DNA of 64,000 nt from Ornithodoros turicata (taxonomy: Eukaryota > Arthropoda > Arachnida > Ixodida > Argasidae). Where the stretch lies: contig NC_088201.1 of assembly GCF_037126465.1 (NCBI RefSeq), positions 127,472,665-127,536,664 on the forward strand, in the 5' to 3' direction. The translations under genes were made by a program, and so were the position numbers. The notes below the pieces were generated by a model. That model searched no databases. It had not been told where the DNA came from and was given only the letters and a program-made list of their open reading frames with translations. Position 1 is the first letter of the stretch. Every line of letters starts with the position of its first letter. This document shows, one piece after another, positions 1 through 64,000 of this stretch.

Positions 1-470
1 GCATGTTTATCGTTTTGATTGATTCTTTTTCAATTATTTTCCTGCATGTGTCTGTTGTTTACCGTTGGTAGATGCACCGTTTAGAGTGTTTCTCTGCTAT
101 TCATCCATGCATGTTTCTTGTTTTGTTAGATTGTTCTTCAACTATTTATCCTTTGTGTACCTCTTGTTTACGTGTTGGATTTTGGCTCTCTATTAGCTGT
201 TGATCTTGTTTCAGTAATATTTTCCTGTCTGTTGTTTACACGTTGGCAGATGCACCATTTAGATTGTTTCTCTGCTATTCAGCGTTAGCTCTGTGCTGTA
301 TTAAATTATTCATCATGTGCTGTTCAAAGTGTTTTTTCTGCCATTCATCCGTGCATGTTGATCGTTTTGATAGATTCTTTTCCATTTATTTTCCTGCATG
401 TGTCTGTTGTTTATGTGATGTGTTCTGGTTCTCTATTAGCTGTTGATGGTTTTTCTCGTTATTTCCGTAT
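1..470. repeat. Degenerate T-rich tandem repeat, cut by the left edge
   Basis: A block beginning GCATGTTTATCGTTTTGAT recurs in diverged form near 109 and 353. Between these, phrases such as CCTGCATGTGTCTGTTGTTTA and AGATGCACC..TTTAGA..GTTTCTCTGCTATTC recur. The copies differ by many substitutions and indels and the period is irregular. No coding signal or RNA motif was seen. The array runs off the window, so its full length is unknown. Confidence 0.55.
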
Positions 471-542
471 GTCTATGCTGTTTACTTAATAAGAAAATGA
501 TTAATTGTGTAATGTTGGAATAATCTTCCCTATTCCGCTCGA

Positions 543-657
543 AAATGTTCATAACTGTCAGGTGTACGCCTCCCGTTTTCAACAAATCAGGGCAGATATT
601 ATTAGAGTTGATTGCTGGCTTGGAGCGTACTATGTGGTGAAGTTCATATTTTAATAT
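543..657 (+). mobile_element. Half copy of an inverted-repeat MITE family
   Basis: The stretch contains GTACGCCTCCCGTTTTCAAC, AAATCAGGGC and GGTGAAGTTCAT, matching in order the right half of the complete element at 28,489-28,738. The left inverted repeat and the TA-flanked end are missing, so this is a truncated relic. It is non-coding. Confidence 0.6.
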
Positions 658-877
658 ATTTTCTGTGTTGAATTCATAAAACAAAGTAAGGTTTGTAGTG
701 TCTCTTAGAATGAAAATTGTATGGGGAAGTCACGAGGATGATTTTATGATAGTTAAAAATGATAGTCTCCTCCTCTGTTGTTTTTGATTAACCAATGTAT
801 TGTTATAGATTTTATTTCCTCTCGTGTTCGTGTCTCATGGTCTTCCACGTTCTCTGCTGTTCACAATTAACTATACC

Positions 878-1675
878 TATTAGAAATTTGTAAATAAAAC
901 TCTGCTATGGTGCTCACATATAATAATGTTAGACTTTTTATAATAAAACTTTTAATTTTGATTGTAATCATAGTGATTAAAAATATCTTCTTTGATTAAA
1001 TGTGTCATAATGGAATATTATCTATTGTTCTTGAAGTTACATATTAGAACTTTGTAATTAAAACTCCGCTAGGTTGCTCATGTTAGACTTTTTATAATAA
1101 ATCTTTTAATTTTGATACACGCACCACCCGACAAAAAATTGCGAACGAAGTCGTCCCAGGGTGAAAAATCGACAAAGATGTGGTCCGATGTTGTCAGTGT
1201 GCATGCCCCTACTTGCGCGCCGCATGAACAAAATGCGAACGAATTCGGCCCAGGCTGAAAAATAGCCAAAGAAGTCAGTCCAGTGTGTACAATCATAAGT
1301 GTACGCTCAGCTCTTCAACCCGCTTGTAAGCACACGGACAGCCCCTCACCTGCGCGCCACCCACCGCGCGCTGAAAAAAAAATCGCTAGAGAAGTCGGCC
1401 CATGCGGAAAAATCGCCAAAGAAGTCGGCCAGGGCGCACCGTCGACCTGCTAGTAAGCACCCGGACAGCCCCTCACCTGCGCGCCACCAACCGCGCGCTG
1501 AAAAAAATAATAAAAAATCGCTAGAGAAGTCGGCCCAGCTATTGTTCTTGAAGTTACATATCAGAACTTTGTAATTAAAACTCCACTATGGTGGTCACGT
1601 ATAATGATTATATAATAAAACTTTTAATTTTGATTGTAATCGTATTGATTAAAAATGTCTTCTTTGATTAAAATG
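878..1675. repeat. Three direct copies of an AT-rich block
   Basis: A block with the phrases AACTTTGTAATTAAAACTCC, TTATAATAAAACTTTTAATT and GATTGTAATC..GATTAAAAAT occurs at about 880-1,004 and 1,552-1,672, with a shorter copy at 1,038-1,113. All are in the same orientation. The GC-rich repeat at 1,115-1,545 lies between the second and third copies, which suggests local duplication or recombination. No coding content. Confidence 0.6.
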
Positions 1676-2215
1676 TGCTCTCCTTCTGCTTAATTGAAAA
1701 CTTGCGTGATTATCACTAATAAAATACCCCTTCAATGTTATTGCATCAGATTTTTTGGCTGAGTTTTTCTCCTTCACACGGAGTCATAACATAATTCCTG
1801 ACACTATTGACTTTAATAAATATATTTTCACTTGTACTTTTGTGTATGGCTATCCTTTGCATGTAAATCGCCTACTGCACACCTGCTGTATCGGGAAAAA
1901 AATTGCGATTGAAGTCGACACAGATTGAAAAATGATAAAAGAAGCCGGCCCAGGCTGAAAAATGTGAGCAAGTAAGCGCTCACGCAACCCTCCGGCCACG
2001 CTCCGCCCACCGCAGCAGCCCTCCACCCAAGCGCCGCCTGTCGCGCACGGGAAAAAGTCGCGAAAAAAGTCGGCGCAGATTGAAAAATGACGAAAGAAGT
2101 TGGCCCAGGCTGAAAAATGTGAGAGGGTAAACGCGCACGCAGCCCTCCCCTAGCCGATAAGCGCGCGGACAACCCTCCGCACTGGCGCCGCGCAGGGAAA
2201 ATACGCGACGGTGTC
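1115..2215. repeat. GC-rich interspersed 30-40 bp motif cluster
   Basis: Short motifs of the type AAAAATCGC(C/T)A(A/G)AGAAGTCGGCC and CAGGCTGAAAAATG recur about ten times, mixed with CACCTGCGCGCCACC and CGCGCGCTGAAAAA. The base composition is much richer in GC than the flanks. The cluster is broken at about 1,545-1,870 by one AT-rich block copy. Open frames through it (1,299-1,574 plus, 1,828-2,244 minus) have repeat-derived composition and I do not treat them as genes. Confidence 0.5.
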
Positions 2216-2829
2216 CCAGACGCTGTGGGGTTCGAACCAGACACCCATATAGCTAACTCTCATCCAGTTTCTCTCCCAACCCATATATACTACTTATGTC
2301 CAACAATTCGAACGTGTTACATCTTATTCCCTGTCTGCACACGATGGTTCAGCTTCATTTCAATAACATCAGTTCTTACTTCCTGAACAGAATATATAGT
2401 TACCAAGAAAAGGAACTTAGTTACAGTAACGAGTTACCTCGAACTCTGGTTGAAAGTGTGTATTTGCATGAAAATCTAGCCTCTAGAATCATGTTCCCTA
2501 GTTAAGAGTTCCAAGCGATGGTTGATGATTGGAATCAGTACTGCACGAAGAGCACCTTAAAGCTGCAGCTAGTCCAATATATGAAAACACTCCTGAATTA
2601 TGCATTCATATGCAGTTAAAAGCCACTCCATATTGGATAGGACAATACTAAGACGGGCAAACGCATATAAAGAAAAAAGTATTGCATGAACATGTTGACT
2701 AACGTACAAACTCGTATTAGTGGGACATAAACACACCAGCCACATGTCTCTTTGGTGCATTCCAGCATGTTTACTTTACTTAGAGACAATAAATAATTTT
2801 TCAACCTCGAATGTCTACTCTTTATTCTC

Positions 2830-3026
2830 GCTGCTTAAGCTTGCGACAACACATGTTTGAATGCAGCCCAAATGAAAACAATGTGATCCGTCTGATCAAA
2901 GAAGTTTCCCAGTGCTACAGCAGTATCGGACTGTACCACCTTGCCAAAGAATATACAGAGAAGGTGACAGCCAGGCCTCAGCTGCGAAATAAATTGTCAA
3001 GGTTGATCATATTCAACAACCAGTAA
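2830..3026 (+). CDS. Possible 3'-terminal exon, unrecognised protein
   Basis: An open stretch ending in a stop at about 3,024-3,026 encodes a helical-looking segment (VIRLIKEVSQCYSSIGLYH, then LAKEYTEKV) whose spacing recalls TPR-like helical pairs. Candidate acceptor AG dinucleotides precede it near 2,838 and 2,866. Unlike neighbouring frames it has balanced, non-repetitive composition. No partner exon was found and the repeat-rich surroundings argue for caution. It could be an exon of an unidentified gene, a processed fragment or chance. Confidence 0.22.
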
Positions 3027-3029
3027 TGC

Positions 3030-4390
3030 ACTCTGCCCACTTACCTGCTTGACTGCTTCAAACTTGCTGTTGCAACTGGACTTGTGATACTTTGATGTTG
3101 GAACTTTCACCACAAGACCTTGCTACTTAGCCTTTTTATGACTTATTCACTCTACCTCTAGTCATTTTGAGCTGTCTTTACCGCCATATATTTCCCTAGT
3201 GCACATATTTCTAGTCGGTATGTTTTTACCGTCATATAGCCTTTATATCACATATCATTCTAGTCCTTTGGAAGTGCTTTAGTGCCGTTCGGCATTTCGT
3301 GTCATAACCAGTCATATCTAAACTTCCTGTGCAAAGCATAATGTTTATACCCAAGCATATTAAGGTAGTTACATAAACAAACGTGCCAAACATTCCCTGG
3401 CATTCCGCACCCCCGAGCAGAAAGGAAATGGGAGAAACACGGGAAGCAACACGCTGACGGACGACAAAGGAAACGTAACACAACAAATACAACACCACAC
3501 AAAACCAGCAAATCACATAATCGTAGTTCAAAGTACAAGATTGGAACGACACGCGCTCACACGAGTACAAAATAGACAGGAAATAACATCTTTGTGACGG
3601 GATTTCACACAAAAAACGTAAGGAACTCAATCACGAGGGATTTCTGCAGCGATCCGTGGCAAAATTTTAGCGAAGCAGCAAGGGAAGCGCTCACAAACAG
3701 CAAAACTTGTCACAGCTTACATGCATTCCTATGGGCTGTAATCGCTCTTTTGAGCACCGCAATATGGCGGCCGGTGGTCGTACCCTTTCCCGCGATACCC
3801 TCACCCATCCGCTATCCAGCCTTTATACATAGAGATCAGTGGTTTGCAACCGATGGCACGTGATGCGTGATGTCACGTATCGACGGCACCGAGCATTTGG
3901 TATTTCATTGCCTTCTAAACGTGTCGCTTGTGAACGATGCTATCGGCTGATCGAGTGTCGGTGCACGAGCGATTTCTCGGACCCAGTCGTTTGGCCTGTC
4001 GAGTAGCCAGAGCATTCAACGGAGATGGCTGCAAGTTACTTCGCGTGGCTGCTATCGAGGCCAACGCGGTCGGAACCTATGTGCACGTCGACCTGCCTTC
4101 ATCACTCTGTGAGGCAGAAGCTGCCTCGGGCGGTGCCATATAAATGATCGTTGATGCGGACTCCGAGGCCGGCAGTGCCCGTATCCCGAGTCTCCTGCAT
4201 CCCGGTCGTCGCCACTTGCCCAATCACAGGTAGGCGAGCCCCTCCTCCAGCTCAGAGAGCGATTCTTTCGGTGGGGGACCTCTTCCCGGCTCCCGCGTGT
4301 GATGTGAGATGCGAGCTGCCTTGGCTTTGGTGGCGCTTTTCCAGTTGGTCCACGTCTAAAAGTTCCCATTGAACACAACTTCAATCAAGT
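3030..4390. other. No assignable gene; mixed intergenic DNA
   Basis: Several short ORFs occur on both strands (for example 3,232-3,630 minus, 4,052-4,384 minus), but none carries a recognisable motif and they overlap one another. The part at 3,740-4,350 is GC-richer. I see no RNA gene, inverted-repeat element or splice structure that I can support. Confidence 0.5.
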
Positions 4391-4971
4391 AGTGGGATAT
4401 TGCAGCAAAAACAACATATATATTCTGATGATGCAGGGGGGGGGGGGGGCGGTTTTCCACTGTGGAAAACTACCCCATAGCTCGGGGTTCTAATGTGAGT
4501 GGTGACAATGAGAGATGACGGGAATGATCGGAGCGGCGATGGCGATGATGAGCGTGATCGTGATGGTGGAAATGTCCGAGAGCGCTGGTGGGGTCATAAT
4601 AAGTTCCTTAGGCCTGTCGCCTCAAAAGAGCCAACTACATGACGTCAGGTCGCCCTGGAGTGGGCCGCGGTGTCCCAAGGGCCGATGACGGGGATATTGC
4701 AGTCGTCACTGCTGCCGCAATTTTGAGATTTTTGTTGGTGTTTCGTATCTGATACTAATTTACGCACCTTTCTCCACCTCTCAACGGGTTTCACTGCACC
4801 ACCGCTGGCGTTCAAACGTGTAGCCAGCTCGCACCACTCCCTATTTCTGTCTTGCAATGTGTAGCCAGCGGACAGCCCACCCGTAAAGAGATTACGGTGC
4901 TCCCCCACATAGTCGAGCACAATGTGAAACTGCTCCGAGGTGGGACGTGAAGCGCGTACCGGTAAATCCAT
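4384..4971 (-). pseudogene. Myb/SANT-like DNA-binding ORF, split by LINE insertion
   Basis: The minus-strand ORF opens at an ATG at 4,971. It encodes a short trihelical Myb/SANT (MADF-like) domain over about residues 10-75: RPTSEQFHIVLDYVGEHRNL, a middle helix with REWCELATRLNA, and a basic VERWRKVRKLVSDTKHQQK helix. Such domains occur in tick MSANTD/NAIF1-type proteins and in the accessory gene of Harbinger transposons. Real coding ends near 4,691, where the LINE begins. Across the 12-bp target duplication the pre-insertion frame would have reached a stop only a few codons further on, near 4,384, so the insertion mainly replaces the C-terminus. No Harbinger transposase was found next to it. 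Whether it was ever a host gene or a transposon accessory ORF is undecided. Confidence 0.55.
4394..4702 (-). mobile_element. 5'-truncated LINE insertion (3' end only)
   Basis: Positions about 4,470-4,687 match, in order and orientation, the 3' end of the longer LINE at 32,035-32,310 (shared AGTGGTGACAATGA, GAGAGATGACGGGAATG, TAGGCCTGTCGCCTCAAAA, TGGGCCGCGGTGTCCCAAGG). The insertion is bounded by an exact direct repeat, GGGATATTGCAG, at 4,394-4,405 and 4,691-4,702. That is a 12-bp target-site duplication typical of target-primed reverse transcription. Only the C-terminal codons and 3' UTR are present. A run of about 14 G at 4,437-4,450 lies near its 3' end. The insertion falls inside the Myb/SANT-like ORF. 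Confidence 0.85.
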
Positions 4972-5565
4972 CGCAGATAGAGGAAATTATACGAAAAAAA
5001 GAAAAAAAAAACACAGCTTGTTTCTTTTTGTCTTTTTTTTTATTGCCTATGTTTGCTTTTGTCTCAAATGCACAAAGTTATATTTGCGAACGCGCTCGTG
5101 CAATCGCTTTGTCGTCGTCATCTAGGATGCGCGTGACAGTGACGTTGAACACGTCGACGGGCTGAACGATAGTAAATAACCCAAGCGCGCGATCGTTAGA
5201 CGTAACCCGAAATACCAAAAGTGGCAGGTATCGTTCCCGCCGCCTCGATCGCTTCGCCTACCGACACCATCGGTGGTTCGGAACTACATGTGGTAGCTGC
5301 TCAACGGATTGGGAAGTTGTCAGTGGTTCATTTGCCTTTGCCTTTCGCACCTCCGACTGCTTTCCACTGCATGTATTCACTGTCAGCCGTGGAAAAATTT
5401 GCTAGAGCGGGAAGCCGCTATAGAATGTAGCAAAAAAAAAAATCATTACACACGTTGCTAGCTTATGAGGGTCGGAACCAGGCGACAGTCGTCTTCTGGT
5501 GTTTCGTGTTGAAAGTTGCTCCTTTTCACGTTCCTTTCTGCTGAGCTCTCCCCGCTGAACAAGCG
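4972..5565. other. Region upstream of the Myb/SANT ORF, no gene recognised
   Basis: This contains an A-rich run near 4,994-5,010, a T-rich run near 5,027-5,040 and another A-rich run near 5,434. It would be the promoter and 5' leader of the minus-strand Myb/SANT ORF, but no clear TATA or initiator can be assigned. The 69-codon plus-strand frame at 5,221-5,430 has no motif I recognise. Confidence 0.4.
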
Positions 5566-5575
5566 TGCGCATCGG

Positions 5576-5895
5576 TCAAACGACAGGATCGTTCACGCGC
5601 GGCTCGTCTGAAAGCACTGGAATACCAAATTCTCGTCGCTGTCGTTCGATGACATCACACACCACGTGCAGTCGCTTGCAAACGACTCGATTGCGCGAGC
5701 GAGGCACCTCGGAATAGGGCCCCAGGGTCGAAATCGAAACCGTGTCCAGTTGAACAACAATGGTCAACAAGTTCTGTCTTCGACCTTGTCGCGTTTGTTG
5801 CATTCTTCACGTCCCGTTTATGTTCTTTGAGCTGGGTGCTGCATTTTCTACCTGTATCGCCGACGTATGTGGCGTCACAGTCTAGGCATTTTACT
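5576..5895 (-). pseudogene. PLE-1 GIY-YIG endonuclease domain (broken)
   Basis: Minus-strand translation gives a VLYRVKCLDCDATYVGDTGRK block, matching the paired GxxY...YxGxTGR motifs and Cys pair of PLE GIY-YIG nucleases. Next come an EHKRDVKNA helix and a TELVDHC..TGHGFDFD segment. Frame changes occur near 5,800. Downstream, RRNRV-like and VLSDEPRVNDPVV segments end at a stop at 5,576. In PLEs this domain nicks target DNA for priming. Confidence 0.75.
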
Positions 5896-6399
5896 CGATA
5901 AAGGACACCGATCTGTCATGTGGGGGCACAGCGTCCTCAGGTTTGGAAATTAAATTGCTAAGTTTGGTGTACGGTTTGAAGGTTGCTTTGATGTTAAGGG
6001 GGAGTAGCGTTCGACGGATAGACTCCGACACGCCCTTGACATAGGGGATGCACAGATTGCCCTGGGTGAAACTCTGTTTGCCCAGCGACCTTTTTCTCTT
6101 CCATTCGCCTCCTTGTGTTTGCAATGAATGGCTTCGGGTACCCCGCTTCATCAGTGAGTCGACGATCATCGTTTCTTCGGCTGCGCGTAGTTTAGGGGTC
6201 GACGCGAGATTGTCGGACCTACGAAGAAGGCTCCTCACGACGCTTCGTTTGTGTTCCACCGGATGGTGAGATTCGAAAGACAGGAAATTCCCCGTGTCGC
6301 AGGGCTTACGGTGGACTCTAGTTTCCAACTTGCCGGCTTGACGCCTGTGTACGCTGACGTCCAAACAGGAGAGGGTGCCGTGTCGTTCGGCCTCATGCG

Positions 6400-7236
6400 T
6401 GAACTGTATGATCGGCTCACGCCATTCAAAACGGAGAGGAAGTCATTTAGGTGGTTTTGATTAAGAACGACGAAAGTGTCATCGACGTATCGTTTCTAAA
6501 AATTGGGAACATGTTGTGTTCTCAGCAGCGCCGTCCCCTCTAGGTGTTCCACTATCACATACGCCATTGTCACTGACACAGGGATCCCCATAGGGCAACC
6601 TGCAATCTAATGGTAAATTTCACCAGGAAAGGCGAAATGTGTCTGGTTGAGGCACAGGCGTAGGAGAATCAGAATATCGTCAACAGTCAGGGAAGTGCGC
6701 GTGGAGAGCGTGTCGTCACTGCGGAAACGTGCCTCGGTCACAGCTATAGCGACTTCCGTCGGGACGTTAGTAAAAAGAGATATAACGTTGAAGGACACCA
6801 TGACGTCTTTGTCGTCCCACGTTAGGTCTCGGACAAGCTTGACAAATTCATTCGAGCTGCGGACTGTCAGTTGTTTTTTTCCGGTTACCGGGGTGATGAG
6901 TTCAACTAGGAATTTAGAAAGGCTGTAGGTGGGCGATCCGATAAACGAGACAATAGGCCGTAAAAGGCATTCAGGTTTATGAACCTTAGGTAGCCCATAG
7001 ATCATGGGGACGGAACCATCACACGAAAAGAGTCGTCGGTACGTGACGTCATCCAACCGTCCTTTCCTCTTTAGGTCACGTGAATGGTCTACCAGTGAAT
7101 GCTCGGTGTTGGCTGTCGGGTCGTGTTGTAGCTTCGTAAAATGTGCCGGGTCGTCAAGGATGTCATGCATCTTTTTTTCATAATCGCTTCTGTTGAGTAT
7201 GACCGTCGCCTTGCCTTTGTCGGCCGGAAGAACCAT
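6400..7236 (-). pseudogene. PLE-1 reverse transcriptase domain
   Basis: The frame opens with LPADKGKATVIL, the conserved RT entry block of Penelope elements. It is followed by YGLPKVHKPECLLRPIVS (fingers) and FNVISLFTNVP (motif A). In PLEs motif A normally reads F-D-V-x-SLFTNVP, so the catalytic Asp is Asn here. After a stop at 6,607 the frame resumes with GCPMGIPVSVTMAYVIVEHL (motif B region) and KRYVDDTFVVLNQ (motif C, aspartates intact) at about 6,500-6,470. RT of this type makes DNA from the element's RNA. Stops plus the motif A change make this copy inactive. Confidence 0.85.
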
Positions 7237-7786
7237 TATGGAATGATCCTATTGCAGATCCCGTATCGCTGACCGTTCCTGAGCTGTGAGATTGGTCGGT
7301 ATTTTTCTAGCTTTGTTTAATGTAGTTGCTATGCGGCTATGTGCGAGGTTAACTACGGTGGTATCCTTTAGTTGGCGAAGCTTATTCTCCACCTCGGCGA
7401 TGATATCCCGTTTGGGTACCTCCCGAGGTGTCACGGCGAAGTCCAGACCTTTTGGTCAAGACACTCACGTGCTTCTCGTCAAGGTGTTTCGAGGCTAGGT
7501 TTATGAGTTTGACATCACTCACACCAGGGGGTCTCACTGGTACCAGTCGAGACAACTTCCTGTCGCGGTCGCTCGTGCACTTATTGCTCTGTATGATTTC
7601 AGCATGATTTCGTGCAGTGAAGACTTTGTGCATGTCATCGTTCTGGAAGGTGCGCAGTAAGGATATTTCAGTGGATTCCAGGCTCTGCCTCGTGTCACGT
7701 AGTTTGGTAGTGTTCTCCTGGATACAGGCCCGTAGGCAATCATATCCGGGCCCTCTCTGGGACATGCACAGCGACCTCCTCAAGTA

Positions 7787-7955
7787 CACCCTCAGAAAAA
7801 AAAACCAAAAAGAAAACGATAGTAAGTGTCAAAAAACGATCAAATTCTTGACGTTTATTGTATGCGTCATGGGCTTCCACTTAGTGCTTTGACGGATAGT
7901 AAAGGTCAAGAATTTGATCATTTTTGACGGCTATTTTAGAAGTAAGCCAATGACT
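7787..7955 (+). mobile_element. MITE relic of the TACACTCTCAGAAA family
   Basis: It begins TACACCCTCAGAAA and holds two similar internal blocks (GATAGTAAGTGTCAAAAAAC and GATAGTAAAGGTCAAGAAT), as does the element at 23,214-23,345. It abuts the 5' break of PLE-1, so either the MITE inserted there or the PLE copy was truncated there. It is non-coding. Confidence 0.5.
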
Positions 7956-8309
7956 TCTATTTTATGCGTAGAATCTTTTGTGCTTATATTTCCCCTTATT
8001 ACGGCCATATATACCACTAGTTATACCGGATGGTGTACGTCAACAGAGAACGCTGTATAGGGGTAACAGACCACTTTGACGCTGCGAGGTAAACGACTTT
8101 GTACCAGCGTAATCATCAGAACAAATTCCATGCAAAAGCGACACTCGAGCTGCTTCTCAATGTACATGTATGTATTTATGTATGTGTAATGTTCATGTAT
8201 GCTCAATATTCATGTATGCTACATTGCTTCAGCAACGTACTGTACAGTGCATTGCTGAAGAAAGTTCACAAGATACATTGCACAACATTGCACAACACAC
8301 ATTACACAT

Positions 8310-9150
8310 TGTACATGCTGTTCAGGAGCGCAGGACCTAAGGCAGCTGAGGGTGCATGCGAGGTATTGAGCAGTGGAGCATGGCTACGAGGAGTGTCTCC
8401 TGTTCCTGGGGATGCATTTGCTTCAACACATCATGCTGAGCTATGATCTCCAATAATAATTTGATTACAATTACAAAGAAAAAGTTTGAAACTGAATCAC
8501 TAACACAGAAGCTTCAACGGCGGGAGACACATATCGAAAAAGAAAAAGAACGACAGAGGTAAGAGTCACCTGTACCAAAATATCTGCTTATAGATAAACA
8601 TACATAAAGCTACCAGCCCGGTGAACAATGGGCGTACGCATATGAATTTGCAGCGTGGAGATAGTCGGTACAATCAGAACTCTGGCCGACGTGCTTGCTG
8701 GCCGACGGCGTGACTGGCTTACTAAATCGTGCGAAATTGCCTCCTTGGATGCCGTTTCTTCCCGCCATACGTTTGACATGAAACAAGTCGGTAAAATTTA
8801 GCTAACTGCCCAAGCAGCAAAATGTACTGAAAGTCGAGTACAATAGGGGTGGACGGGTAGGTGTAAGGCCTTGAACAGACTCGTGAAACTAAAGAACATT
8901 GATAAGACACATACCGTCCACCCCTATTGCACTCGACTTTCAGTACATTGTGCTGCTTGGGTGAAGACACCGAGCCCAAAACGTGCCCACTTACATTGGT
9001 GTTCGACGATGCATGACTGAGGCCATGAGACGCCAAACGCCAAGAGAGTGTCGGTTATCCCAACAAACGCTTGGCAGTTTGCACACGACACCACATACGT
9101 GCACGCGCTCTCAGACAGCAGGGCCCGTATAACATTCGAAGAACAATATG
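8310..9150. repeat. Duplicated segment, copy 1 (partner 26,400-27,890)
   Basis: Blocks matching the partner in the same order and orientation are: GCAGCTGAGGGTGCATGCG at about 8,342; AACACATCATGCTG near 8,426; CAATGGGCGTACGCATA near 8,627; GAGACGCCA near 9,027; and GGCAGG/GCAGGGCCCGTATAACA near 9,120. The partner carries extra DNA between the first two blocks. Copies are diverged, so this is an old duplication or two members of a long repeat family. No convincing ORF spans it. Confidence 0.6.
8809..8961. mobile_element. Short MITE with TIR CCCAAGCAGCA
   Basis: The left end CCCAAGCAGCAAAATGTACT and the reverse complement of the right end CCCAAGCAGCACAATGTACT agree over about 48 bp with two or three mismatches, including AAAGTCGAGT and AATAGGGGTGGACGG. 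The interior is only about 55 bp. It sits inside the duplicated segment and is absent from the partner at 27.5 kb, showing insertion after or independently of that duplication. The same GCTGCTTGGG end occurs at 59,308. It is non-coding and non-autonomous. Confidence 0.85.
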
Positions 9151-9240
9151 CGTCAATTGAAGATAGAACAAAAGCCAGGGGCCATGTTTATTACTGCGTA
9201 ACACTGGCTTGCACAACAAATAAAAAGAACGATCAACAAG

Positions 9241-9285
9241 AAAAGGACGTTTCGACGCCTATGCTGGCGTCCTCATCAGCTTTAA
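9241..9285 (-). ncRNA. Hammerhead ribozyme-like motif in PLE-2 terminal repeat
   Basis: On the minus strand the core CTGATGA (9,279-9,273) is followed by one extra G, a 6-bp stem II (GACGCC / GGCGTC, loop AGCATA) and GAAAC. Stem III is only the palindrome ACGT, then C as the cleavage nucleotide, then CTTT, which pairs with AAAG just before CTGATGA (stem I). This is the minimal type I architecture known from Penelope-like elements, which work best as dimers. The extra nucleotide before stem II recurs in the other PLE copies here. Activity is untested. Confidence 0.75.
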
Positions 9286-9302
9286 AAACGTGAAGGAACT
9301 GT

Positions 9303-10375
9303 TTATGAGAAGGGGAAACCTTTTAAAGCCTTCTGGCAGTCCGGTAGAGGCCCCTTGTTATGATTATAGGCATTCTTGTCACTATGAATGTGCCATGACT
9401 CAAGGAATTTCCTGACTCCCCATCTGTGTTCACGTGTCAAGGTCTTTACATTATCATAATCGAAGGAATGACCTGTTTTTTGTACATGCTCAACAAGTTC
9501 GGTGAGACGATTCTCTACAGGCGGGTTCTTGACCTGGGCTTTGTGCCCCTTCATCCTAGTGGCTTTCGTTCTTCCTGTTTCCCCTATGTAGCATGCGTCA
9601 CAGTCTGTACACTCCATCTTGTAAACAACACCTGATTGGTACATATGGGGCACAGAGTCTTTGGGATGACAAAGTATGTTGCGCAATGTTTGTTTTGGTT
9701 TGAACGCTGTTGTGATACCAAGTGGTTTTAAAATCCTTCGTACCGGCTCTGACAGTCCGCGGACGTACGGGATACATACGAACTTATCAGGGGTAAGTCT
9801 TTCCATTGTGTTATCGGATGACATTCTAAAAACGGTGTTTCTAACGAAACTATCAGGGTAATGATTCCTTGTGAGGATGCCACTCGTCAAGATACGTTCA
9901 GCTGCCTTAGATTCACACGTGCTTGGTATCGCGTGTAAACGGTTGAATAATGACCTGACTACAGCTCGTTTGTGTTCAGGAGCATGGTACGAGTGAAAAT
10001 CTAAAACCGTGCCATTGTCACGCGGTTTACGATAAACTGAGGTACTGAGAGTACCTGACTCATTACGAGTAATTCAAACATCTGGAAAAGGTAACTCACC
10101 GTCGTTTTCCTTTTCTATCGTGAACGGTATGTTGGGGTGAATACTGTTAAGGAGAGTATGGAATGAAGTCACATCCTCACGGTTTAGCACTACAAAAGTG
10201 TCGTCAACATAACGCTTATAATATTTTACAGCAATGTTACTGGTGTCAAAAACTCGTTCTTCGATGTGTTCCATTACCAAGTTGGCCACTGGAACTGAGA
10301 CCGGACTTCCCATTGGGCAGCCTTCTATTTGTCTGTAAACTTGGTCGTCGAACTTGAACTAGGTTTCTTTAGGGC
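9303..10375 (-). pseudogene. PLE-2 RT C-terminal part plus GIY-YIG endonuclease
   Basis: The frame reads ...FDDQVYRQIEGCPMGSPVSV (RT motif B region) and KRYVDDTFVVLNREDV (motif C, YVDD intact at about 10,190-10,230), then the thumb. A stop near 10,074 breaks the frame. The last 195 residues (9,890-9,303) are open and carry the GIY-YIG domain: GVVYKMECTDCDACYIGETG with the Cys pairs, KATRMKGHKAQVKN, and a C-terminal EHRWGVRKFLESWHI block. The palm up to motif A is missing. The product would be inactive as RT, but the nuclease domain is unusually well preserved. Confidence 0.88.
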
Positions 10376-12790
10376 AGTGCATCACCACCGACGCTCTATG
10401 GGAATCCCCATACATTTTTCAACTCCCGTAGCGCCGCGAAAATTCGGTTAATCTCCGTGCAACTGCTTTTAAATGGAAGAGGATGCTTAGATCTAGTGCA
10501 TGATCGAAGCAGATTTTGCGTTTTAGACTCATAAATTTTTATATCGTCGTCGAAAGGTTTGGGAAAAGCTATATTTCGAGATTACGCTCGCTTACAAAAT
10601 AGAGCCGCCCAAAATCGAAAATCTGGCTCGATCACGCACTAGAAAAACATATCAAGAGCCAATACCAACAAAAAGATTTCATCTATGTTAAGCCGTTGAC
10701 TCGGCGCACGAGTTTTTGTCAGGTATGATCATCCGTGGAGTACGCCGCTTCAGAATGGGCAGCGCAGTGCTGCCATCTCTCATCGAGTGTGTCGTCACAA
10801 GCAACAACAATTTGGCCGCTGGAAATCATATTATGGCGGGCATTCTAGCCCGCCATAATCATATACCGCTGCACGTTGCCGGAAGACGACGAGGCCGACG
10901 TTGACCATGACGCGGGAGCACGAGCACGGGCAGCGTAGCCCAGCCCCAAATTTTGTTTATTGTTTGTTCAACGATGCTCATTTTCTCGGGGGAACAGTAG
11001 ATGAAACTTATTTGTCTTGGAATTCCCAGTCGCAGCCACAGAAATGTGGAAGGATCATGCTTGTAAAAAAAAATAATGGCGTTGGATAGGTTATACAGTG
11101 AAATCTTTTCTTTTACACTGGATGCCGGAAACCTGGCAGCGCTTTTAGCACTCGTCCAGTAGGATGTCAACGGGAAGGGGGGTCTGTTGTTTCATGGGAC
11201 AACTTTACAATAGTTATTTGAACCGCACTGGGTATCCCCTCGTCCCATGACTTGGTTAGGAGCGCGGATCATGTGCGGTCCCCTAGACTCTAAGCATTTG
11301 GAATTTCGGGCGGCGGATGGAGCTGTTTGGGGCAGATTTCAGACACGTCCATATCGTTTAGTGTACAATAAGGTACAGAGGACAATTTGATGGGCAAGTG
11401 TGCAGATGTGCTTCGGCTGAGAAAAGTTATTCAGGATCGAAGTTCAATCAGAATGGAAGCTGAAATGGAACGGAGCACCTGGGATCCAGGTCGAAGTACG
11501 GTAAATAAATGGATAGAAATGTTGGCTCCCTCAGATTGGGAAATAAATCTCAGCGTTACGACGTCATGAGCGAGCACTGGGATGGCAGAAGCGTCAAAAA
11601 CCGGCGCACGGCAAACCCACAGTGCCGTCTTCCTCATACCGTTACACAATGAGAGCGTCAGGGCGGACACTGATGAACGTGAGCATATGATGCCAGTAAT
11701 ACATTAGTGGTACCTCAGAAAGTTATACATGTGTAGTTGCTCGCACAATGAAGCAAAGATTACAACACCTGCATGAACCAATGGCTACAAGATAACCCCG
11801 CAGGAGCCAACCTCCTCCTCCTTTCCTGGCCGCCCCCCAGTCACCACCTGAACCACGGCTCCTCTAAGCGCGGAAGGAGACACCGCCGCTGAGCCCAGGA
11901 GCCCACAACCGCGCCCACCTTGGCGAAAGAAGTTCCCCCTGCCCTGGACACAGTGACCATTGCCATGGCAGCTTCCCTTGCCTCTACAAGACCCGTTCCT
12001 CCTATCTCTCTGTTTTCCACAACCCGCTTCCCACACCCCTTTCATCAGCGTGTGAAACGTGAAACATACCGCCGACTTGGCTGGGAGACCTCACAGTTTT
12101 TCTTTTACACCTTCTACCTTCAGATCTACGTCATGTTGTCAAACCATTGCTGAACCAACTGAACATTGTTTCTACTCCCTCCTTACCGGCTGTTTCGCCG
12201 TGTCAGCGGCTCGTTTTGCGCTCAATAATGAGCACTATGTCCTCGGGCGTAACCTCCCAGAGTGCCGAACGGGACATCAGAGACCCAGTTCACGGCATGC
12301 TGATCTGTACTTGGGCGAAGTCTGGGGCCGTGGTTAGTGACGACCAGGATGAGCACAACAGACCCGAATTATATACTCGACCAAACTGGAAACCTCCATT
12401 CACATTTTACGTTCCAAGCAGCTGTATGGTCCACGCACACACATTTTCCTCCTCTACACTGCTTTTCTTCCCCTTTCTTCTTCTCTTTTGCCTTTTTCCT
12501 CCTCCTCCACTGATGTCCAAGGACATGGGAAACGCTATGCAGCCTCTTTGCAGTTTTGTTTCATTTCCGTTGACTGTGCAAGTAAATGAAGCGTTCTGTA
12601 CCACCACAACGTGGTCTGAAATTTGTAAGCCCAGGGTGACAGGAAATAAAGAAAACAGGTTGCGGTTTCGTTTCGCAATTTCCGCGTAATGTCGGAGGCT
12701 ATAACATGTCGACACCAACTTGTTTGAACCGCGTCGTGTCCAACCTAGGTTTTTTGTGTTACGAGAGATTTCGTTACTTATATCCCTGTT
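10376..12790. other. No gene recognised; scattered ORFs and one sharp hairpin
   Basis: This region contains a perfect hairpin at 10,829-10,858 (ATTATGGCGGGC, 6-nt loop, GCCCGCCATAAT). The ORFs at 10,859-11,170, 11,785-12,045, 12,147-12,689 and 12,407-12,718 lack motifs. The longest (180 codons) is rich in Ser/Pro/Phe from a C/T-rich tract and has no ortholog-like pattern. I see no splice-supported gene. Confidence 0.45.
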
Positions 12791-12794
12791 GAAA

Positions 12795-13150
12795 AAAAGC
12801 CAAATAGGTTGTATGCGATCCTATTTATCCTATACAAATTGATGTAGGATCCTTTATGTCCTATTTTGTATCATGTGGGAAAGTTGTGGGATCCTACATG
12901 TCCTATATTCATTCAGATATAGGTGAGTCATAGGATCCTACATGTCTCATATTAGGCTATGTAGGAGAGTTGTGGTGTCCTACTTGTCCCATATTCGGCA
13001 ATATAGGAGGGTTGTAGGACACTACATTGCCTCTATCCGGCTACGTAGCAGACTTGTAGGATCCTACAAGGCATCAAAAAGGAGCTATGGGAGATCTTAC
13101 GTGACCTGTTTGGTTTCATGTGGGGAGGACGTGGGGAATTATTTTGAGAT
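12795..13150. repeat. Quasi-palindromic GGATCC-type repeat array, copy 1
   Basis: About ten imperfect units of the form GTAGGATCCTACATGTCC or TAGGACACTACAT alternate with TTGTGG and ATTCGGC.. spacers of about 20-30 bp. Units are near-palindromic around GGATCC, so the array folds in many registers. A related array lies at 15,780-16,000. It is non-coding; the ORF at 12,942-13,160 is a by-product of the repeat. Confidence 0.65.
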
Positions 13151-13439
13151 ATGGAAGTGATATATTAACACAGCAACAAACATTATTTGATTGCATATAT
13201 ATATATCCTTCAAAACTGGGGCCCAGAACGAACTAGTCATATTCAATCATGTTTGCCAACGCGCACACATACGGCAGGTTGTCAAGTGCGAATTCTATTA
13301 GAACCACTGCAAATGAATCTATTTTTTAGGTTGAAAACAACTGAATGGACTGGTTGCATTCATTTACGGAACATGCATAGAGTATGTCCATTACTAGTCA
13401 ACGAACCATCAAGCATACAATGATGCGTGCATTCCTTTG

Positions 13440-14960
13440 AGTGCTATTTAAGCACAAACTTCGACAGCAGTGCGCAACAGGTCGAGGTGGCGGTTGAACC
13501 CCATCGAGCGACATTGCGGTGTCGATGGGGTTCTCGGTCTAATTTCTAGGACTAAACCGGTTCTATCAGGACGCGGTTTGTTGTGAGGGATTCCCGAATC
13601 CTTCGCCTTCACGTGCACGCTCACGGCTCGCAGGAATCCTAAGAGTAGTCGAGATACTTGAAAATTCCAGGCCTCCGTCTGCACTTCCGATACATTCGGA
13701 GCTCCGTAACATCCGCCCCGCTGGTCATGTCGACGCCAGAATTTCCGTCCTAGTAGGACTTGAGTCGCTCTACGATCGGTCAAATGGAACCATGGGTCGG
13801 TCTTGAACGGTTCGGGGGTTGTGGGCAGAGACGCGTTCGTAACTCTGTTTTTCTAAGCTTTGATGCCCTTTTTCGGACGGAAGCCCGCGATGGACAGTTT
13901 TCATCTTTCTAGAGTGTACTCGCCTCAACTCGGTGAACGTGGCAAAATTTACTACAGCTGTCAAAGTCTTCTGGTTCTCGAGCTACAGGTTTCCGTGTTT
14001 GCACTCCTCCCAATACATGGGACTGCCGGCTGTTTTTTCCCTAAAACCGTTTCCATCGCACCTACAGAGTCGTGTTTGACATAGTTTTGAAGCTCTTGAC
14101 GTGCTCTTTCCAGCGGCTTTAATCCCGTGAGCGCGCGACTCTCCGTTCCCCAGATATGGGCTTTGGAGTTGGAGGGTCATGGCACTGGCGCCAGCAAGTC
14201 TGGCTGACGCCGCTCGGAGACGCTTCCGTGGGTGCCGTTCCTTTAGTGCCGTAATCTCGCTTACATAACGTCCAATTTACTGGAAATTTTGGATGCGTGT
14301 TCTTCGTTCTTAGCTCTACAACTTTTCAAATCGCGCCTTCCGTCTATTTACTACAGGTTATGGCGTTATTCCCGAAATTCCTTAGGCTGACTCTCCTTCT
14401 GCAACCATCGGCCCTGTTTTTAGGTTTGAACCCTATGGGAGGTCTGAATCACCTATTAACGGATTCGTGCACTCGGAACAACGAAACAACGAACGGCTAG
14501 AAACTTGCGGGATCTTTTTATCTCTCTCCATTCTCGAGTGAGGACAACATGGCAAAAGCGTCTCGTTATACATGGGGCTGAGGGCATTTTTTTCGATGTC
14601 GGTTGTTTGTTGGCGTAGAAATGTGATTGAAGACTTATTTTGACGGGAAAAACGTCCTCTTTCCAATGGCACTGGTCACCCGTACGCGCGACTTTCTGCT
14701 TTCTGGATGTAGCGCGAGGAGAGCATGGTGGACAGCCGTTACAGCCAGGTGGCGCCATTGGAGCTTGGAATTCCTCCAGCTCATTTGGAAGGGAAATCTT
14801 AGAAGCGTTCGGACGCATGTCCAGAGAGCTCTCGTTCGGGAAGCGTCTTTCGTCGTAGTTTTGGTGGTTTTGGTGCCCCGCAGTGCTGTGACTGTATTTC
14901 ATGCCTTACTAGTGGTATCTGGACCTGTTTCTGTGTGTGTACCTTGGAAGACCGAAAGCT
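13440..14960. other. Unrecognised GC-richer region with coding-like frames
   Basis: Minus-strand frames at 13,448-13,783, 13,770-13,964 and 14,456-14,902, and plus frames at 14,627-14,974, have balanced composition. They break and overlap in a way that suggests decayed coding sequence, perhaps of a retroelement. I cannot place them in a family. A small inverted pair (ACCCCATCGA / TCGATGGGGT, about 13,497-13,531) is present. No LTR, tRNA or splice structure was recognised. Confidence 0.3.
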
Positions 14961-15779
14961 GTTGGATTTCGTGAATTGAAGGTTAGTTGCGTGCATGTAA
15001 TGCCATGTTTCGTGCACCTTTTGTTTGTATTCTTCCTAGCGTGCGGGTTCCTATAACTTTATCCGCTCAGTGCGATTATTACCCTATTGTTACCTATTTC
15101 CTTATCCTCCATCTGTAATCTTGTGCTCTTACCCTGTTGGTTAACCTGTATCATCACTTAACATCAGGTTGATATCATGTGTGATGCTTCAGCGGCCCTG
15201 CTACAGGGTACCGGTGCTCTAAAGATACAGATCTTCCTTTTTTGGTTATTAATTCATAATAACTCAGCTTGGGTCATGCATATTTTCCCCGAGTGTGGAA
15301 GGAATATGTACAGAATGTAAATAATTGCGGATATTATAACTCAACGTGCATTGTTTTCACCCTGTTCAGGTAATGCCTTACTGACACACTTGCTGTAGCC
15401 CCAGTTGTCATAGTTAATTGATCTTACTGCTAACAAACAAAACCATTGTCTTTGGACCTCAAGTAACAGCATATGTGGGAAGTCTGGTTAACCTGTGCAC
15501 AAGTTTGGCATATTTTATGTGACACATAATGTATTATCCCTTGTTCAATCTAGCTTCCTAACTCACTTTATTGTTTCAGATGCCTACAAGAAATATATCT
15601 TAGAGCTATCATCTAGCATGATCTGTAAAGGTGTTGAAGACGCTGTACATCAGGCAAGAGTGTGATTGTTCAACAGACATGTCAGAGGGATGATGAGCGA
15701 TATCAATAAAAAATAAAGCATAGAAGCTGCATGATTTGTTATTTCCTAATATACACAGCACAATAGGGTGCACAAATTA

Positions 15780-16000
15780 TACAGGATCACCACGAGAGAC
15801 TTGGACCTATTTGCATGTAGGACCCAATGTAGGTCCCACAATCAAATAGGATCCTGTTTATATGTTGGATCGCATTTGCATGTAGGTCCCACAACCAAAT
15901 AGGATCCTGTTTATATGTAGGATCGCATTTGCATGTAGGACCCACAATTAAACAGGATCCTATTTGTATGTAGGTTCCCTCATCATGTAGGACCTGGTGT
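15780..16000. repeat. Quasi-palindromic GGATCC-type repeat array, copy 2
   Basis: Four units combine CAAATAGGATCCTGTTTATA, TGTAGGATCGCATTTGCATG and TAGG(A/T)CCCACAA, with a period of roughly 50-60 bp. The logic is the same as at 12.8-13.15 kb, but here the units are closer to a regular tandem repeat. Flanks give no clear terminal inverted repeat. It is non-coding. Confidence 0.65.
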
Positions 16001-16475
16001 CATAATACCATATGGAGTCAAGTCGGAATTTCCAATAGGGATGCGCAAGCATTGCAGAAATAACACGAAACGACTGGTGACTAACCCTTCGCCCGACAAC
16101 AACACAGCACGGAACAGCAAGAGATCAACGAAGAAGTTCAGGAGACAGCTGGACAGCCTGTGGGCATTCAAAAGCCGCGCCACTAATTGTTCCGTCTGGC
16201 TGAGCGTGATATGCGTGTTTATAGTATTGTACTTTGCATGGGTGAGCACGAGCGGTCATATGTTTGAACAAGATTTCGCTTGACCCGTCGCGCGCCAAGA
16301 CAAAACAAAAATAACACAAAAAGAAGACGTTACATCAGCGGTACTGCATTTCCAAGCAAGCGCCAAAATGTTGTAAAGCGGTGACTGCGCGAACCATTTC
16401 GCTCGCTGCGCCATCCCTCGACTGTAGACAACGAAGTGCCGGCTATGATGCGCCGCCGATTTCCGAGACGATTTC
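16001..16475. other. Spacer upstream of PLE-3, no gene recognised
   Basis: There are only short overlapping frames on both strands, none with a recognisable motif. A direct duplication of CGATTTCCGAGACG just before 16,476 marks the edge of the PLE-3 inverted duplication. Confidence 0.4.
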
Positions 16476-16678
16476 CGATTTCCGAGACGGTAAGAGCAGT
16501 GCGGTCCGACAAGTTGCCATCGTTATGTAGGCGGCTTTTGCCAACATCTATGGCAAGATCAATGGGCACATTTGTAAAAAGCGATGTGCCCATTGATCTT
16601 GCCATAGATGTTGCCAAAGCCGCTTACATAACGATGACAACTTGTCCGACCGCACTGCTCTTACCGTCTCGGAAATCG
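16476..16678. repeat. Near-perfect inverted repeat at the PLE-3 5' end
   Basis: The left arm (about 16,476-16,573) and right arm (about 16,583-16,678) are reverse complements over about 95 bp, with a handful of mismatches and a loop near TTGTAAAAAGCG. The right arm is in frame with the RT (LAIDVAKAAYITMT and SDRTALTVSEIV segments). The left arm is the same RT sequence inverted, as produced by twin priming or template switching during insertion. Confidence 0.9.
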
Positions 16679-17770
16679 TATCTTTGCTCTCATTCTGTCT
16701 TAAAGAAACCTACTTCAAGTTCGACGACCAAGTTTACAGACAAATAGAAGACTGCCCAATGGGAAGTCCGGTGTCAGTTCCAGTGGCCAACTTGGTAATG
16801 GAGCACATCGAAGAACGAGTTTCTGACACCAGTAACAGTGCTGTAAAATTTTATAAGCGTTATAAGCGTTGACGACACTTTTGTAGTGCTAAACCGTGAA
16901 GATGTGACTTCATTCCATACTCTCCTTAACAGTATTCACCCCAACATACAGTTCACGATAGAAAAGGAAAATGACGGTCAGTTACCTTTTCTAGATGTTT
17001 TAATTACTCGTAATGAGTCAGGTACTCTCAGTACCTCCGTTTATCGTAAACCGTGTGACAATGCCTCAGTTTTAGATTTTCACTCGTACCATGCTCCTGA
17101 ACACAAACGAGCTGTGGTCAGGTCATTATTTAACCGTTTACACGCGATACCAAGCACGTGTGAATCTAAGGCAGCTGAACGTATCTTGACGAGTGACATC
17201 CTCACCAGGAATCATTACCCTGATAGTTTCGTTAGAAACACCGTTTTTTAGAATGTCATCCGATAACACAGTACGAACGACTTCCCCCTAATATCGTATG
17301 TATCCCGTACGTCCGCGGACTGTCAGAGCCGGTACGAAGGATTTTAAAACCACTTGGTATCACAACAGCGTTCAAACCAAAACAAACATTGCGCAACATA
17401 CTTTGTCATCCCAAAGACTCTGTGCCCCATATGTACCAATCAGGTGTTGTTTACAAGATAGAGGGTCCAGACTGTCACGTTTCTACATAGTGGAAACAGG
17501 AAGAAAGAAAGCCACTAGGATTGAGGAGCACAAAGCCCAGATCAAGATACCGCCTGCAGAGAATCGTCGTACCGACTTGTTGAGCATGTACAAAAAACAG
17601 GTCATTCCTTCGATTTTGATAATGTAAGGACCTTGACACGTGAACACAGATGGGGACTCAGGAAATTCCTTGAGTCATGGCACATTCATAGTGACAACAA
17701 TGCCTGTAATCATAACAAGGGGCCTCTACCGGACTGCCAGAAGGCTTTAAAAGGTTTCCCCTTCTCATAA
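16585..17770 (+). pseudogene. PLE-3 RT C-terminal part plus GIY-YIG (broken)
   Basis: It matches PLE-2 almost residue for residue (QVYRQIEDCPMGSPVSVPVA). At 16,850-16,875 a small duplication of TTATAAGCG replaces the YVDD motif C and introduces a stop, so the RT active site is destroyed. The frame resumes at 16,886 (LNREDVTSFHTLLNSIHPNI). A second break falls at 17,250. The GIY-YIG core is eroded (the tyrosine/glycine block reads as STIVETGRKK), and more shifts occur before the EHRWGLRKFLESWHI-type end. Confidence 0.85.
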
Positions 17771-17784
17771 ACAATTCCTTCACG

Positions 17785-17832
17785 TTTTTAAAGCTCATGA
17801 GGACGCCCGCATAGGCGTCGAAACATCATTTT
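17785..17832 (+). ncRNA. Mutated hammerhead-like motif in PLE-3 terminal repeat
   Basis: It is homologous to the motif in PLE-2. Here the core reads CTCATGA instead of CTGATGA (17,794-17,800), so the invariant G5 is C. Stem II (GACGCC / GGCGTC) and GAAAC are intact, but the ACGT stem III palindrome is now ACAT. Loss of G5 should abolish cleavage. It is useful as a natural dead variant. Confidence 0.7.
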
Positions 17833-17885
17833 CTTGTTTATCGTTGTTTTTATTTGTCGTGCCAGCCAGTGTTACGCAGTAATAA

Positions 17886-18170
17886 ACAATATGCGTCAAT
17901 ACAGCCGTAAAGGAATGATATAGCGACGCAAAGCCTGAGTTTATCCTGAAAGCGAAATCTTATGCGTCCGAATATAAAAGTAAATCGTGTTTCCCGTGCC
18001 ATTTACGCATAAAACTCCGATCTTTACGGTTACAGCGGGCACGTTGACGGGTACCATGAATAACACACAGCTTGACGGATACGGCTTCAGCCGTTTTGTT
18101 GAAATTTACGCTTACTAAGGACAAAATATGATGTAAGCGTAAATTTATCCGTTTCGTTTCTGAGAGTGTA
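17886..18170 (+). mobile_element. MITE, TACACTCTCAGAAA family, copy A
   Basis: About 285 bp match the element at 27,875-28,158 throughout: AATATGCGTCAAT at the start, CCCATTTACGCATAAAACTC and CTTGACGGATACGGC inside, and GTTTCTGAGAGTGTA at the end. Repeated GGATAAAT / TTTACGC phrases form internal inverted segments. PLE-3 ends at the first bases of this element. It is non-coding. Confidence 0.75.
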
Positions 18171-18194
18171 GTGATTGTGTCATTCTCTTGTGTG

Positions 18195-18242
18195 TGCCCA
18201 CACTGATGATGTCTCCTGCATAGGGGACGAAACGTCTGTTGA
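18195..18242 (+). ncRNA. Hammerhead ribozyme-like motif, isolated PLE terminal region
   Basis: The core CTGATGA (18,203-18,209) is followed by one extra T, then stem II GTCTCC / GGGGAC with loop TGCATA, then GAAAC. Stem III is the palindrome ACGT, then C, then TGT, which pairs with ACA directly before the core (stem I). All catalytic positions I can check (C3, U4, G5, A6, G8, A9, G12, A13, A14) are intact. It lies 25 bp after a MITE end with no PLE ORF attached, so it is probably a solo terminal repeat of another PLE family. Confidence 0.72.
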
Positions 18243-20770
18243 AGTAAATTGTTATTTTGTTACGTTAAGCCGGTGTAATTGTATCGTTTTTTCTCGCTAT
18301 CCTTAGTCCCGGCTTGTGGAATATTTTTCCATATTTTGCGTATGCCGCTGTCTTTTAATAACGGCGCTTTAATTTTTGACAACTTTCTCAACGAGGCTTC
18401 CCTTTCGCAGACTACCTTCGCGCCACTGATTATACGATTTTCGTGTTGCAACAGAAGTGTAGGATTCCGCTCTAAAAATCGTTCCCGTGAACGACGGAGG
18501 CTAACATTTAAACAACGAAGTTGTAGTGAACGTCCTTTTTCCCCCTATGTATAAGGTTCGTTGCGCTCCAAACAGGAATGTTTTGTGACCTGCCTCTCTC
18601 AACTGCATGTCGTACACATCCCCACCGAGGGGAAAAAACGAAACTGCAGAATACCAAGCTGGCATAGGGGTCCGTTCGCGTGAGGACGTGGCAAACGCAA
18701 ATAGGCCTCTACCGACCGTCGCCACAGCAGTGCAGTGAATGTCCGTCTTGGGAAGGACATAGCTAGAGGGTGCACATTGAATGACACACTGTGGTTCTTC
18801 CGAATTATTAGTAGTAATTTCAGGCGACGACAACGTATCCCTTGCGTGAGGGTATCGTCAAGGATTGATAAGGCTAGTAGGCCTAGTAGGCTAGTAGACA
18901 TTAGTGTCAAAAGGCTACTAAGACATTTTCGCTCTTTTTCGCTTTCATTTTCCTTTCCTATTTCTGTTTCGCGTTTTAAAGTGTAAACTTTACGTCACGC
19001 AAATCTGACGGACCCACTTAGAGAGAGCAACAATCCCGTTTCCTTGTCTTTACGATTAATGCAGATCTACACGACATGAAATCAGGTGATTCATGCATCT
19101 CATTAGTTAGAAGGCGAAAGACAATAGCATTGCAACGTTTCATTCTACAGGTACGAAGCGTGCGTCTGCTCTAGATGAGTGTTCGGGTACTAACACAGGT
19201 GCGCACTTTGGTTAACGTGCCCAGAAGACTGATGAGTGTGCAGACACATTGTGTAGCTGCAAGAGGAAGAATAACACATTGACGTCTCAATTTATCAAAT
19301 AAACGCGCGTTGTGAGGAACCATCACACGCAGTCTCTCGGTTGTGGCTTGACAAGGTGTACGACGTTAGTGTGGGCAACGAGGAAAGAGACCAAGTCAGC
19401 ACAATGCGCTTCACTCTTATTAGTGTTTTTGCTACTGTGCGTCTTCTGTCACAATGCGCTTGTACCTGCACTGGTAAGCTCACTTTTCAGGGTTGATGTA
19501 CTGAGTGTGTTCAGATAAAGTATGCACACAATTGCGCATGTACCGCGCGACCTACTTACTACACGAACCTTCGGTGGTACACAACGATAGGGGTGGCCAA
19601 TTATAGTAATATTTGTATTATGACACTACCGCTGTCATACTAACAGTTTTGAGCATGTGTATTACGTATTTTACTAATTATCTCATTTGTATCCGTAGTG
19701 TACACATAACCCATGTGTTAGAGCTATTATAAAGCCCTAGAAGCCGTAATACGTATTCAGAGTCGTAAGTCCGACCTACAGAGTGTCGCCCGTGCACTTT
19801 CTCAGTAATTTTCCCATATTACACATACTTATTGATAAAAACAACGCCCCTACCACTCACTTACCTCCTATGCTCTCAAAGATAGTGGACCTCACCGTAG
19901 AGGTTTCTGGAGGATCTGCTGTATTCCCACTAGTTCAGCGTCCATCAGAATGAGTCATCCCATTTGCAAGGGCTTTGTTGTCGGGAAACAGTGTGCCCAA
20001 TTCAGTCACTGTTTTTATGCGCCACCGACGGGTACACAATTTTAGACGGTGAGATTTTTTTTCTCGTGCGGACTGGACGAAATAAAGACTGTGCCACACT
20101 GAGAGCAATGTGACAAATTGTGCTCGAAGTTGATCAGCTCTATCTCATCAGATTGGAGGGGCTATTCTCATTTAGCAGCCTTCTTCTAGGACTGAATGCA
20201 TCCACTGGAGGACTGTACCTTCGAGGTCATGCTAAAATGCAACCGCCTAAAATGAAACTGGTTTTGGGAACGACTGGTTCAATAAGCAGTGCAGAATTTG
20301 CGTTTATATCTGTTTTCTCTTTCTTGAGAACTCCCAAGTTTCGTCACAATGTATTACTATAATAACTCATGTAATACACATCAGCTTTTAATATTGAGTA
20401 CTATAATACCGCAAAATCAAATATTCAGCAACAAACTTCTTGGAAGTATTACGTATTTGTATTATACACGTATGTATATGTATTATACCACCTACCTAAT
20501 CATCAATCTAATGTATGTGTGTGTGTATATTATGGTACAAAGTACGAGTTTTACCCCTACACCGACGAATTTATCATACCAAAACCAACAACAAATTGTG
20601 GTAACCAAACGCTCCGTATTATAAAATATAGCCAAACGCGATTTCAGAGCAATGTTTGCGTGACTATTTTAACGTGTTATACAGAGTTTTCCTACTACCA
20701 AGTTCTTTTCCGTGGGTTTTGCTTTTTTGGGTTTTGGGGGTGGGGTTTCTGGGTTTTGTCTGAAGATTTG
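18243..20770. other. No gene recognised; AT-rich toward the right
   Basis: The first 200 bp after the hammerhead (GTTACGTTAAGCCGGTGTAA and onward) may be the rest of a PLE terminal repeat. The ORFs at 18,260-18,986 overlap on both strands with no motif. At 19,610-19,700 and 20,340-20,640 the DNA is AT-rich with short palindromes (such as TAATATTTGTATTA). No splice-supported exon or RNA gene was found. Confidence 0.4.
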
Positions 20771-20774
20771 GACC

Positions 20775-21280
20775 GCTGACATTCTCTCCCCAGCTATACC
20801 GAGCAGAGCTGATCGAGCGCTCGCTTCCCACATGCCTCAACATACCTCTCGTCAAGATGCCGCATTCGTTCATAGAATGCACGTCGATGTGGCTTCTACA
20901 ACGCAGTGGCGTTACCGCTTGAGACAAGTTGACTTTCCCCAATGCCGTCACTGCGGCGCTGTAGAAGGTCTATTGCACATTCTTCTCCATTGGCCCCACT
21001 ACCAACCTTCCTGAACCGTGCTCTCGGGATACCTTAAGGAGCTAGACTCTCGCCCCCCCCCCCCCCTCACAAAATTTCTTGGTCTCTGGCCACATCCAGC
21101 CCACCAAAGCTCTGCCCTCAAAGCTCTCTTCACCTTTCTGGATACCATTGGACTTCGATCCTTATTGTGAAGGGGCTCATTATTTCATTCCCCGCATCAC
21201 AACCTGCAATGGGGTAGAGTATCGCGCCTGGCGATGAAACTCCCCATTCATCATGTCACAATAAAATTGTCGGGTTTTGA
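20775..21280 (+). mobile_element. LINE 3' fragment (C-terminal zinc knuckle and 3' UTR)
   Basis: The plus frame carries a LINE C-terminal segment: HTSRQDAAFVHRMHVDVAST, then FPQCRHCGAVEGLLHILLHW, the C-x2-C...H...(C replaced by W) knuckle common after the RT of I/Jockey-like LINEs, then SALKALFTFLDTIGLRSLL and a stop near 21,170. A C-run at 21,051-21,065 breaks the frame. The 3' UTR runs to about 21,275 (CACAATAAAATTGTCGGG). No RT core is present, so this is a 5'-truncated copy. It is a different family from the LINE at 32 kb. Confidence 0.7.
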
Positions 21281-22520
21281 TTGATCAATGCGTCGTGGTG
21301 TGCAACCTGATGTTCGCCCGGTAAGCAAATATGTCAAAATTTCATCTGCGCACACCCTGTAGTGTAAGAACATTATCTCAGTATGCTACAAATCATCTTA
21401 AAGGGTTTGTGACACCACTTCGAAACTGTTGAAGAAATACCGTTGTAAATATTAATATATGCCCACTAAACAGCACATCAAAACGCTATGTTTCTGCCAT
21501 TATTTCGCGATGGGCTAGCTCCTCTGTCGTTCTCAGCTCTTTACGATGAAAGAGGGAAGTCACTGAAAAGGTTAGCCAGCTGTAGGACAAGAACCCACAT
21601 CTTATGGATTACCGATTTCAACTCTTTACGCGGCCAAGAGACGGTCAAAAGTGCATACTCTTCCGTTTGCACGACTATGGTTGTAAAGGGCGCCGGCCAT
21701 CGCAGAGGGGCCTATGTTATGATGTCCTTCAGGTACTTCGGGCAAGCAAACACGGATAACACGTCGCATCCTGACTAACGACGCATCTCAGCCCTCTTCG
21801 GCGACACCGTCGACGGTTGCAAGAAATCGCAGTTTTAGAAACCCAACACCTAAGAAAGCGTTCAAATTAGGAATGTCGAATTCATGGAAAACAATGTGCG
21901 AAACGGAGCCATGCATCTAGTTGGTTGCCTGTAGTTTCTCAACCTCTTTAACCGGAATACACTGAGAAGCGGTAACCCAAAGATTATTTGAATGGAATTT
22001 GTCATTGGAAGCTAGGGATCGTCTATAGGGCCCAGAAATAGCTCACAGCAATGTAGGAACGCGGTTCTTCGTAACAAACATTAATAAAATGAAACAAGGC
22101 TATCAACAAAGGGGAGAGGGTGTAGACTAGCTGGTGCATGATGATGAAAAGAACGAGTAACCGAGAGAAACGGGACACGCAGACAAACACGAAAAAGGCA
22201 GTCAAGTAGTACGCTCTGTTGCCTTTCCGGAATAAACGTATATACCCCCCCCCCCTTTGCAAGTACACATAATTTAGAATACGGTGCATGGACGGGTGCA
22301 GGAAAAAATGTTCCTGGAAAGAACGGTTCGGTGCTCTCCGATTTCCACTAGTCTCCGCATGCCGGCATACGTTGAAATACAAGATGAATTTTGCAAAGGA
22401 TACACATTTTGACCGCGTCGTAAAAATCGAAGCTGACGTTTCTGGTGCTTCAAACTTTGCAGACGGAAAGTCATTCGCCTGAAGTTTTATTGCTATTTTT
22501 TTTTCAAATGTTGTCACTTC
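21281..22520. other. Mostly unassigned; repeat block near the right end
   Basis: At 22,375-22,500 there is a block that recurs inverted at 29,240-29,360 (shared ACTTCAGGCGAATGACT, GCAAAGTT, TTTTTACGAC). It is part of an unnamed dispersed repeat. A C-run at 22,247-22,255 and AT-rich DNA lie to its left. Frames at 21,488-21,778 and 22,023-22,517 show no recognisable domain. Confidence 0.4.
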
Positions 22521-22523
22521 ACA

Positions 22524-22832
22524 GAAAAAAAATTAGAAGCTAAGCAAAATCCCACCCCGTGCATTTCCTATGGCCTATACCGCCTGCAAACCGCAATTTT
22601 TTTTTTCCTCTGCTTGCTTCACGTTCACATTCCCACATATAGGTGGCGCTGCCCCGAAACCCTGCACCTAGCCCATGTGGCTTTTGGTTGTTCCATAGGA
22701 TTTGGTTTGTATAGCGCCTTGTATACGCGGCGATGTGAACGTGAAGCTGACAAAGGAGAAAATGGCAGTTTTCGGGCGGTATATGGCATAGGAAATGCAT
22801 GGGGTGGGAATTTACTGTGCTTCTAACTTTTT
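22524..22832. mobile_element. Foldback MITE, about 310 bp
   Basis: The left AAAAAAATTAGAAGC...CCCACCCCGTGCATTTCCTA is the reverse complement of the right TAGGAAATGCATGGGGTGGG...GCTTCTAACTTTTT. Pairing continues inward (GGCCTATACCGCC / GGCGGTATATGGC, TTCACGTTCACAT / ATGTGAACGTGAA) to a short centre near 22,670, so nearly the whole element is stem. It is non-coding and non-autonomous; the superfamily is not resolved. Confidence 0.85.
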
Positions 22833-23213
22833 GTCAACAAAGTGATAGCATGATCAGAGATGAGAGATCAGGCAAATTCTCGTAACGAGAATTTGTCTGA
22901 TCTCCTTGTCTCTTGTCTTACAAGGTAAACTTACCCAGGTAGCGAAAGCGAGGAAAAAAAAAACAAATCTGACCCGGCAACATTGTCATCTCCGTGACTC
23001 GAGCGATCCTGGGTGTTGGTAGCACAGGTACGGTCGTAAACAAAAATATTTACGACGCGCGCACGGGTATTGTGTAAATTCATAACTTTCATTCAATTTA
23101 TTCATAACTCAAGTATAGGAAAAGCTATCTATTGCACCACTAGTACACATATACGAAATCATCTACCACCTGAGTATATTTCCGTATCCTGCTCCACTGC
23201 GCATGTGTAGCAG

Positions 23214-23345
23214 TACACTCTCAGAAAGAAACCGGATAGTAAGGGTAAAAAATCGTCAAATTTTTGACCCATATTCTAAGGGTCAACACCTTACCCATAA
23301 AAGTATGACGGATAGAAGCGTTAAAAATCGTCAAATTTGTTACCC
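23214..23345 (+). mobile_element. MITE, TACACTCTCAGAAA family
   Basis: It starts TACACTCTCAGAAAGAAAC and contains two copies of a GGATAG..AAAAATCGTCAAATTTTT block, as at 7,787. The right inverted terminus is not evident, so it is probably truncated. It is non-coding. Confidence 0.55.
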
Positions 23346-24668
23346 CTATTTTAAGCGGTGTTCGATGCCGGTTATTCTATGGGCTGTTTGGCTACCCTTG
23401 TGATACCGCTTACTGCACCTAAAAATACCACATAGTATGCGTAAAACCTGAGCACCGTAGACGTCACGTGACCTCAAGGTCCTTGTACAGGCAACGGCTG
23501 CAATTCTGAAATGACCCGCAATGCGGTTTTCCGGCGGCTGTTCTGGAAAAGGGTATGTGGTTCCCGATTGCCAAAAGCAAAAGAAAGAAGTTTCCAGAGC
23601 AGTAGACGGAAAATCGGATTGCCTGTCAATTTTGCATTGCAGCTATTGCCTGCCCAAGGGACGCTGACATCACGCGGCGCCTAAGTCTCCCAGATATGAT
23701 GCGTACTGTGAGGCATTCTGGGGGTGCAATTCTCTGTGGAAAGACAGCATACCATGCGAAATTGTTTCATAGGAAAAAAAGAACAGCTGCTACAACAGGA
23801 TATCGATGATACGAATCTCACAGGGCATGAAAAAACAGTTGGTATCATCCGAGACTCGTCAGCAGTACCACCTAGGTGCACGAAGCATGTATACGGACGG
23901 AAGCCCGTTCACTTTTATATGCTATCGCTTAAAAGATATCCATGGTATAGGCATAGCTTGTTGCTCATCCAAAAGGCTTGGCAATTGACAGTGCGCCACA
24001 ATAGCTATAGGCCCACTGCACTGCAAAATCGTATGACACCGACAAACCTATCCATCACGTAAATAACAGATATAAAAGGCACGTTCTTGCGCAAGGCAAG
24101 CAATATCCAAGAGTTCTCGCAAAAGGAAAATAAGAAGCACGAGTGCATCACTTGAACCGGGTTAATCGTCTCACTATAGCCCGCGTACGCCGCTATTTCA
24201 TTTAAATCAGAACATCTGAATACATGGAAGTATTTCCCACAGCGTTAGTAGCACGCATTTAAACCGTAATGCAACAAAAATTCGCCAAATAATTCCATTT
24301 TATTGCAGGAAAGAGCCCAGAATAATAGATACATGCATGTGTTTATAGAATATTGCACCTATGGCATGAAAATGGTGTGTCTTAAGGTGCACGTGACCAA
24401 ACATTAAAAAAATGGGAACAGCATACTAGCCATAAACCAACAGATTACAACACCTGCAATATTTTAGAGAATTATGAAATGACATTTGTGCATCTTCACA
24501 ACACTTCAACACAACAAAATATAAATTGTAGACTAGCTATATGAGCTAGTAATTGGATTAAATTACGTTTATAATGGAAAAACATTTAATGAGCGTTATA
24601 TCACAGGATAAGGCATCGAGGTACACATAATATCGGACATATACAAAAAGAAATCCATAGCAGACAGG
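23346..24668. other. No gene recognised
   Basis: The overlapping frames at 23,681-24,062 lack motifs. From 24,100 rightwards the sequence is AT-rich with no ORF. No RNA gene or terminal inverted repeat pair was found. Confidence 0.4.
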
Positions 24669-25882
24669 TCCTACGCAGCTTGATGCCACGCATCTTCAAA
24701 CTATTTGACATACTCAGCTTATCACTTTTTTTTTTCACGTATTGTCTGGGGTGGATAGCATTGAATCCTAAGTTGTGAATATCCTAAGATTTGCCTTCGA
24801 GGAGATAAAAAATCGAAAATTTGCCTCATTTGTAAAATATTGTACGTTTTGGGAACCTCACAACTCGTCCCCCAGTTGTGATACTCGAAAGTAATCTACA
24901 TCATTGTGTTCGTCTCGAAATGCCCTTTCTTCGCATAGCGAGTACGTCGTATTGTGAATTGGGGCAACGCCCCAAATAGGCTTTTTTGAGGGATATCTAC
25001 GAAAAATGCGTAAATTCGACACAGCGCATCCCATATATTCTTACTCGTAACATCGTTCATTTTGCTCGCAAGCGTTCATCATGACTATTCTTAGTGGCCG
25101 TACCCCAGACTAAATGGCAATAGTTTAGGTGAGACATGAACAGTGAACGGTATAATAGTAGCTTATTCGAAAAGGAAACACGAGTCTATGCCTAGCGGTC
25201 ATGCCTAATATTTTGCACAGTTTATTCTGAACGTATTCAATGCGAACGTAGCGTGTCTCTCGTGTTTGTCCTCGTTCCTGTTTGGATGCATCGAAGGATC
25301 ACGTATCAACCTGCCCATCTAGTAACGAACGCATTCAATGTGTTCATCCCATAGCAACTGTTCGTTAAAGGTGACACTCAAACATTTGATGCATTTTACA
25401 ATATCAACAGGATTATTAAGATATACTATCTCTTTATTTAGACTAACACTCCTGTTTTTGGTCGAAATATGATTGCTTCAGTTTTACTACAATTAATGCG
25501 TGAAGATTTTAAATTAACCCATTTTTCCAAGTTGCAAAGCGTCTCGTTAGCAGTAGTGGCTATTACATCAATATCAGAGCCACTGGAAAACACGCTTGCA
25601 TTGGCCGCATATGAAATAAATTCACAATTGACATCAATGTTAATTATGTCATTTAGATATCGGGTACCGAATCCGGGTATCTCAACTGGGAGCCGAGTTG
25701 TGAGGTTCCCAAAACGTACCATTTTTTACAAATGAGGCGAATTTGCGATTTTTTATCTCCTCAAAGGCAAACCTTAGGATCTCCACAACTTACAATGCAA
25801 TGCTGCTCACCCCAGGCAATATGTAAAAAAAAAGTGTTAAATAGTTATGAAGATACGTGGCGTCAAACTGCGTAGGAATGCA
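24669..25882. mobile_element. Foldback element enclosing a LINE RT fragment
   Basis: The arms at about 24,669-24,870 and 25,690-25,882 are inverted copies about 190-200 bp long. Left CCTACGCAGCTTGATGCCAC and CGTTTTGGGAACCTCACAAC correspond to right GTGGCGTCAAACTGCGTAGG and GTTGTGAGGTTCCCAAAACG, with shared TTTTTTATCTCC and GCCTCATTTGTAAA blocks between. The 820-bp interior is a minus-strand LINE reverse transcriptase relic. This is a long-TIR element that captured a LINE piece, or an insertion into a foldback. Confidence 0.75.
24960..25722 (-). pseudogene. LINE reverse transcriptase relic inside the foldback
   Basis: The minus frame 25,722-25,438 reads LNDIINIDVNCEFISYAANA, then DIDVIATTANETLCNLEKWV and INCSKTEAIIFRPKTG. 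This is the palm-to-thumb order of CR1/Jockey-like RTs, but the YADD catalytic box reads YAAN. After frame changes, KEIVYLNNPVDIVKCIKCLS and VTFNEQLLWDEHIE (thumb) follow toward 25,330, and weaker RT-tail similarity (such as ATIIPFTVHVSPKLLPFS) extends to about 25,090. It is inactive. Confidence 0.75.
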
Positions 25883-26059
25883 ATGGTCGAAATGTCCACA
25901 TCAGAATGATAATTCATTAAAATAGAACCACCGATTATTTTCAGCTACTTTCAGCGCCAATATGCCTCCTAAGGACGAGGTTTTAATATATGTTTGAGAA
26001 AAAAAAAATTCACCACCGTGCATCATCCGGCGTGAAATCACCGCATAATAACTGAAGTA

Positions 26060-26265
26060 TACAGGGTGTTCAAAATTAAGCTTTCACTAGCACTTTATAA
26101 ATAGGCGAACAAAAGAAAACCGGCTGCTATTTTTGAGCAAGAAACAGGTGCTACATGATTAGCAGCAGCTGTTTCTTACACAAGTAGCGTAAAGTTATCA
26201 TCCGGTTTCCTGTCATCGCTGTGTTTGCGTAGCGCTCGTGAAAGCTTAATTTTGAACACCCTATA
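26060..26265. mobile_element. TA-flanked MITE with TIR CAGGGTGTTCAAAATTAAG
   Basis: It is flanked by TA at both ends. The left CAGGGTGTTCAAAATTAAGC and right GCTTAATTTTGAACACCCTA are inverted repeats (about 30 bp, one mismatch at the tip). A second inner inverted pair is CTATTTTTGAGCAAGAAACA / TGTTTCTTACACAAGTAGCG-like. TA flanks and CAGGGTG tips fit a non-autonomous Tc1/mariner-type element. Confidence 0.8.
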
Positions 26266-26399
26266 GTTCAGTGTATTGCAGACGTTGCATTTATCGAGCA
26301 ATGCATACTCATGAAGCAGTCACAACTTACAAGTCATCTTTACAGGTGAGTTGTACTGGTTGTACATGCGTGAGGGAGTAGAGTCTTGTGTATTTCTTC

Positions 26400-27890
26400 C
26401 CAGAATGTGTCGCACAGTTGACATTTTAGGAGCACCACCTAATGCAGCTGAGGGTGCATGCGTGGTATTATGCAGTCCAGCATGGCACGAAGAGCATGTC
26501 GTGTCATGTTCCTTGGGATGCTGGACATAGAAGTTTATTGTCATGAGCGCAAAATAATGTGCTTGCTGATATTGTCAAGTGGGTACGCATGTCCGTTCAA
26601 CAGTAGATTCCAAAGATATGGTATTGCATTTCAATGAGAAAGCTAATCTCGAAAATGTGCTAGCGTCATAATACGTGATGCAGATAAGGTCTTCTTCGCC
26701 AGACCTGGGTCATCTCCAGAGACCTCCCACATGAAATGGTCACAGGCTGGCAAACATAGCAATCTGAAATCTTTCTCATCCTTTGAGTAGCATTCAAATG
26801 GATTTTGTTAGACCCGTAAATTATGTTATCATGTCATTGATGTGATCTGTGGTACTGTCAAATGGGTGCACGTGTCTGTACAGCAGTATATATCGCGGAA
26901 CTGATACTGTTTCTAGCGTTTAAATGGGAAAGCTAATCTCGTAAATATGGTAACGCCGAAATAAATCATGCCGATGAGGTGCTCTTTGCCAGACCTGAGT
27001 CCATCCCCGCAGAGGCCGCTTACATGAAATAGTCATAAACGTAACATGGACTTCAAAAACCACTTACTATAACTGGAAACACTCTAGTCCTTTAAGATAA
27101 CAGTTAACTGAATAATGTTAGACGCATAATTCATTTCAGCTGTCTACGAAGTGGCGTTCCACACGTGTTTTGCAGCACCACCACAAGCACCATCAGCACC
27201 ATGTTATCGAAATTCGTGACCATCAGAAAATCGATTTCCTTCGTGTCAACACATCATGCTGGGGTTTAATCAGCAATAATCATCCGAACTCCTTTTACAA
27301 GAACGGATTGAGGAATGGTTAAGAAAGATGCTTCAACGGGGAGAAACACACATCCGAGAAAAACGAGAACAAAAAGAGTCTCACCTGGTGGACAATGGGC
27401 GTACGCATACGAATTTGTAGCGCGGAGATAGCGTGGAGAATCACAACTGTTCAAGCAGCGTCGTCCGCGTGCCTTGCCCACATATCGTGCGACGTTGTCT
27501 CGTTCGATGGCCATCTCTTCCTGTGATAAGTTTGACACAAATGAAATATGAAATTAAAAAAAACTACAGACACCCAGCGCAAAATGTGACAACTTACATT
27601 TGCTAGACCGTGCATGATGTGAGACGCCAGAAGCCAGAGTGACCGTTAACGAAGCGAGAGAAAAGACGCTTTGCACACGGAACCATGCACGTGTTCTCAG
27701 AAGGCAGGGCCCGTATAACAATTGAAAAACAATAAGCGTCAATATAGGCGTAAATGCATAATATGAGACGCCAGAAGCCAGAGCGACCGTTAACGAAGCG
27801 AAAGGAAAGACGCTTTCCACACGGAACCATGCGCGTGTTCTCAGAAGGCAGGGCCCGTATAACAATTGAAAAACAATATGCGTCACTATA
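26400..27890. repeat. Duplicated segment, copy 2, with internal tandem duplications
   Basis: It shares ordered blocks with 8,310-9,150. It also contains a diverged direct repeat of about 270 bp (26,566-26,829 and 26,841-27,135; shared GGGAAAGCTAATCTCG-type, GCCAGACCTG and TAGACCCGTAAATTATG-type phrases). A clean 144-bp tandem pair starts at 27,621 and 27,765 (each GAGACGCCAGAAGCCAGAG ... GGCAGGGCCCGTATAACAAT). The minus frames at 27,266-27,998 derive from these repeats. Confidence 0.65.
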
Positions 27891-28158
27891 GGCGTAAAGA
27901 GCTAATACTCCAACGCAGAGCTTCAGTTTATCCGTCAAGACGAAATCGTATGCGTCAGGATATAAGAGTAAATCATGTCCTCCGTCCCATTTACGCATAA
28001 AACTCCGCCCTTTACGCTTACAGCGAGCGCGTTTACGGGTATTAGGAATAAAACAGAGCTTGACGGATACGGCATCTGCGATTTTGTCGAACTTTACGCT
28101 TAGTAAGGGTAAGACTGGACGTAAGCGTAAATTTATCCGTTTCGTTTCTGAGAGTGTA
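27875..28158 (+). mobile_element. MITE, TACACTCTCAGAAA family, copy B
   Basis: It is homologous along its length to 17,886-18,170 (AATATGCGTCA, TTATCCGTCAAGACGAAATC, CTTGACGGATACGGC, GTAAGCGTAAATTTATCCG, ending TTTCTGAGAGTGTA). It is preceded by the GGGCCCGTATAACAATTG phrase of the duplicated segment. It is non-coding. Confidence 0.75.
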
Positions 28159-28488
28159 TGCTGGTTTGTCCGTGCATTCTTTTATCCGTGCCGTGTACCC
28201 GTGCATTCTAATGATCGTACACTTTTTGGATTAAACAGGAAGCGACGTTCACATTTCGAAGCTGTAGGCCAAGATTAACACGTGTAAACAGATGAGTGCT
28301 ATGCATCCCGTGTTGCTGGCCCCGAGAAAAAAAAAAAAAAAGGTTTCGTCGTGGCAAGACCCGCCATGATAGCGTGAGTGTTAGCGAATCAGCTGTGCAC
28401 CAACGATGCCATGTTTTTTGCAACGGACCCATTATGACCACTCGTTGAAAAAATACAAACAGCTAATCACTACGTGTACGTGTAGGTC

Positions 28489-28738
28489 TACACTCTTAAA
28501 AATGAACTTCACCGCATAGCACGCTCTTAGCCAACCATTATCTGGAATGATATCGCTATGTGCTGTGATTTGTTCAAAGTGGTAGGCGTACGCCTTTTTT
28601 GTGACTGTGCGGTTCATAATTGTCACAAAAATGGCGTACGCCTCCCGTTTTCAACAAATCAGGGCGGATTACGATATCATTCGAGATGATGGTTGGCTAG
28701 GAGCGTGCTATGCGGTGAAGTTCATTTTTAAGAGTGTA
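28489..28738. mobile_element. Complete TA-flanked MITE, TIR TACACTCTTAAAAATGAAC
   Basis: The left TACACTCTTAAAAATGAACT and right AGTTCATTTTTAAGAGTGTA are exact inverses. Pairing continues through CCGCATAGCACGCTC / GAGCGTGCTATGCGG, TAGCCAACCATTATC / GATGATGGTTGGCTA and GGCGTACGCC blocks, so the element is almost entirely one long hairpin. I associate this terminus with a very common tick repeat from general knowledge, not from a search. A half copy lies at 543-657. Confidence 0.9.
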
Positions 28739-29925
28739 GGTTAGGAATGGACTTCCTCCTTCCTGTTGGAAAAACTTCCTGTTTATTTGTGCTTATCACT
28801 TACCGTTCGTCAAAACCTGTGATAACTCTATGTATTTCGAACTGATATGTGTCATTAAACCTGATGTGATTTATTCTTCTGTGTTCTCGTCTGGTATTGC
28901 TGTCCTGGGTGACTAGTATGGTTCGGTAAGGAAAAGGGGAAGGGTATACAACGCAAACGAAGTACGCGAATGCAAACGTGCAATGGCTAATTATGCACTA
29001 CTTATTATTCATGCTGCTGACGTCATATGTGACGTCATTTATTTACGAAAGTAGTAGTCCGCGCAACAGATGGATGGCGCTAACAGTCTCTATCATGGCG
29101 CCATCTGAAGACGCAGGGCCCTATGGGAGTTTCGCTACCTGTTTATATATACCTTGGGTCTTACGTCACAGTCATGCACCACCAGCTTGTCAGCGCCATT
29201 TCGCTTCTGTCGATCAAAGTCATAGCATTTGGAAAAAAAATGTCGATGAAACTTCAGGCGAATGACTATCAGTTTGCAAAGTTCGATGCGCCACAGACGT
29301 TATCCTGTATTTTTACGACTGGATCAATATGTGTAACGTTTGCTAAATGCATCCTGTAGAAGGGCGAGGGGGGGCGAATCTCGTTTTGGAGCTTTCTGAG
29401 TTAGCGACCCTCGTGTTAGTATACACTGGGACAATTGCGACCTGCTACGTTTTAATCAAACCCGTTTTTGAGAATGATGTTTCTAGGGAAATACATATTA
29501 CTTCAGAATTACCATTGTTTCTGTTTGATTACCTTCCTCGGCGAGAGCACCCGCGAAACAAGGCGAGGTGTCATTCTGGAAGCTTCGTCCTCATATTTCT
29601 GGTGGCTGTTATCAGATATTAACTGTTAACCAGTTTACATGGATTGGTTTAGATATGCTCTGGTCTCCCTTCAAATCCGCGTATTGATCTTTCGCCTTTG
29701 GGCCAGGATCTTTCGCGGTGGAGGGAGGCGAAAGGAAGCCGGTCCTTCATATTTGGAGAAGGGCCCCTTGATAACGCGGTCCGCCCCTGGGTGGGCCGTG
29801 TCTTTGAACGCGCGGCCGATAACAATGTCGTCGGGGCAGTACCGCTTGCGGTGCTGTTCCGGGAAGATCTTTTCCTGATCTTGGTTTAGAATGTATATTA
29901 ACAGCTACGAGAGGAACTTCGTAAC
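28739..29925. other. Upstream flank of the metalloprotease, no gene recognised
   Basis: This holds the inverted partner (29,240-29,360) of the repeat at 22.4 kb and a GC-richer stretch at 29,690-29,880. A TATATTA box-like string at 29,893-29,899 lies about 35 bp upstream of a candidate signal-peptide ATG at 29,932. Frames at 28,978-29,889 show no recognisable domain. Confidence 0.4.
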
Positions 29926-29931
29926 AACTTG

Positions 29932-30000
29932 ATGTTGGCTCTGAAAAATGTTATCTTCCCTTTTGTGCTCTTCGCAGCTCACAAAACCATGGTTTCAGTT
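29932..30000 (+). CDS. Candidate signal-peptide exon of the metalloprotease
   Basis: An ATG at 29,932 opens a frame beginning MLALKNVIFPFVLFAAH, a short N-terminus, one Lys and a hydrophobic core ending in small residues: the profile of a secretory signal. It lies 560 bp upstream of the first recognised propeptide exon, and a TATATTA string sits 35 bp further up. The exon end is not defined, because the available GT sites near 29,989 and 30,012 are weak. It may be chance; RNA evidence would be needed to join it to the gene. Confidence 0.25.
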
Positions 30001-30562
30001 TCTAAGCAAAATGTAATATGCCTGCAGATCGTCCCGAATAATACCTGGTGGTATAGATTGGGAAGGGCATACGCTGCTGATTTATACCACATGTTGGGTC
30101 GCCAGTCCTCCCCCCCCCCATGATACGAAAACCGGAACTTTACACTGAAACTACCCTCGTGTCGTGAAAACGTAACTCGCTAAACTGTGGCATCTGCTCT
30201 AAAACGAGGTTTACAAAACCAAAAGGGAATCCTAAAAAGGAACCAAATTTTCTGGGTTTTAATTTTTTCCTTTCCATGTGTCGACATACGCGGCCTACCT
30301 AGAGGCACCATTGGCGGACACCGGCCCAATTTTTCCTCCCGTTCTAGCTTTCACCAATTCTTTCGGGACCCTTTGTCTCCGGGGTTTAGTGTCTCTGGGA
30401 CTATTTTTTTTTCGGAACCTTGTCAGAATGGACGGTTTGTGCGTTGTGCTCATGTGGTAGCTATGAGTCGTTCTCGTGCTGTGCAGTCAATGTGTTAATA
30501 TTTGAGCTTGTGTGTGTGTGTATGTGTGTCAGTTTCGTTCTTTTGGGTTGGTTTGTCTCTAG

Positions 30563-30797
30563 GATAATACAAAATAACAGATTCAAAGCTACGTCGTGTA
30601 ACACAATGATTATTGATCCCGAAGGCAAAGAGCCTCCGACGGTATTCTACCCAGTGTTGCTGGCAGGCAGATCCGTCGATGGAGCCAAATCGGTCTACAT
30701 CGACGACCAGCTGACCCTGAACCTGGAAAAGACATCTATATTGTCCAAGCCATTTACGGTTAGAATACACGAAGGAAAGGTGCCAAGGGACTCAGTC
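30563..30797 (+). CDS. Tick reprolysin-type metalloprotease, propeptide exon 1
   Basis: It follows a pyrimidine-rich acceptor (GTTTGTCTCTAG) and ends at CTCAGTC|GTAAGTGAG in phase 0; the start could instead be 30,581. The protein segment has PPTVFYPVLLAGRSVDGAKS, then DDQLTLNLEKTSILSKPF and VRIHEGKVPRDSV. This is the beta-rich M12B propeptide signature of a 'xYPxLLExRSxDGxxx...DLTLNLxK' stretch. In the family the propeptide keeps a zinc metalloprotease latent; tick members are secreted in saliva and act on host extracellular matrix and fibrin(ogen). Family assignment rests on this pattern plus the phase-matched exons that follow. Confidence 0.8.
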
Positions 30798-31846
30798 GTA
30801 AGTGAGACCTCACTCATTTATTCTCATTGACATATTTTCTTGCGTGGTTGGCGGTCAAACCTTTTTCGTAAGATTATTGGTCGTTTTGTCAAACTGATTT
30901 TTTCTGTTTCTATTTATGTTAGCGCCGCGAAGCACCTGTGACTGTTTTGCCAACCTGAGACGCAGCTCTTGGACGCAAACATAATTTCGCGGCTCTTACT
31001 CAACAGTTCCATTACAAAAATGCCTAGTACTGGCTAAATCTCGTGGCTTCAGAACCTTACAGAATTTGTGTAGTTACAATCCACTTATCTCACACTCCAT
31101 TCTCCGATAATATTGTTTCTCTACCTGAAGTGGAAGTATCATAAACATTAAAAATAATTCAAAAATTGGAAAAGTATTATAGGCTGCGCAATCTACCAAT
31201 GCGACTGACAACTTTGCTCCCCGAAGATCTATTCCCGTGTCTTCACCACAGCCACCGGCAGACATCCAACGTTTGGTGAAGAGCGCTGAAGCTCGTGCTG
31301 TTCCTAGGAGTGAGGCGACAATTCTCGATGACGTTACCTCCTGTCTGAGAATCCAAATCCGTACAGTTTTGCGGCTTCTCTGGAAAATTCTTGCCAGCAC
31401 GTTATGTTCATTGAGGGTGATTATATATCTTGCGTACAGCATCGTTGGGCGGGGTTGATTTATATGAAAAAATAAAAGAAATTGAATTGTTTTTGTCCGT
31501 TACGGTACATTAAGCAATAATTAGGGGAATTTGTCGCAGTAGATCACTTGTCGCTGCGTTTTGTGCTTCACTGCCGCTTCTTTTACACGAACGCCCATCT
31601 GTTGAGAACGTCCCCGGCTATGGTCGAGACTTTGAAGGCAGATTCCGAGCAACAAAACGCGGCGCAGCTTGCAGTCCTTGTGTTGCTCTCACCAACAGCA
31701 AACACTCTCAATACCGCGCTGTTTTACACACACTAAAAAAGACCGTTTGGAACTGATAGTTTTATTCAAATAAGCAGGTAACTGTGTTAATTGTTGTATA
31801 TGTGCGTGAATACCTAAGCATAGCATAATTTTCGCTACCGACGCAG

Positions 31847-31939
31847 GTTGATATACGGGATATCGAAGACAACCTCTATCACGACCCTAATAAGCTGTCG
31901 GCTGTTATAATGAGAGAGCGAGACACTGGGATTGAAATG
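31847..31939 (+). CDS. Metalloprotease propeptide exon 2
   Basis: The acceptor CTACCGACGCAG|GTTG and donor ATTGAAATG|GTAAGT give a 93-bp, phase 0-0 exon. It encodes VDIRDIEDNLYHDPNKLSAV and IMRERDTGIEM, continuing exon 1 in frame. The DIEDNLYHDPxK...V...R..GxxM pattern is the central M12B propeptide motif. No ORF-track-sized frame covers it because the exon is short. The intron that follows is about 19.3 kb and packed with transposons. Confidence 0.85.
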
Positions 31940-32212
31940 GTAAGTGACTTAGTGGTGGTCTCGACCTTTCGGTTCGGGTTCGCGTTTTCGGGTTCGGTAC
32001 TGTAACGAACCGAAACAACAACACCAACAGCATATGATGGAGTGGGGAGGTTTTCCATTCTAGGAGTGGAACGCTACCCCATAGCTAGGGGTCTAATATG
32101 AGTGGTGACAATGATGAGTGATGACGATGAGAGATGACGGGAATGGTCGGAGCGGCGATGGCGATGCTGAACGTGATCGTGATGGTGGGAATGTCCGAGA
32201 GCGCTGCTGGGG

Positions 32213-32944
32213 TCATAACGAGTCCTTTAGGCCTGTCGCCTCAAAAAAGCCAACTACATGACGTAAGGCCGCCCTGGAGTGGGCCGCGGTGTCCCAAGGG
32301 CCGAGGATGGTCGACAAGTTGAAGGGGCGGCAGCCAAGGGTGGCAAGCTGTAACTGTAGTGTTCGCCTCTCGTTGATATAGGTCCGGCAGCGGAGGAGTA
32401 TGCGTTCTACGTTGGCAAGTACACCACACTCGTTGCACATAGGGCTAGCCTCACAGCCTAGCTGGTAGCGATAGAACGGAGTGAAGGCCACATTCAGACG
32501 TAGCCCGTGGATGGGCGACTTCATAGGATGAGGAAGCTTTGCAGGCAGCCGGTATGACAGCGTTGGGTCTACACTTCCCAAAGAGGACCTAGTTGGAATG
32601 TCGTGTTGCCACTCTAGGGTAGACCTGTAATCGGACAAATGCCTGAGAAGGGATCTTCTGTCTCCTCTCGAGAGTATAATGGGCATAGAAGGCCGTCGTT
32701 GATGTGCAGCGGCAGCGTCGGCCTCGTGGTTTCCAGTTAGTCCACAATGCCCTGGAACCCACTGAAAGGAAACGGAGGGGGAGCGATCTTGTAGGGACTT
32801 CAGGGCGCACAGGATATCTATCACCACTGAGGAAAGGGAACCGCGGATGCCCATGTTTTTAATGCACAGGAGAGCTGCTTTGGAGTCGGTGTAAATTACC
32901 CAGTGCCGCGGTTCACAGTCTTCCGCATATGTCAAGAATAACAA
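32213..32944 (-). pseudogene. LINE RNase H and C-terminal domain ORF
   Basis: The frame starts upstream of 32,944. It has HWVIYTDSKAALLCIKNM (first catalytic Asp), SVSFQWVPGHCGLTGNHEAD (the PGHxGxxGNExAD box) and a C-terminal stretch SPIHGLRLNVAFTPFYRYQL. The knuckle that follows, CEASPMCNECGVLANVERIL, has lost its His. It ends FFEATGLKDSL and a stop. RNase H removes RNA from the RNA:DNA hybrid. This 240-residue piece is open, but it depends on broken upstream sequence. Confidence 0.85.
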
Positions 32945-33082
32945 GATAGCATAAAGTTCAGCGGATGTCGATGAGGTACAGTGAGACAGACGACGTGTAA
33001 CGGACTCTGATGGAATGGTAAAGGCTGAAGATGAAGTGTCCTTGGTCGGCGATCCATCCGCGTATAGAGCGGTACCGTTGCG

Positions 33083-33720
33083 CTATTGAGCCTCGATGAA
33101 GTCAAGGGTAAGTTGCCTAAGGATAACATCAGGATAGCTCTTTTTGTTGTTCTTGAGGCCGGGTATGGAGACAGTGACAGGCGGCGATGGCAACGTCCAT
33201 GGAGGCACTTTGGGTGCCGTCAGGTCGACTATGAATTTGGGGATATGAGGTCTGAATGATGTCACAGCAGCATGAACCGTCGCGTTCCGTCTAGCGTGAA
33301 GCTTGCGAATCAGAGAGTGACGGTTATGATGGGCACGTAGACGCAGATAGTGGCGTGCGGATTCCTCAGTACGGAGAACCTCAATGGGGATGTCCCTGGC
33401 CTCAGCCACTACTAGACGGGTTTCAGCGCCTCGCGGGACCTCGAGACATACCCGAAGGCTTCGCGCGAGCAGGGCTCGAATCCTTTGCATCAGTGTCTGA
33501 GGAAGTCCGTGCAGGACGGGGAGATTGTACATCACTGAGCAACAACCAGGACATTGTGCAGCATGAGGAGATCCTTCTCGTCTCGCCCCCATCTCATACC
33601 TGCGATGTGAGGAATGACATTGACCCAGCGTTGGACTTTCTTTTCAATAACGTCTATGTGGCGCTTCCACGACAAATTCCATGATAGAGTTATGCGAAAG
33701 GCACTCAATACCGTCTAGTA
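33083..33720 (-). pseudogene. LINE RT connection region (broken)
   Basis: Minus-strand frames read SWKRHIDVIEKKVQRWVNVI and HIAGMRWG, then, after a shift, VMYNLPVLHGLPQTLMQRIR (the 'YxLPxLxxLP...xL' segment seen after RT in I-type LINEs) and a polar linker to LRQLTLDFIEAQ. The catalytic palm is missing, as the copy is truncated at about 33,720 next to an AT/CG-mixed repeat (CCGAAATGCCGAAT). Confidence 0.75.
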
Positions 33721-33799
33721 TTCATTGTCAGGAAAGCCGAAATTTATTATCCCGAAATGCCGAATCCATTTGGCCTCGCGGAATCCGGATCTTTCGGGA

Positions 33800-34690
33800 C
33801 ATGAAATTATGCCAAAATCCCGGGATCCGAACCCTGATCTGTTCGGGCGACGTATATATCGGCGATGTCGGACGTCGGTTGGTTGACGAGGGCATACGGA
33901 TGTGCGGTGACGTTGGTAGTGCTGTTGCTAAAGTCGATTGCTGCTACCGCAGCCCTCGTTGACGGGTGTCTCGAGACTATGTGCGCGCATGTGAACCCTG
34001 AAATTTCCAGGGGCAGATCCCCCCATGTTTCGCCGCACGACATAATCGTGCACAACGTGTAGTCTGTCTGCGTGGAGAGAGCGGTCGTTGAACGGTGCTA
34101 TACTGAGAGAGTGTGCGGGTCGTCGAGATCGTCCAGACATTCCGTGGTGACAGTCTTAAGACGATGTTTGTCCAAGCGGTTGAACTCGTCGCGTAAATCG
34201 CGCCGTACACGGCATCTAACATGGTGAAGCTCAATCTGATGAGTGCGTCAAGAAGAGGCCTTCTAGGGACGTGCAGCGAGTCAGTGCTACGTAGACGAGT
34301 GACTGGACGTGCTCGTTGTTATATTCGTACACCACTTGGAAGTACGTGGCGCCCTGGGACTTGTGGATCGTTATCGCGCTGGTCTCAATAACGGGGATTT
34401 GCATTCTGCGGAAGTGTATTCCGCGCTTCGCGTTCAGTTGTACTTTGACGGTGTGCCTCGTGAGCAGCACCCACTCCGGTTCAACCGCGCCCTTCAGTAC
34501 CTTTCGCAGTGGCGCTGCTTTGAGTCTGGCCAATTTGCCCGTTGTGTCGCTGGTAAAGTGGACCCATATCAGGAAGGGCAGGAATCGTCCAACTTGACGT
34601 GCTTGAGTGTTCCGAACGCGCCCTTAACGAGACCATCGGAACCACCAAGTTGCAGGTGAGCATGTAGGCGTTCCCCAAGCTGAGCAATAT
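33800..34690 (-). mobile_element. Helentron-like fragment: helicase C-terminus then EEP endonuclease
   Basis: On the minus strand from 34,690, a NLVVP..LV-type segment and HFTSDTTGKLARLK precede the ORF 34,533-34,231. That ORF contains TSAITIHKSQGATYFQVVYE and LVYVALTRCTSLEGLFLT, motifs V-VI of Pif1-like Helitron helicases. After a shift come RRDLRDEFNRLDKHRLKTVT, then SLSIAPFNDRSLHADRLHVV, CGETWGDLPLEISGF and IDFSNSTTNV. Those match the NARSL and ETW boxes of an exonuclease-endonuclease-phosphatase domain. Helicase followed by EEP nuclease is the Helentron layout. Rep and the rest are absent; there are several shifts, so it is dead. Confidence 0.72.
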
Positions 34691-35069
34691 GGTGGAAGAT
34701 ATTTCAAAGTGTTTCCCAGAATTCCCTAAATCCTAAACTTTGCAGCAGACTGCCGAGACTCGGTCAATAGGTGGCATGGTCGTTGAAGAAAACACATTAA
34801 AAATTTGAGCTTCAGCTACTGCACCGGTGCAGTAGAACGCTCACAACATGATTCCATAGAGGGCATGTTTTTTTGCGCGCAGCGCAATATGGCGTCGCAA
34901 CGCGGCGGTGTTTGACGTTAATATTTGAGATTTGGTATAGGTCTGCCGCCACAATGAACTCAGAAATGGATTTTTCCTTTTTTTTTTTTTTTTTTTTGTC
35001 GTGACAAATGTGGATGGTCGAGCAGCACTGCTGGATCACTTGGTTTTAAGTGCACCATCTTCGTAATCT

Positions 35070-36240
35070 AGCCCTTTGATCGTTTTTTCTAGTTCATCTC
35101 CTTCCATTACGCACGTCGCCTTGTCGACTGCCATTATGTAACCTTCTGATGGTGGACCAACAGACCCTCGCAAAATGATTTATTTTCCCGCACTTTCTGC
35201 AGGTTTCTCCATTGGCAGGGCATGTTCAGCCTCCATAATGTTCACAACCACACTGCTTGCATTTGGCTTCTTTAGCCGCGCCTGCTTTCTTTCCACCTTC
35301 CACTTCTTGTTCGTAACCTAGGATTTCAAGTTTCTCCTTTTCATTGAATTTGTTCACATTCCTCTCGTGCGTTCTGCTAGCGTACACGACTAGGTCATAA
35401 CTTAAATCCTCCTGAATCAGTTGCCTTTGCAAGTTTTTCTCTTTCGTGTCTACAAGTCAATTAGTGTTCGCAACATTCGCCTTTCCTTGTCTGCAAAGTC
35501 GCACTATATAATAAAAATGGCGCCGTGATGTTACACGTAAGGGTGTCTGCCTAGTGTGGCGACATGCTGCACGAGCCGCACGGTAGGACTGCGGATAATT
35601 TCGACCACCTGAGGGTTCTTTTGACGTGCGCCGGAAATCTCCGGCACACGGTGCTGAAAGCAATGTTTAATTCCCCCACATTGCTGATGTCCTCGGCCGG
35701 GTTCGGTCCCGGCCGGGGACGGCAGCAATGTCGCACTGCTTTGCTAAAAGCCTTACCTCTGTTAACCAGTCATCAAGTGGCTCATCTGGACTTTGGTCCC
35801 TGGTGGCAAACAAATAACCCTGATGGTACGCTAAATGAACAACCGGCTGGCGTCTCCCTTCAAATTTGCTATTCACGACCTCAATATCGTTCGTCTCTTC
35901 CTCGTTTCGAAACGTTTCGAAAATTTTGCGTCCTTCCTCGCCTATGACAACTAAAAAAGTTGCCGCCTGTAAATCTTTCTGCCGTGACTTTGTAGTCTCG
36001 TAGCCGGCGCGAACGGATTAAGCTCACTTGACCAGACATTCCATGCCGTGACGAGGTCTGTGTCCGCCGTATTCAGAGGCTTTTGCGGCTGCAGCAGGCT
36101 GTTGGACAGCGTTGTTGGTGCCGCCGTGGCTTGAGTGTCGGTCATACCGGTTGGAAGCCTCTTGGCGTTCGTCAAACTTCTGACACCATGTAAAAGATGT
36201 CTGCCCTGGCATTGAAGCGCACGCCAGACATCAGTGGAAC
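35070..36240 (-). pseudogene. Ty3-like gag relic, interrupted by a SINE
   Basis: From 36,180 down: TADTDLVTAWNVWSSEL and FAPATRL (gag start), NSKFEGRRQPVVHLAYHQGY, SPDEPLDDWLTEVRLLAKQC (capsid helix), then a SINE. After it come LQRQLIQEDLSYDLVVYASR, THERNVNKFNEKEK and two zinc knuckles, CKQCGCEHYGG...CPANG and CRKCGKINHFARVC, the nucleocapsid. At least four frame changes or stops occur. No protease, RT or LTRs were found nearby, so this is an orphan fragment of a tick-type Ty3/mdg4 retrotransposon. Confidence 0.8.
35498..35737 (-). mobile_element. SINE fragment inserted in the gag relic
   Basis: The insertion is bounded by an exact 8-bp direct repeat GTCGCACT at 35,498-35,505 and 35,730-35,737, which cuts the gag codons for KQCD. 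Its minus strand starts near a Pol III B-box-like GGGACCGAACCCGG, then has CACCGTGTGCCGGAGATTTC, AAAAGAACCCTCAGGTGGTC and an AT-rich tail (TTTTTATTATAT). The 'GAACCCxAGGTGGTCGAAATTA' phrase is, as I recall, a hallmark of an abundant tRNA-derived tick SINE. The A box is missing (5' truncation). Confidence 0.72.
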
Positions 36241-36568
36241 AAGACTGCACTCATATTTGTCGTTCATGCCTTAAGTAAGGTAGAATAGGGTGGCGTGTTA
36301 CGAGATACAGCACAGTATCTTATCGCCGACTACGGAATCAAGGGGACAGCATGTATGCCTATCATGTTACACCAGACTTCATCTTGGCCATGTCTACCAC
36401 AAATGAATGGATACTTTTACCTGCTCGGCCATGGTGCTGGTAGCTTGAGGTGTCAAATCGTGGATGTTTCGCGCACGAAACTGTCTCCTAGAGCAGGGTG
36501 CTTGAAAAAATATTGCGTTGCAAAAGAGGACACGCTAAGCGTTTGACGTAATAGGCGGTTTTAGAATA

Positions 36569-37209
36569 GGTTACACCCCTGTCACACGGCAAATTGAATG
36601 TCATTCCCTGCGTATGACACTCGGTGAAATCAAATGGTAATATATGCGAATGATATTCGCCCAGCTAATGAGTTCGTGAAAAATCATTCGCTCTCCCTCT
36701 CGGACGGACTGCGCACCCTCGCAGTAGAGAGGTAGCAAAAACAGCAACGATAACCCGTTCGAAGAAATTAAAGACGAATGAAAAGTTGTACTCCAATATT
36801 TTATCACGAATTTGATAGCTTTTGACACGAAGGAAGGAAGACTTAACACAGTTTTTCGGTGAACTGTCCTTGTTCCCATTCGCCATGTTGCCAGTGTGGT
36901 GCAGGTAGGCTTCTTACGTGTCGTTGCGTGTGATACTTAGCCAACTAAGTACCGTCGAAAACGCAGGGATTTTGTAACATAATCTAATGTTTCGCTAGTT
37001 TCAAGAAAGAGAAATAAAACCAAAACAAATGTACCTGAATAATACTTTATATGTTCAGCCCTGGTGTCTTAATTATCGACAGTGACATCATTTGCGAATG
37101 ACATTCTGTTTCTTCGTGTAGCTCGGTGTAAGACAAACGAATGACATTTGGGGGCGACTGTCATTCGCTGGAGATTTCATTCAGTTTGCCATGTGACAGG
37201 GGTATAACC
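36569..37209. mobile_element. MITE with TIR ..ACCCCTGTCACACGGCAAA
   Basis: The left GGTTACACCCCTGTCACACG and right TGTGACAGGGGTATAACC are inverted, extending through GGCAAATTGAATG / CATTCAGTTTGCC. TTA / TAA trinucleotides at the ends would fit Harbinger-type targets. The 570-bp interior is AT-rich with no convincing ORF. The tip resembles the element at 50,518-51,028. Confidence 0.75.
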
Positions 37210-37495
37210 TATGCACTTTGGGCCGCCAAAGTAGTAAAGTCGTCGTCAATGCTAATAATACTGCTTGGGTCCTGGGCATGCTCAGTGGAAATCCCTTCTT
37301 TCTTTGCGGCCTCAAGGCACCTGAGGGCGCTATTCTAGATCTGCCCAACGTTAACGTCGGGAACGATATCACTTAGCCTAACTGCAACTTAATTGTGGGG
37401 CATTTTACTTGAAAATGGTCCAAATGCCAGGGCTATCCAGGTTTGTTCACAATAAAATATTTCACTGGCAGTTATAACAGTTTAAAAACAAGTAA

Positions 37496-37540
37496 AAAGC
37501 GATGTTTCGGAACCTATACAGTTACATCCTCAGAGCAAAA
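37496..37540 (-). ncRNA. Hammerhead-like motif in PLE-4 terminal region
   Basis: The minus strand reads CTGAGGA (37,533-37,527), one extra T, an imperfect stem II (GTAAC...GGTTCC around TGTATA), then GAAAC, ATC and GCTTTT. The core nucleotides CUGANGA and GAAA are intact. Stem III (ACAT) and stem I (weak pairing of TTTTGCT with GCTTTT) are poor, so it may be degenerate. Position downstream of the GIY-YIG stop matches the other PLEs. Confidence 0.55.
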
Positions 37541-38504
37541 TGACCCGTTCTGGCATCCGGACGGGTTATTTATTGAACAAGCGGGCGTAACAGTCGAGAA
37601 GCGGACCCGTATGCTTGTTTATGCATTCCGCTCCCTTTCTTGATATGCCATGATTCCAGATGCTTCCTGACCCCCCAGCGAGCTTCGTTCATTAAAATAT
37701 TTGGCGTATCCAAATCTACATTTTGCCCCAAGCTCCTGATGTGTTCGTATAGTTGAGATTGCTTATCCATACCCTTACTGGTAGCACGTTTATGTTCTTT
37801 AATCCTCGTGGCCAGAGCGTCGAACCGAACCGGAACCGAAACCGAAAACCGGAATTCACCGTTATTTTTATGTGGAACTGAGCCGGAACTGAACCCTAAT
37901 TACTAGCGCCATCTTGGAGCTGAACCGGAGCCAAACCGATATAAAAATTTCGGTTACCGGTTCGGGATACCAGTGCGGTTTGTCTGCGTGTCTGTGTCTG
38001 TGTGCCGCACAGTTATCTATCCCATCGCCTGGTGGCGTCATCAGTTTTAAGTGACAATACTGAAGATCTGGCGGTCCATTCGGTAGCGCGGGACACATAC
38101 AAGGCCAGGGGTGACGGAAGTTGTCCTCTCGCCGCCGCTTATAGAAGATACATGTTTTGTCAATCCTACATTCGAAAGTTTGCAGCAGCAGTGCACTGTA
38201 ACGACATCATGTGGAACATTATAAACGTAGCCAAAGAACCACTATGTTAAATAAGGCTACACTGCATTGCTGCTGCAAGTGTGCCGCGACCCGCCTGTCA
38301 CAGAAGTTCAGTCCTTCCATTTGCAACTTGGAAGTGCCCCGGCGCCGACAGCGGCGGCTGTGGCGTGGCGTACTTCTGTAGTTTCGACCTTAGAGGCGTA
38401 TACGCTGGCCGAAGTTGTGCCAGTCTGCCAGAACGCAGATGCAAAGAAGGTGATAGGAAGCACAGAGAGGTCAATGCAAGTAAGTGAAGTCCCCCCAACT
38501 TTAG

Positions 38505-39134
38505 AGGGTGGTCCACCAACCATAACATAAATCCATAGTAAAAAACGTAGGCCTCGGAGAGACATGCTGTCAAGGGATTTTTTTCTGCCAATAACTTTTG
38601 CCACATATTGGTAACAAGCCTGTGGTAGAAGTGCAAGGGTGCAGGCGAGCTGGTACAAGCCGTCGGGTGACCTCATTTTTGATAAGATAGCTCTGATTCC
38701 CGCACTCCAGCGCGTGTTCGTTCCGTGGGTACGGCTTGTAGCCCTTTCCCCCTCGTGTCGCGTGTCAATGTAACCTCCTTTCTTCGCAGCTTTGCGCTCA
38801 AACTACGAGCCGTCAAAAAAGAGGCGGTGCCAAGGGCTCATTTCCACAGATTTTCGGCGAATTTATTTCGTCATTTCTCATTGCATTACGAGTGGGATTA
38901 TGTGCTATACTGAGTAACATGACCACGGGGAACCCATTTCCGGAAAGAAAACGTTAGGTTGGCTTGGGAAATTTCGGAGTTCAATTCAAGAAATTAACTT
39001 TCCGTCAATTGAACTCAAATAATGTTAGTAATATGTGGCAAAAGTTATTGGCAGAAAAAATCCAATGACCGCATGTCGTTCCGGGGCCTACGTTTTTTAC
39101 TACGAATTTATATCATTGTTGGTGGACCACCCTA
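38505..39134. mobile_element. Foldback element with TIR AGGGTGGTCCACCAAC
   Basis: The left arm (38,505-38,620) AGGGTGGTCCACCAAC ... ACGTAGGCCTCGGAG ... CCAATAACTTTTGCCACATA is inverted at the right (39,020-39,134). The interior (38,640-39,010) recurs in opposite orientation at 46,730-47,170, which gives its internal content independent support as a dispersed repeat. It is non-coding. Confidence 0.8.
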
Positions 39135-39177
39135 TATACAGGGTAGTTGGGTAGAAATCCAGCGAACCGGTAGAGAT

Positions 39178-39320
39178 GTAGGAAGGGAGTTGCCTCAGGA
39201 CAGAAGCCGCCGATATTTCGAACAAAGACTGTTCTTCTGGGCGAAGAGAACAGGCGCCCAGAAGAAGAACAGTCTCTGTTCGAAATATCGGCGACTTCTG
39301 TCCTGAGGCAACTCCCTTCC
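39178..39320. mobile_element. Small foldback containing a hammerhead-like motif
   Basis: GGAAGGGAGTTGCCTCAGGA...TTCGAACAAAGACTGTTCTT and its inverted copy AAGAACAGTCTCTGTTCGAA...TCCTGAGGCAACTCCCTTCC form arms of about 65 bp. The plus-strand right arm folds as a hammerhead-like unit (separate entry); the left arm carries the mirror copy with a deletion. Probable origin: two PLE-type terminal segments joined head to head. Confidence 0.8.
39253..39295 (+). ncRNA. Hammerhead-like motif with U4 changed to A
   Basis: GCGCC (stem I) is followed by CAGAAGA (39,259-39,265; core CUGAAGA with U4 to A), one extra A, stem II GAACAG / CTGTTC with a 3-nt loop, GAAA, the palindrome ATAT as stem III, C as the cleavage nucleotide, and GGCG, which pairs with the first strand. 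Every helix is intact but one core base is wrong, so it is probably an inactivated former ribozyme. Confidence 0.6.
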
Positions 39321-39324
39321 TATA

Positions 39325-40244
39325 TACAGGGTGTCTCACGTAACGTGTCAAAAAACTATATTTAAAAATGTACACGGCGGAAAATTATGGGGTCAACGGC
39401 ATTCGCCTTCAGAGAGTTTTTGCCATCGTGAGAGAACGCTTTTATGAATTTTTCGCCGTGGGAAATTTAATTTTCCGAATTAAAGTCCGGAGATTGCCTA
39501 GTACACCTAACATTTTTTTCGATAGATTCGGGAAGCACGGGTCCGGTTTAGCCCACCACGCAAAAGTTTCGTGGTACAAAAAAAAAAAAGGAGCGGAAAA
39601 AATTGGGAAAATATCCCATTTCAGGCCGCTCAAACTGCCGCTCGCCTTTCCCATCCCGTCAGAGCGCTTCGGGAAGCGACGCATAAAAAAGAGTTGCCTC
39701 GCGCCTTTAATTCCCCTCTCAAGGCCCTCATGCTTTCAGCGACAGGTGCACTTGGTGATTGCGTTTATCTTCTTTTGCTGTTCTACTCTTCGTTTTTTTT
39801 TTTATCGTTTACTTTAGTGATACGGATGCCAACCTGCATGATATGAGGGGTAGATAGCGAAGGGGCTGGGCGTCTGTTTTTTATGCATCGCTTCCCGGAG
39901 CGCCCTGACGGGATGCGAAAGGCGAGCGGCAATTTGAGCGGCCCGAAATGGGATATTTTCCCAATTTGGTTCCGCTCCTTACTTTTGTACCACGAAATGA
40001 ATTTTTCCGTGGTGGGCTAAACCCGACCCGTGCTTCTCGAATCTGTCGAAAAAAAATGTTAGGTTAACTAGGCAATTTCCGGACTTTAATTCGGAAAATG
40101 AAATTTCCTATGGCGGAAAATTCATCAATGTTGTTATGGGACGATGGCAAAAACTCTCTGAAGGCGAATACCGTCGACCCAATAATTTTCCGACGTGTAG
40201 ATTTTTAAATATAATTTTGAACACGTTACGTGAGACACCCTGTA
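39325..40244. mobile_element. Long-armed TA-flanked foldback, TIR CAGGGTGTCTCACGTAAC
   Basis: It is flanked by TA. Left CAGGGTGTCTCACGTAACGT and right ACGTTACGTGAGACACCCTG are exact inverses. The arms run about 370-400 bp each with scattered mismatches (for example GCCCACCACG / CGTGGTGGGC, GGGAAAATATCCCATTTC / GAAATGGGATATTTTCCC). The remaining centre, about 39,720-39,880, is only about 150 bp. It has the TA target and CAGGGTG tips of the Tc1/mariner-type MITEs at 26.06 and 43.2 kb. The ORFs in it (39,368-39,846) are arm-derived. Confidence 0.88.
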
Positions 40245-41079
40245 TGTTAGTGCATCAACCTAGTGTCGCCCAAGAACGAAAGTCGTGAGACTCGCCTCCC
40301 AAGTGAGACTTTGATGGGGCGTGGGAAGTTCACTTGAGCAATAGTGACTAGTTCATTTGCCATATGAACATGCTACATAAAAAATACGTTCCATTTCCAG
40401 ATGAAGTGTTACCGCTATAATCCAGGCATACCGTTTTATTTTTATCTTTTTCTTTTTCGCAATTTAAATCATATCTTGGGGGTGCGGGGTGACGTGGAAA
40501 TTCGAGCGGTCTACCTGACTAGATTCGCGGCACTTTGTTCGGGAAAGGGATGAAAGGGAAATAAAAATAAATGCATAAAAAACGTAACTAAAGAGATCTT
40601 GTGTTATTCTTTGTGGGGCTACCTATAATTGTGTACCTATTACAGCCTCTTAACCGGTTAATCGAACCTATATATGACGACTCCAGAGCCGAACCGAAAC
40701 CGAACCTTTATGGCGGAACCCGAACCCGAAACAAACCGAAAAACGTTCGACGCTCTGCTCGTGGCAACCTTTCTGTCCGTTTCCCCAATATAAGACCGCG
40801 TGCAATCTTTACATGAAACCCTGTACACCCACGCCCCCCACTCTTTTTGTCATTTAGAGAAACCTTGTCCTTGGGGTGACTGAGAAGTTTTTTCAAGGTT
40901 CTGTGCGGCTTGAAGGCTGTTTTGATGTTTACCTTTGCTAGGGATCGTCGTTATCGATTCGAAGGTGCCCAGAATATATGGAATGGTTGCGTATTCATTC
41001 CCTTCCGGTGCATTCTATGCAGCGTGTTACCCAATGGGATGTATTGAAATAGCCCACCATCGTCGAATACATTTAACAA

Positions 41080-42110
41080 CGATGTTTGTTTGTTTATTGT
41101 TAAAAGGAAAGCACCTGTGGTCCCGCAAAAGGGACTAAGCTCCCGAAGCGCAGATCCACAGGAAACAACACTTACACTAAAAAAAAAGTCATAAACAGCA
41201 CATCATGGCAACAAAGAAATACAAGCAAATAATCAACATAAAAAACGGGAACAAGGAAAGTTAATAACGAAATCATTACACACAAGGTGCCACAGTTAAC
41301 CGTACGCATAAATGGAAAGAGATAAAACGACACAACAAATCTAAGGTGCAACCTATGGAACATCTACTCAGTTAGCACATAACTTCACTAACCAACCGAC
41401 GCTTAAAATCACCAAGCGATGATGCATTTAGCACAGTATTGCGATGATTGTTAAAAAAGACGTGTACTAAAAAACTCAAACGTTGGCACTCATTGACAGT
41501 TCGGTGTCCGCCCATTCCATCGAATGCCGTTTCATCGACCCCTGACCTAGGTATAAGTTAACCGATGCCCAGTTAAGTCGAGGCTACAACAAAAATTATC
41601 AACGTTGGACCTAAATTCAGCGAATATTTTCTGAAGAAGTTTAAGTTTGTAAGTGGCGGTAATATTAAGAATACTATACGTATCCATAATGGCCTGAACG
41701 GATGCGTCAAAGCCAGCGCAACCTACACCGCGTACCTCTGTCTTCTGCATTCGCTGTAGAGAAGCAAGATTTGTTTCCGTAATTATCCCCAGCCTACCAC
41801 ACAATAATAAAACCGAGAGTAAATTGTTGAATAGTCATATATATTTTTTGCCTTCACCGGGGTACTTTTTTTTTTCGCTCTACTTAAAACACCACCTGCT
41901 CGTGCTAACTCGGTCCCTAAGTAGAAGGTATGACGTATCAACGAAAGATGTTCCTCAAAAAATACTCCAAGAAATTTCGTTGGCTCTGCCCTTTCAACGA
42001 CAACATCGTTGAACAAGACAACTGGTTCGAAAGACAAATGCTTGCCCTGGGGCCTGAAAGTTATGCACTTAGGTTCTTGACCTTCAGGTTCAAACAATGA
42101 ACCTTAAGGC
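41080..42110 (-). mobile_element. LINE 3' part, CR1-like reverse transcriptase tail
   Basis: Minus-strand frames 42,097-41,783 and 41,804-41,547 give KCITFRPQGKHLSFEPVVLF, RAEPTKFLGVFFEEHLSL, AKNIYDYSTIYSRFYYCVVG and then ITETNLASLQRMQKTEVRGV. This is the RT thumb and tail ('K.LGV.fde.LsW..hi', 'L..SLIySH..Yc...WG', 'L..LQkkAvR.i') of CR1-type LINEs. Catalytic boxes are absent. Frames shift at about 41,800, and the 3' UTR runs on to about 41,080. Confidence 0.75.
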
Positions 42111-42514
42111 TGCCGTCACACTCCTCCCGTGAAAACGGGCGTTTCCGTAGCAAGATTCTGCCAGTCATGTTTGCCCGTTCCTAAAGAAACCGATATGGCT
42201 AGCAAGCTGCGTTCCTTCGATAGGCTTGTACATTCTCCATTTTCTCGTAGTGCTTATGATAACGGTTTTATGAAGCAGGGAAGATGACGATATTATCGAT
42301 AATTGGTGTTTTCCGTACCAAGATGAGGCGGAAACGAGTCATGGTCGCTTTTTTGCATCATGTAGCTTCATCATATGAGAAGGTGTTGCGGAATGAGGAC
42401 CTTTAGCGCGGACCGTGCTGGTTTTGACAGTGACTGAAAGACGATGGTGTTGCTTGGGCCTTTTTTGTTACTTAGTTTTTTTAAATTCCGTGTTAGCACC
42501 GCGAACCGGCTGTG

Positions 42515-42755
42515 GCTATGAGTGGCATAGAGACGTGGACACATGCAGAGAGGACAGCAGGAAGGAGTTGGGGACGGGGGGTTAGTATTTGTCCTGGGCC
42601 GACTTTAGGGGGGAATCTGCCGATATTCGCCTGGACAGTCTTCAGAAAACCCAGGGAAAACCTCAGACAACAGCCGGTGACAGTATTCGAACCCGTGTCA
42701 CTCCCCAGTCTCAGCGTGGAAAGCTGTCATCCTAACCACTATGCTACGGGAGCAT
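42515..42755 (-). mobile_element. tRNA-derived SINE (Ruka-like)
   Basis: The minus strand starts GCTCCCGTAGCATAGTGG at 42,753. It has a Pol III A box TAGCATAGTGG (42,746-42,736) and a B box GGTTCGAATAC (42,693-42,683) at tRNA spacing. The tail unrelated to tRNA includes TCTGAGGTTTTCCCTGGGTT and GGCCCAGGACAAATACT. Ruka is the tRNA-derived SINE described from hard ticks and this is a plausible member, but I could not compare sequences. Acceptor-stem pairing is not maintained, so it is not a tRNA gene. Confidence 0.8.
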
Positions 42756-43282
42756 TGTTTATTCATTTTTTTGCGTGTTGTAGCTCGTGAACGACGAGCA
42801 AGAAACACTAATTCTGGAATTTTCGAATGTCTGGGTCTAGTGGTTCACTAGCTCATTGAATGTTCTGTGTCATTTTGATCTAAACGAAATTCAGTTAGTA
42901 CCTATCCATCTGAGCAAAATAAAGGTACGTACGTTGCGATATTTTTGGTACGCGATATTCATAATTTACACGTGCTTGTTTTGTCTATGTAAAAAGCGCA
43001 CTTCCTGCGCTCGTCATTTCAAGCTCTTCTAACATCCGCTTAAGGTCAAGCTGTGTCCTGGATACGCACAATTATACGCTTAATTGATCCTAAAAATTGC
43101 AGCGGCATTCTCTAGGCATTTCACGAAATGCCTTGCTTTTATAGACTTTCCTTATATGCTTGGTCGAACCCGGCATTTCATAATGTGCCTGTAATTGTTC
43201 AGTTATTTATTGAAATGTCTGATTTTGCCTTTGCCTGTAACAGGTATAGAGGGTGTCCCAGCGAAATGCGAACATATTTAAA

Positions 43283-43285
<3 letters not shown>

Positions 43286-43334
<49 letters not shown>
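43286..43334. repeat. (AT)n microsatellite
   Basis: About 24 AT dinucleotides directly precede the first tandem unit. The plus-strand frame at 43,128-43,451 that reads through it is an artefact. Confidence 0.95.
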
Positions 43335-43337
<3 letters not shown>

Positions 43338-44372
43338 TGTAACTCAGACGTCACCATGCTAGCACTGGACAGCTGTTTCGGCCTTGTTGGGCCTCATCAA
43401 CAGTACGCAGGCAGGCAACGTTTGAGTGGATGGCGTCAGAAGGTCACGTAACACGTGATTCCTCCCGTCAGGTTGAGATAACCCACTCACAGAAAGCCCA
43501 GTGCAAAGCCAGTGAAGTATAAAATGAAAAAAAAAAAATAGCCGGAGCTCTTTGGCTGCACGTATAGAATATGTTTGTAACTCAAACGTCGCCATGCCAG
43601 CACTGGACAGCTGTTTCGGCCTTGTTGGGCCTCATCAACAGTACGCAGGCAGGCAACGTTTGAGTGGATGGCGTCAGAAGGTCACGTAACACGTTATTCC
43701 TCCCGTCAGGGTGAGATAACTCACTCACTGAAAGCCCAGTCCAAAGCCAGTGAAGTATAAAATGAAAAACAAATAGCCGGAGCTCTTTGGCTGCACGTAT
43801 AGCATATGTTAGTAACTCAAACGTCGCCATGCCAGCACTGGACAGCTGTTTGGCCTTGTTGGGCCTCATCAACAGTACGCAGGCAGGCAACGTTTGAGTG
43901 GATGGCGTCAGAAGGTCACGTAACACGTGATTCCTCCCGTCAGTTTGAGATAACTCACTCACTGAAAGCCCAGTGCAAAGCCAGTGAAGTATAAAATGAA
44001 AAAAAATAGCCGGAGCTCTTTGGCTGCACGTACAGCATATGTTTGTAACTCAAACGTCGCCATGCCAGCACTGGACAGCTGTTTCGGCCTTGATGGGCCT
44101 CATCAACAGTACGCAGGCAGGCAACGTTTGAGTGGATGGCGTCAGAAGGTCACGTAACACGTGATTCCTCCCGTCAGGGTGAGATAACTCACTCATTGAA
44201 AGCCCAGTGCAAAGCCAGTGAAGTATAAAATGAAAAAAAAATAGCCGGAGCTCTTTGGCTGCACGTATAGCATATGTTTGTAACTCAAACGTCGCCATAC
44301 CAGCACTGGACAGCTGTTTCGGCCTTGTTGGGCCTCATCAACAGTACGCAGGCAGGCAACGTTTGAGTGGAT
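43335..44372 (-). repeat. Tandem array of ~235-bp hammerhead-bearing units
   Basis: Units start at 43,335, 43,573, 43,808, 44,041 and 44,276 (periods 238, 235, 233, 235); the fifth stops after about 97 bp. Units are over 90% alike by eye. On the minus strand each contains ACTCAAACGTTGCC and GGCGACGTTTGAGT, which pair as an outer stem around a hammerhead core. Short direct tandem units with one type I hammerhead each are the form of retrozymes. No protein is encoded; the minus ORFs across it merely repeat the same peptide per unit. Confidence 0.85.
43363..43425 (-). ncRNA. Type I hammerhead-like ribozyme, array unit 1
   Basis: Minus strand: TACTG (stem I), TTGATGA (43,400-43,394; core with C3 as U), stem II GGCC / GGCC with loop CAACAA, GAAA, stem III as the palindrome ACAGCTGT, cleavage nucleotide C, then CAGT, which pairs back with ACTG. 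Outer stem I continues after internal loops. Predicted cut between plus positions 43,367 and 43,368. U3 opposite G8 leaves a wobble instead of the usual C-G pair; all five units share it. Unit 3 (near 43,851) also lacks G12, so it should be dead. Confidence 0.72.
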
Positions 44373-44886
44373 GTCCCAATGAAAACATCAGGCCCTTCGG
44401 TCACCCGATACCGGAGCCGTTTTCAGAACAAAAATCCGTTCGATAGATCTTCCGCAAAAAATGCATGTAGGGACACCATTTTTTTCTTTGTTTTGTTCAT
44501 TGAGCATCTTCGGAGATGCGTCGTTCCTTCACCCCCAATGTTAGAGTGTGAAGGAACACAGTGCCGCCTCATGCGTCGAGGATGAGCTTTAACTTGCGGA
44601 AACAAACAAATGTATCGGGCGACTCCATCGGAACTGCCCTTATCTTGGGTTGCATTTTCTGTTTTCTTTTAATCTTTTTAAAGGACGCAAGACGCGATAG
44701 TGTTCTCTTTCACCCTCTCACATTGCGGGTGAAGGAAAGTCGCTTCTTGGAAGATGCGCAATGAACAAAATAAATAAAAATTGTGTTCCTTCACGAATTT
44801 TTTGCGGACGATCTATCGAACGCATTTTTGTTCTGAAAACGGCTCCGGTATCAGGTGACCGAGGGGACCATTCTAATTGGGACAAC
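44373..44886. mobile_element. Foldback element beside the array
   Basis: Left GTCCCAATGAAAACATC...CGGTCACCCGATACCGGAGC and right GCTCCGGTATCAGGTGACCG...CTAATTGGGAC are inverted, with CCGTTTTCAGAACAAAAATC / TTTTTGTTCTGAAAACGG between. Arms are about 105 bp. A second inner inverted pair involves GAAGGAAC and GTTCCTTC near 44,525-44,800. It is non-coding. Confidence 0.8.
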
Positions 44887-45056
44887 TTCGTAGCTTTTAT
44901 AATTAAAAAGTTAACTATGACATTGCCTTAGGAGTTTGCTAATGCCCTCCTAAGGAGTGCCCTTCAGCATATGCTGTATTGCAATTGATTTCATCTCGAA
45001 AAAGTGATGTATATATCTTTCAAAAATATGCTCGCATTTAGCCGGGACACCCTGTA

Positions 45057-46720
45057 TATGCTTGTACACCAAGGGTAGGTAGCGGAAAAGTATCTGCGTT
45101 ACCTTTATCTGGCAGCGGTAGCGGTGTCCCGTTATATTTTTGAATTTCTATCGACGCTAGTATTGCACTACTTTAAAGTGAAGCAGCGTGTAGCGGTATT
45201 CCGTCTAGTTTCGGTAGGGGGCACAACACTTGTAAGAAGTCCACACCAACTCTAATGAGAGCAAGGCATCCTCGTAGTTGTGACCACTGTGCTGGTGGCA
45301 ACTTCTTTCCTGGACTCTTAAGGTACGTCCTCACTATGCCGATCGGCAAGACCAATCAGCTTTCTCGATGTGCTTTGCCTATGGCTCACTATGCCGGTTG
45401 GCTTTGCCGAGCGGTACAGTGAGAACGCACCTTAAAGGAGCATTAAAGTGGTATTTAACATGGCCAAAAACTGTTGTCATCTTGTAAAGCAGTATGTGAA
45501 AAGCATTCCTACAAAATATTTCTGTTCCAACTTGTTTCACCGTGACGCAATTAATTTGCAAAATCCCCGCCGCGGCGACGGGACCACACCCACTGTAGTG
45601 TGACGTATGTGATAGAGAGCCCGCTCATTCGTTGGTAGAAAAAACCGTCTGCTCCGAATATTGCGACCTGTTTATTGTTGACTACCGTCACGTTGTTGAC
45701 TACCGTCGTTTATATCACGTTTTCTGAAAAAAACAAAGCATATATGCAGTCCGACAAAATAAGATTCCGATCACAAGAGTAATATCCGATTATCAATCAC
45801 CGCCGAGCGTGTTTGTCGGACGTCAACGATGGAACAGCAGCAGATATTCCCCCCTCGGTCGGCATGGCGATGCAACTACCGCACGTACACACACGTCCAC
45901 GCACGTCCTCATCAATGGCCACGTCCCGATTGTGTCGCTGAAGACCTCCCTGGTGTGACAGCACAGTACCAGTACCACACCAGGAAGCGGCACAGGACGC
46001 ACTCGTCGCTCATAAAAGTCACTGTAGCAGAAAGCAAGCCATGACTATGCTATTGTGGCGCCACCTGTTTGCCATTGAACCAACTGTGCGATGAAAACGG
46101 TCAGCCAGGCTGCACGCTGTCGGAAAGCACTGGGGTACCGCTGTACATCACACAGTTAGATTTGTGCTGTACCACTCGTTATTCCCGTGGTGTCAACGGT
46201 CCCCAAAAAATCGATGTCGTGTCGTTTATAGCCCTCAAATCCTCCGTCTCGGACATCACGCAGCCGGAGAACGCCTATCGTGTCCGAAGCGGTAGCAGAT
46301 GCTTCGGCCTGCGCGGTGTTGCTCACCTCGATCATGTGATCCCAGGGTCCAATGAGGAGAGTCCCCAACACTCAAGTCACATAGTGACGCGCGTGGCGAC
46401 GCTCATCACGTGTCTATCGTGAAGGCGAAGGAGGGTGTTTCGCACACGAGAGATCCGGGGGGCTATCGCAGGCGTCCCAATTTCGCTACGGTTGGACGAA
46501 TTGTGGGAAAACTATTTTCGGGTGCCTAATATTCCATACCGACCAAAAACAGACACAAAGTTGTGTGCCTCTAGACTGCTCGGTTAAGGGCAGATGCATC
46601 CGCATAGAGATTAAAGATACCGCTTCGAAGAAGACATTGAAGTTCTCGTAGAAACAACCGCACCATGTTGGAAAGATGAGGGCCCCGGAGCTCGACTTGG
46701 TAGAAACCATGATAGAATGA
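45057..46720. other. Unassigned, with one MITE-like left end at 45,430
   Basis: CTTAAAGGAGCATTAAAGTG (45,432) with the following AAACTGTTGTCATCTTGTAA looks like the start of a TTAA-type tick MITE, but no matching right end could be fixed. ORFs at 45,829-46,044 and 46,069-46,422 have no motif. No RNA gene found. Confidence 0.35.
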
Positions 46721-46729
46721 TATGATGAT

Positions 46730-47170
46730 GATAGAAATTCATAGTAAAAAACGTAGGCCTCGGAGAGACATGCGGTCAGGGGATTTTTTCTTTCAATAAC
46801 TGTTGTCACATATTGATAACAATTTTATTTCATTTCAATTGACGGAAAGTTAATTTCTTGAATTGAACTCCGAAATTTCTCAAGGCAACCTAACGTGGGT
46901 TCTTCGTGGTCATTTTACACAGTATAGCACATATTCCCAATCGTAATGCAATGGCAATTGCCGAAATAAATTCGCCGAAAATCCGTGGAAATGAGCCCTT
47001 GACTCCGCCTCGTTTTTGACGGCTCGTAGTTTGAGCGCAATGCTGCGAAGAGAGGAGATTATACATAGACACGCCACACGAGGGGGGAAAGGGTTACAAG
47101 CCTTCGGGTGACATCATTTTTGATAAGATACCTCTGATTCCCGCACTCACCGCGCGTGTTTGTTCCCTGG
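46730..47170 (-). repeat. Inverted partial copy of the 38.5-39.1 kb element
   Basis: It contains AAAAAACGTAGGCCTCGGAG, AATTGACGGAAAGTTAATTT, TTTTTGACGGCTCGTAGTTT and CCCGCACTC blocks in reverse order relative to 38,640-39,130. Its own left terminal repeat and inverted arm pair are incomplete. It is non-coding; the ORFs at 46,486-47,072 are repeat-derived. Confidence 0.75.
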
Positions 47171-47410
47171 GCAAACTCTGGTAGCGCTTTCCATTTGTTT
47201 ACGTCACTCTTTGCAGTTATCGTCGTCTAACGTGGGTCAGATAACAGGGGCAAGCGTCCTCGTTCCTAGAAAGTACTCGCATTGGTGTTGCTATGCCCCA
47301 AGAACACCCTGTTATACGAGGGTTATCCCAGGGGTGTCAGACGGGGATCGACATGCCATCCCTGGGATGTCAAAATCTGATCCTCAGAGTATCATAAAGC
47401 TTTTGCATAT

Positions 47411-47455
47411 GAGACGATGTTCCGGAGGCTGTCGGGGCTCATCCTCAGGTACCCA
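47411..47455 (-). ncRNA. Decayed hammerhead-like motif
   Basis: Minus strand CTGAGGA (47,448-47,442), one extra T, stem II-like GAGCCC...GCCTCC around CGACA, then GGAACATCG in place of GAAACATCG. The layout parallels PLE-4 at 37.5 kb. GAAA is broken to GGAA, so it should be inactive. The surrounding 47,300-47,510 may be a PLE terminal relic without ORF. Confidence 0.4.
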
Positions 47456-47519
47456 TTTAGGACTGTTTAAGTACACATTAAGGAAAAAGCTTTCTATCAC
47501 CCCATTGCTTTGATTTGTT

Positions 47520-49720
47520 TTGCTTTGCTATTTGTGGCATGCATACCTGAAAGTGCTTACAGAAGTTACTTAAATTACATGAAATTGCAATTACACACAA
47601 AAAAAGAAAAAAATGTCGTGTCTCCTGCACGCACACGTTTGCTAAAAGTAATAAAAGTAATCTAGAAACATTATAAAATATCAACTCAGTGAAACACAAA
47701 TGCAAACCTACGTACTTGCTCTGCGCGCATAAAACGCGCTCGCCTGAATGCAGGGGGGTCGGACTCGCTCCAGGAAGCGTTACCACAAGGGAGCTGCCAT
47801 CCGTTGGTCATGGAATTCGTTGCGTTCCGTTGGCTGCTTCCTTCCGGTAAACTTGACGTGCTCGTTTTCCAGAGCTCATCACTTGCTATCAAAATTCGGC
47901 GTACTATGTGCGTATCTCATATGTATTTTTTAAACACATAAGCAGCAAATATTTTCACACATCACTTGCTTGTGTTCTGTCGTCACTTTACTACCATGAA
48001 ACTCGACAGACCAGAACATAGAATGGCGGGTGGTTTCGTTTTTGCCATTTCCAGTTCCCGTTGTTTCGCAGAGCAGCATGAAGATGACGGTCTACTGTGT
48101 GTATTCATCTTCGGATTACTGTTGTCTTTGGAACATTCGTTACGGTGGGTAACCATTTATTGATTTCGCTTGCAAGGCATACAAACGCCATTTCAATACG
48201 TCATACGCGGTAAACATCTTCATCCGTGTCTGTGGAAAGGGTTTGTGATGTCGCAGGCAATCTCACAGAAAAAAATATGATTCATGTTTGACATGACAAC
48301 GTTGACCTTGTGATCCCCATAGCACTACTCAATTCTGCATGTATCCAAACGGTTCGTACGTACTCAACGCAATTACGGCTTGCCTCGCTTCCTACACTGG
48401 ACGTCGTTCCCTCCATCGGCCCGTTTGATGCCTGCGCCGGGGCGGTCGCGCTCGGGGATAGGAGAATCCCATTGACGGGGCGCCAAGTACGTTCTCTAGA
48501 GTCTTCCGATATATTAACTCTATGCCCGAATGGCAGTCATTTTGGAATCATCACGGCTGTACATGCAGACTTACTGCTACCGTAGCGACGTCTCCAAGCA
48601 TTCTCAGAGCGAAGGTATTGAGGTAAGAACGAATGTGCGACGAGTTCCCACGAGGAATATTACTACAGAATGGTCTATGAAGTACGAGCTAGTCTGTAAT
48701 AAAATATAATTAATAATAATTCAGTTGCAGCTATTTATTCCTGGAGCAAAATCTGGGTAGGACACGCGATGAATAACACACAAAAAAAGAAAAGCATCAC
48801 AGAACCTGCTCACCAAGAGCGTTTACTTTTACCTAAAATTTCGAAACTTAATTTATTTCATATTCTCTGAGTTGACCCAAAAGATGAGGGCAGGATATCA
48901 TGAGATGACTCTTCCTAGATTGTCCATACATAATGGATTAAGGACGTCCTGAGAACAGTCACAGAAGGACGAGGACATGATGACACTTTGAGGACATCCT
49001 GAGGACTACGTGTGTTCTTGGCCTAGTAGATGTTTCCGATTTGACGCCTTTGTCTTCTTGGGCTTCTTCCTCAGGAACACTCCAGCTGGCGCAGTATACA
49101 CTCCGTTTTAGACATATGATCTCTGCGACATGATCACTTCTCATAATTGCAGTAGTGAAACAATAAGAAAGTTGACTGGAGGCCCGTGCCAAACGCGATT
49201 AAATGTGGTAGATTCATAAGGCCCTCGTTCATGGTACACCTAAAAAAAACGCTTTCATGTGCTATTGTGTTTTAATTGAAATTCCTTCCATACTTTGTCA
49301 AAGCGTTTCATTGTTTTGCATTTTTGGTCTGGTGGTTACACAATTTCAGCGTACAGCAAACACAGTTTGGTGATAACATGATGATGGCACTGTGGTGTAA
49401 CGTGGATCTATGACGCCATGTACGGGGCTACGCGATGGCACGCCCTGTTCTCTTTTTAAAAAACCCCTTTAGCTCTTACCGAGTAGGTCCATGTTCTCCT
49501 CGGAACATTGATGTGTCATTGTCCTTTCGATTTGACGTCGGCATTTTCAAAAGTCTTGCACACTGATCTTAGATAAATATCGGTTTTGGGAATTATTATA
49601 AAGTTTCACCTGCGCAGATGACCATTCCCTCTGCTGTGTGGAAACGTTCATTCGCCTGTTCGCATTAGAAAAAAATTCTTCTTTCTTCCGCATCTTTCCC
49701 GACATTGTTTCCATGAGACG
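47520..49720. other. No gene recognised
   Basis: The frames at 47,478-47,933, 48,310-48,585 and 48,959-49,192 do not show domains or splice-matched neighbours. A GC-richer patch lies at 48,390-48,490. This forms the right part of metalloprotease intron 2. Confidence 0.4.
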
Positions 49721-49726
49721 ATCACT

Positions 49727-50430
49727 TAAGCTGGGTTCACACGTGCGTTTCTTCAGGCAGCGCCCCGCGCTCTGAGATCGCGAGGCAGCTGCCGCGCGGC
49801 GTTTCCAGACGGTTTTCGAGAAGCGCTCTGTGCTGCATCTCCGCTGCGCTGTTCCACAAACACCTTTTCGTCCAGCCAATCGGAGCGCACGGAAGCGTGG
49901 AAGTGGCTTCCTTTTTGCGCCGCCCTCCCGATATTGGGTGTTTTGTAATTTCTGTGTGTGTGTGTGTGTGTTTGGTGCCAGCGTGTTCAATAGTTGTCAC
50001 TTGTTTTATGGTCTGAGCTGTCAAAGATGAGCTGGGAATTTGCGCAAACCACGGAATCGACGAAAATAAATTCGACTTGTATGTGACCGTGTGTTGGTCG
50101 TCGGTAGATAAACATGTGTCTCGCTTCTTCTGCCGTTCGTTCTCTGCATCTGTGGGATATTGTGTCACGCGTGTCGTTTCAACGATTGATGATTCCAGCA
50201 GAAATGCTTCACAATAACAGCAAAATAGATAACCTGCTTCACGATGTAAATTTGGAGGAAGAGAGCTGGAAGTGTCGGTACATCTTGATGTAGCAACAAC
50301 AGCAACGAAGCGCGTTTCCAGGATGGCGGCTTGGCTATGTGTGACAGGCCCCTCTCGGCGGCACCGCGAACGCTGAAGCGGAGCCGCTTTTTAAAACACA
50401 TGCGTGAATGAGCCTTCAAAGGGCACTCCT
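49727..50430. mobile_element. Probable MITE, TIR near ..TTCACACGTGCGTTT
   Basis: The left TTAAGCTGGGTTCACACGTG and the reverse complement of the right TTTGAAGGCTCATTCACGCATG are alike (about 70% over 35 bp). Inside are GC-rich CGTTTCCAGA / CGCGTTTCCAGG segments and a (GT)n run at 49,955-49,972. ORFs at 49,547-50,449 read through it. Terminal match is imperfect, so confidence is moderate. Confidence 0.5.
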
Positions 50431-50517
50431 CAACGTTTTTCAACTGCACATAAGCTCTTTGCCCGATAATCTAACCATATATTCTTAAGGCGACAAATTC
50501 GAGATAACCATTACATC

Positions 50518-51028
50518 TAATACCCCAGTCAGACGGCATGCTCAAAGGACTTCGAGGAATTTTCATTTGCAAAAAATGACCTCTCAGAGCCGTGTCAGAC
50601 GGCAACTCAAAGGACCTTTCTAAGAAATGACCATCAACGCGAAAGGAGGCCCCCAACGACATTTGAGGTGCAGAAAGGAGCAATCTCGACAACAGTGTTA
50701 TGCCATTGTACCCTCGCTACCTTCGCAGCTGAATGTAGGAAAACCTATAAAATACGGATAATGGAGTGAAACTGTGTAAACGTATTTAGATCCTATTTAG
50801 AGAAGTGCATATGACTTCTGCATCTTGATTTGTGGCGCACAGACCAACTTCAAATTTCCACAGCAGACAGGGAAAACGAAACCGAAAAAGGGCGCCGGTG
50901 AGGGCAGTCAGTTGAGGAGCACTCCTTTCCCGCCTGTCTGGCAGGCGCCCCCGAACAAAGGTCATTTGAGAGGCCCGAAGGCCATTTCTCGCAATTGACA
51001 TTTGAAATGCTGTCTGACTAGGGTATAA
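50518..51028. mobile_element. MITE with TIR TACCCCAGTCAGACGGCAT
   Basis: Left TAATACCCCAGTCAGACGGC and right GCTGTCTGACTAGGGTATAA are inverted, with TAA at both outer ends. Further inverted blocks (CTCAAAGGAC, GAGGCCC.. / GGGCGCC..) lie inside. The TWA duplication and GGGGT tips suggest a Harbinger-type non-autonomous element, possibly related to that at 36,569-37,209. ORFs at 50,471-51,001 are incidental. Confidence 0.75.
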
Positions 51029-51208
51029 GTCTTATTTCTACTTTACCCTTTCATTAGTGCAACGGTGGTCGGAATGCGAGCAACATCTTGTGTTTCCATT
51101 TGTTCAAATTTTCTGTCAAATTTTCCATTGGCTGAAAATCGTCAAACTCGACGAATACTTTATTTGCATCCTTTTGCACGTTTTACATGTTCTTTGTAAA
51201 CGTTACAG

Positions 51209-51335
51209 GAAGGAATAATAAACAAAAGTCATCGGATTCAACCCTCGATCACGAGTGCCCGATCAGCTGATGGACAACTCGCCCATGAAATGCATTGTAC
51301 TGAAGAAGGAGGGCACGACTACGACAAAGATACAG
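51209..51335 (+). CDS. Metalloprotease propeptide exon 3
   Basis: The acceptor AACGTTACAG|GAAGG and donor GATACAG|GTAATG give 127 bp, entering in phase 0 and leaving in phase 1. The peptide EGIINKSHRIQPSITSARSA, then DGQLAHEM and CTEEGGHDYDKDT, matches the 'GxIxxxxRIxP...RSxxGxxxHExxxxE' propeptide end that directly follows the GIEM of exon 2. Joining exon 2 to exon 3 therefore needs no missing exon. The HEMHC cysteine is positioned like a cysteine-switch residue, although the usual surrounding motif is not obvious. Confidence 0.82.
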
Positions 51336-51762
51336 GTAATGCCTGACGTTTGTAATGTTTCAACGCCACTACTTCTCTTTGTACTGCCCTACTTTAATAA
51401 CGCACAACAAAAATATAAGGTATCTTCGATTTGGCTGCACTCGTTGAACTAGTTCAGGCAGTGCAGCACATCTGTATTCGATTTGTCAGTGCCGCTCGTG
51501 CCCTCTGCACTCTCGTATTCGTTTTGTAGCATTGGCACTAGTTCTGCACGAGTTCACGGGCGGACTGCACTTGCTGGATAGAAAGCGCAGTACGAGCGCA
51601 CGCCGAGCGGACGACACGTTTGTAACGCTGACGCTTCCTTTAAATCTGCGCGGTGCAATACCATTCAATTGTCGCGATAAACACGTGGGTAGCGATAATG
51701 CGGTTATATCTGAGACCTACCGAACGTATGATTCGAATTTTTGCCTGCATTGGAAGCATTAC

Positions 51763-54215
51763 TAGAGACCGGATTTATATGCGCTAAAAAGTAATGAAAT
51801 ATGCAAGCAACTATGCACTCAACCTGGTCACAACATGCAGTAAAAATATCTCATATATGCGGTAATAACTCGAGGCGTATATGAAGCGATCTCGCACACC
51901 GTCGCCGAGGCGAGTGGTTTCTAAATGTAAATGTCATTTTTATTTAACCGGATATGTTGGGGTTACGGTGAAAGCGGGATATTCAGAGAAAATAATATAA
52001 GGCCGTGTTTCAATTGTTGGAACTGTTGAAGAAAATGTTTGCCAACACATACCGTTCAATATTGTTTGGAGTGAAGTTCTGGCGCCTGTCAGTCAGAACG
52101 TTCTTATAGTTCGAAAATGACCTCTCTACGTCGCACGTTGTGAGTGTAGCATACTTGAACGCTGAAAGTAGGGGTGCGGGCACAACCTCCAGTAAGGTGG
52201 CGTTAGGAACCGAAGCAAACAGATCGCCGACTACTCGGAGAACGGCAAATCGAGGATTATTTTGTAGCACGGCGTCAAATTTTCTAACAACCTTTGCGCC
52301 AACTGGACTGGTAATCTTTGCGAGTTCCTCGCGTACACCATTCACCACATCCAAGGATTCCACGAGCAGGAGGCCTCCCATTTCAAGCTTCCGGATGGCT
52401 CGCGCAAGGAAGGCGAAGTGCGTTTTCACTAACTGTAGCTCCACAGCTAGCACTGTGTTTTCAAAGAGCGCTTGTACTTCTCTGACAGCGCTGCTGTCCT
52501 CGGAACTGAACATGTTCACCACGTCCTTCAAGTCGTCGAAGTTAGTTGCATAGAAGTGGACGGTCTCCAACCAGGTGCCCCATCTTGTGACAACACGTTC
52601 AGGGGGCAGGCAACGTCCGGCATCATTTCTCGGTATGTTTCGACATGGCGGCTTCACAATAATTTTCTTAATGACTGACACTATCTTGTTGGCGAGTGGG
52701 TAGACCCCCAACTTTCTCTGCCACGTGGTTGAGGCCGTGCGCCAAACACGTTACGTGCACGAGATTTGGATAGGAAACATCCAGGGTGCCAGCAGCCTTT
52801 ATCATGTACGTAGCTGCATCTGTGTAAAATATCCTAAAGTTCCCTCCGCCCCCATCTGGCCAGAGTAGCTTGAGAGCATCGTTTACGAATCTAGCTACAG
52901 TGCCGTGGTTTGTTTTCTCAAGTGTTCGACTCGCAAGCAGATAAGGCATGGCCCTTTGATTTTCATCAAGTTTTCCAATAAGAAGATGCGCTACGTAGCG
53001 ACCGCAAGCGTCCGTCGTCTCATTTCCAGCAGCCCACATTAGGCCGTTTCCAACAGAAGACCTTATCTCGTTCACGGCTTTCTCGTACAAAAGAGGCAGG
53101 TAATTCTTGCGGAGAGTTGACCCTGCTGGTATCTTCCTGTGAGTATACTTCTCAAGGCATTTTCTTAGCGTCGGATTTTCGAGTTTGCACCACGGAATAT
53201 TAGCCGCGACAAAGGCTTCAGAGAGGTCCGCACGAAATTCGTCAAACTCAGGGCGAGAGCTCGCAGCGTGGGCGAGTAGGGGTTGTGAAGTCCTGCTCCT
53301 CTTTGCCTTTTCAGAAATGTGGCACTGCGACCTCACATGCTGGTCCACTGGGAACTTCCTCTTTGCATTGACCTATAAGAGACATGAAAAAAGGAAAATT
53401 GAGTCAGGAAGCATAAACAGCCGTGGCAAGGAATTTCTGTGAAGTAAATACTAAACAACGACCCTGATTTTGCGACGTTAATAGGCGTCTTTGCGCGTAC
53501 ATTGCGTAGCAAAGCGAGCCGCATTTGCGTATATTTGCTTGAGAGATTCTGGTTCGTAATCCTCCCCAATGCATGAAAGCCCATGCTTTGTAAACGTCAA
53601 GGGATGAGGGGGATATACGTTTATTTCGGAAAGGTCAGCCTGACCGAAGGTAGGCTTGCTATTCCTAAAACAAAAATATAGCAAGGGATGAAACTTGCAA
53701 AAATGAATGAACCCTGCAGAATAATATCTTTCCATCGGTGCACAAATCTGGATTCTCTGTCGTCCATCTTTTGTAGAGGCACGAAATTGATGGCTTAGGT
53801 CTCGGTATCGTAAGGAAACGACGTAAAAGCTGCAGACGCATGGTATGCGCCAGAGAAGAGAACGCATCATACTCTCTGTGGCAGGCAGAGAGGGCACAAG
53901 CTGCGTTCGGCGCAGCCAGAGTGGCGTCGACGCTCTCAGGGAAGGAATCACAGCAGACGGCACGGTGCGAGTGTCTAACCGGCGCCTTGCAATGCCAAAT
54001 ATGGTTCAGATCGATACGTCATATCTGACGAGCAGGGAAATATGTAGCAAAAACGCAAAATATGCAGCAACGTACGAAATATGCATTTACATGCACTTGA
54101 AACCTACCGCAAATCGTTTGGGACAAGGCTCAGATGTGCTTTCATGTCACTCCCAGTGTCAGTGTAAACCATGTTCAGGAAAAAATATGCATTTGTATGA
54201 AAATCCGGTCTCTGC
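51763..54215 (-). mobile_element. hAT transposon with near-complete transposase
   Basis: The left end TAGAGACCGGATTT (51,763) and right end AAATCCGGTCTCTG (ending 54,215) form a 13-14 bp inverted repeat, one mismatch at the tip. ATATGC-containing subterminal repeats lie inside both ends. The 8-bp flanks AGCATTAC and CATGTTAC agree at only four positions, so the target duplication has eroded or the boundary is slightly off. Length about 2.45 kb. It lies in the metalloprotease intron between exons 3 and 4. Confidence 0.65.
52010..53375 (-). pseudogene. hAT transposase, one frameshift
   Basis: An acceptor (CTCTTATAG) at about 53,376 precedes VNAKRKFPVDQHVRSQCHIS, the end of a BED-like zinc finger. 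Then come FRIFYTDAATYMIKAAGTLD (first catalytic Asp), VHVTCLAHGLNHVAEK (hAT CxxH motif), WGTWLETVHFYATNFDDLKD, and the C-terminal dimerisation block TTCDVERSFSNYKNVLTDRR with NIERYVLANIF. The two frames (53,348-52,668 and 52,711-52,010) overlap; an extra base in the run of five C at 52,705-52,709 explains the shift. Otherwise it is open for about 450 residues. This type resembles tick proteins labelled CGG-repeat-binding-like. Confidence 0.85.
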
Positions 54216-54528
54216 ATGTTACACTTGTCTTTACTGTGTTAGAAAAAGGCGCAAGCTTTGGAGCGGCCGATTTTTTATAAAAATATACAGAGATGAAGGA
54301 GCGTGTGGGAAAAACAAGACTCCTATTGGTAGTATCTTCCTACAACGTTCCCGTGATAGCCGGGAACACGAATGCGATCTTCCTTCCCTTCCGCGCAAGC
54401 AAATATAATACGCACGTCGTCAGCTTGTCGTTATTGTCGGAAGAATCCAGCGGCTCCAATTCTGCTTACAGGTACAAAGCCATAACAAATACTTATACCA
54501 ATGACTAGTAAAGCGAATGAAACACAAC

Positions 54529-54790
54529 TCACACAAACAGTATACATGAAAGGAAAGACAATCCTAAAGAACACGACAGTGGCCGCGACGCTGGCAGCAG
54601 ACCACTAGCCTGCACCTGCACTCGCTTGTTCGTTTTGGAAGCGCTAATGTTGAACCCACACTTGCACTGTCTCAGTCGGCGGCACACACCCTTGGCACCA
54701 CATCGGCACTCCCCTGGACTAGTGCCGGTGGTGCAAGCCAAATCGAAGAGACCTATAACAAACACAGATACCGCAAGGCACACTCGGTAT
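54529..54790 (-). CDS. Possible small secreted Cys-rich peptide
   Basis: The minus frame has a hydrophobic N-terminal stretch CLAVSVFVIGLFDLACT, then a compact Cys core ECRCGAKGVCRRLRQCKCGF (C-x-C-x5-C-x5-C-x-C), a basic linker and a hydrophobic tail (SCSLGLSFLSCILFV). No in-frame ATG precedes the hydrophobic stretch before a stop near 54,800, so either the first codon is in another exon or it is a pseudogene. No family assigned. It lies in a metalloprotease intron on the opposite strand. Confidence 0.3.
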
Positions 54791-55184
54791 TTTTATGATA
54801 CGGAATGAGAGCTCAGGGTGTCACAGTGATCTGACGTGCTTGGATCACGTGCCCCGAATATTCTCTTTGGGTTCCTGTACCGCGACGTCGGCGATCCAAA
54901 CGGCCACCACAAGGTGAAACGAAGGGAGTGTAACGTGCACATAGGGTAGGCATTTGGTTCGCACTGAGGCTGCTTTTTAGTGGGTCGTTCTTTTGGGAGG
55001 AAAAGCTTCACGATGGGTATTTTTTTCTTTTTCTACAAACGTTTTTCAGGCCTCACGTGTTGAGCCCTCGATGCAACTCCACTCATGAGGTACACAGTGC
55101 CCTCGGAGCTAAACACATCTACAGCATCTCGAAAAACAAACATGTAAAACATCGCATGACCTCAGTTAGAGGAACCTATTATCA

Positions 55185-55970
55185 GAGATGTGTTGTAAAT
55201 ACTTTTAGTAGCTTAGCTATATAGCTACTAAGTACTGCGTCAAAGTGCAGTTTAACTACTTGTGTAACTACAACGCAGCCGCACTGGTTAAAACTGCTTT
55301 GCAAGTACTAGGATATAGTTGTTTAACTACATTTATAACTAGTCTGTTGTTTTGTGCGCGCCGTTATATCTATGATAGCTTAAGCGTAGAAGAAAAACGG
55401 AAGCTAGGAGACACTGAGCTCCAACATTCGGAACAATCATCGTACAGCACGCGCCCCACCGTACAATATTGGTGTAATGATGTCATGCAATGATACAGAA
55501 ACGGCCTGTGGTCTGATGACGGAGGGGGCGTAAGCTTTCTGAATGCGCTGTGTGTGTCGATCGTTATGTACCCTGGTTAACACAAAAGACGTATTTTCTG
55601 CTTACGTGCGTTTGGAACATAAGATGATGCCAGTGCGCTCTGTGCAGTGGGTACTGTCTTTATTGCAATGCTTCGGCATGCTTTGCTTGAAAGTATCTGC
55701 ATGCGTGTGAGGCGCAAGATGAAAAAAATCTTAGAGTTGTCGTTAACAACCACGAATAAAGTTGCCCGTGAAATACACGGAACACTAGTGAAAAATGCGA
55801 AATAGTTGTAGCCCGCTGTAACCTAACTACTGTTACTGTAGTTAACTACAAAAATACATTGAACAAGTAGTTGTAGCTACCATTTTTGTAAGTTGTTTCT
55901 AACTATTTTTAACTACCATGCAGTAGTTTAACTACAACTAGTTAACTACTGCACATACCGGCCTAATATT
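55185..55970. repeat. GTAGTTAACTAC-rich degenerate repeat element
   Basis: Both ends are dense in short palindromes such as GTAGTTAACTAC, TAGCTATATAGCTA and ACTAGTTAACTA (55,200-55,350 and 55,815-55,960), with unrelated DNA between. The two ends can pair with each other, giving an inverted-repeat layout. Similar strings occur near 56,390-56,470 and 58,345-58,390. The ORF at 55,245-55,493 falls in it and is not supported. Exon 4 of the metalloprotease starts 37 bp further on. Confidence 0.55.
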
Positions 55971-56006
55971 GTGCAACAGTGGAGTATTTTGACTTATTTA
56001 TTCCAG

Positions 56007-56051
56007 CAACCGAACTTCGTCCAGAATGGAGAAGTCTGCCAATAAAAGCTC
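56007..56051 (+). CDS. Metalloprotease linker exon 4 (45 bp)
   Basis: The acceptor TTATTCCAG|CAACC and donor AAAGCTC|GTAAGT give an exon with phase 1 in and out, exactly compatible with exons 3 and 5. It encodes TELRPEWRSLPIK, a polar, proline-containing linker at the propeptide/catalytic boundary. I chose it because its phases fit and strong splice signals flank it; the sequence alone is too short to identify. Confidence 0.65.
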
Positions 56052-56120
56052 GTAAGTTTTCTTTATATCGTCGTACTTACTTCGTTTGGTGAGCTTTGCC
56101 TTATTTGACCGCTGGTGCAG

Positions 56121-56248
56121 GTGAGGAGAGCCAGCTTCAGTTTCCATCTGCAATCTACCCGAGCATGTACGTTGTGTCTGACTACCACCACTCGGGGAAT
56201 GTGACGCTAGTGCAACTCCTTCGCTACATTGCTATCTTCTATGCAAGC
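56121..56248 (+). CDS. Metalloprotease catalytic-domain start, exon 5
   Basis: The acceptor CGCTGGTGCAG|GTGAG and donor ATGCAAGC|GTAAGA give an exon entering in phase 1 and leaving in phase 0. It encodes EESQLQFPSAIYPSMYVVSD, then YHHSGNVTLVQLLRYIAIFY. The 'IYPxxxVVxDxxHxxxx....RYxxxFxxx' pattern is the first strand and helix of the reprolysin (M12B) catalytic domain. The zinc-binding HExxHxxGxxH exon and the Cys-rich tail are not seen in the remaining 7.7 kb, so the gene probably continues past the window. Confidence 0.82.
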
Positions 56249-56489
56249 GTAAGAAACGGTGTTTTACTTTCCGCTGGGACGAATAACTCGATGTGAACCT
56301 CGCACTTGAGCCACTTCAATAATATGCTTCCGGTTTTGATACAAGGGTAAATCATTGCACCTACTTAACCCACGAATCAGTGATGGGAGCTAGCTACTTC
56401 CGAAGCAGATAAACTATGCATATTATTAAGCGCAAACTTAGAAAGTAGAAGCTACCAGCTAAACCGATCTTTTATTAAAAGAAACTACT

Positions 56490-56600
56490 GGCCTGTATGG
56501 TTGAGTTGCTCGCGCGTCCGGTTACAGACATCGTGATTGGAGGGTCGATCTCAGTCGAGGACTGCCGCTTTACTCCCCGCTCATCACCTATATAATAACG
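56490..56600 (+). mobile_element. Possible tRNA-derived SINE relic
   Basis: TATGGTTGAGTTGCTCGCGC and GGAGGGTCGATCTCAGTCG resemble degenerate Pol III A and B boxes at tRNA-like spacing, with CGTCCGGTTACAGAC between. It does not fold as a full tRNA cloverleaf. Weak case. Confidence 0.3.
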
Positions 56601-56904
56601 CCGAAAATCGCACGAGAAAAAGTCGAGTAGTTTCTTTGCAATTTGAGTTAATGCATAGCTAGAGCAGGAGATTAAGAGTACTCCGGAATTTCCTCTCTTG
56701 GAATCAGAGAAACGTCACTTAGGTAAGGCCAACCAGGACAGCCCTGTGGCGCGGACACGTCCAATCAGTGAGCAGCCGGGGTGCTTTTGGCGACGGGCGG
56801 GTGGGTGGGACGGCGTTTGCAGGTCGCGGAGAGGCTGTGCAGGGTGATCGGCTTGTGGATGTCACTTCTGGGTTAATTCCTGTCACCTCGATTATTACCG
56901 TATT

Positions 56905-58250
56905 CCCAGTAAACCATTTACATCCAGGCAATATCTATGTGATATCTCATTCTGGATATTTGGATGTCTGCTGGAGATTCGTGAGGATTCAACTTACATC
57001 TACAGGACGTCCGTGAGATATGCATTTTAACCCTCCTTTGTCATCCCAGATATGTCCCCGCAAGGTATTTTAGTGGATATCTGGACACAGATTAGACGTC
57101 ACAAATAGTTCCGACATAAAATTAAATATGAACTTGCGCTTACTTTTAGTTTAATACATATCTGAGATGACGACGCCACACTGATATAAACGGAAAGTAC
57201 ATATTTATTACCAAACATATTATATATGTTAATTATTACATGTTTGTCATCATTTGCGTGCTTGTTGAATAAAAACTTCGAACAACAACAACAACAGGGG
57301 AAAAAAATCCAGGAGCTGTAATGTGTCCCGCCAGCGTTCGGCCACACTCCGACACACGGTCCACCACCGCGTAGGCCGACTTCAAGGGAGAGCAGAGCAT
57401 TCACAATAGTCTCTGTTGACAAAATGGCCCGAGCATATACTGAAATACATGTTGTTGGGGCACATTCGTTAAGTGTATTGGGCCGTGATACATTTGTAAT
57501 GGTGAGGGGGTTCTTCTTGCCAATTAACCCGTGTATCTGCAGAGTCAAGGTATAACCAATACCGTCTCTAACATTCCTTCCTGTCAACTACTGTGTGTTT
57601 AATTCAAGCTATTGTCTATAATGTGGTTAGCTGCTGAGTGGAGCTGTAAAAGTGATCGAATTCCACCGTTGCTTGACGAGCGTTACGCATAGATAAATAC
57701 TTTCACGGTTAGCTATTTTACTTGTTTTCTCATATCCAGTTAGCGTTTACAGAAGTGTTTGCTTGCTTTCAGCACAACAAAAATGTGGCTGTCGGAACAA
57801 GATGTCATAAACTTCACATTTATCCGTATATCTCCAGGCGACGTCCTGGCGACGTTCATGTGGCTTTCATCCAGTGTCCACTTGGGGGGGGGGGTATATT
57901 TATTAGACGAAAAGGGAAAAAAAAACGGGGGAAAGGTCAGCAAAACGAGACGCCGGCTTACTGTTCCAGAAATAAATAAAGAAAGAAAATTAAGAAATAA
58001 TAAATAAATAAAACGAAAAGATGGATCTTCCATGGATATCCCAGGGATCTCCAGGCTGCTTTGTCCAGTCAAATATCCAAAGCGCGATATCCTGCAGATG
58101 TACCTAGGACATCTATCGTATCATATACTGGGTAAAACCGAAACGCGAATGTCGTTCTGAGATATCCAGTAGATATCGCACGGTTGTCCAGATATTCGGG
58201 ACGTTCGCGACCGTGTAGGGATGTCCTATGGATATGAATGTTTTACTGGG
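56905..58250. mobile_element. Element with TIR CCCAGTAAA(A)CATT, subterminal GATATC repeats
   Basis: The left CCCAGTAAACCATTTACATC and the reverse complement of the right CCCAGTAAAACATTCATATC agree over about 20 bp. Both subterminal regions (56,930-57,090 and 58,020-58,240) carry many degenerate GGATATCTGGA / TCCAGATATCC motifs. The 900-bp interior has T-rich and A-rich ORFs (57,099-57,587 and others) with no transposase motif, an ACAACAACAAC run at 57,282, and a G-run at 57,885. The superfamily is unknown. Confidence 0.65.
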
Positions 58251-59089
58251 CTGGTCCCATACACCCATAATCACGTTCACGGATGCGATAGTCACTTTAA
58301 TATTTCCTTACTGGTTCGCTGGATGTCGCACCTTTATACGTAGAAAGTAAATTAGCTAGTAGTTCAACAAGTTGTTCAACTACTGCTCATCATTGCCGCG
58401 GATATAAATCCCAACTGAGCTCCATCCATGACGCAAACGCAGACGCGAAAGTCAGGTTTTTCAGTCACCGTAATATAACCAATGGGTGACCGTAATAATA
58501 ACTACGTTTGAATGGTGCCAACGCATTCGTATCCTGGACGATTAACTGATTAATTCTTGACGCATTGAATGAGTATGGTCATGCGTTGAAAGAGTAACCA
58601 TTGCTTTTGTGCTCGACACGCATATAATCTGATTTTGAGACGCTATTTTCCATTGCGTTTTTTCCCTTTGCATTTAACGGAGAACCTCTAGCTGAATTCC
58701 AAACAATTCATCGACCTTGCTTTCACATGCGCTAAAGGGCTAGCTGCCTTTGGGTAGGTTTCCAATGAGGCACCTTTCGTCTCACCATTGCACACATGCT
58801 CTGGGCCTTCTTCTCAATTATGCCTCGCAGTTTCGTATAGGATCGAGATAGGACAGGACTGCTTTGATCTGTTTTCATGTATGGCGTTCGTCTTGCAATG
58901 AACCGGCAGCATGCCGCGCAGGTACATCGTAAATAGGTCACGATCAGTTCATTAGGATTGGCACCTCTTGGATTCGGCTAATACTGTGTACGTTGCTAGT
59001 TGCTAGTTCGCGGATAGTGGATGATGATGATAATAGTGGAGGTGGGAAGTGCGGGTCGAATTACCTGAAAATGTCACTACGGGTACGTT

Positions 59090-59308
59090 CCATTTTCTGT
59101 TTTTTTTCAGTCAATATGGGGTGTACGCGGGCAATATGGAGCCCATATCGCCAGGATTTTCCCAATATTCACTCAAAGTGGGCAATATGAGGCCCATATT
59201 GCCCATTTTCAGTCGATATGGGGAAAATCTTGGCGAAACGGGTCCCATATTGGACCCGTATCGCCACTGACCAGCCAATATGGGTCCAATATTGTGTGCT
59301 GCTTGGGT
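59090..59308. repeat. Quasi-palindromic CAATATGGGCC repeat ending GCTGCTTGGG
   Basis: Units such as GGGCAATATGAGGCCCATAT, CCAATATTCAC and GACCAGCCAATATGGGTCC alternate in both orientations. The right end TGTGCTGCTTGGG is the terminus of the 8,809-8,961 MITE family, so this looks like a 5'-truncated member with a different interior. It is non-coding. Confidence 0.6.
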
Positions 59309-60415
59309 ATCTATATTTAGAAGTGTTAAGTGTTCCCTTTCGTTTCTTTTGAATAAAAGCTACAGTGTACCTCTTAAAATATCACGGTTACCTTGATGTT
59401 TAAGGTACGGTACCTTATAGAAACGTAACTCTTATGCAGAGGCTTCCTTGTAGCCTGAGGGAATTATCATCTTTACCTTTCTGTTAAGGTTACTGTTCCC
59501 TTGAATTCTGTACCCTCTGCTTAGAGGCTCTATCGTAAAGTGCAGCTCCGCTGCTGTTCCGAAAGTATGAAGACGTTGTGATATTCAGAACCGTGGTCCC
59601 AACTTCATTCATAAACGCACATTGCTTTCCAAATTTCCATACTCCTTCGTGAGAAATTTGAGAAAAACTACCGGGCGGCGGTTCCACTTGTGACGTCATA
59701 CTTGGAACTGCGCGGATTGGATAGCCACACCTAGCCAGCTCTGCCTGGCAACCAGTTTGTGTTTACACTTTGTCATGGCCGCTGTATCGTGCTGAAATAG
59801 CTGTCACGAGCTATCGGGGACCACCGCACCATTTTACCATGTTTCTTATAAGGAATACTTCGTCTTCGAGCACGTTCTCGTTCTCAATAGCTTTGGTGGT
59901 GCTTTCTGCACGCGCAGAAAGTCCGCGCATAGTGCGCTGCCAAAGCTATTGAGAATGCGTAAGTGTACGTCACACGTTAGGTGTTAGGTCTTGTTGGTAG
60001 CATGAAGCACAGTGCGGGCACAGAATGTCCGCTCACGACGGCCGTCGTTGCACAACGAGGCCATCCTGTAAGGCTTGTTAAAGAAGACCGGCAAAACTAT
60101 CTTTGAGGCTATTAACGACAGCAATTATCACGGAACACACCCAAAACATTCACCTTCGCCCATAGATCTCCGCCATCGCATCGACGATTTGGCGCTAGCC
60201 AAGCCACGAGCGCGGCTAAGCCAGGACGAAGCCGGGATTGGTCAGGGTTTGCCGACCACAGGGCCGCCGTGCCAGGGAAATTTAAAAAAATGTTTTCTTA
60301 AAAACTACAAACAAATGGGTGAAATTTTTTCACATGTATGCTCCCTGTGCGGAAACGAACGCACAGCCCAAGCATGGCTCCATTCTGTCGCAGTCAAAAT
60401 CGGCGGAGCTGAGCT
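59309..60415. other. Mostly unassigned, with a compound hairpin
   Basis: At 59,880-59,955 TTCTCAATAGCTTTGG and CCAAAGCTATTGAGAA pair exactly, enclosing an inner CTTTCTGCACGCGCAGAAAG hairpin. Degenerate GGTTAC / AGAGG strings at 59,370-59,520 resemble those at 62,590-62,800. ORFs at 59,490-59,952 and 60,075-60,419 have no recognisable domain. Confidence 0.4.
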
Positions 60416-61225
60416 TTAAAGGGATGGTCTCGTACAGCCGGGGCGATTCCGAAAGTTTGTCAAAACTATCTTCACGAGCGCTGTACATATACAACCGTGA
60501 AAGTTTCATTGAGAATAACCAAGTCGTTTTCGATGAATTTGTCGAAATGTGCCGTAATACCAGACCACGGAACATGCACTTCACTCACATGCAACGTCAC
60601 GCTCGACGTCGGCCTGAGGGTGCGTTGCCCTTGCCATAGAAATTGGAAACTGCGGAGGACCTTGGGTTGAGTCATCCCTTTTGCTCTAGTAGAAACGGGG
60701 ACACTCAGACTGTATATACCCCACGGGAGAATGTAATTTTTGGTCGGAGCTGTAATGCGACCGCACGCGGGTTGATGGCGACTTCACATTTGTGATTGTG
60801 GGTGGGGTTGTGTTGTCTTGCGACTTTTAGCTTGTCTCTGAGGATTAACATAGTTGTTTTAAACCACCATGTGGGCCACTTCTTAGAATGTACGTTTTCT
60901 GCATGAGAACTGAATGAAAATGTGCGAGAGTTGCCGCGGTCCCCACTCACTTCTGAAAGTCGTCTGCTCACGCCGGTCCACTAGCGAGTGCAAAAGCAGA
61001 CGATTTCTGTATCCTATGACGGACTTTCCCGCAGGACGACGTTACCGTTCTTATTGTTGCCAACACAGATCGCGGCATCTTCTGCAATATTCATCAATTT
61101 AATTCGGTTATTTAATAACCTTGAAGTGCTTTGTCGGGTAAATTTGCAGCATACCATTTTCAACAAAGAGCGATCGAATGGTATACTTTATCAGAGGGGC
61201 AGGGAGTACGAAATCGTCCCTTTAA
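60416..61225. mobile_element. TTAA-flanked MITE, TIR AGGGATGGTCTCGTAC
   Basis: TTAA at 60,416-60,419 and 61,222-61,225 flanks left AGGGATGGTCTCGTAC and right GTACGAAATCGTCCCT, inverted with two or three mismatches. A TTAA target is the piggyBac preference. Another inverted pair lies inside (TAACCTTG...). ORFs at 60,319-60,675 cross the left boundary and are not genes. Confidence 0.78.
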
Positions 61226-61324
61226 GGCAGTATATTCCTGTTACCTTTGTCGCGAAGTCATGTCACGACAATAAAGGAAACGAAGGCAACAACCACTTAA
61301 CTGCGTAAGGGCCGGATCTCAACT

Positions 61325-61765
61325 AACGAATTATTGCATGAACAGTCAGCACGGGCACCCACGCAGGAGGACAGGAACACGAGAGCGGTTGTCTCAGCCG
61401 TGATATCCTTGATAGGTACCGCTTCAGGCCACCGGGTGTACCTGTCAATGCAGGTGAAGAGTTAGGCGTAGTCGGCAGATGGAGGAAGAGGACCCACCAG
61501 ATCTAAGTGTACATGGCGGAAGCGGGCATCAAGGGTGAGAAAGGGCATCGATGGGGTTGTCGTTGGGCGCTGGATCTTGGAACGCTGACAGGCCAAACAA
61601 TTCCGAGCTCACTGGCGGATGTCCCGATTCATGGACAGCCAGACGAAGCGGGTGCCAATGAGCCTCTGCGTCGACTTGATGCCGGGGTGATGCAGAGAGT
61701 GGTAGCGGTTGAAGATGTGGCGACGGAAGTCGTGAAGAACCAGAGGACGCAGGTGCCGCTACACC
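61325..61765 (-). pseudogene. Ty3-like integrase relic
   Basis: Minus strand from 61,765: LRPLVLHDFRRHIFNRYHSL, HHPGIKSTQRLIGTRFVWLS, RNCLACQRSKIQRPT (the H2C2 zinc finger), then HVHLDLVGPLPPSADYA (first catalytic Asp region), [20 protein letters not shown] (second Asp) and [19 protein letters not shown] stop sits after DIRQ and another after SADYA. It is a fragment only, with no LTR or RT adjoining. The integrase belongs to the same general class as the gag relic at 35-36 kb, but nothing shows they are one family. Confidence 0.82.
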
Positions 61766-61778
61766 TTTATGTTATAAA

Positions 61779-61997
61779 TACAGTGCCTGACAAAAGTTTA
61801 CGGGACGCGAGACCGGCGTACTTTTTCTTCAGCGTGACACTGCCGCCGCGGACACGTGAGGACAAGTGGAAAGCAGAAGCAGTAACGGGTTGTTCTTCTG
61901 TTTTTTGCACTCCTCCTGTCGTGTCGACAGCCACAGTATCACGCTGAAGAAAAATTACGCCGACCTCGTGTCCCGTAATCCTATGTCGGGCACCGTA
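61779..61997. mobile_element. TA-flanked MITE, TIR CAGTGCCTGACAAAAGTTTAC
   Basis: It is flanked by TA. Left CAGTGCCTGACAAAAGTTTA...CGGGAC and right GTCCCGTAATC..ATGTCGGGCACCG are inverted, with GCGTACTTTTTCTTCAGCGTGA / TCACGCTGAAGAAAAATTAC inward. The CAGTG tip plus TA target is typical of Tc1/mariner relatives. It lies 14 bp from the integrase relic, whose upstream part it may have displaced. Confidence 0.82.
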
Positions 61998-63735
61998 CCT
62001 CGATTTCTGGAACCAGGTTGCTATTAAATGCCTGTCAAAAAGACTGATCTGTGAGTCTGATGCGATTAAGGCCTTTAGTTACTCACAAAAGGACTAACTA
62101 TAAGAGCCAGTCACATCCTTCTCAGACATCAGCGTTTGTGACTGGCTTTCAATAGCGCCCTGTATACCGTGGTGATAACGTTGGTGTCAGTGCAAACAGA
62201 CCACGCAAGAAATGACAAGCAGTAATTTTTTCGTTACATACATTTACAACCATTATTCGGTACAAAATCCAGTTGCACATGTTTGTTACGCATTTGTACC
62301 ACCGCACCGTAAACTTTTCGCTTACAGTTGCACCAGAAAGAAATTATTTGCGGATGACACTTTGGCGCCCGTGTTTTCAATTCAGCTTGTCGGTAAATAA
62401 TTCACTTTTAACGCATTAATTCAATAAAAAAATTCAACAGTCAGAAACATTCATGGCGCGAGGGAAGAAGCCCTAGGTCTATTAATATCATCGTTAAATC
62501 TGCCTCATTTTGGGATCTAGTCAAGTGATGGCAAAATCGTTACGCTGCAAAATCTCTAGAACGGAATCTTCTAGAATTTCTAGAAGTACACTCTTAACTC
62601 GGAACCCTTTATAGTAACTTTTAGCAATGTGTAACCTTTATATAGACGTAGATTTCAAAATATCGTAGAGGTTACACGTCCGATACCTCTATTTAGAGGT
62701 TAAACACGACTTGTAACGTGACACTGTAGGAACAATAGAGGTTACTTCAGAGTTCAACGGAAATCCAATCGTCGTAAGTTAAAAATGTGCCCTTTATGGG
62801 AACGTTGTAACTTCTAAACGAATTCCGTGTTTGAATTTCCTTCGTTTGTTTTTCTTGTTTGTTTGCAAGGTAGCCTGCATAAAAGGTACTCCTCAAAAGT
62901 CACTATGTTCTCGTTCAAGCCGCACATTCAATCATTAAGTACGAGAGCTTCGGATCAGTGCGCGTTACGTTATTGTGTCTCTGCGTCTGTAAAGCTGCGG
63001 TTCGTGTTCAGAATTGTGAATGTCAAGAAAGCACAACGTTGAAGTGATGCAACTTTATCAGGGTATTTCTACGGTATGTTCACTACAAAGTTTACATAGT
63101 TACGTTTTTGCTGGAACAGTCTAGGAACACTAATCGTAGCACAGTCCATCTCTTCAACACGGTTCAACGGTTGAACACAGTGCATATGTGTGTGTGTTAC
63201 GTCCGTGATTTGCGTAGTCCTTTGTCATCCTTGTGTTTTACTTCTTTGTGTGCTTGTGATTAACCATAGCCGCGTCGCTGATTCTGAGATATCAGAGAGG
63301 AATAGAAATGTACACAACTTCTTTACTTCTTAGAGCGTACAGTGAATTTCACTGAAACTCACCTTAAGCAATTTTCAAGCTCATAGATTATATCGAGTTA
63401 TATATCTCCAATGTACGATATTAAAACGTAGTTCTCCTTTTCCATTTTGACTTGTCGTTTGCTCTCTTGCTATTTCCTTTCGCTGTCTTCCGAACGTTAC
63501 TTTACTTACTGTTTTCCTTTTTTCTTTTCTTTTTTTTTATCGAGCACCTCTATGTCTGTTCTTCCTCCTGCGACTAACGCGCTGTTAAGCGTTGCTTTTA
63601 CGCGGCATGAGGGAACACGTTCGTTGTGCATATGTGCGCGCTGTTATTGTGCCTCTTCATGCGTCAATGAAATTGTTCGCTTAAACACTACATCCTCCTC
63701 CCCCTTTTCACAGACAATTGAACAAAGGTACAGCC
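61998..63735. other. No gene recognised; hairpin at 62,100
   Basis: At about 62,100-62,152 GAGCCAGTCACA and TGTGACTGGCTTTC pair. At 62,590-62,830 there are degenerate GAGGTTAC-type strings like those at 59.4 kb. Right of 63,060 the DNA is AT-rich with a T-run at 63,520-63,540. ORFs at 62,827-63,042 and 63,447-63,743 lack motifs. Confidence 0.4.
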
Positions 63736-63776
63736 TCCACTAAGTCGACATTCCTACCGATTTCAGAAAGTGCCGA

Positions 63777-63921
63777 GTGCCTTCCGGGTCAATGCTCGCA
63801 GTAACGGCGTTTATGATTTTCAGTTTCGTCTCTCTCAGACATGTATTCGGGGCAGTCGTATTTATCTTCTGTGCACCTTCCACGGCGAGCACGGCACACG
63901 TCCGTGGTTGAGAACGGCATG
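63777..63921 (-). CDS. Possible exon of a small Cys-rich protein, right edge
   Basis: On the minus strand an excellent acceptor (TTGCTTTTTCAG|GC, with CACTAAAC-like branch upstream) begins an exon at 63,921. About 65 bp earlier CCAAAG|GTAAAC looks like the donor of the previous exon, whose coding lies at the window edge. One frame gives VCRARRGRCTEDKYDCPEY then a HKRRYCEH end (four Cys) and a stop at about 63,791. Another open frame runs to 63,740 (KIINAVTASIDPEGTRHFLK). Which frame is used cannot be decided without the missing exon. No family assigned. Confidence 0.35.
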
Positions 63922-64000
63922 ATGCCTGAAAAAGCAATTTCAGCGTTTAGTGACATGCAAAACGTGCTGAGTATTGAAACAGTTTACCTTTGGCACATCA

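Follow-up and report, generated by a model that had tools for sequence, protein, structure and literature searches.

Metazoan non-LTR retrozymes have been described as non-coding tandem repeats of 150–450 bp that carry a type I hammerhead ribozyme, show no LTR features, have a GC content below 50%, and lie several copies per array in genomes that also hold Penelope-type elements (PLEs) (PMC7229834). A putative tick retrozyme, from Argas monolakensis, has already been published in a figure legend (PMC4918200), and retrozymes are therefore already known in ticks. The present analysis bears on the enzyme that moves animal retrozymes and on the RNA form that it copies; for this role, PLEs have been named as a strong candidate only (PMC7229834). 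The lizard PLE PAc prefers AT-rich DNA, of which both strands are cut and extended; its optional tail is explained by two internal start sites, and ribozyme mutants still insert in vitro (PMC11167929). Rotifer PLEs occur as inverted copies with the tail on one of them and with duplications of 8–10 bp (PMC3846280). The retrozyme family of Ornithodoros turicata analyzed here agrees with the metazoan non-LTR retrozymes in all the features listed above and likewise occurs in many dispersed copies, whereas a U at core position 3 facing G8, two fixed ends at (TA)n, and mirror-image arrays set it apart from them as they are described in the available text of PMC7229834 and PMC4918200. The retrozyme family is real, its near-identical copies are numerous, and the traces of its insertion are unusually clear. 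Since many insertions in one sequenced tick combine fixed starts, a target preference, and template variants shared between arms, the question of enzyme and RNA form becomes directly testable.

The array lies in the window, that is, the whole stretch of 64,000 nucleotides that was analyzed. Tandem-repeat analysis delimited it at 43331–44373 with a period of 234, 4.4 copies, and 96% matches, which confirms the tandem array of the original prediction. As annotated, the retrozyme array (43335–44373, ribozyme on the minus strand) consists of four full units of about 235 bp (unit 1, 43335–43572; unit 2, 43573–43807; unit 3, 43808–44040; unit 4, 44041–44275) and a partial fifth (44276–44373), all on the minus strand, and the predicted monomers are 235, 233, 235, and 238 nt long. 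Among the window units, 15 of the 16 substituted columns are singletons, a pattern that joint formation of the units, followed by decay, would produce. No long terminal repeat pair was found around the array, and the period of 233–238 falls in the range of metazoan non-LTR retrozymes (about 150–450 bp). The longest listed stop-to-stop frame in the array has 155 aa and gave no homologue in a protein search, and the open frame with reverse transcriptase (RT) and GIY-YIG that marks a PLE is absent from the array. Exact-pattern scans of viral contig and genome contig collections gave no match. The long outer stem claimed for each unit was also found: its right arm reads ACGTTTGAGT in all five units, and its left arm reads ACTCAAACGT except in unit 1, where it is ACTCAGACGT. 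On the evidence of predicted folds and of pair counts in relatives, each unit has the hammerhead module together with this outer stem, an extended stem I (43580–43665, minus strand, in unit 2).

The core elements TTGATGA, GGCC-loop-GGCC, ACAGCTGT, and C17 are present on the minus strand of all five units, as first reported. Each unit has a 6-bp stem I within the long outer stem, a 4-bp stem II with a 6-nt loop, and stem III ACAGCTGT, and the cut site is expected after C17. The palindromic stem III is not unusual, as a loopless 4+4 stem III is found in the Rfam consensus, too. The covariance check proposed earlier succeeded in part: the type I hammerhead model RF00163 matched four of the five units on the minus strand, at 33.8 bits in unit 1 (43362–43406), unit 2 (43600–43644, with the predicted cut between 43606, C17, and 43605, position 1.1), and unit 5 (44303–44347) and at 29.8 bits in unit 4 (44068–44112), all just below the gathering score of 34. 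With the whole window searched, the best units have an E value of 1.3e-4. A hammerhead descriptor scan found four matches in the window, all within the array, and none in 100 Markov-resampled sequences. The motif of unit 3 (43821–43888, minus strand) was matched by HH9 only, at 23.1 bits; it indeed lacks G12 and is expected to be inactive, and its proposed role as a built-in negative control stands. Stem I of the window units contains a U-G pair where most relatives have U-A, and relatives with the U-A pair score 40.6 bits with RF00163.

The unusual U3 is also real: all five window units carry it with G8 kept, and the C3-G8 pair of the conserved core is thus missing from them. A module set of 292 hammerheads was drawn from 33 fetched loci and the window. 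In its 259 close modules, position 3 is U in 242 and C in 17, with the other core positions kept in most modules, and in its 33 older modules it is C in 31. Counting the window, 33 of 34 sources have U3 in most of their modules, a sample in which it is over-represented because the loci were fetched with a U3 query. As U3 prevails elsewhere and units with U3 reach 40.6 bits, it is a trait of the family rather than a fault of the window copy, and mere decay was rejected as its explanation for the U3 family, within the sample drawn with that query. With G8 kept, U3 should make the hammerhead core weaker. U3-A8 covariation occurs in nature (PMC3088659), and U3-G8 is not mentioned in the available part of that article. 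In a comparison of 4-mer duplexes, the canonical core pairs with the stem III palindrome at -3.5 kcal/mol versus -1.1 kcal/mol for the U3 core; this stronger pairing of the canonical core suggests that U3 may relieve misfolding. How much change the C3-G8 pair of the hammerhead core tolerates could be tested with a spreading family in which U3 faces G8.

For a single module, the energy model favors an alternative fold by 2.2–4.3 kcal/mol, and for two adjacent modules it predicts a double hammerhead joined through the 8-bp palindrome. All four adjacent minus-strand pairs were predicted to fold in this way, with pairing probabilities of 1.00 for stem III and 0.98 for stem I, and the same fold was predicted when two strands of unit 2, or two of unit 3, were folded together. 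The hammerhead repeats of newt and axolotl, whose stem III is weak, with one or two pairs and a palindromic or four-base loop, cut poorly as single motifs and well as dimers (PMC7229834), in line with the folds predicted here; those salamander repeats are 330–350 bp long, and U3 is not mentioned for them in the available text. A special status of the double-hammerhead fold is weakened by two further results. In the whole-array fold, such pairing is strong for the first and last units (0.97) and slight for the inner ones (at most 0.21), and plus-strand unit pairs also pair between units. Energy models disregard tertiary contacts. The predicted circle folds have 57–61% of their bases paired, versus more than 70% reported for other retrozymes.

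The family extends far beyond the window locus, with at least 285 unit matches in the O. turicata genome. With 74 of 204,865 first-look candidates scored, at least 72 RF00163 matches passed the cut-off genome-wide, and the relatives of the array gave 73 such matches in seven of the eight loci tested. Locus L048 and the older arrays (80–83%) gave none over the cut-off; their C3 modules have an extra base before stem II. The 33 fetched loci came from one U3 query, with 40 of 644 first-look candidates scored. The best array found lies outside this sample, on contig C3 (106,824,423–106,837,050), where a long hammerhead array with a 233-bp spacing has best units of 48.3–50.9 bits, above the U3 family. 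The array of L035 (1244–7676) comprises 28 unit matches that all point the same way, 27 being complete or almost complete. Unit lengths and identities appear to recur in a longer cycle, as if the array had later been expanded by unequal exchange. In L036, L046, L049, and L050, new arrays stand beside older ones of 80–88% identity, as if old copies or their TA-repeats attracted insertions.

Pair changes were analyzed in 21 chosen modules from a wider set of 79 distinct ones. Five ribozyme pairs are changed on both sides, against none or one when the partners are slid by 1–3 columns, and 97.8% of pair cells are standard in the 20 distinct aligned modules. Of 500 shuffles, 76 gave at least as many such double changes, and a measure of further pair types lay below 498 of the 500 and so does not exceed them. 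As the older subfamily supplies most of the double changes, few events are involved; within that limit, we read the changes as selection on the RNA fold. Compensatory stem changes have also been described for the pDo500 satellite of Dolichopoda, likewise an arthropod tandem repeat with a hammerhead, which has a unit of about 500 bp and a mutated C3 in only 4 of 198 sequences (PMC2837043). Together, the genomic copies, the RF00163 matches in 72 of the 74 scored candidates, and the changes on both sides of pairs strengthen the retrozyme-like reading from which the analysis started.

Of 52 young ribozyme-strand 3' ends, 29 lie at unit positions 1–3, 18 at positions 183–185, and five elsewhere. 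A position-1 end reads ...GTTACAAAC followed by ATATAT, and a position-184 end reads ...CATTTTATA followed by TATATA. A repeat of (TA)4 or longer adjoins 41 of these 52 ends; of the 26 opposite ends only 3 have one, and among 20,000 19-mers taken at random from the window the number is 21. The exact junction of position 1 with (AT)n occurs 131 times genome-wide, and the reversed pattern does not occur. The 26 young 5' ends are scattered. They were rejected as marks of the cleavage site, since none lies at the cleavage position (unit position 33) and the nearest are at 28 and 36. These counts cover the 33 fetched loci and the window, with the duplicated L041 counted twice, the split inserts L033, L036, L039, L050, and L055 each entered as two separate runs, and L044 and L057 (whose flanks match L043 and L056) as well as four runs cut by locus edges left out. 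The window copy has its ribozyme-strand 3' end, at unit position 1, against an (AT)25 microsatellite (43285–43334), the probable target, and its other end at unit position 98. No target duplication was seen at the window copy. L055, which lies outside (TA)n, is flanked by a 13-bp target duplication, in agreement with the duplications of more than 4 bp that retrozymes show when they have any; within (TA)n such duplications are not resolvable.

Many loci run forward and then in reverse, with the ribozyme 3' ends pointing outward. Among the young palindromes, 14 of 17 have one end at position 1 and the other at position 184 ({1,184}); the exceptions are L036, L039, and L049. Ten of the 14 were assigned by script, and L050, L051, L055, and L062 were added by eye (the script gave {1,1} for L062); the associated value of 2.8e-5 refers to these 14 palindromes alone. 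Four close outward pairs, among 100 listed places where position 1 meets (AT)n, look {1,1} by their coordinates. Seven locus-private variants are common to both arms in five of 13 palindromes (L031, L033, L040, L050, and L055), and no such variant is found in both arms of the other eight. The two arms are closer in identity to each other than to other loci in 11 of 12 palindromes, with L053 showing the reverse, and all 17 full units in both arms of L031 are identical. According to a simple script, the arm junctions are overlaps of at most 4 bases or short unmatched stretches. The mirror arrays, the private variants, and the duplication are consistent with a single event that primes synthesis from the two cut DNA ends on the same repeating template.

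Insertion is best read as target-primed, often twin-primed, reverse transcription, with a PLE as the probable enzyme. In a literature search limited to the best matches among openly licensed PMC articles, we found no retrozyme insertion into microsatellites and no retrozyme twin priming. The ribozyme motif, the paired stem changes, the fixed ends, the (TA)n targets, the mirror arrays, the shared variants, and one duplication are observed directly; transcription, cleavage, a circular template, and a PLE as the enzyme are what we infer for the following cycle. The arrays would be transcribed from the ribozyme strand, and the hammerheads, probably paired via the palindromic stem III, would cut the multimer into RNAs of about 235 nt that the host circularizes. 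A Penelope-type enzyme would cut (TA)n DNA, and reverse transcription would start at either of two set points within the RNA (unit position 1 or 184) and pass several times round the template. Often both cut DNA ends would prime on one template, which would produce head-to-head arrays with one end of each type. That the array is a metazoan non-LTR retrozyme insertion and that this ribozyme, circle, and Penelope-type cycle produced it is, taken jointly, the explanation we consider probable. A more specific version is tentative and seems to us somewhat short of an even chance: one ribozyme-made circle would be reverse transcribed from both (TA)n ends, each with its own fixed start and for several rounds, by a PLE-type enzyme acting in trans, and U3 would persist by easing stem III folding or by keeping the circle closed. 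This version is made slightly less probable by the failure of L048 and the older C3 arrays to reach the Rfam cut-off and by the {1,1} pairs; if it is true, the genome records the circle itself as a retrotransposition template.

The link of retrozyme insertion to PLEs is drawn from shared anatomy. Like PLEs as described in PMC11167929 and PMC3846280, the family has a pair of alternative 3' ends with a tail between them, inverted copies that lie head to head, a target rich in AT, short duplications, and a hammerhead in the repeated part. Unit positions 184–235, between the two observed 3' ends (43756–43807, minus strand, in unit 2), resemble the PLE tail, at about 52 nt in the retrozyme versus 30–40 bp in PLEs. 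Against the link, PAc can insert in vitro without its ribozyme and the start sites of PAc are not homologous to the cut DNA (PMC11167929), whereas the retrozyme RNA has UA-rich sites that match (TA)n. Unlike PLEs, the retrozyme has a unit of about 235 bp that is not known to encode protein, and its hammerhead is type I where those of PLEs are described as atypical minimal variants. The two 3' ends and the head-to-head copies are thus a likeness to PLEs in working, not PLE membership. With 150 of 2,932 candidates scored, at least 151 matches to PLE RT were obtained in the tick genome; long open frames hold many of them, and close PLE pairs picked by eye among the matches listed comprise nine head-to-head, four tandem, and no tail-to-tail. 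On contig C2 (31760489–31767186), PLE copies run two reverse and then two forward with a spacing of about 2.5 kb, the same tandem and head-to-head layout as in the retrozyme arrays. The window itself has a PLE-like RT piece (6607–7248, minus strand) that matches PLE-like tick proteins, the best at 64% (O. turicata); compared with solved structures, this fragment gave weak matches to unrelated chains (E of 0.12 or worse). A further PLE fragment with a weak GIY-YIG match below the cut-off (E = 0.012) lies at 9306–10073 (minus strand), and 5891–6442 (minus strand) and 16847–17251 (plus strand) are PLE fragments by eye only.

The form of the template leaves room for another account, in which insertion is target-primed as above and the template is a linear multimeric read-through RNA, with no part for the ribozyme in insertion. 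The absence of young 5' ends from the cleavage position speaks for it, as do one-direction arrays of up to 28 unit matches such as that of L035. Against it, the identical full units of L031 are explained more simply by one repeating template than by a source array of mixed units like that of the window, and we regard the linear template as possible but unlikely. The choice of a LINE-type enzyme rather than a PLE for the target-primed insertion is less probable still, and we consider it a poor candidate. Twin priming is known from LINE-1, which counts in its favor, and a LINE-like remnant lies in the window (32213–33643, minus strand, with an RNase H domain at 32213–33082). The 13-bp duplication of L055 can also be set beside the 15-bp LINE-like duplications of Nematostella repeats (PMC4918200). 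However, published work ascribes two fixed starts and a high frequency of head-to-head copies to PLEs (PMC3846280, PMC11167929), and the PLE copies of O. turicata also show head-to-head pairs.

The arrays could also be an ordinary satellite, spread by unequal crossing-over and re-insertion of DNA circles, with the hammerhead as a relic. Long arrays of mixed units do exist (L035 and L045), and U3 is common to all five window units, but such a satellite predicts neither fixed 3' ends at (TA)n, nor variants common to inverted arms, nor the target duplication of L055, nor stem pairs changed on both sides. The predominance of singleton columns in the window array, as for units born together, also speaks against this account, which appears very improbable.

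The original prediction placed the array within a Tc1/mariner-like inverted-repeat element. The inverted-repeat shell is present, with arms at 43245–43296 and 45007–45058, but it is a separate palindromic MITE and does not belong to the array system. An intact copy of this MITE of about 0.9 kb without an array inside occurs at L038 (4284–5183), and in the window about 120 bp of the left arm, judged by the right arm, have been replaced by (AT)n and the array; the shell is therefore not part of the retrozyme. The left terminal inverted repeat of this host MITE (43245–43284) and its remainder (44374–45058), with the foldback middle and the right arm ending in the right terminal repeat 45007–45058, are annotated accordingly as not retrozyme. 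Although the array lies between terminal inverted repeats flanked by TA, the idea that it belongs to the interior of a Tc1/mariner-like DNA transposon and is mobilized with it is scarcely credible, being already contradicted by the MITE copy without a unit and by the ends of most fetched arrays, where there is no MITE match.

Several further repeats and mobile elements were noticed in the window. Two overlapping frames at 52010–53372 (minus strand), the upstream one with a DUF659 match below the cut-off, look by eye like a hAT-type transposase. A 144-bp unit is present in two head-to-tail copies with 93% matches at 27611–27898. Long hairpins at 16517–16637 and 39191–39310, to which microRNA models gave matches on both strands that stayed below the cut-off, are probably small foldback elements.
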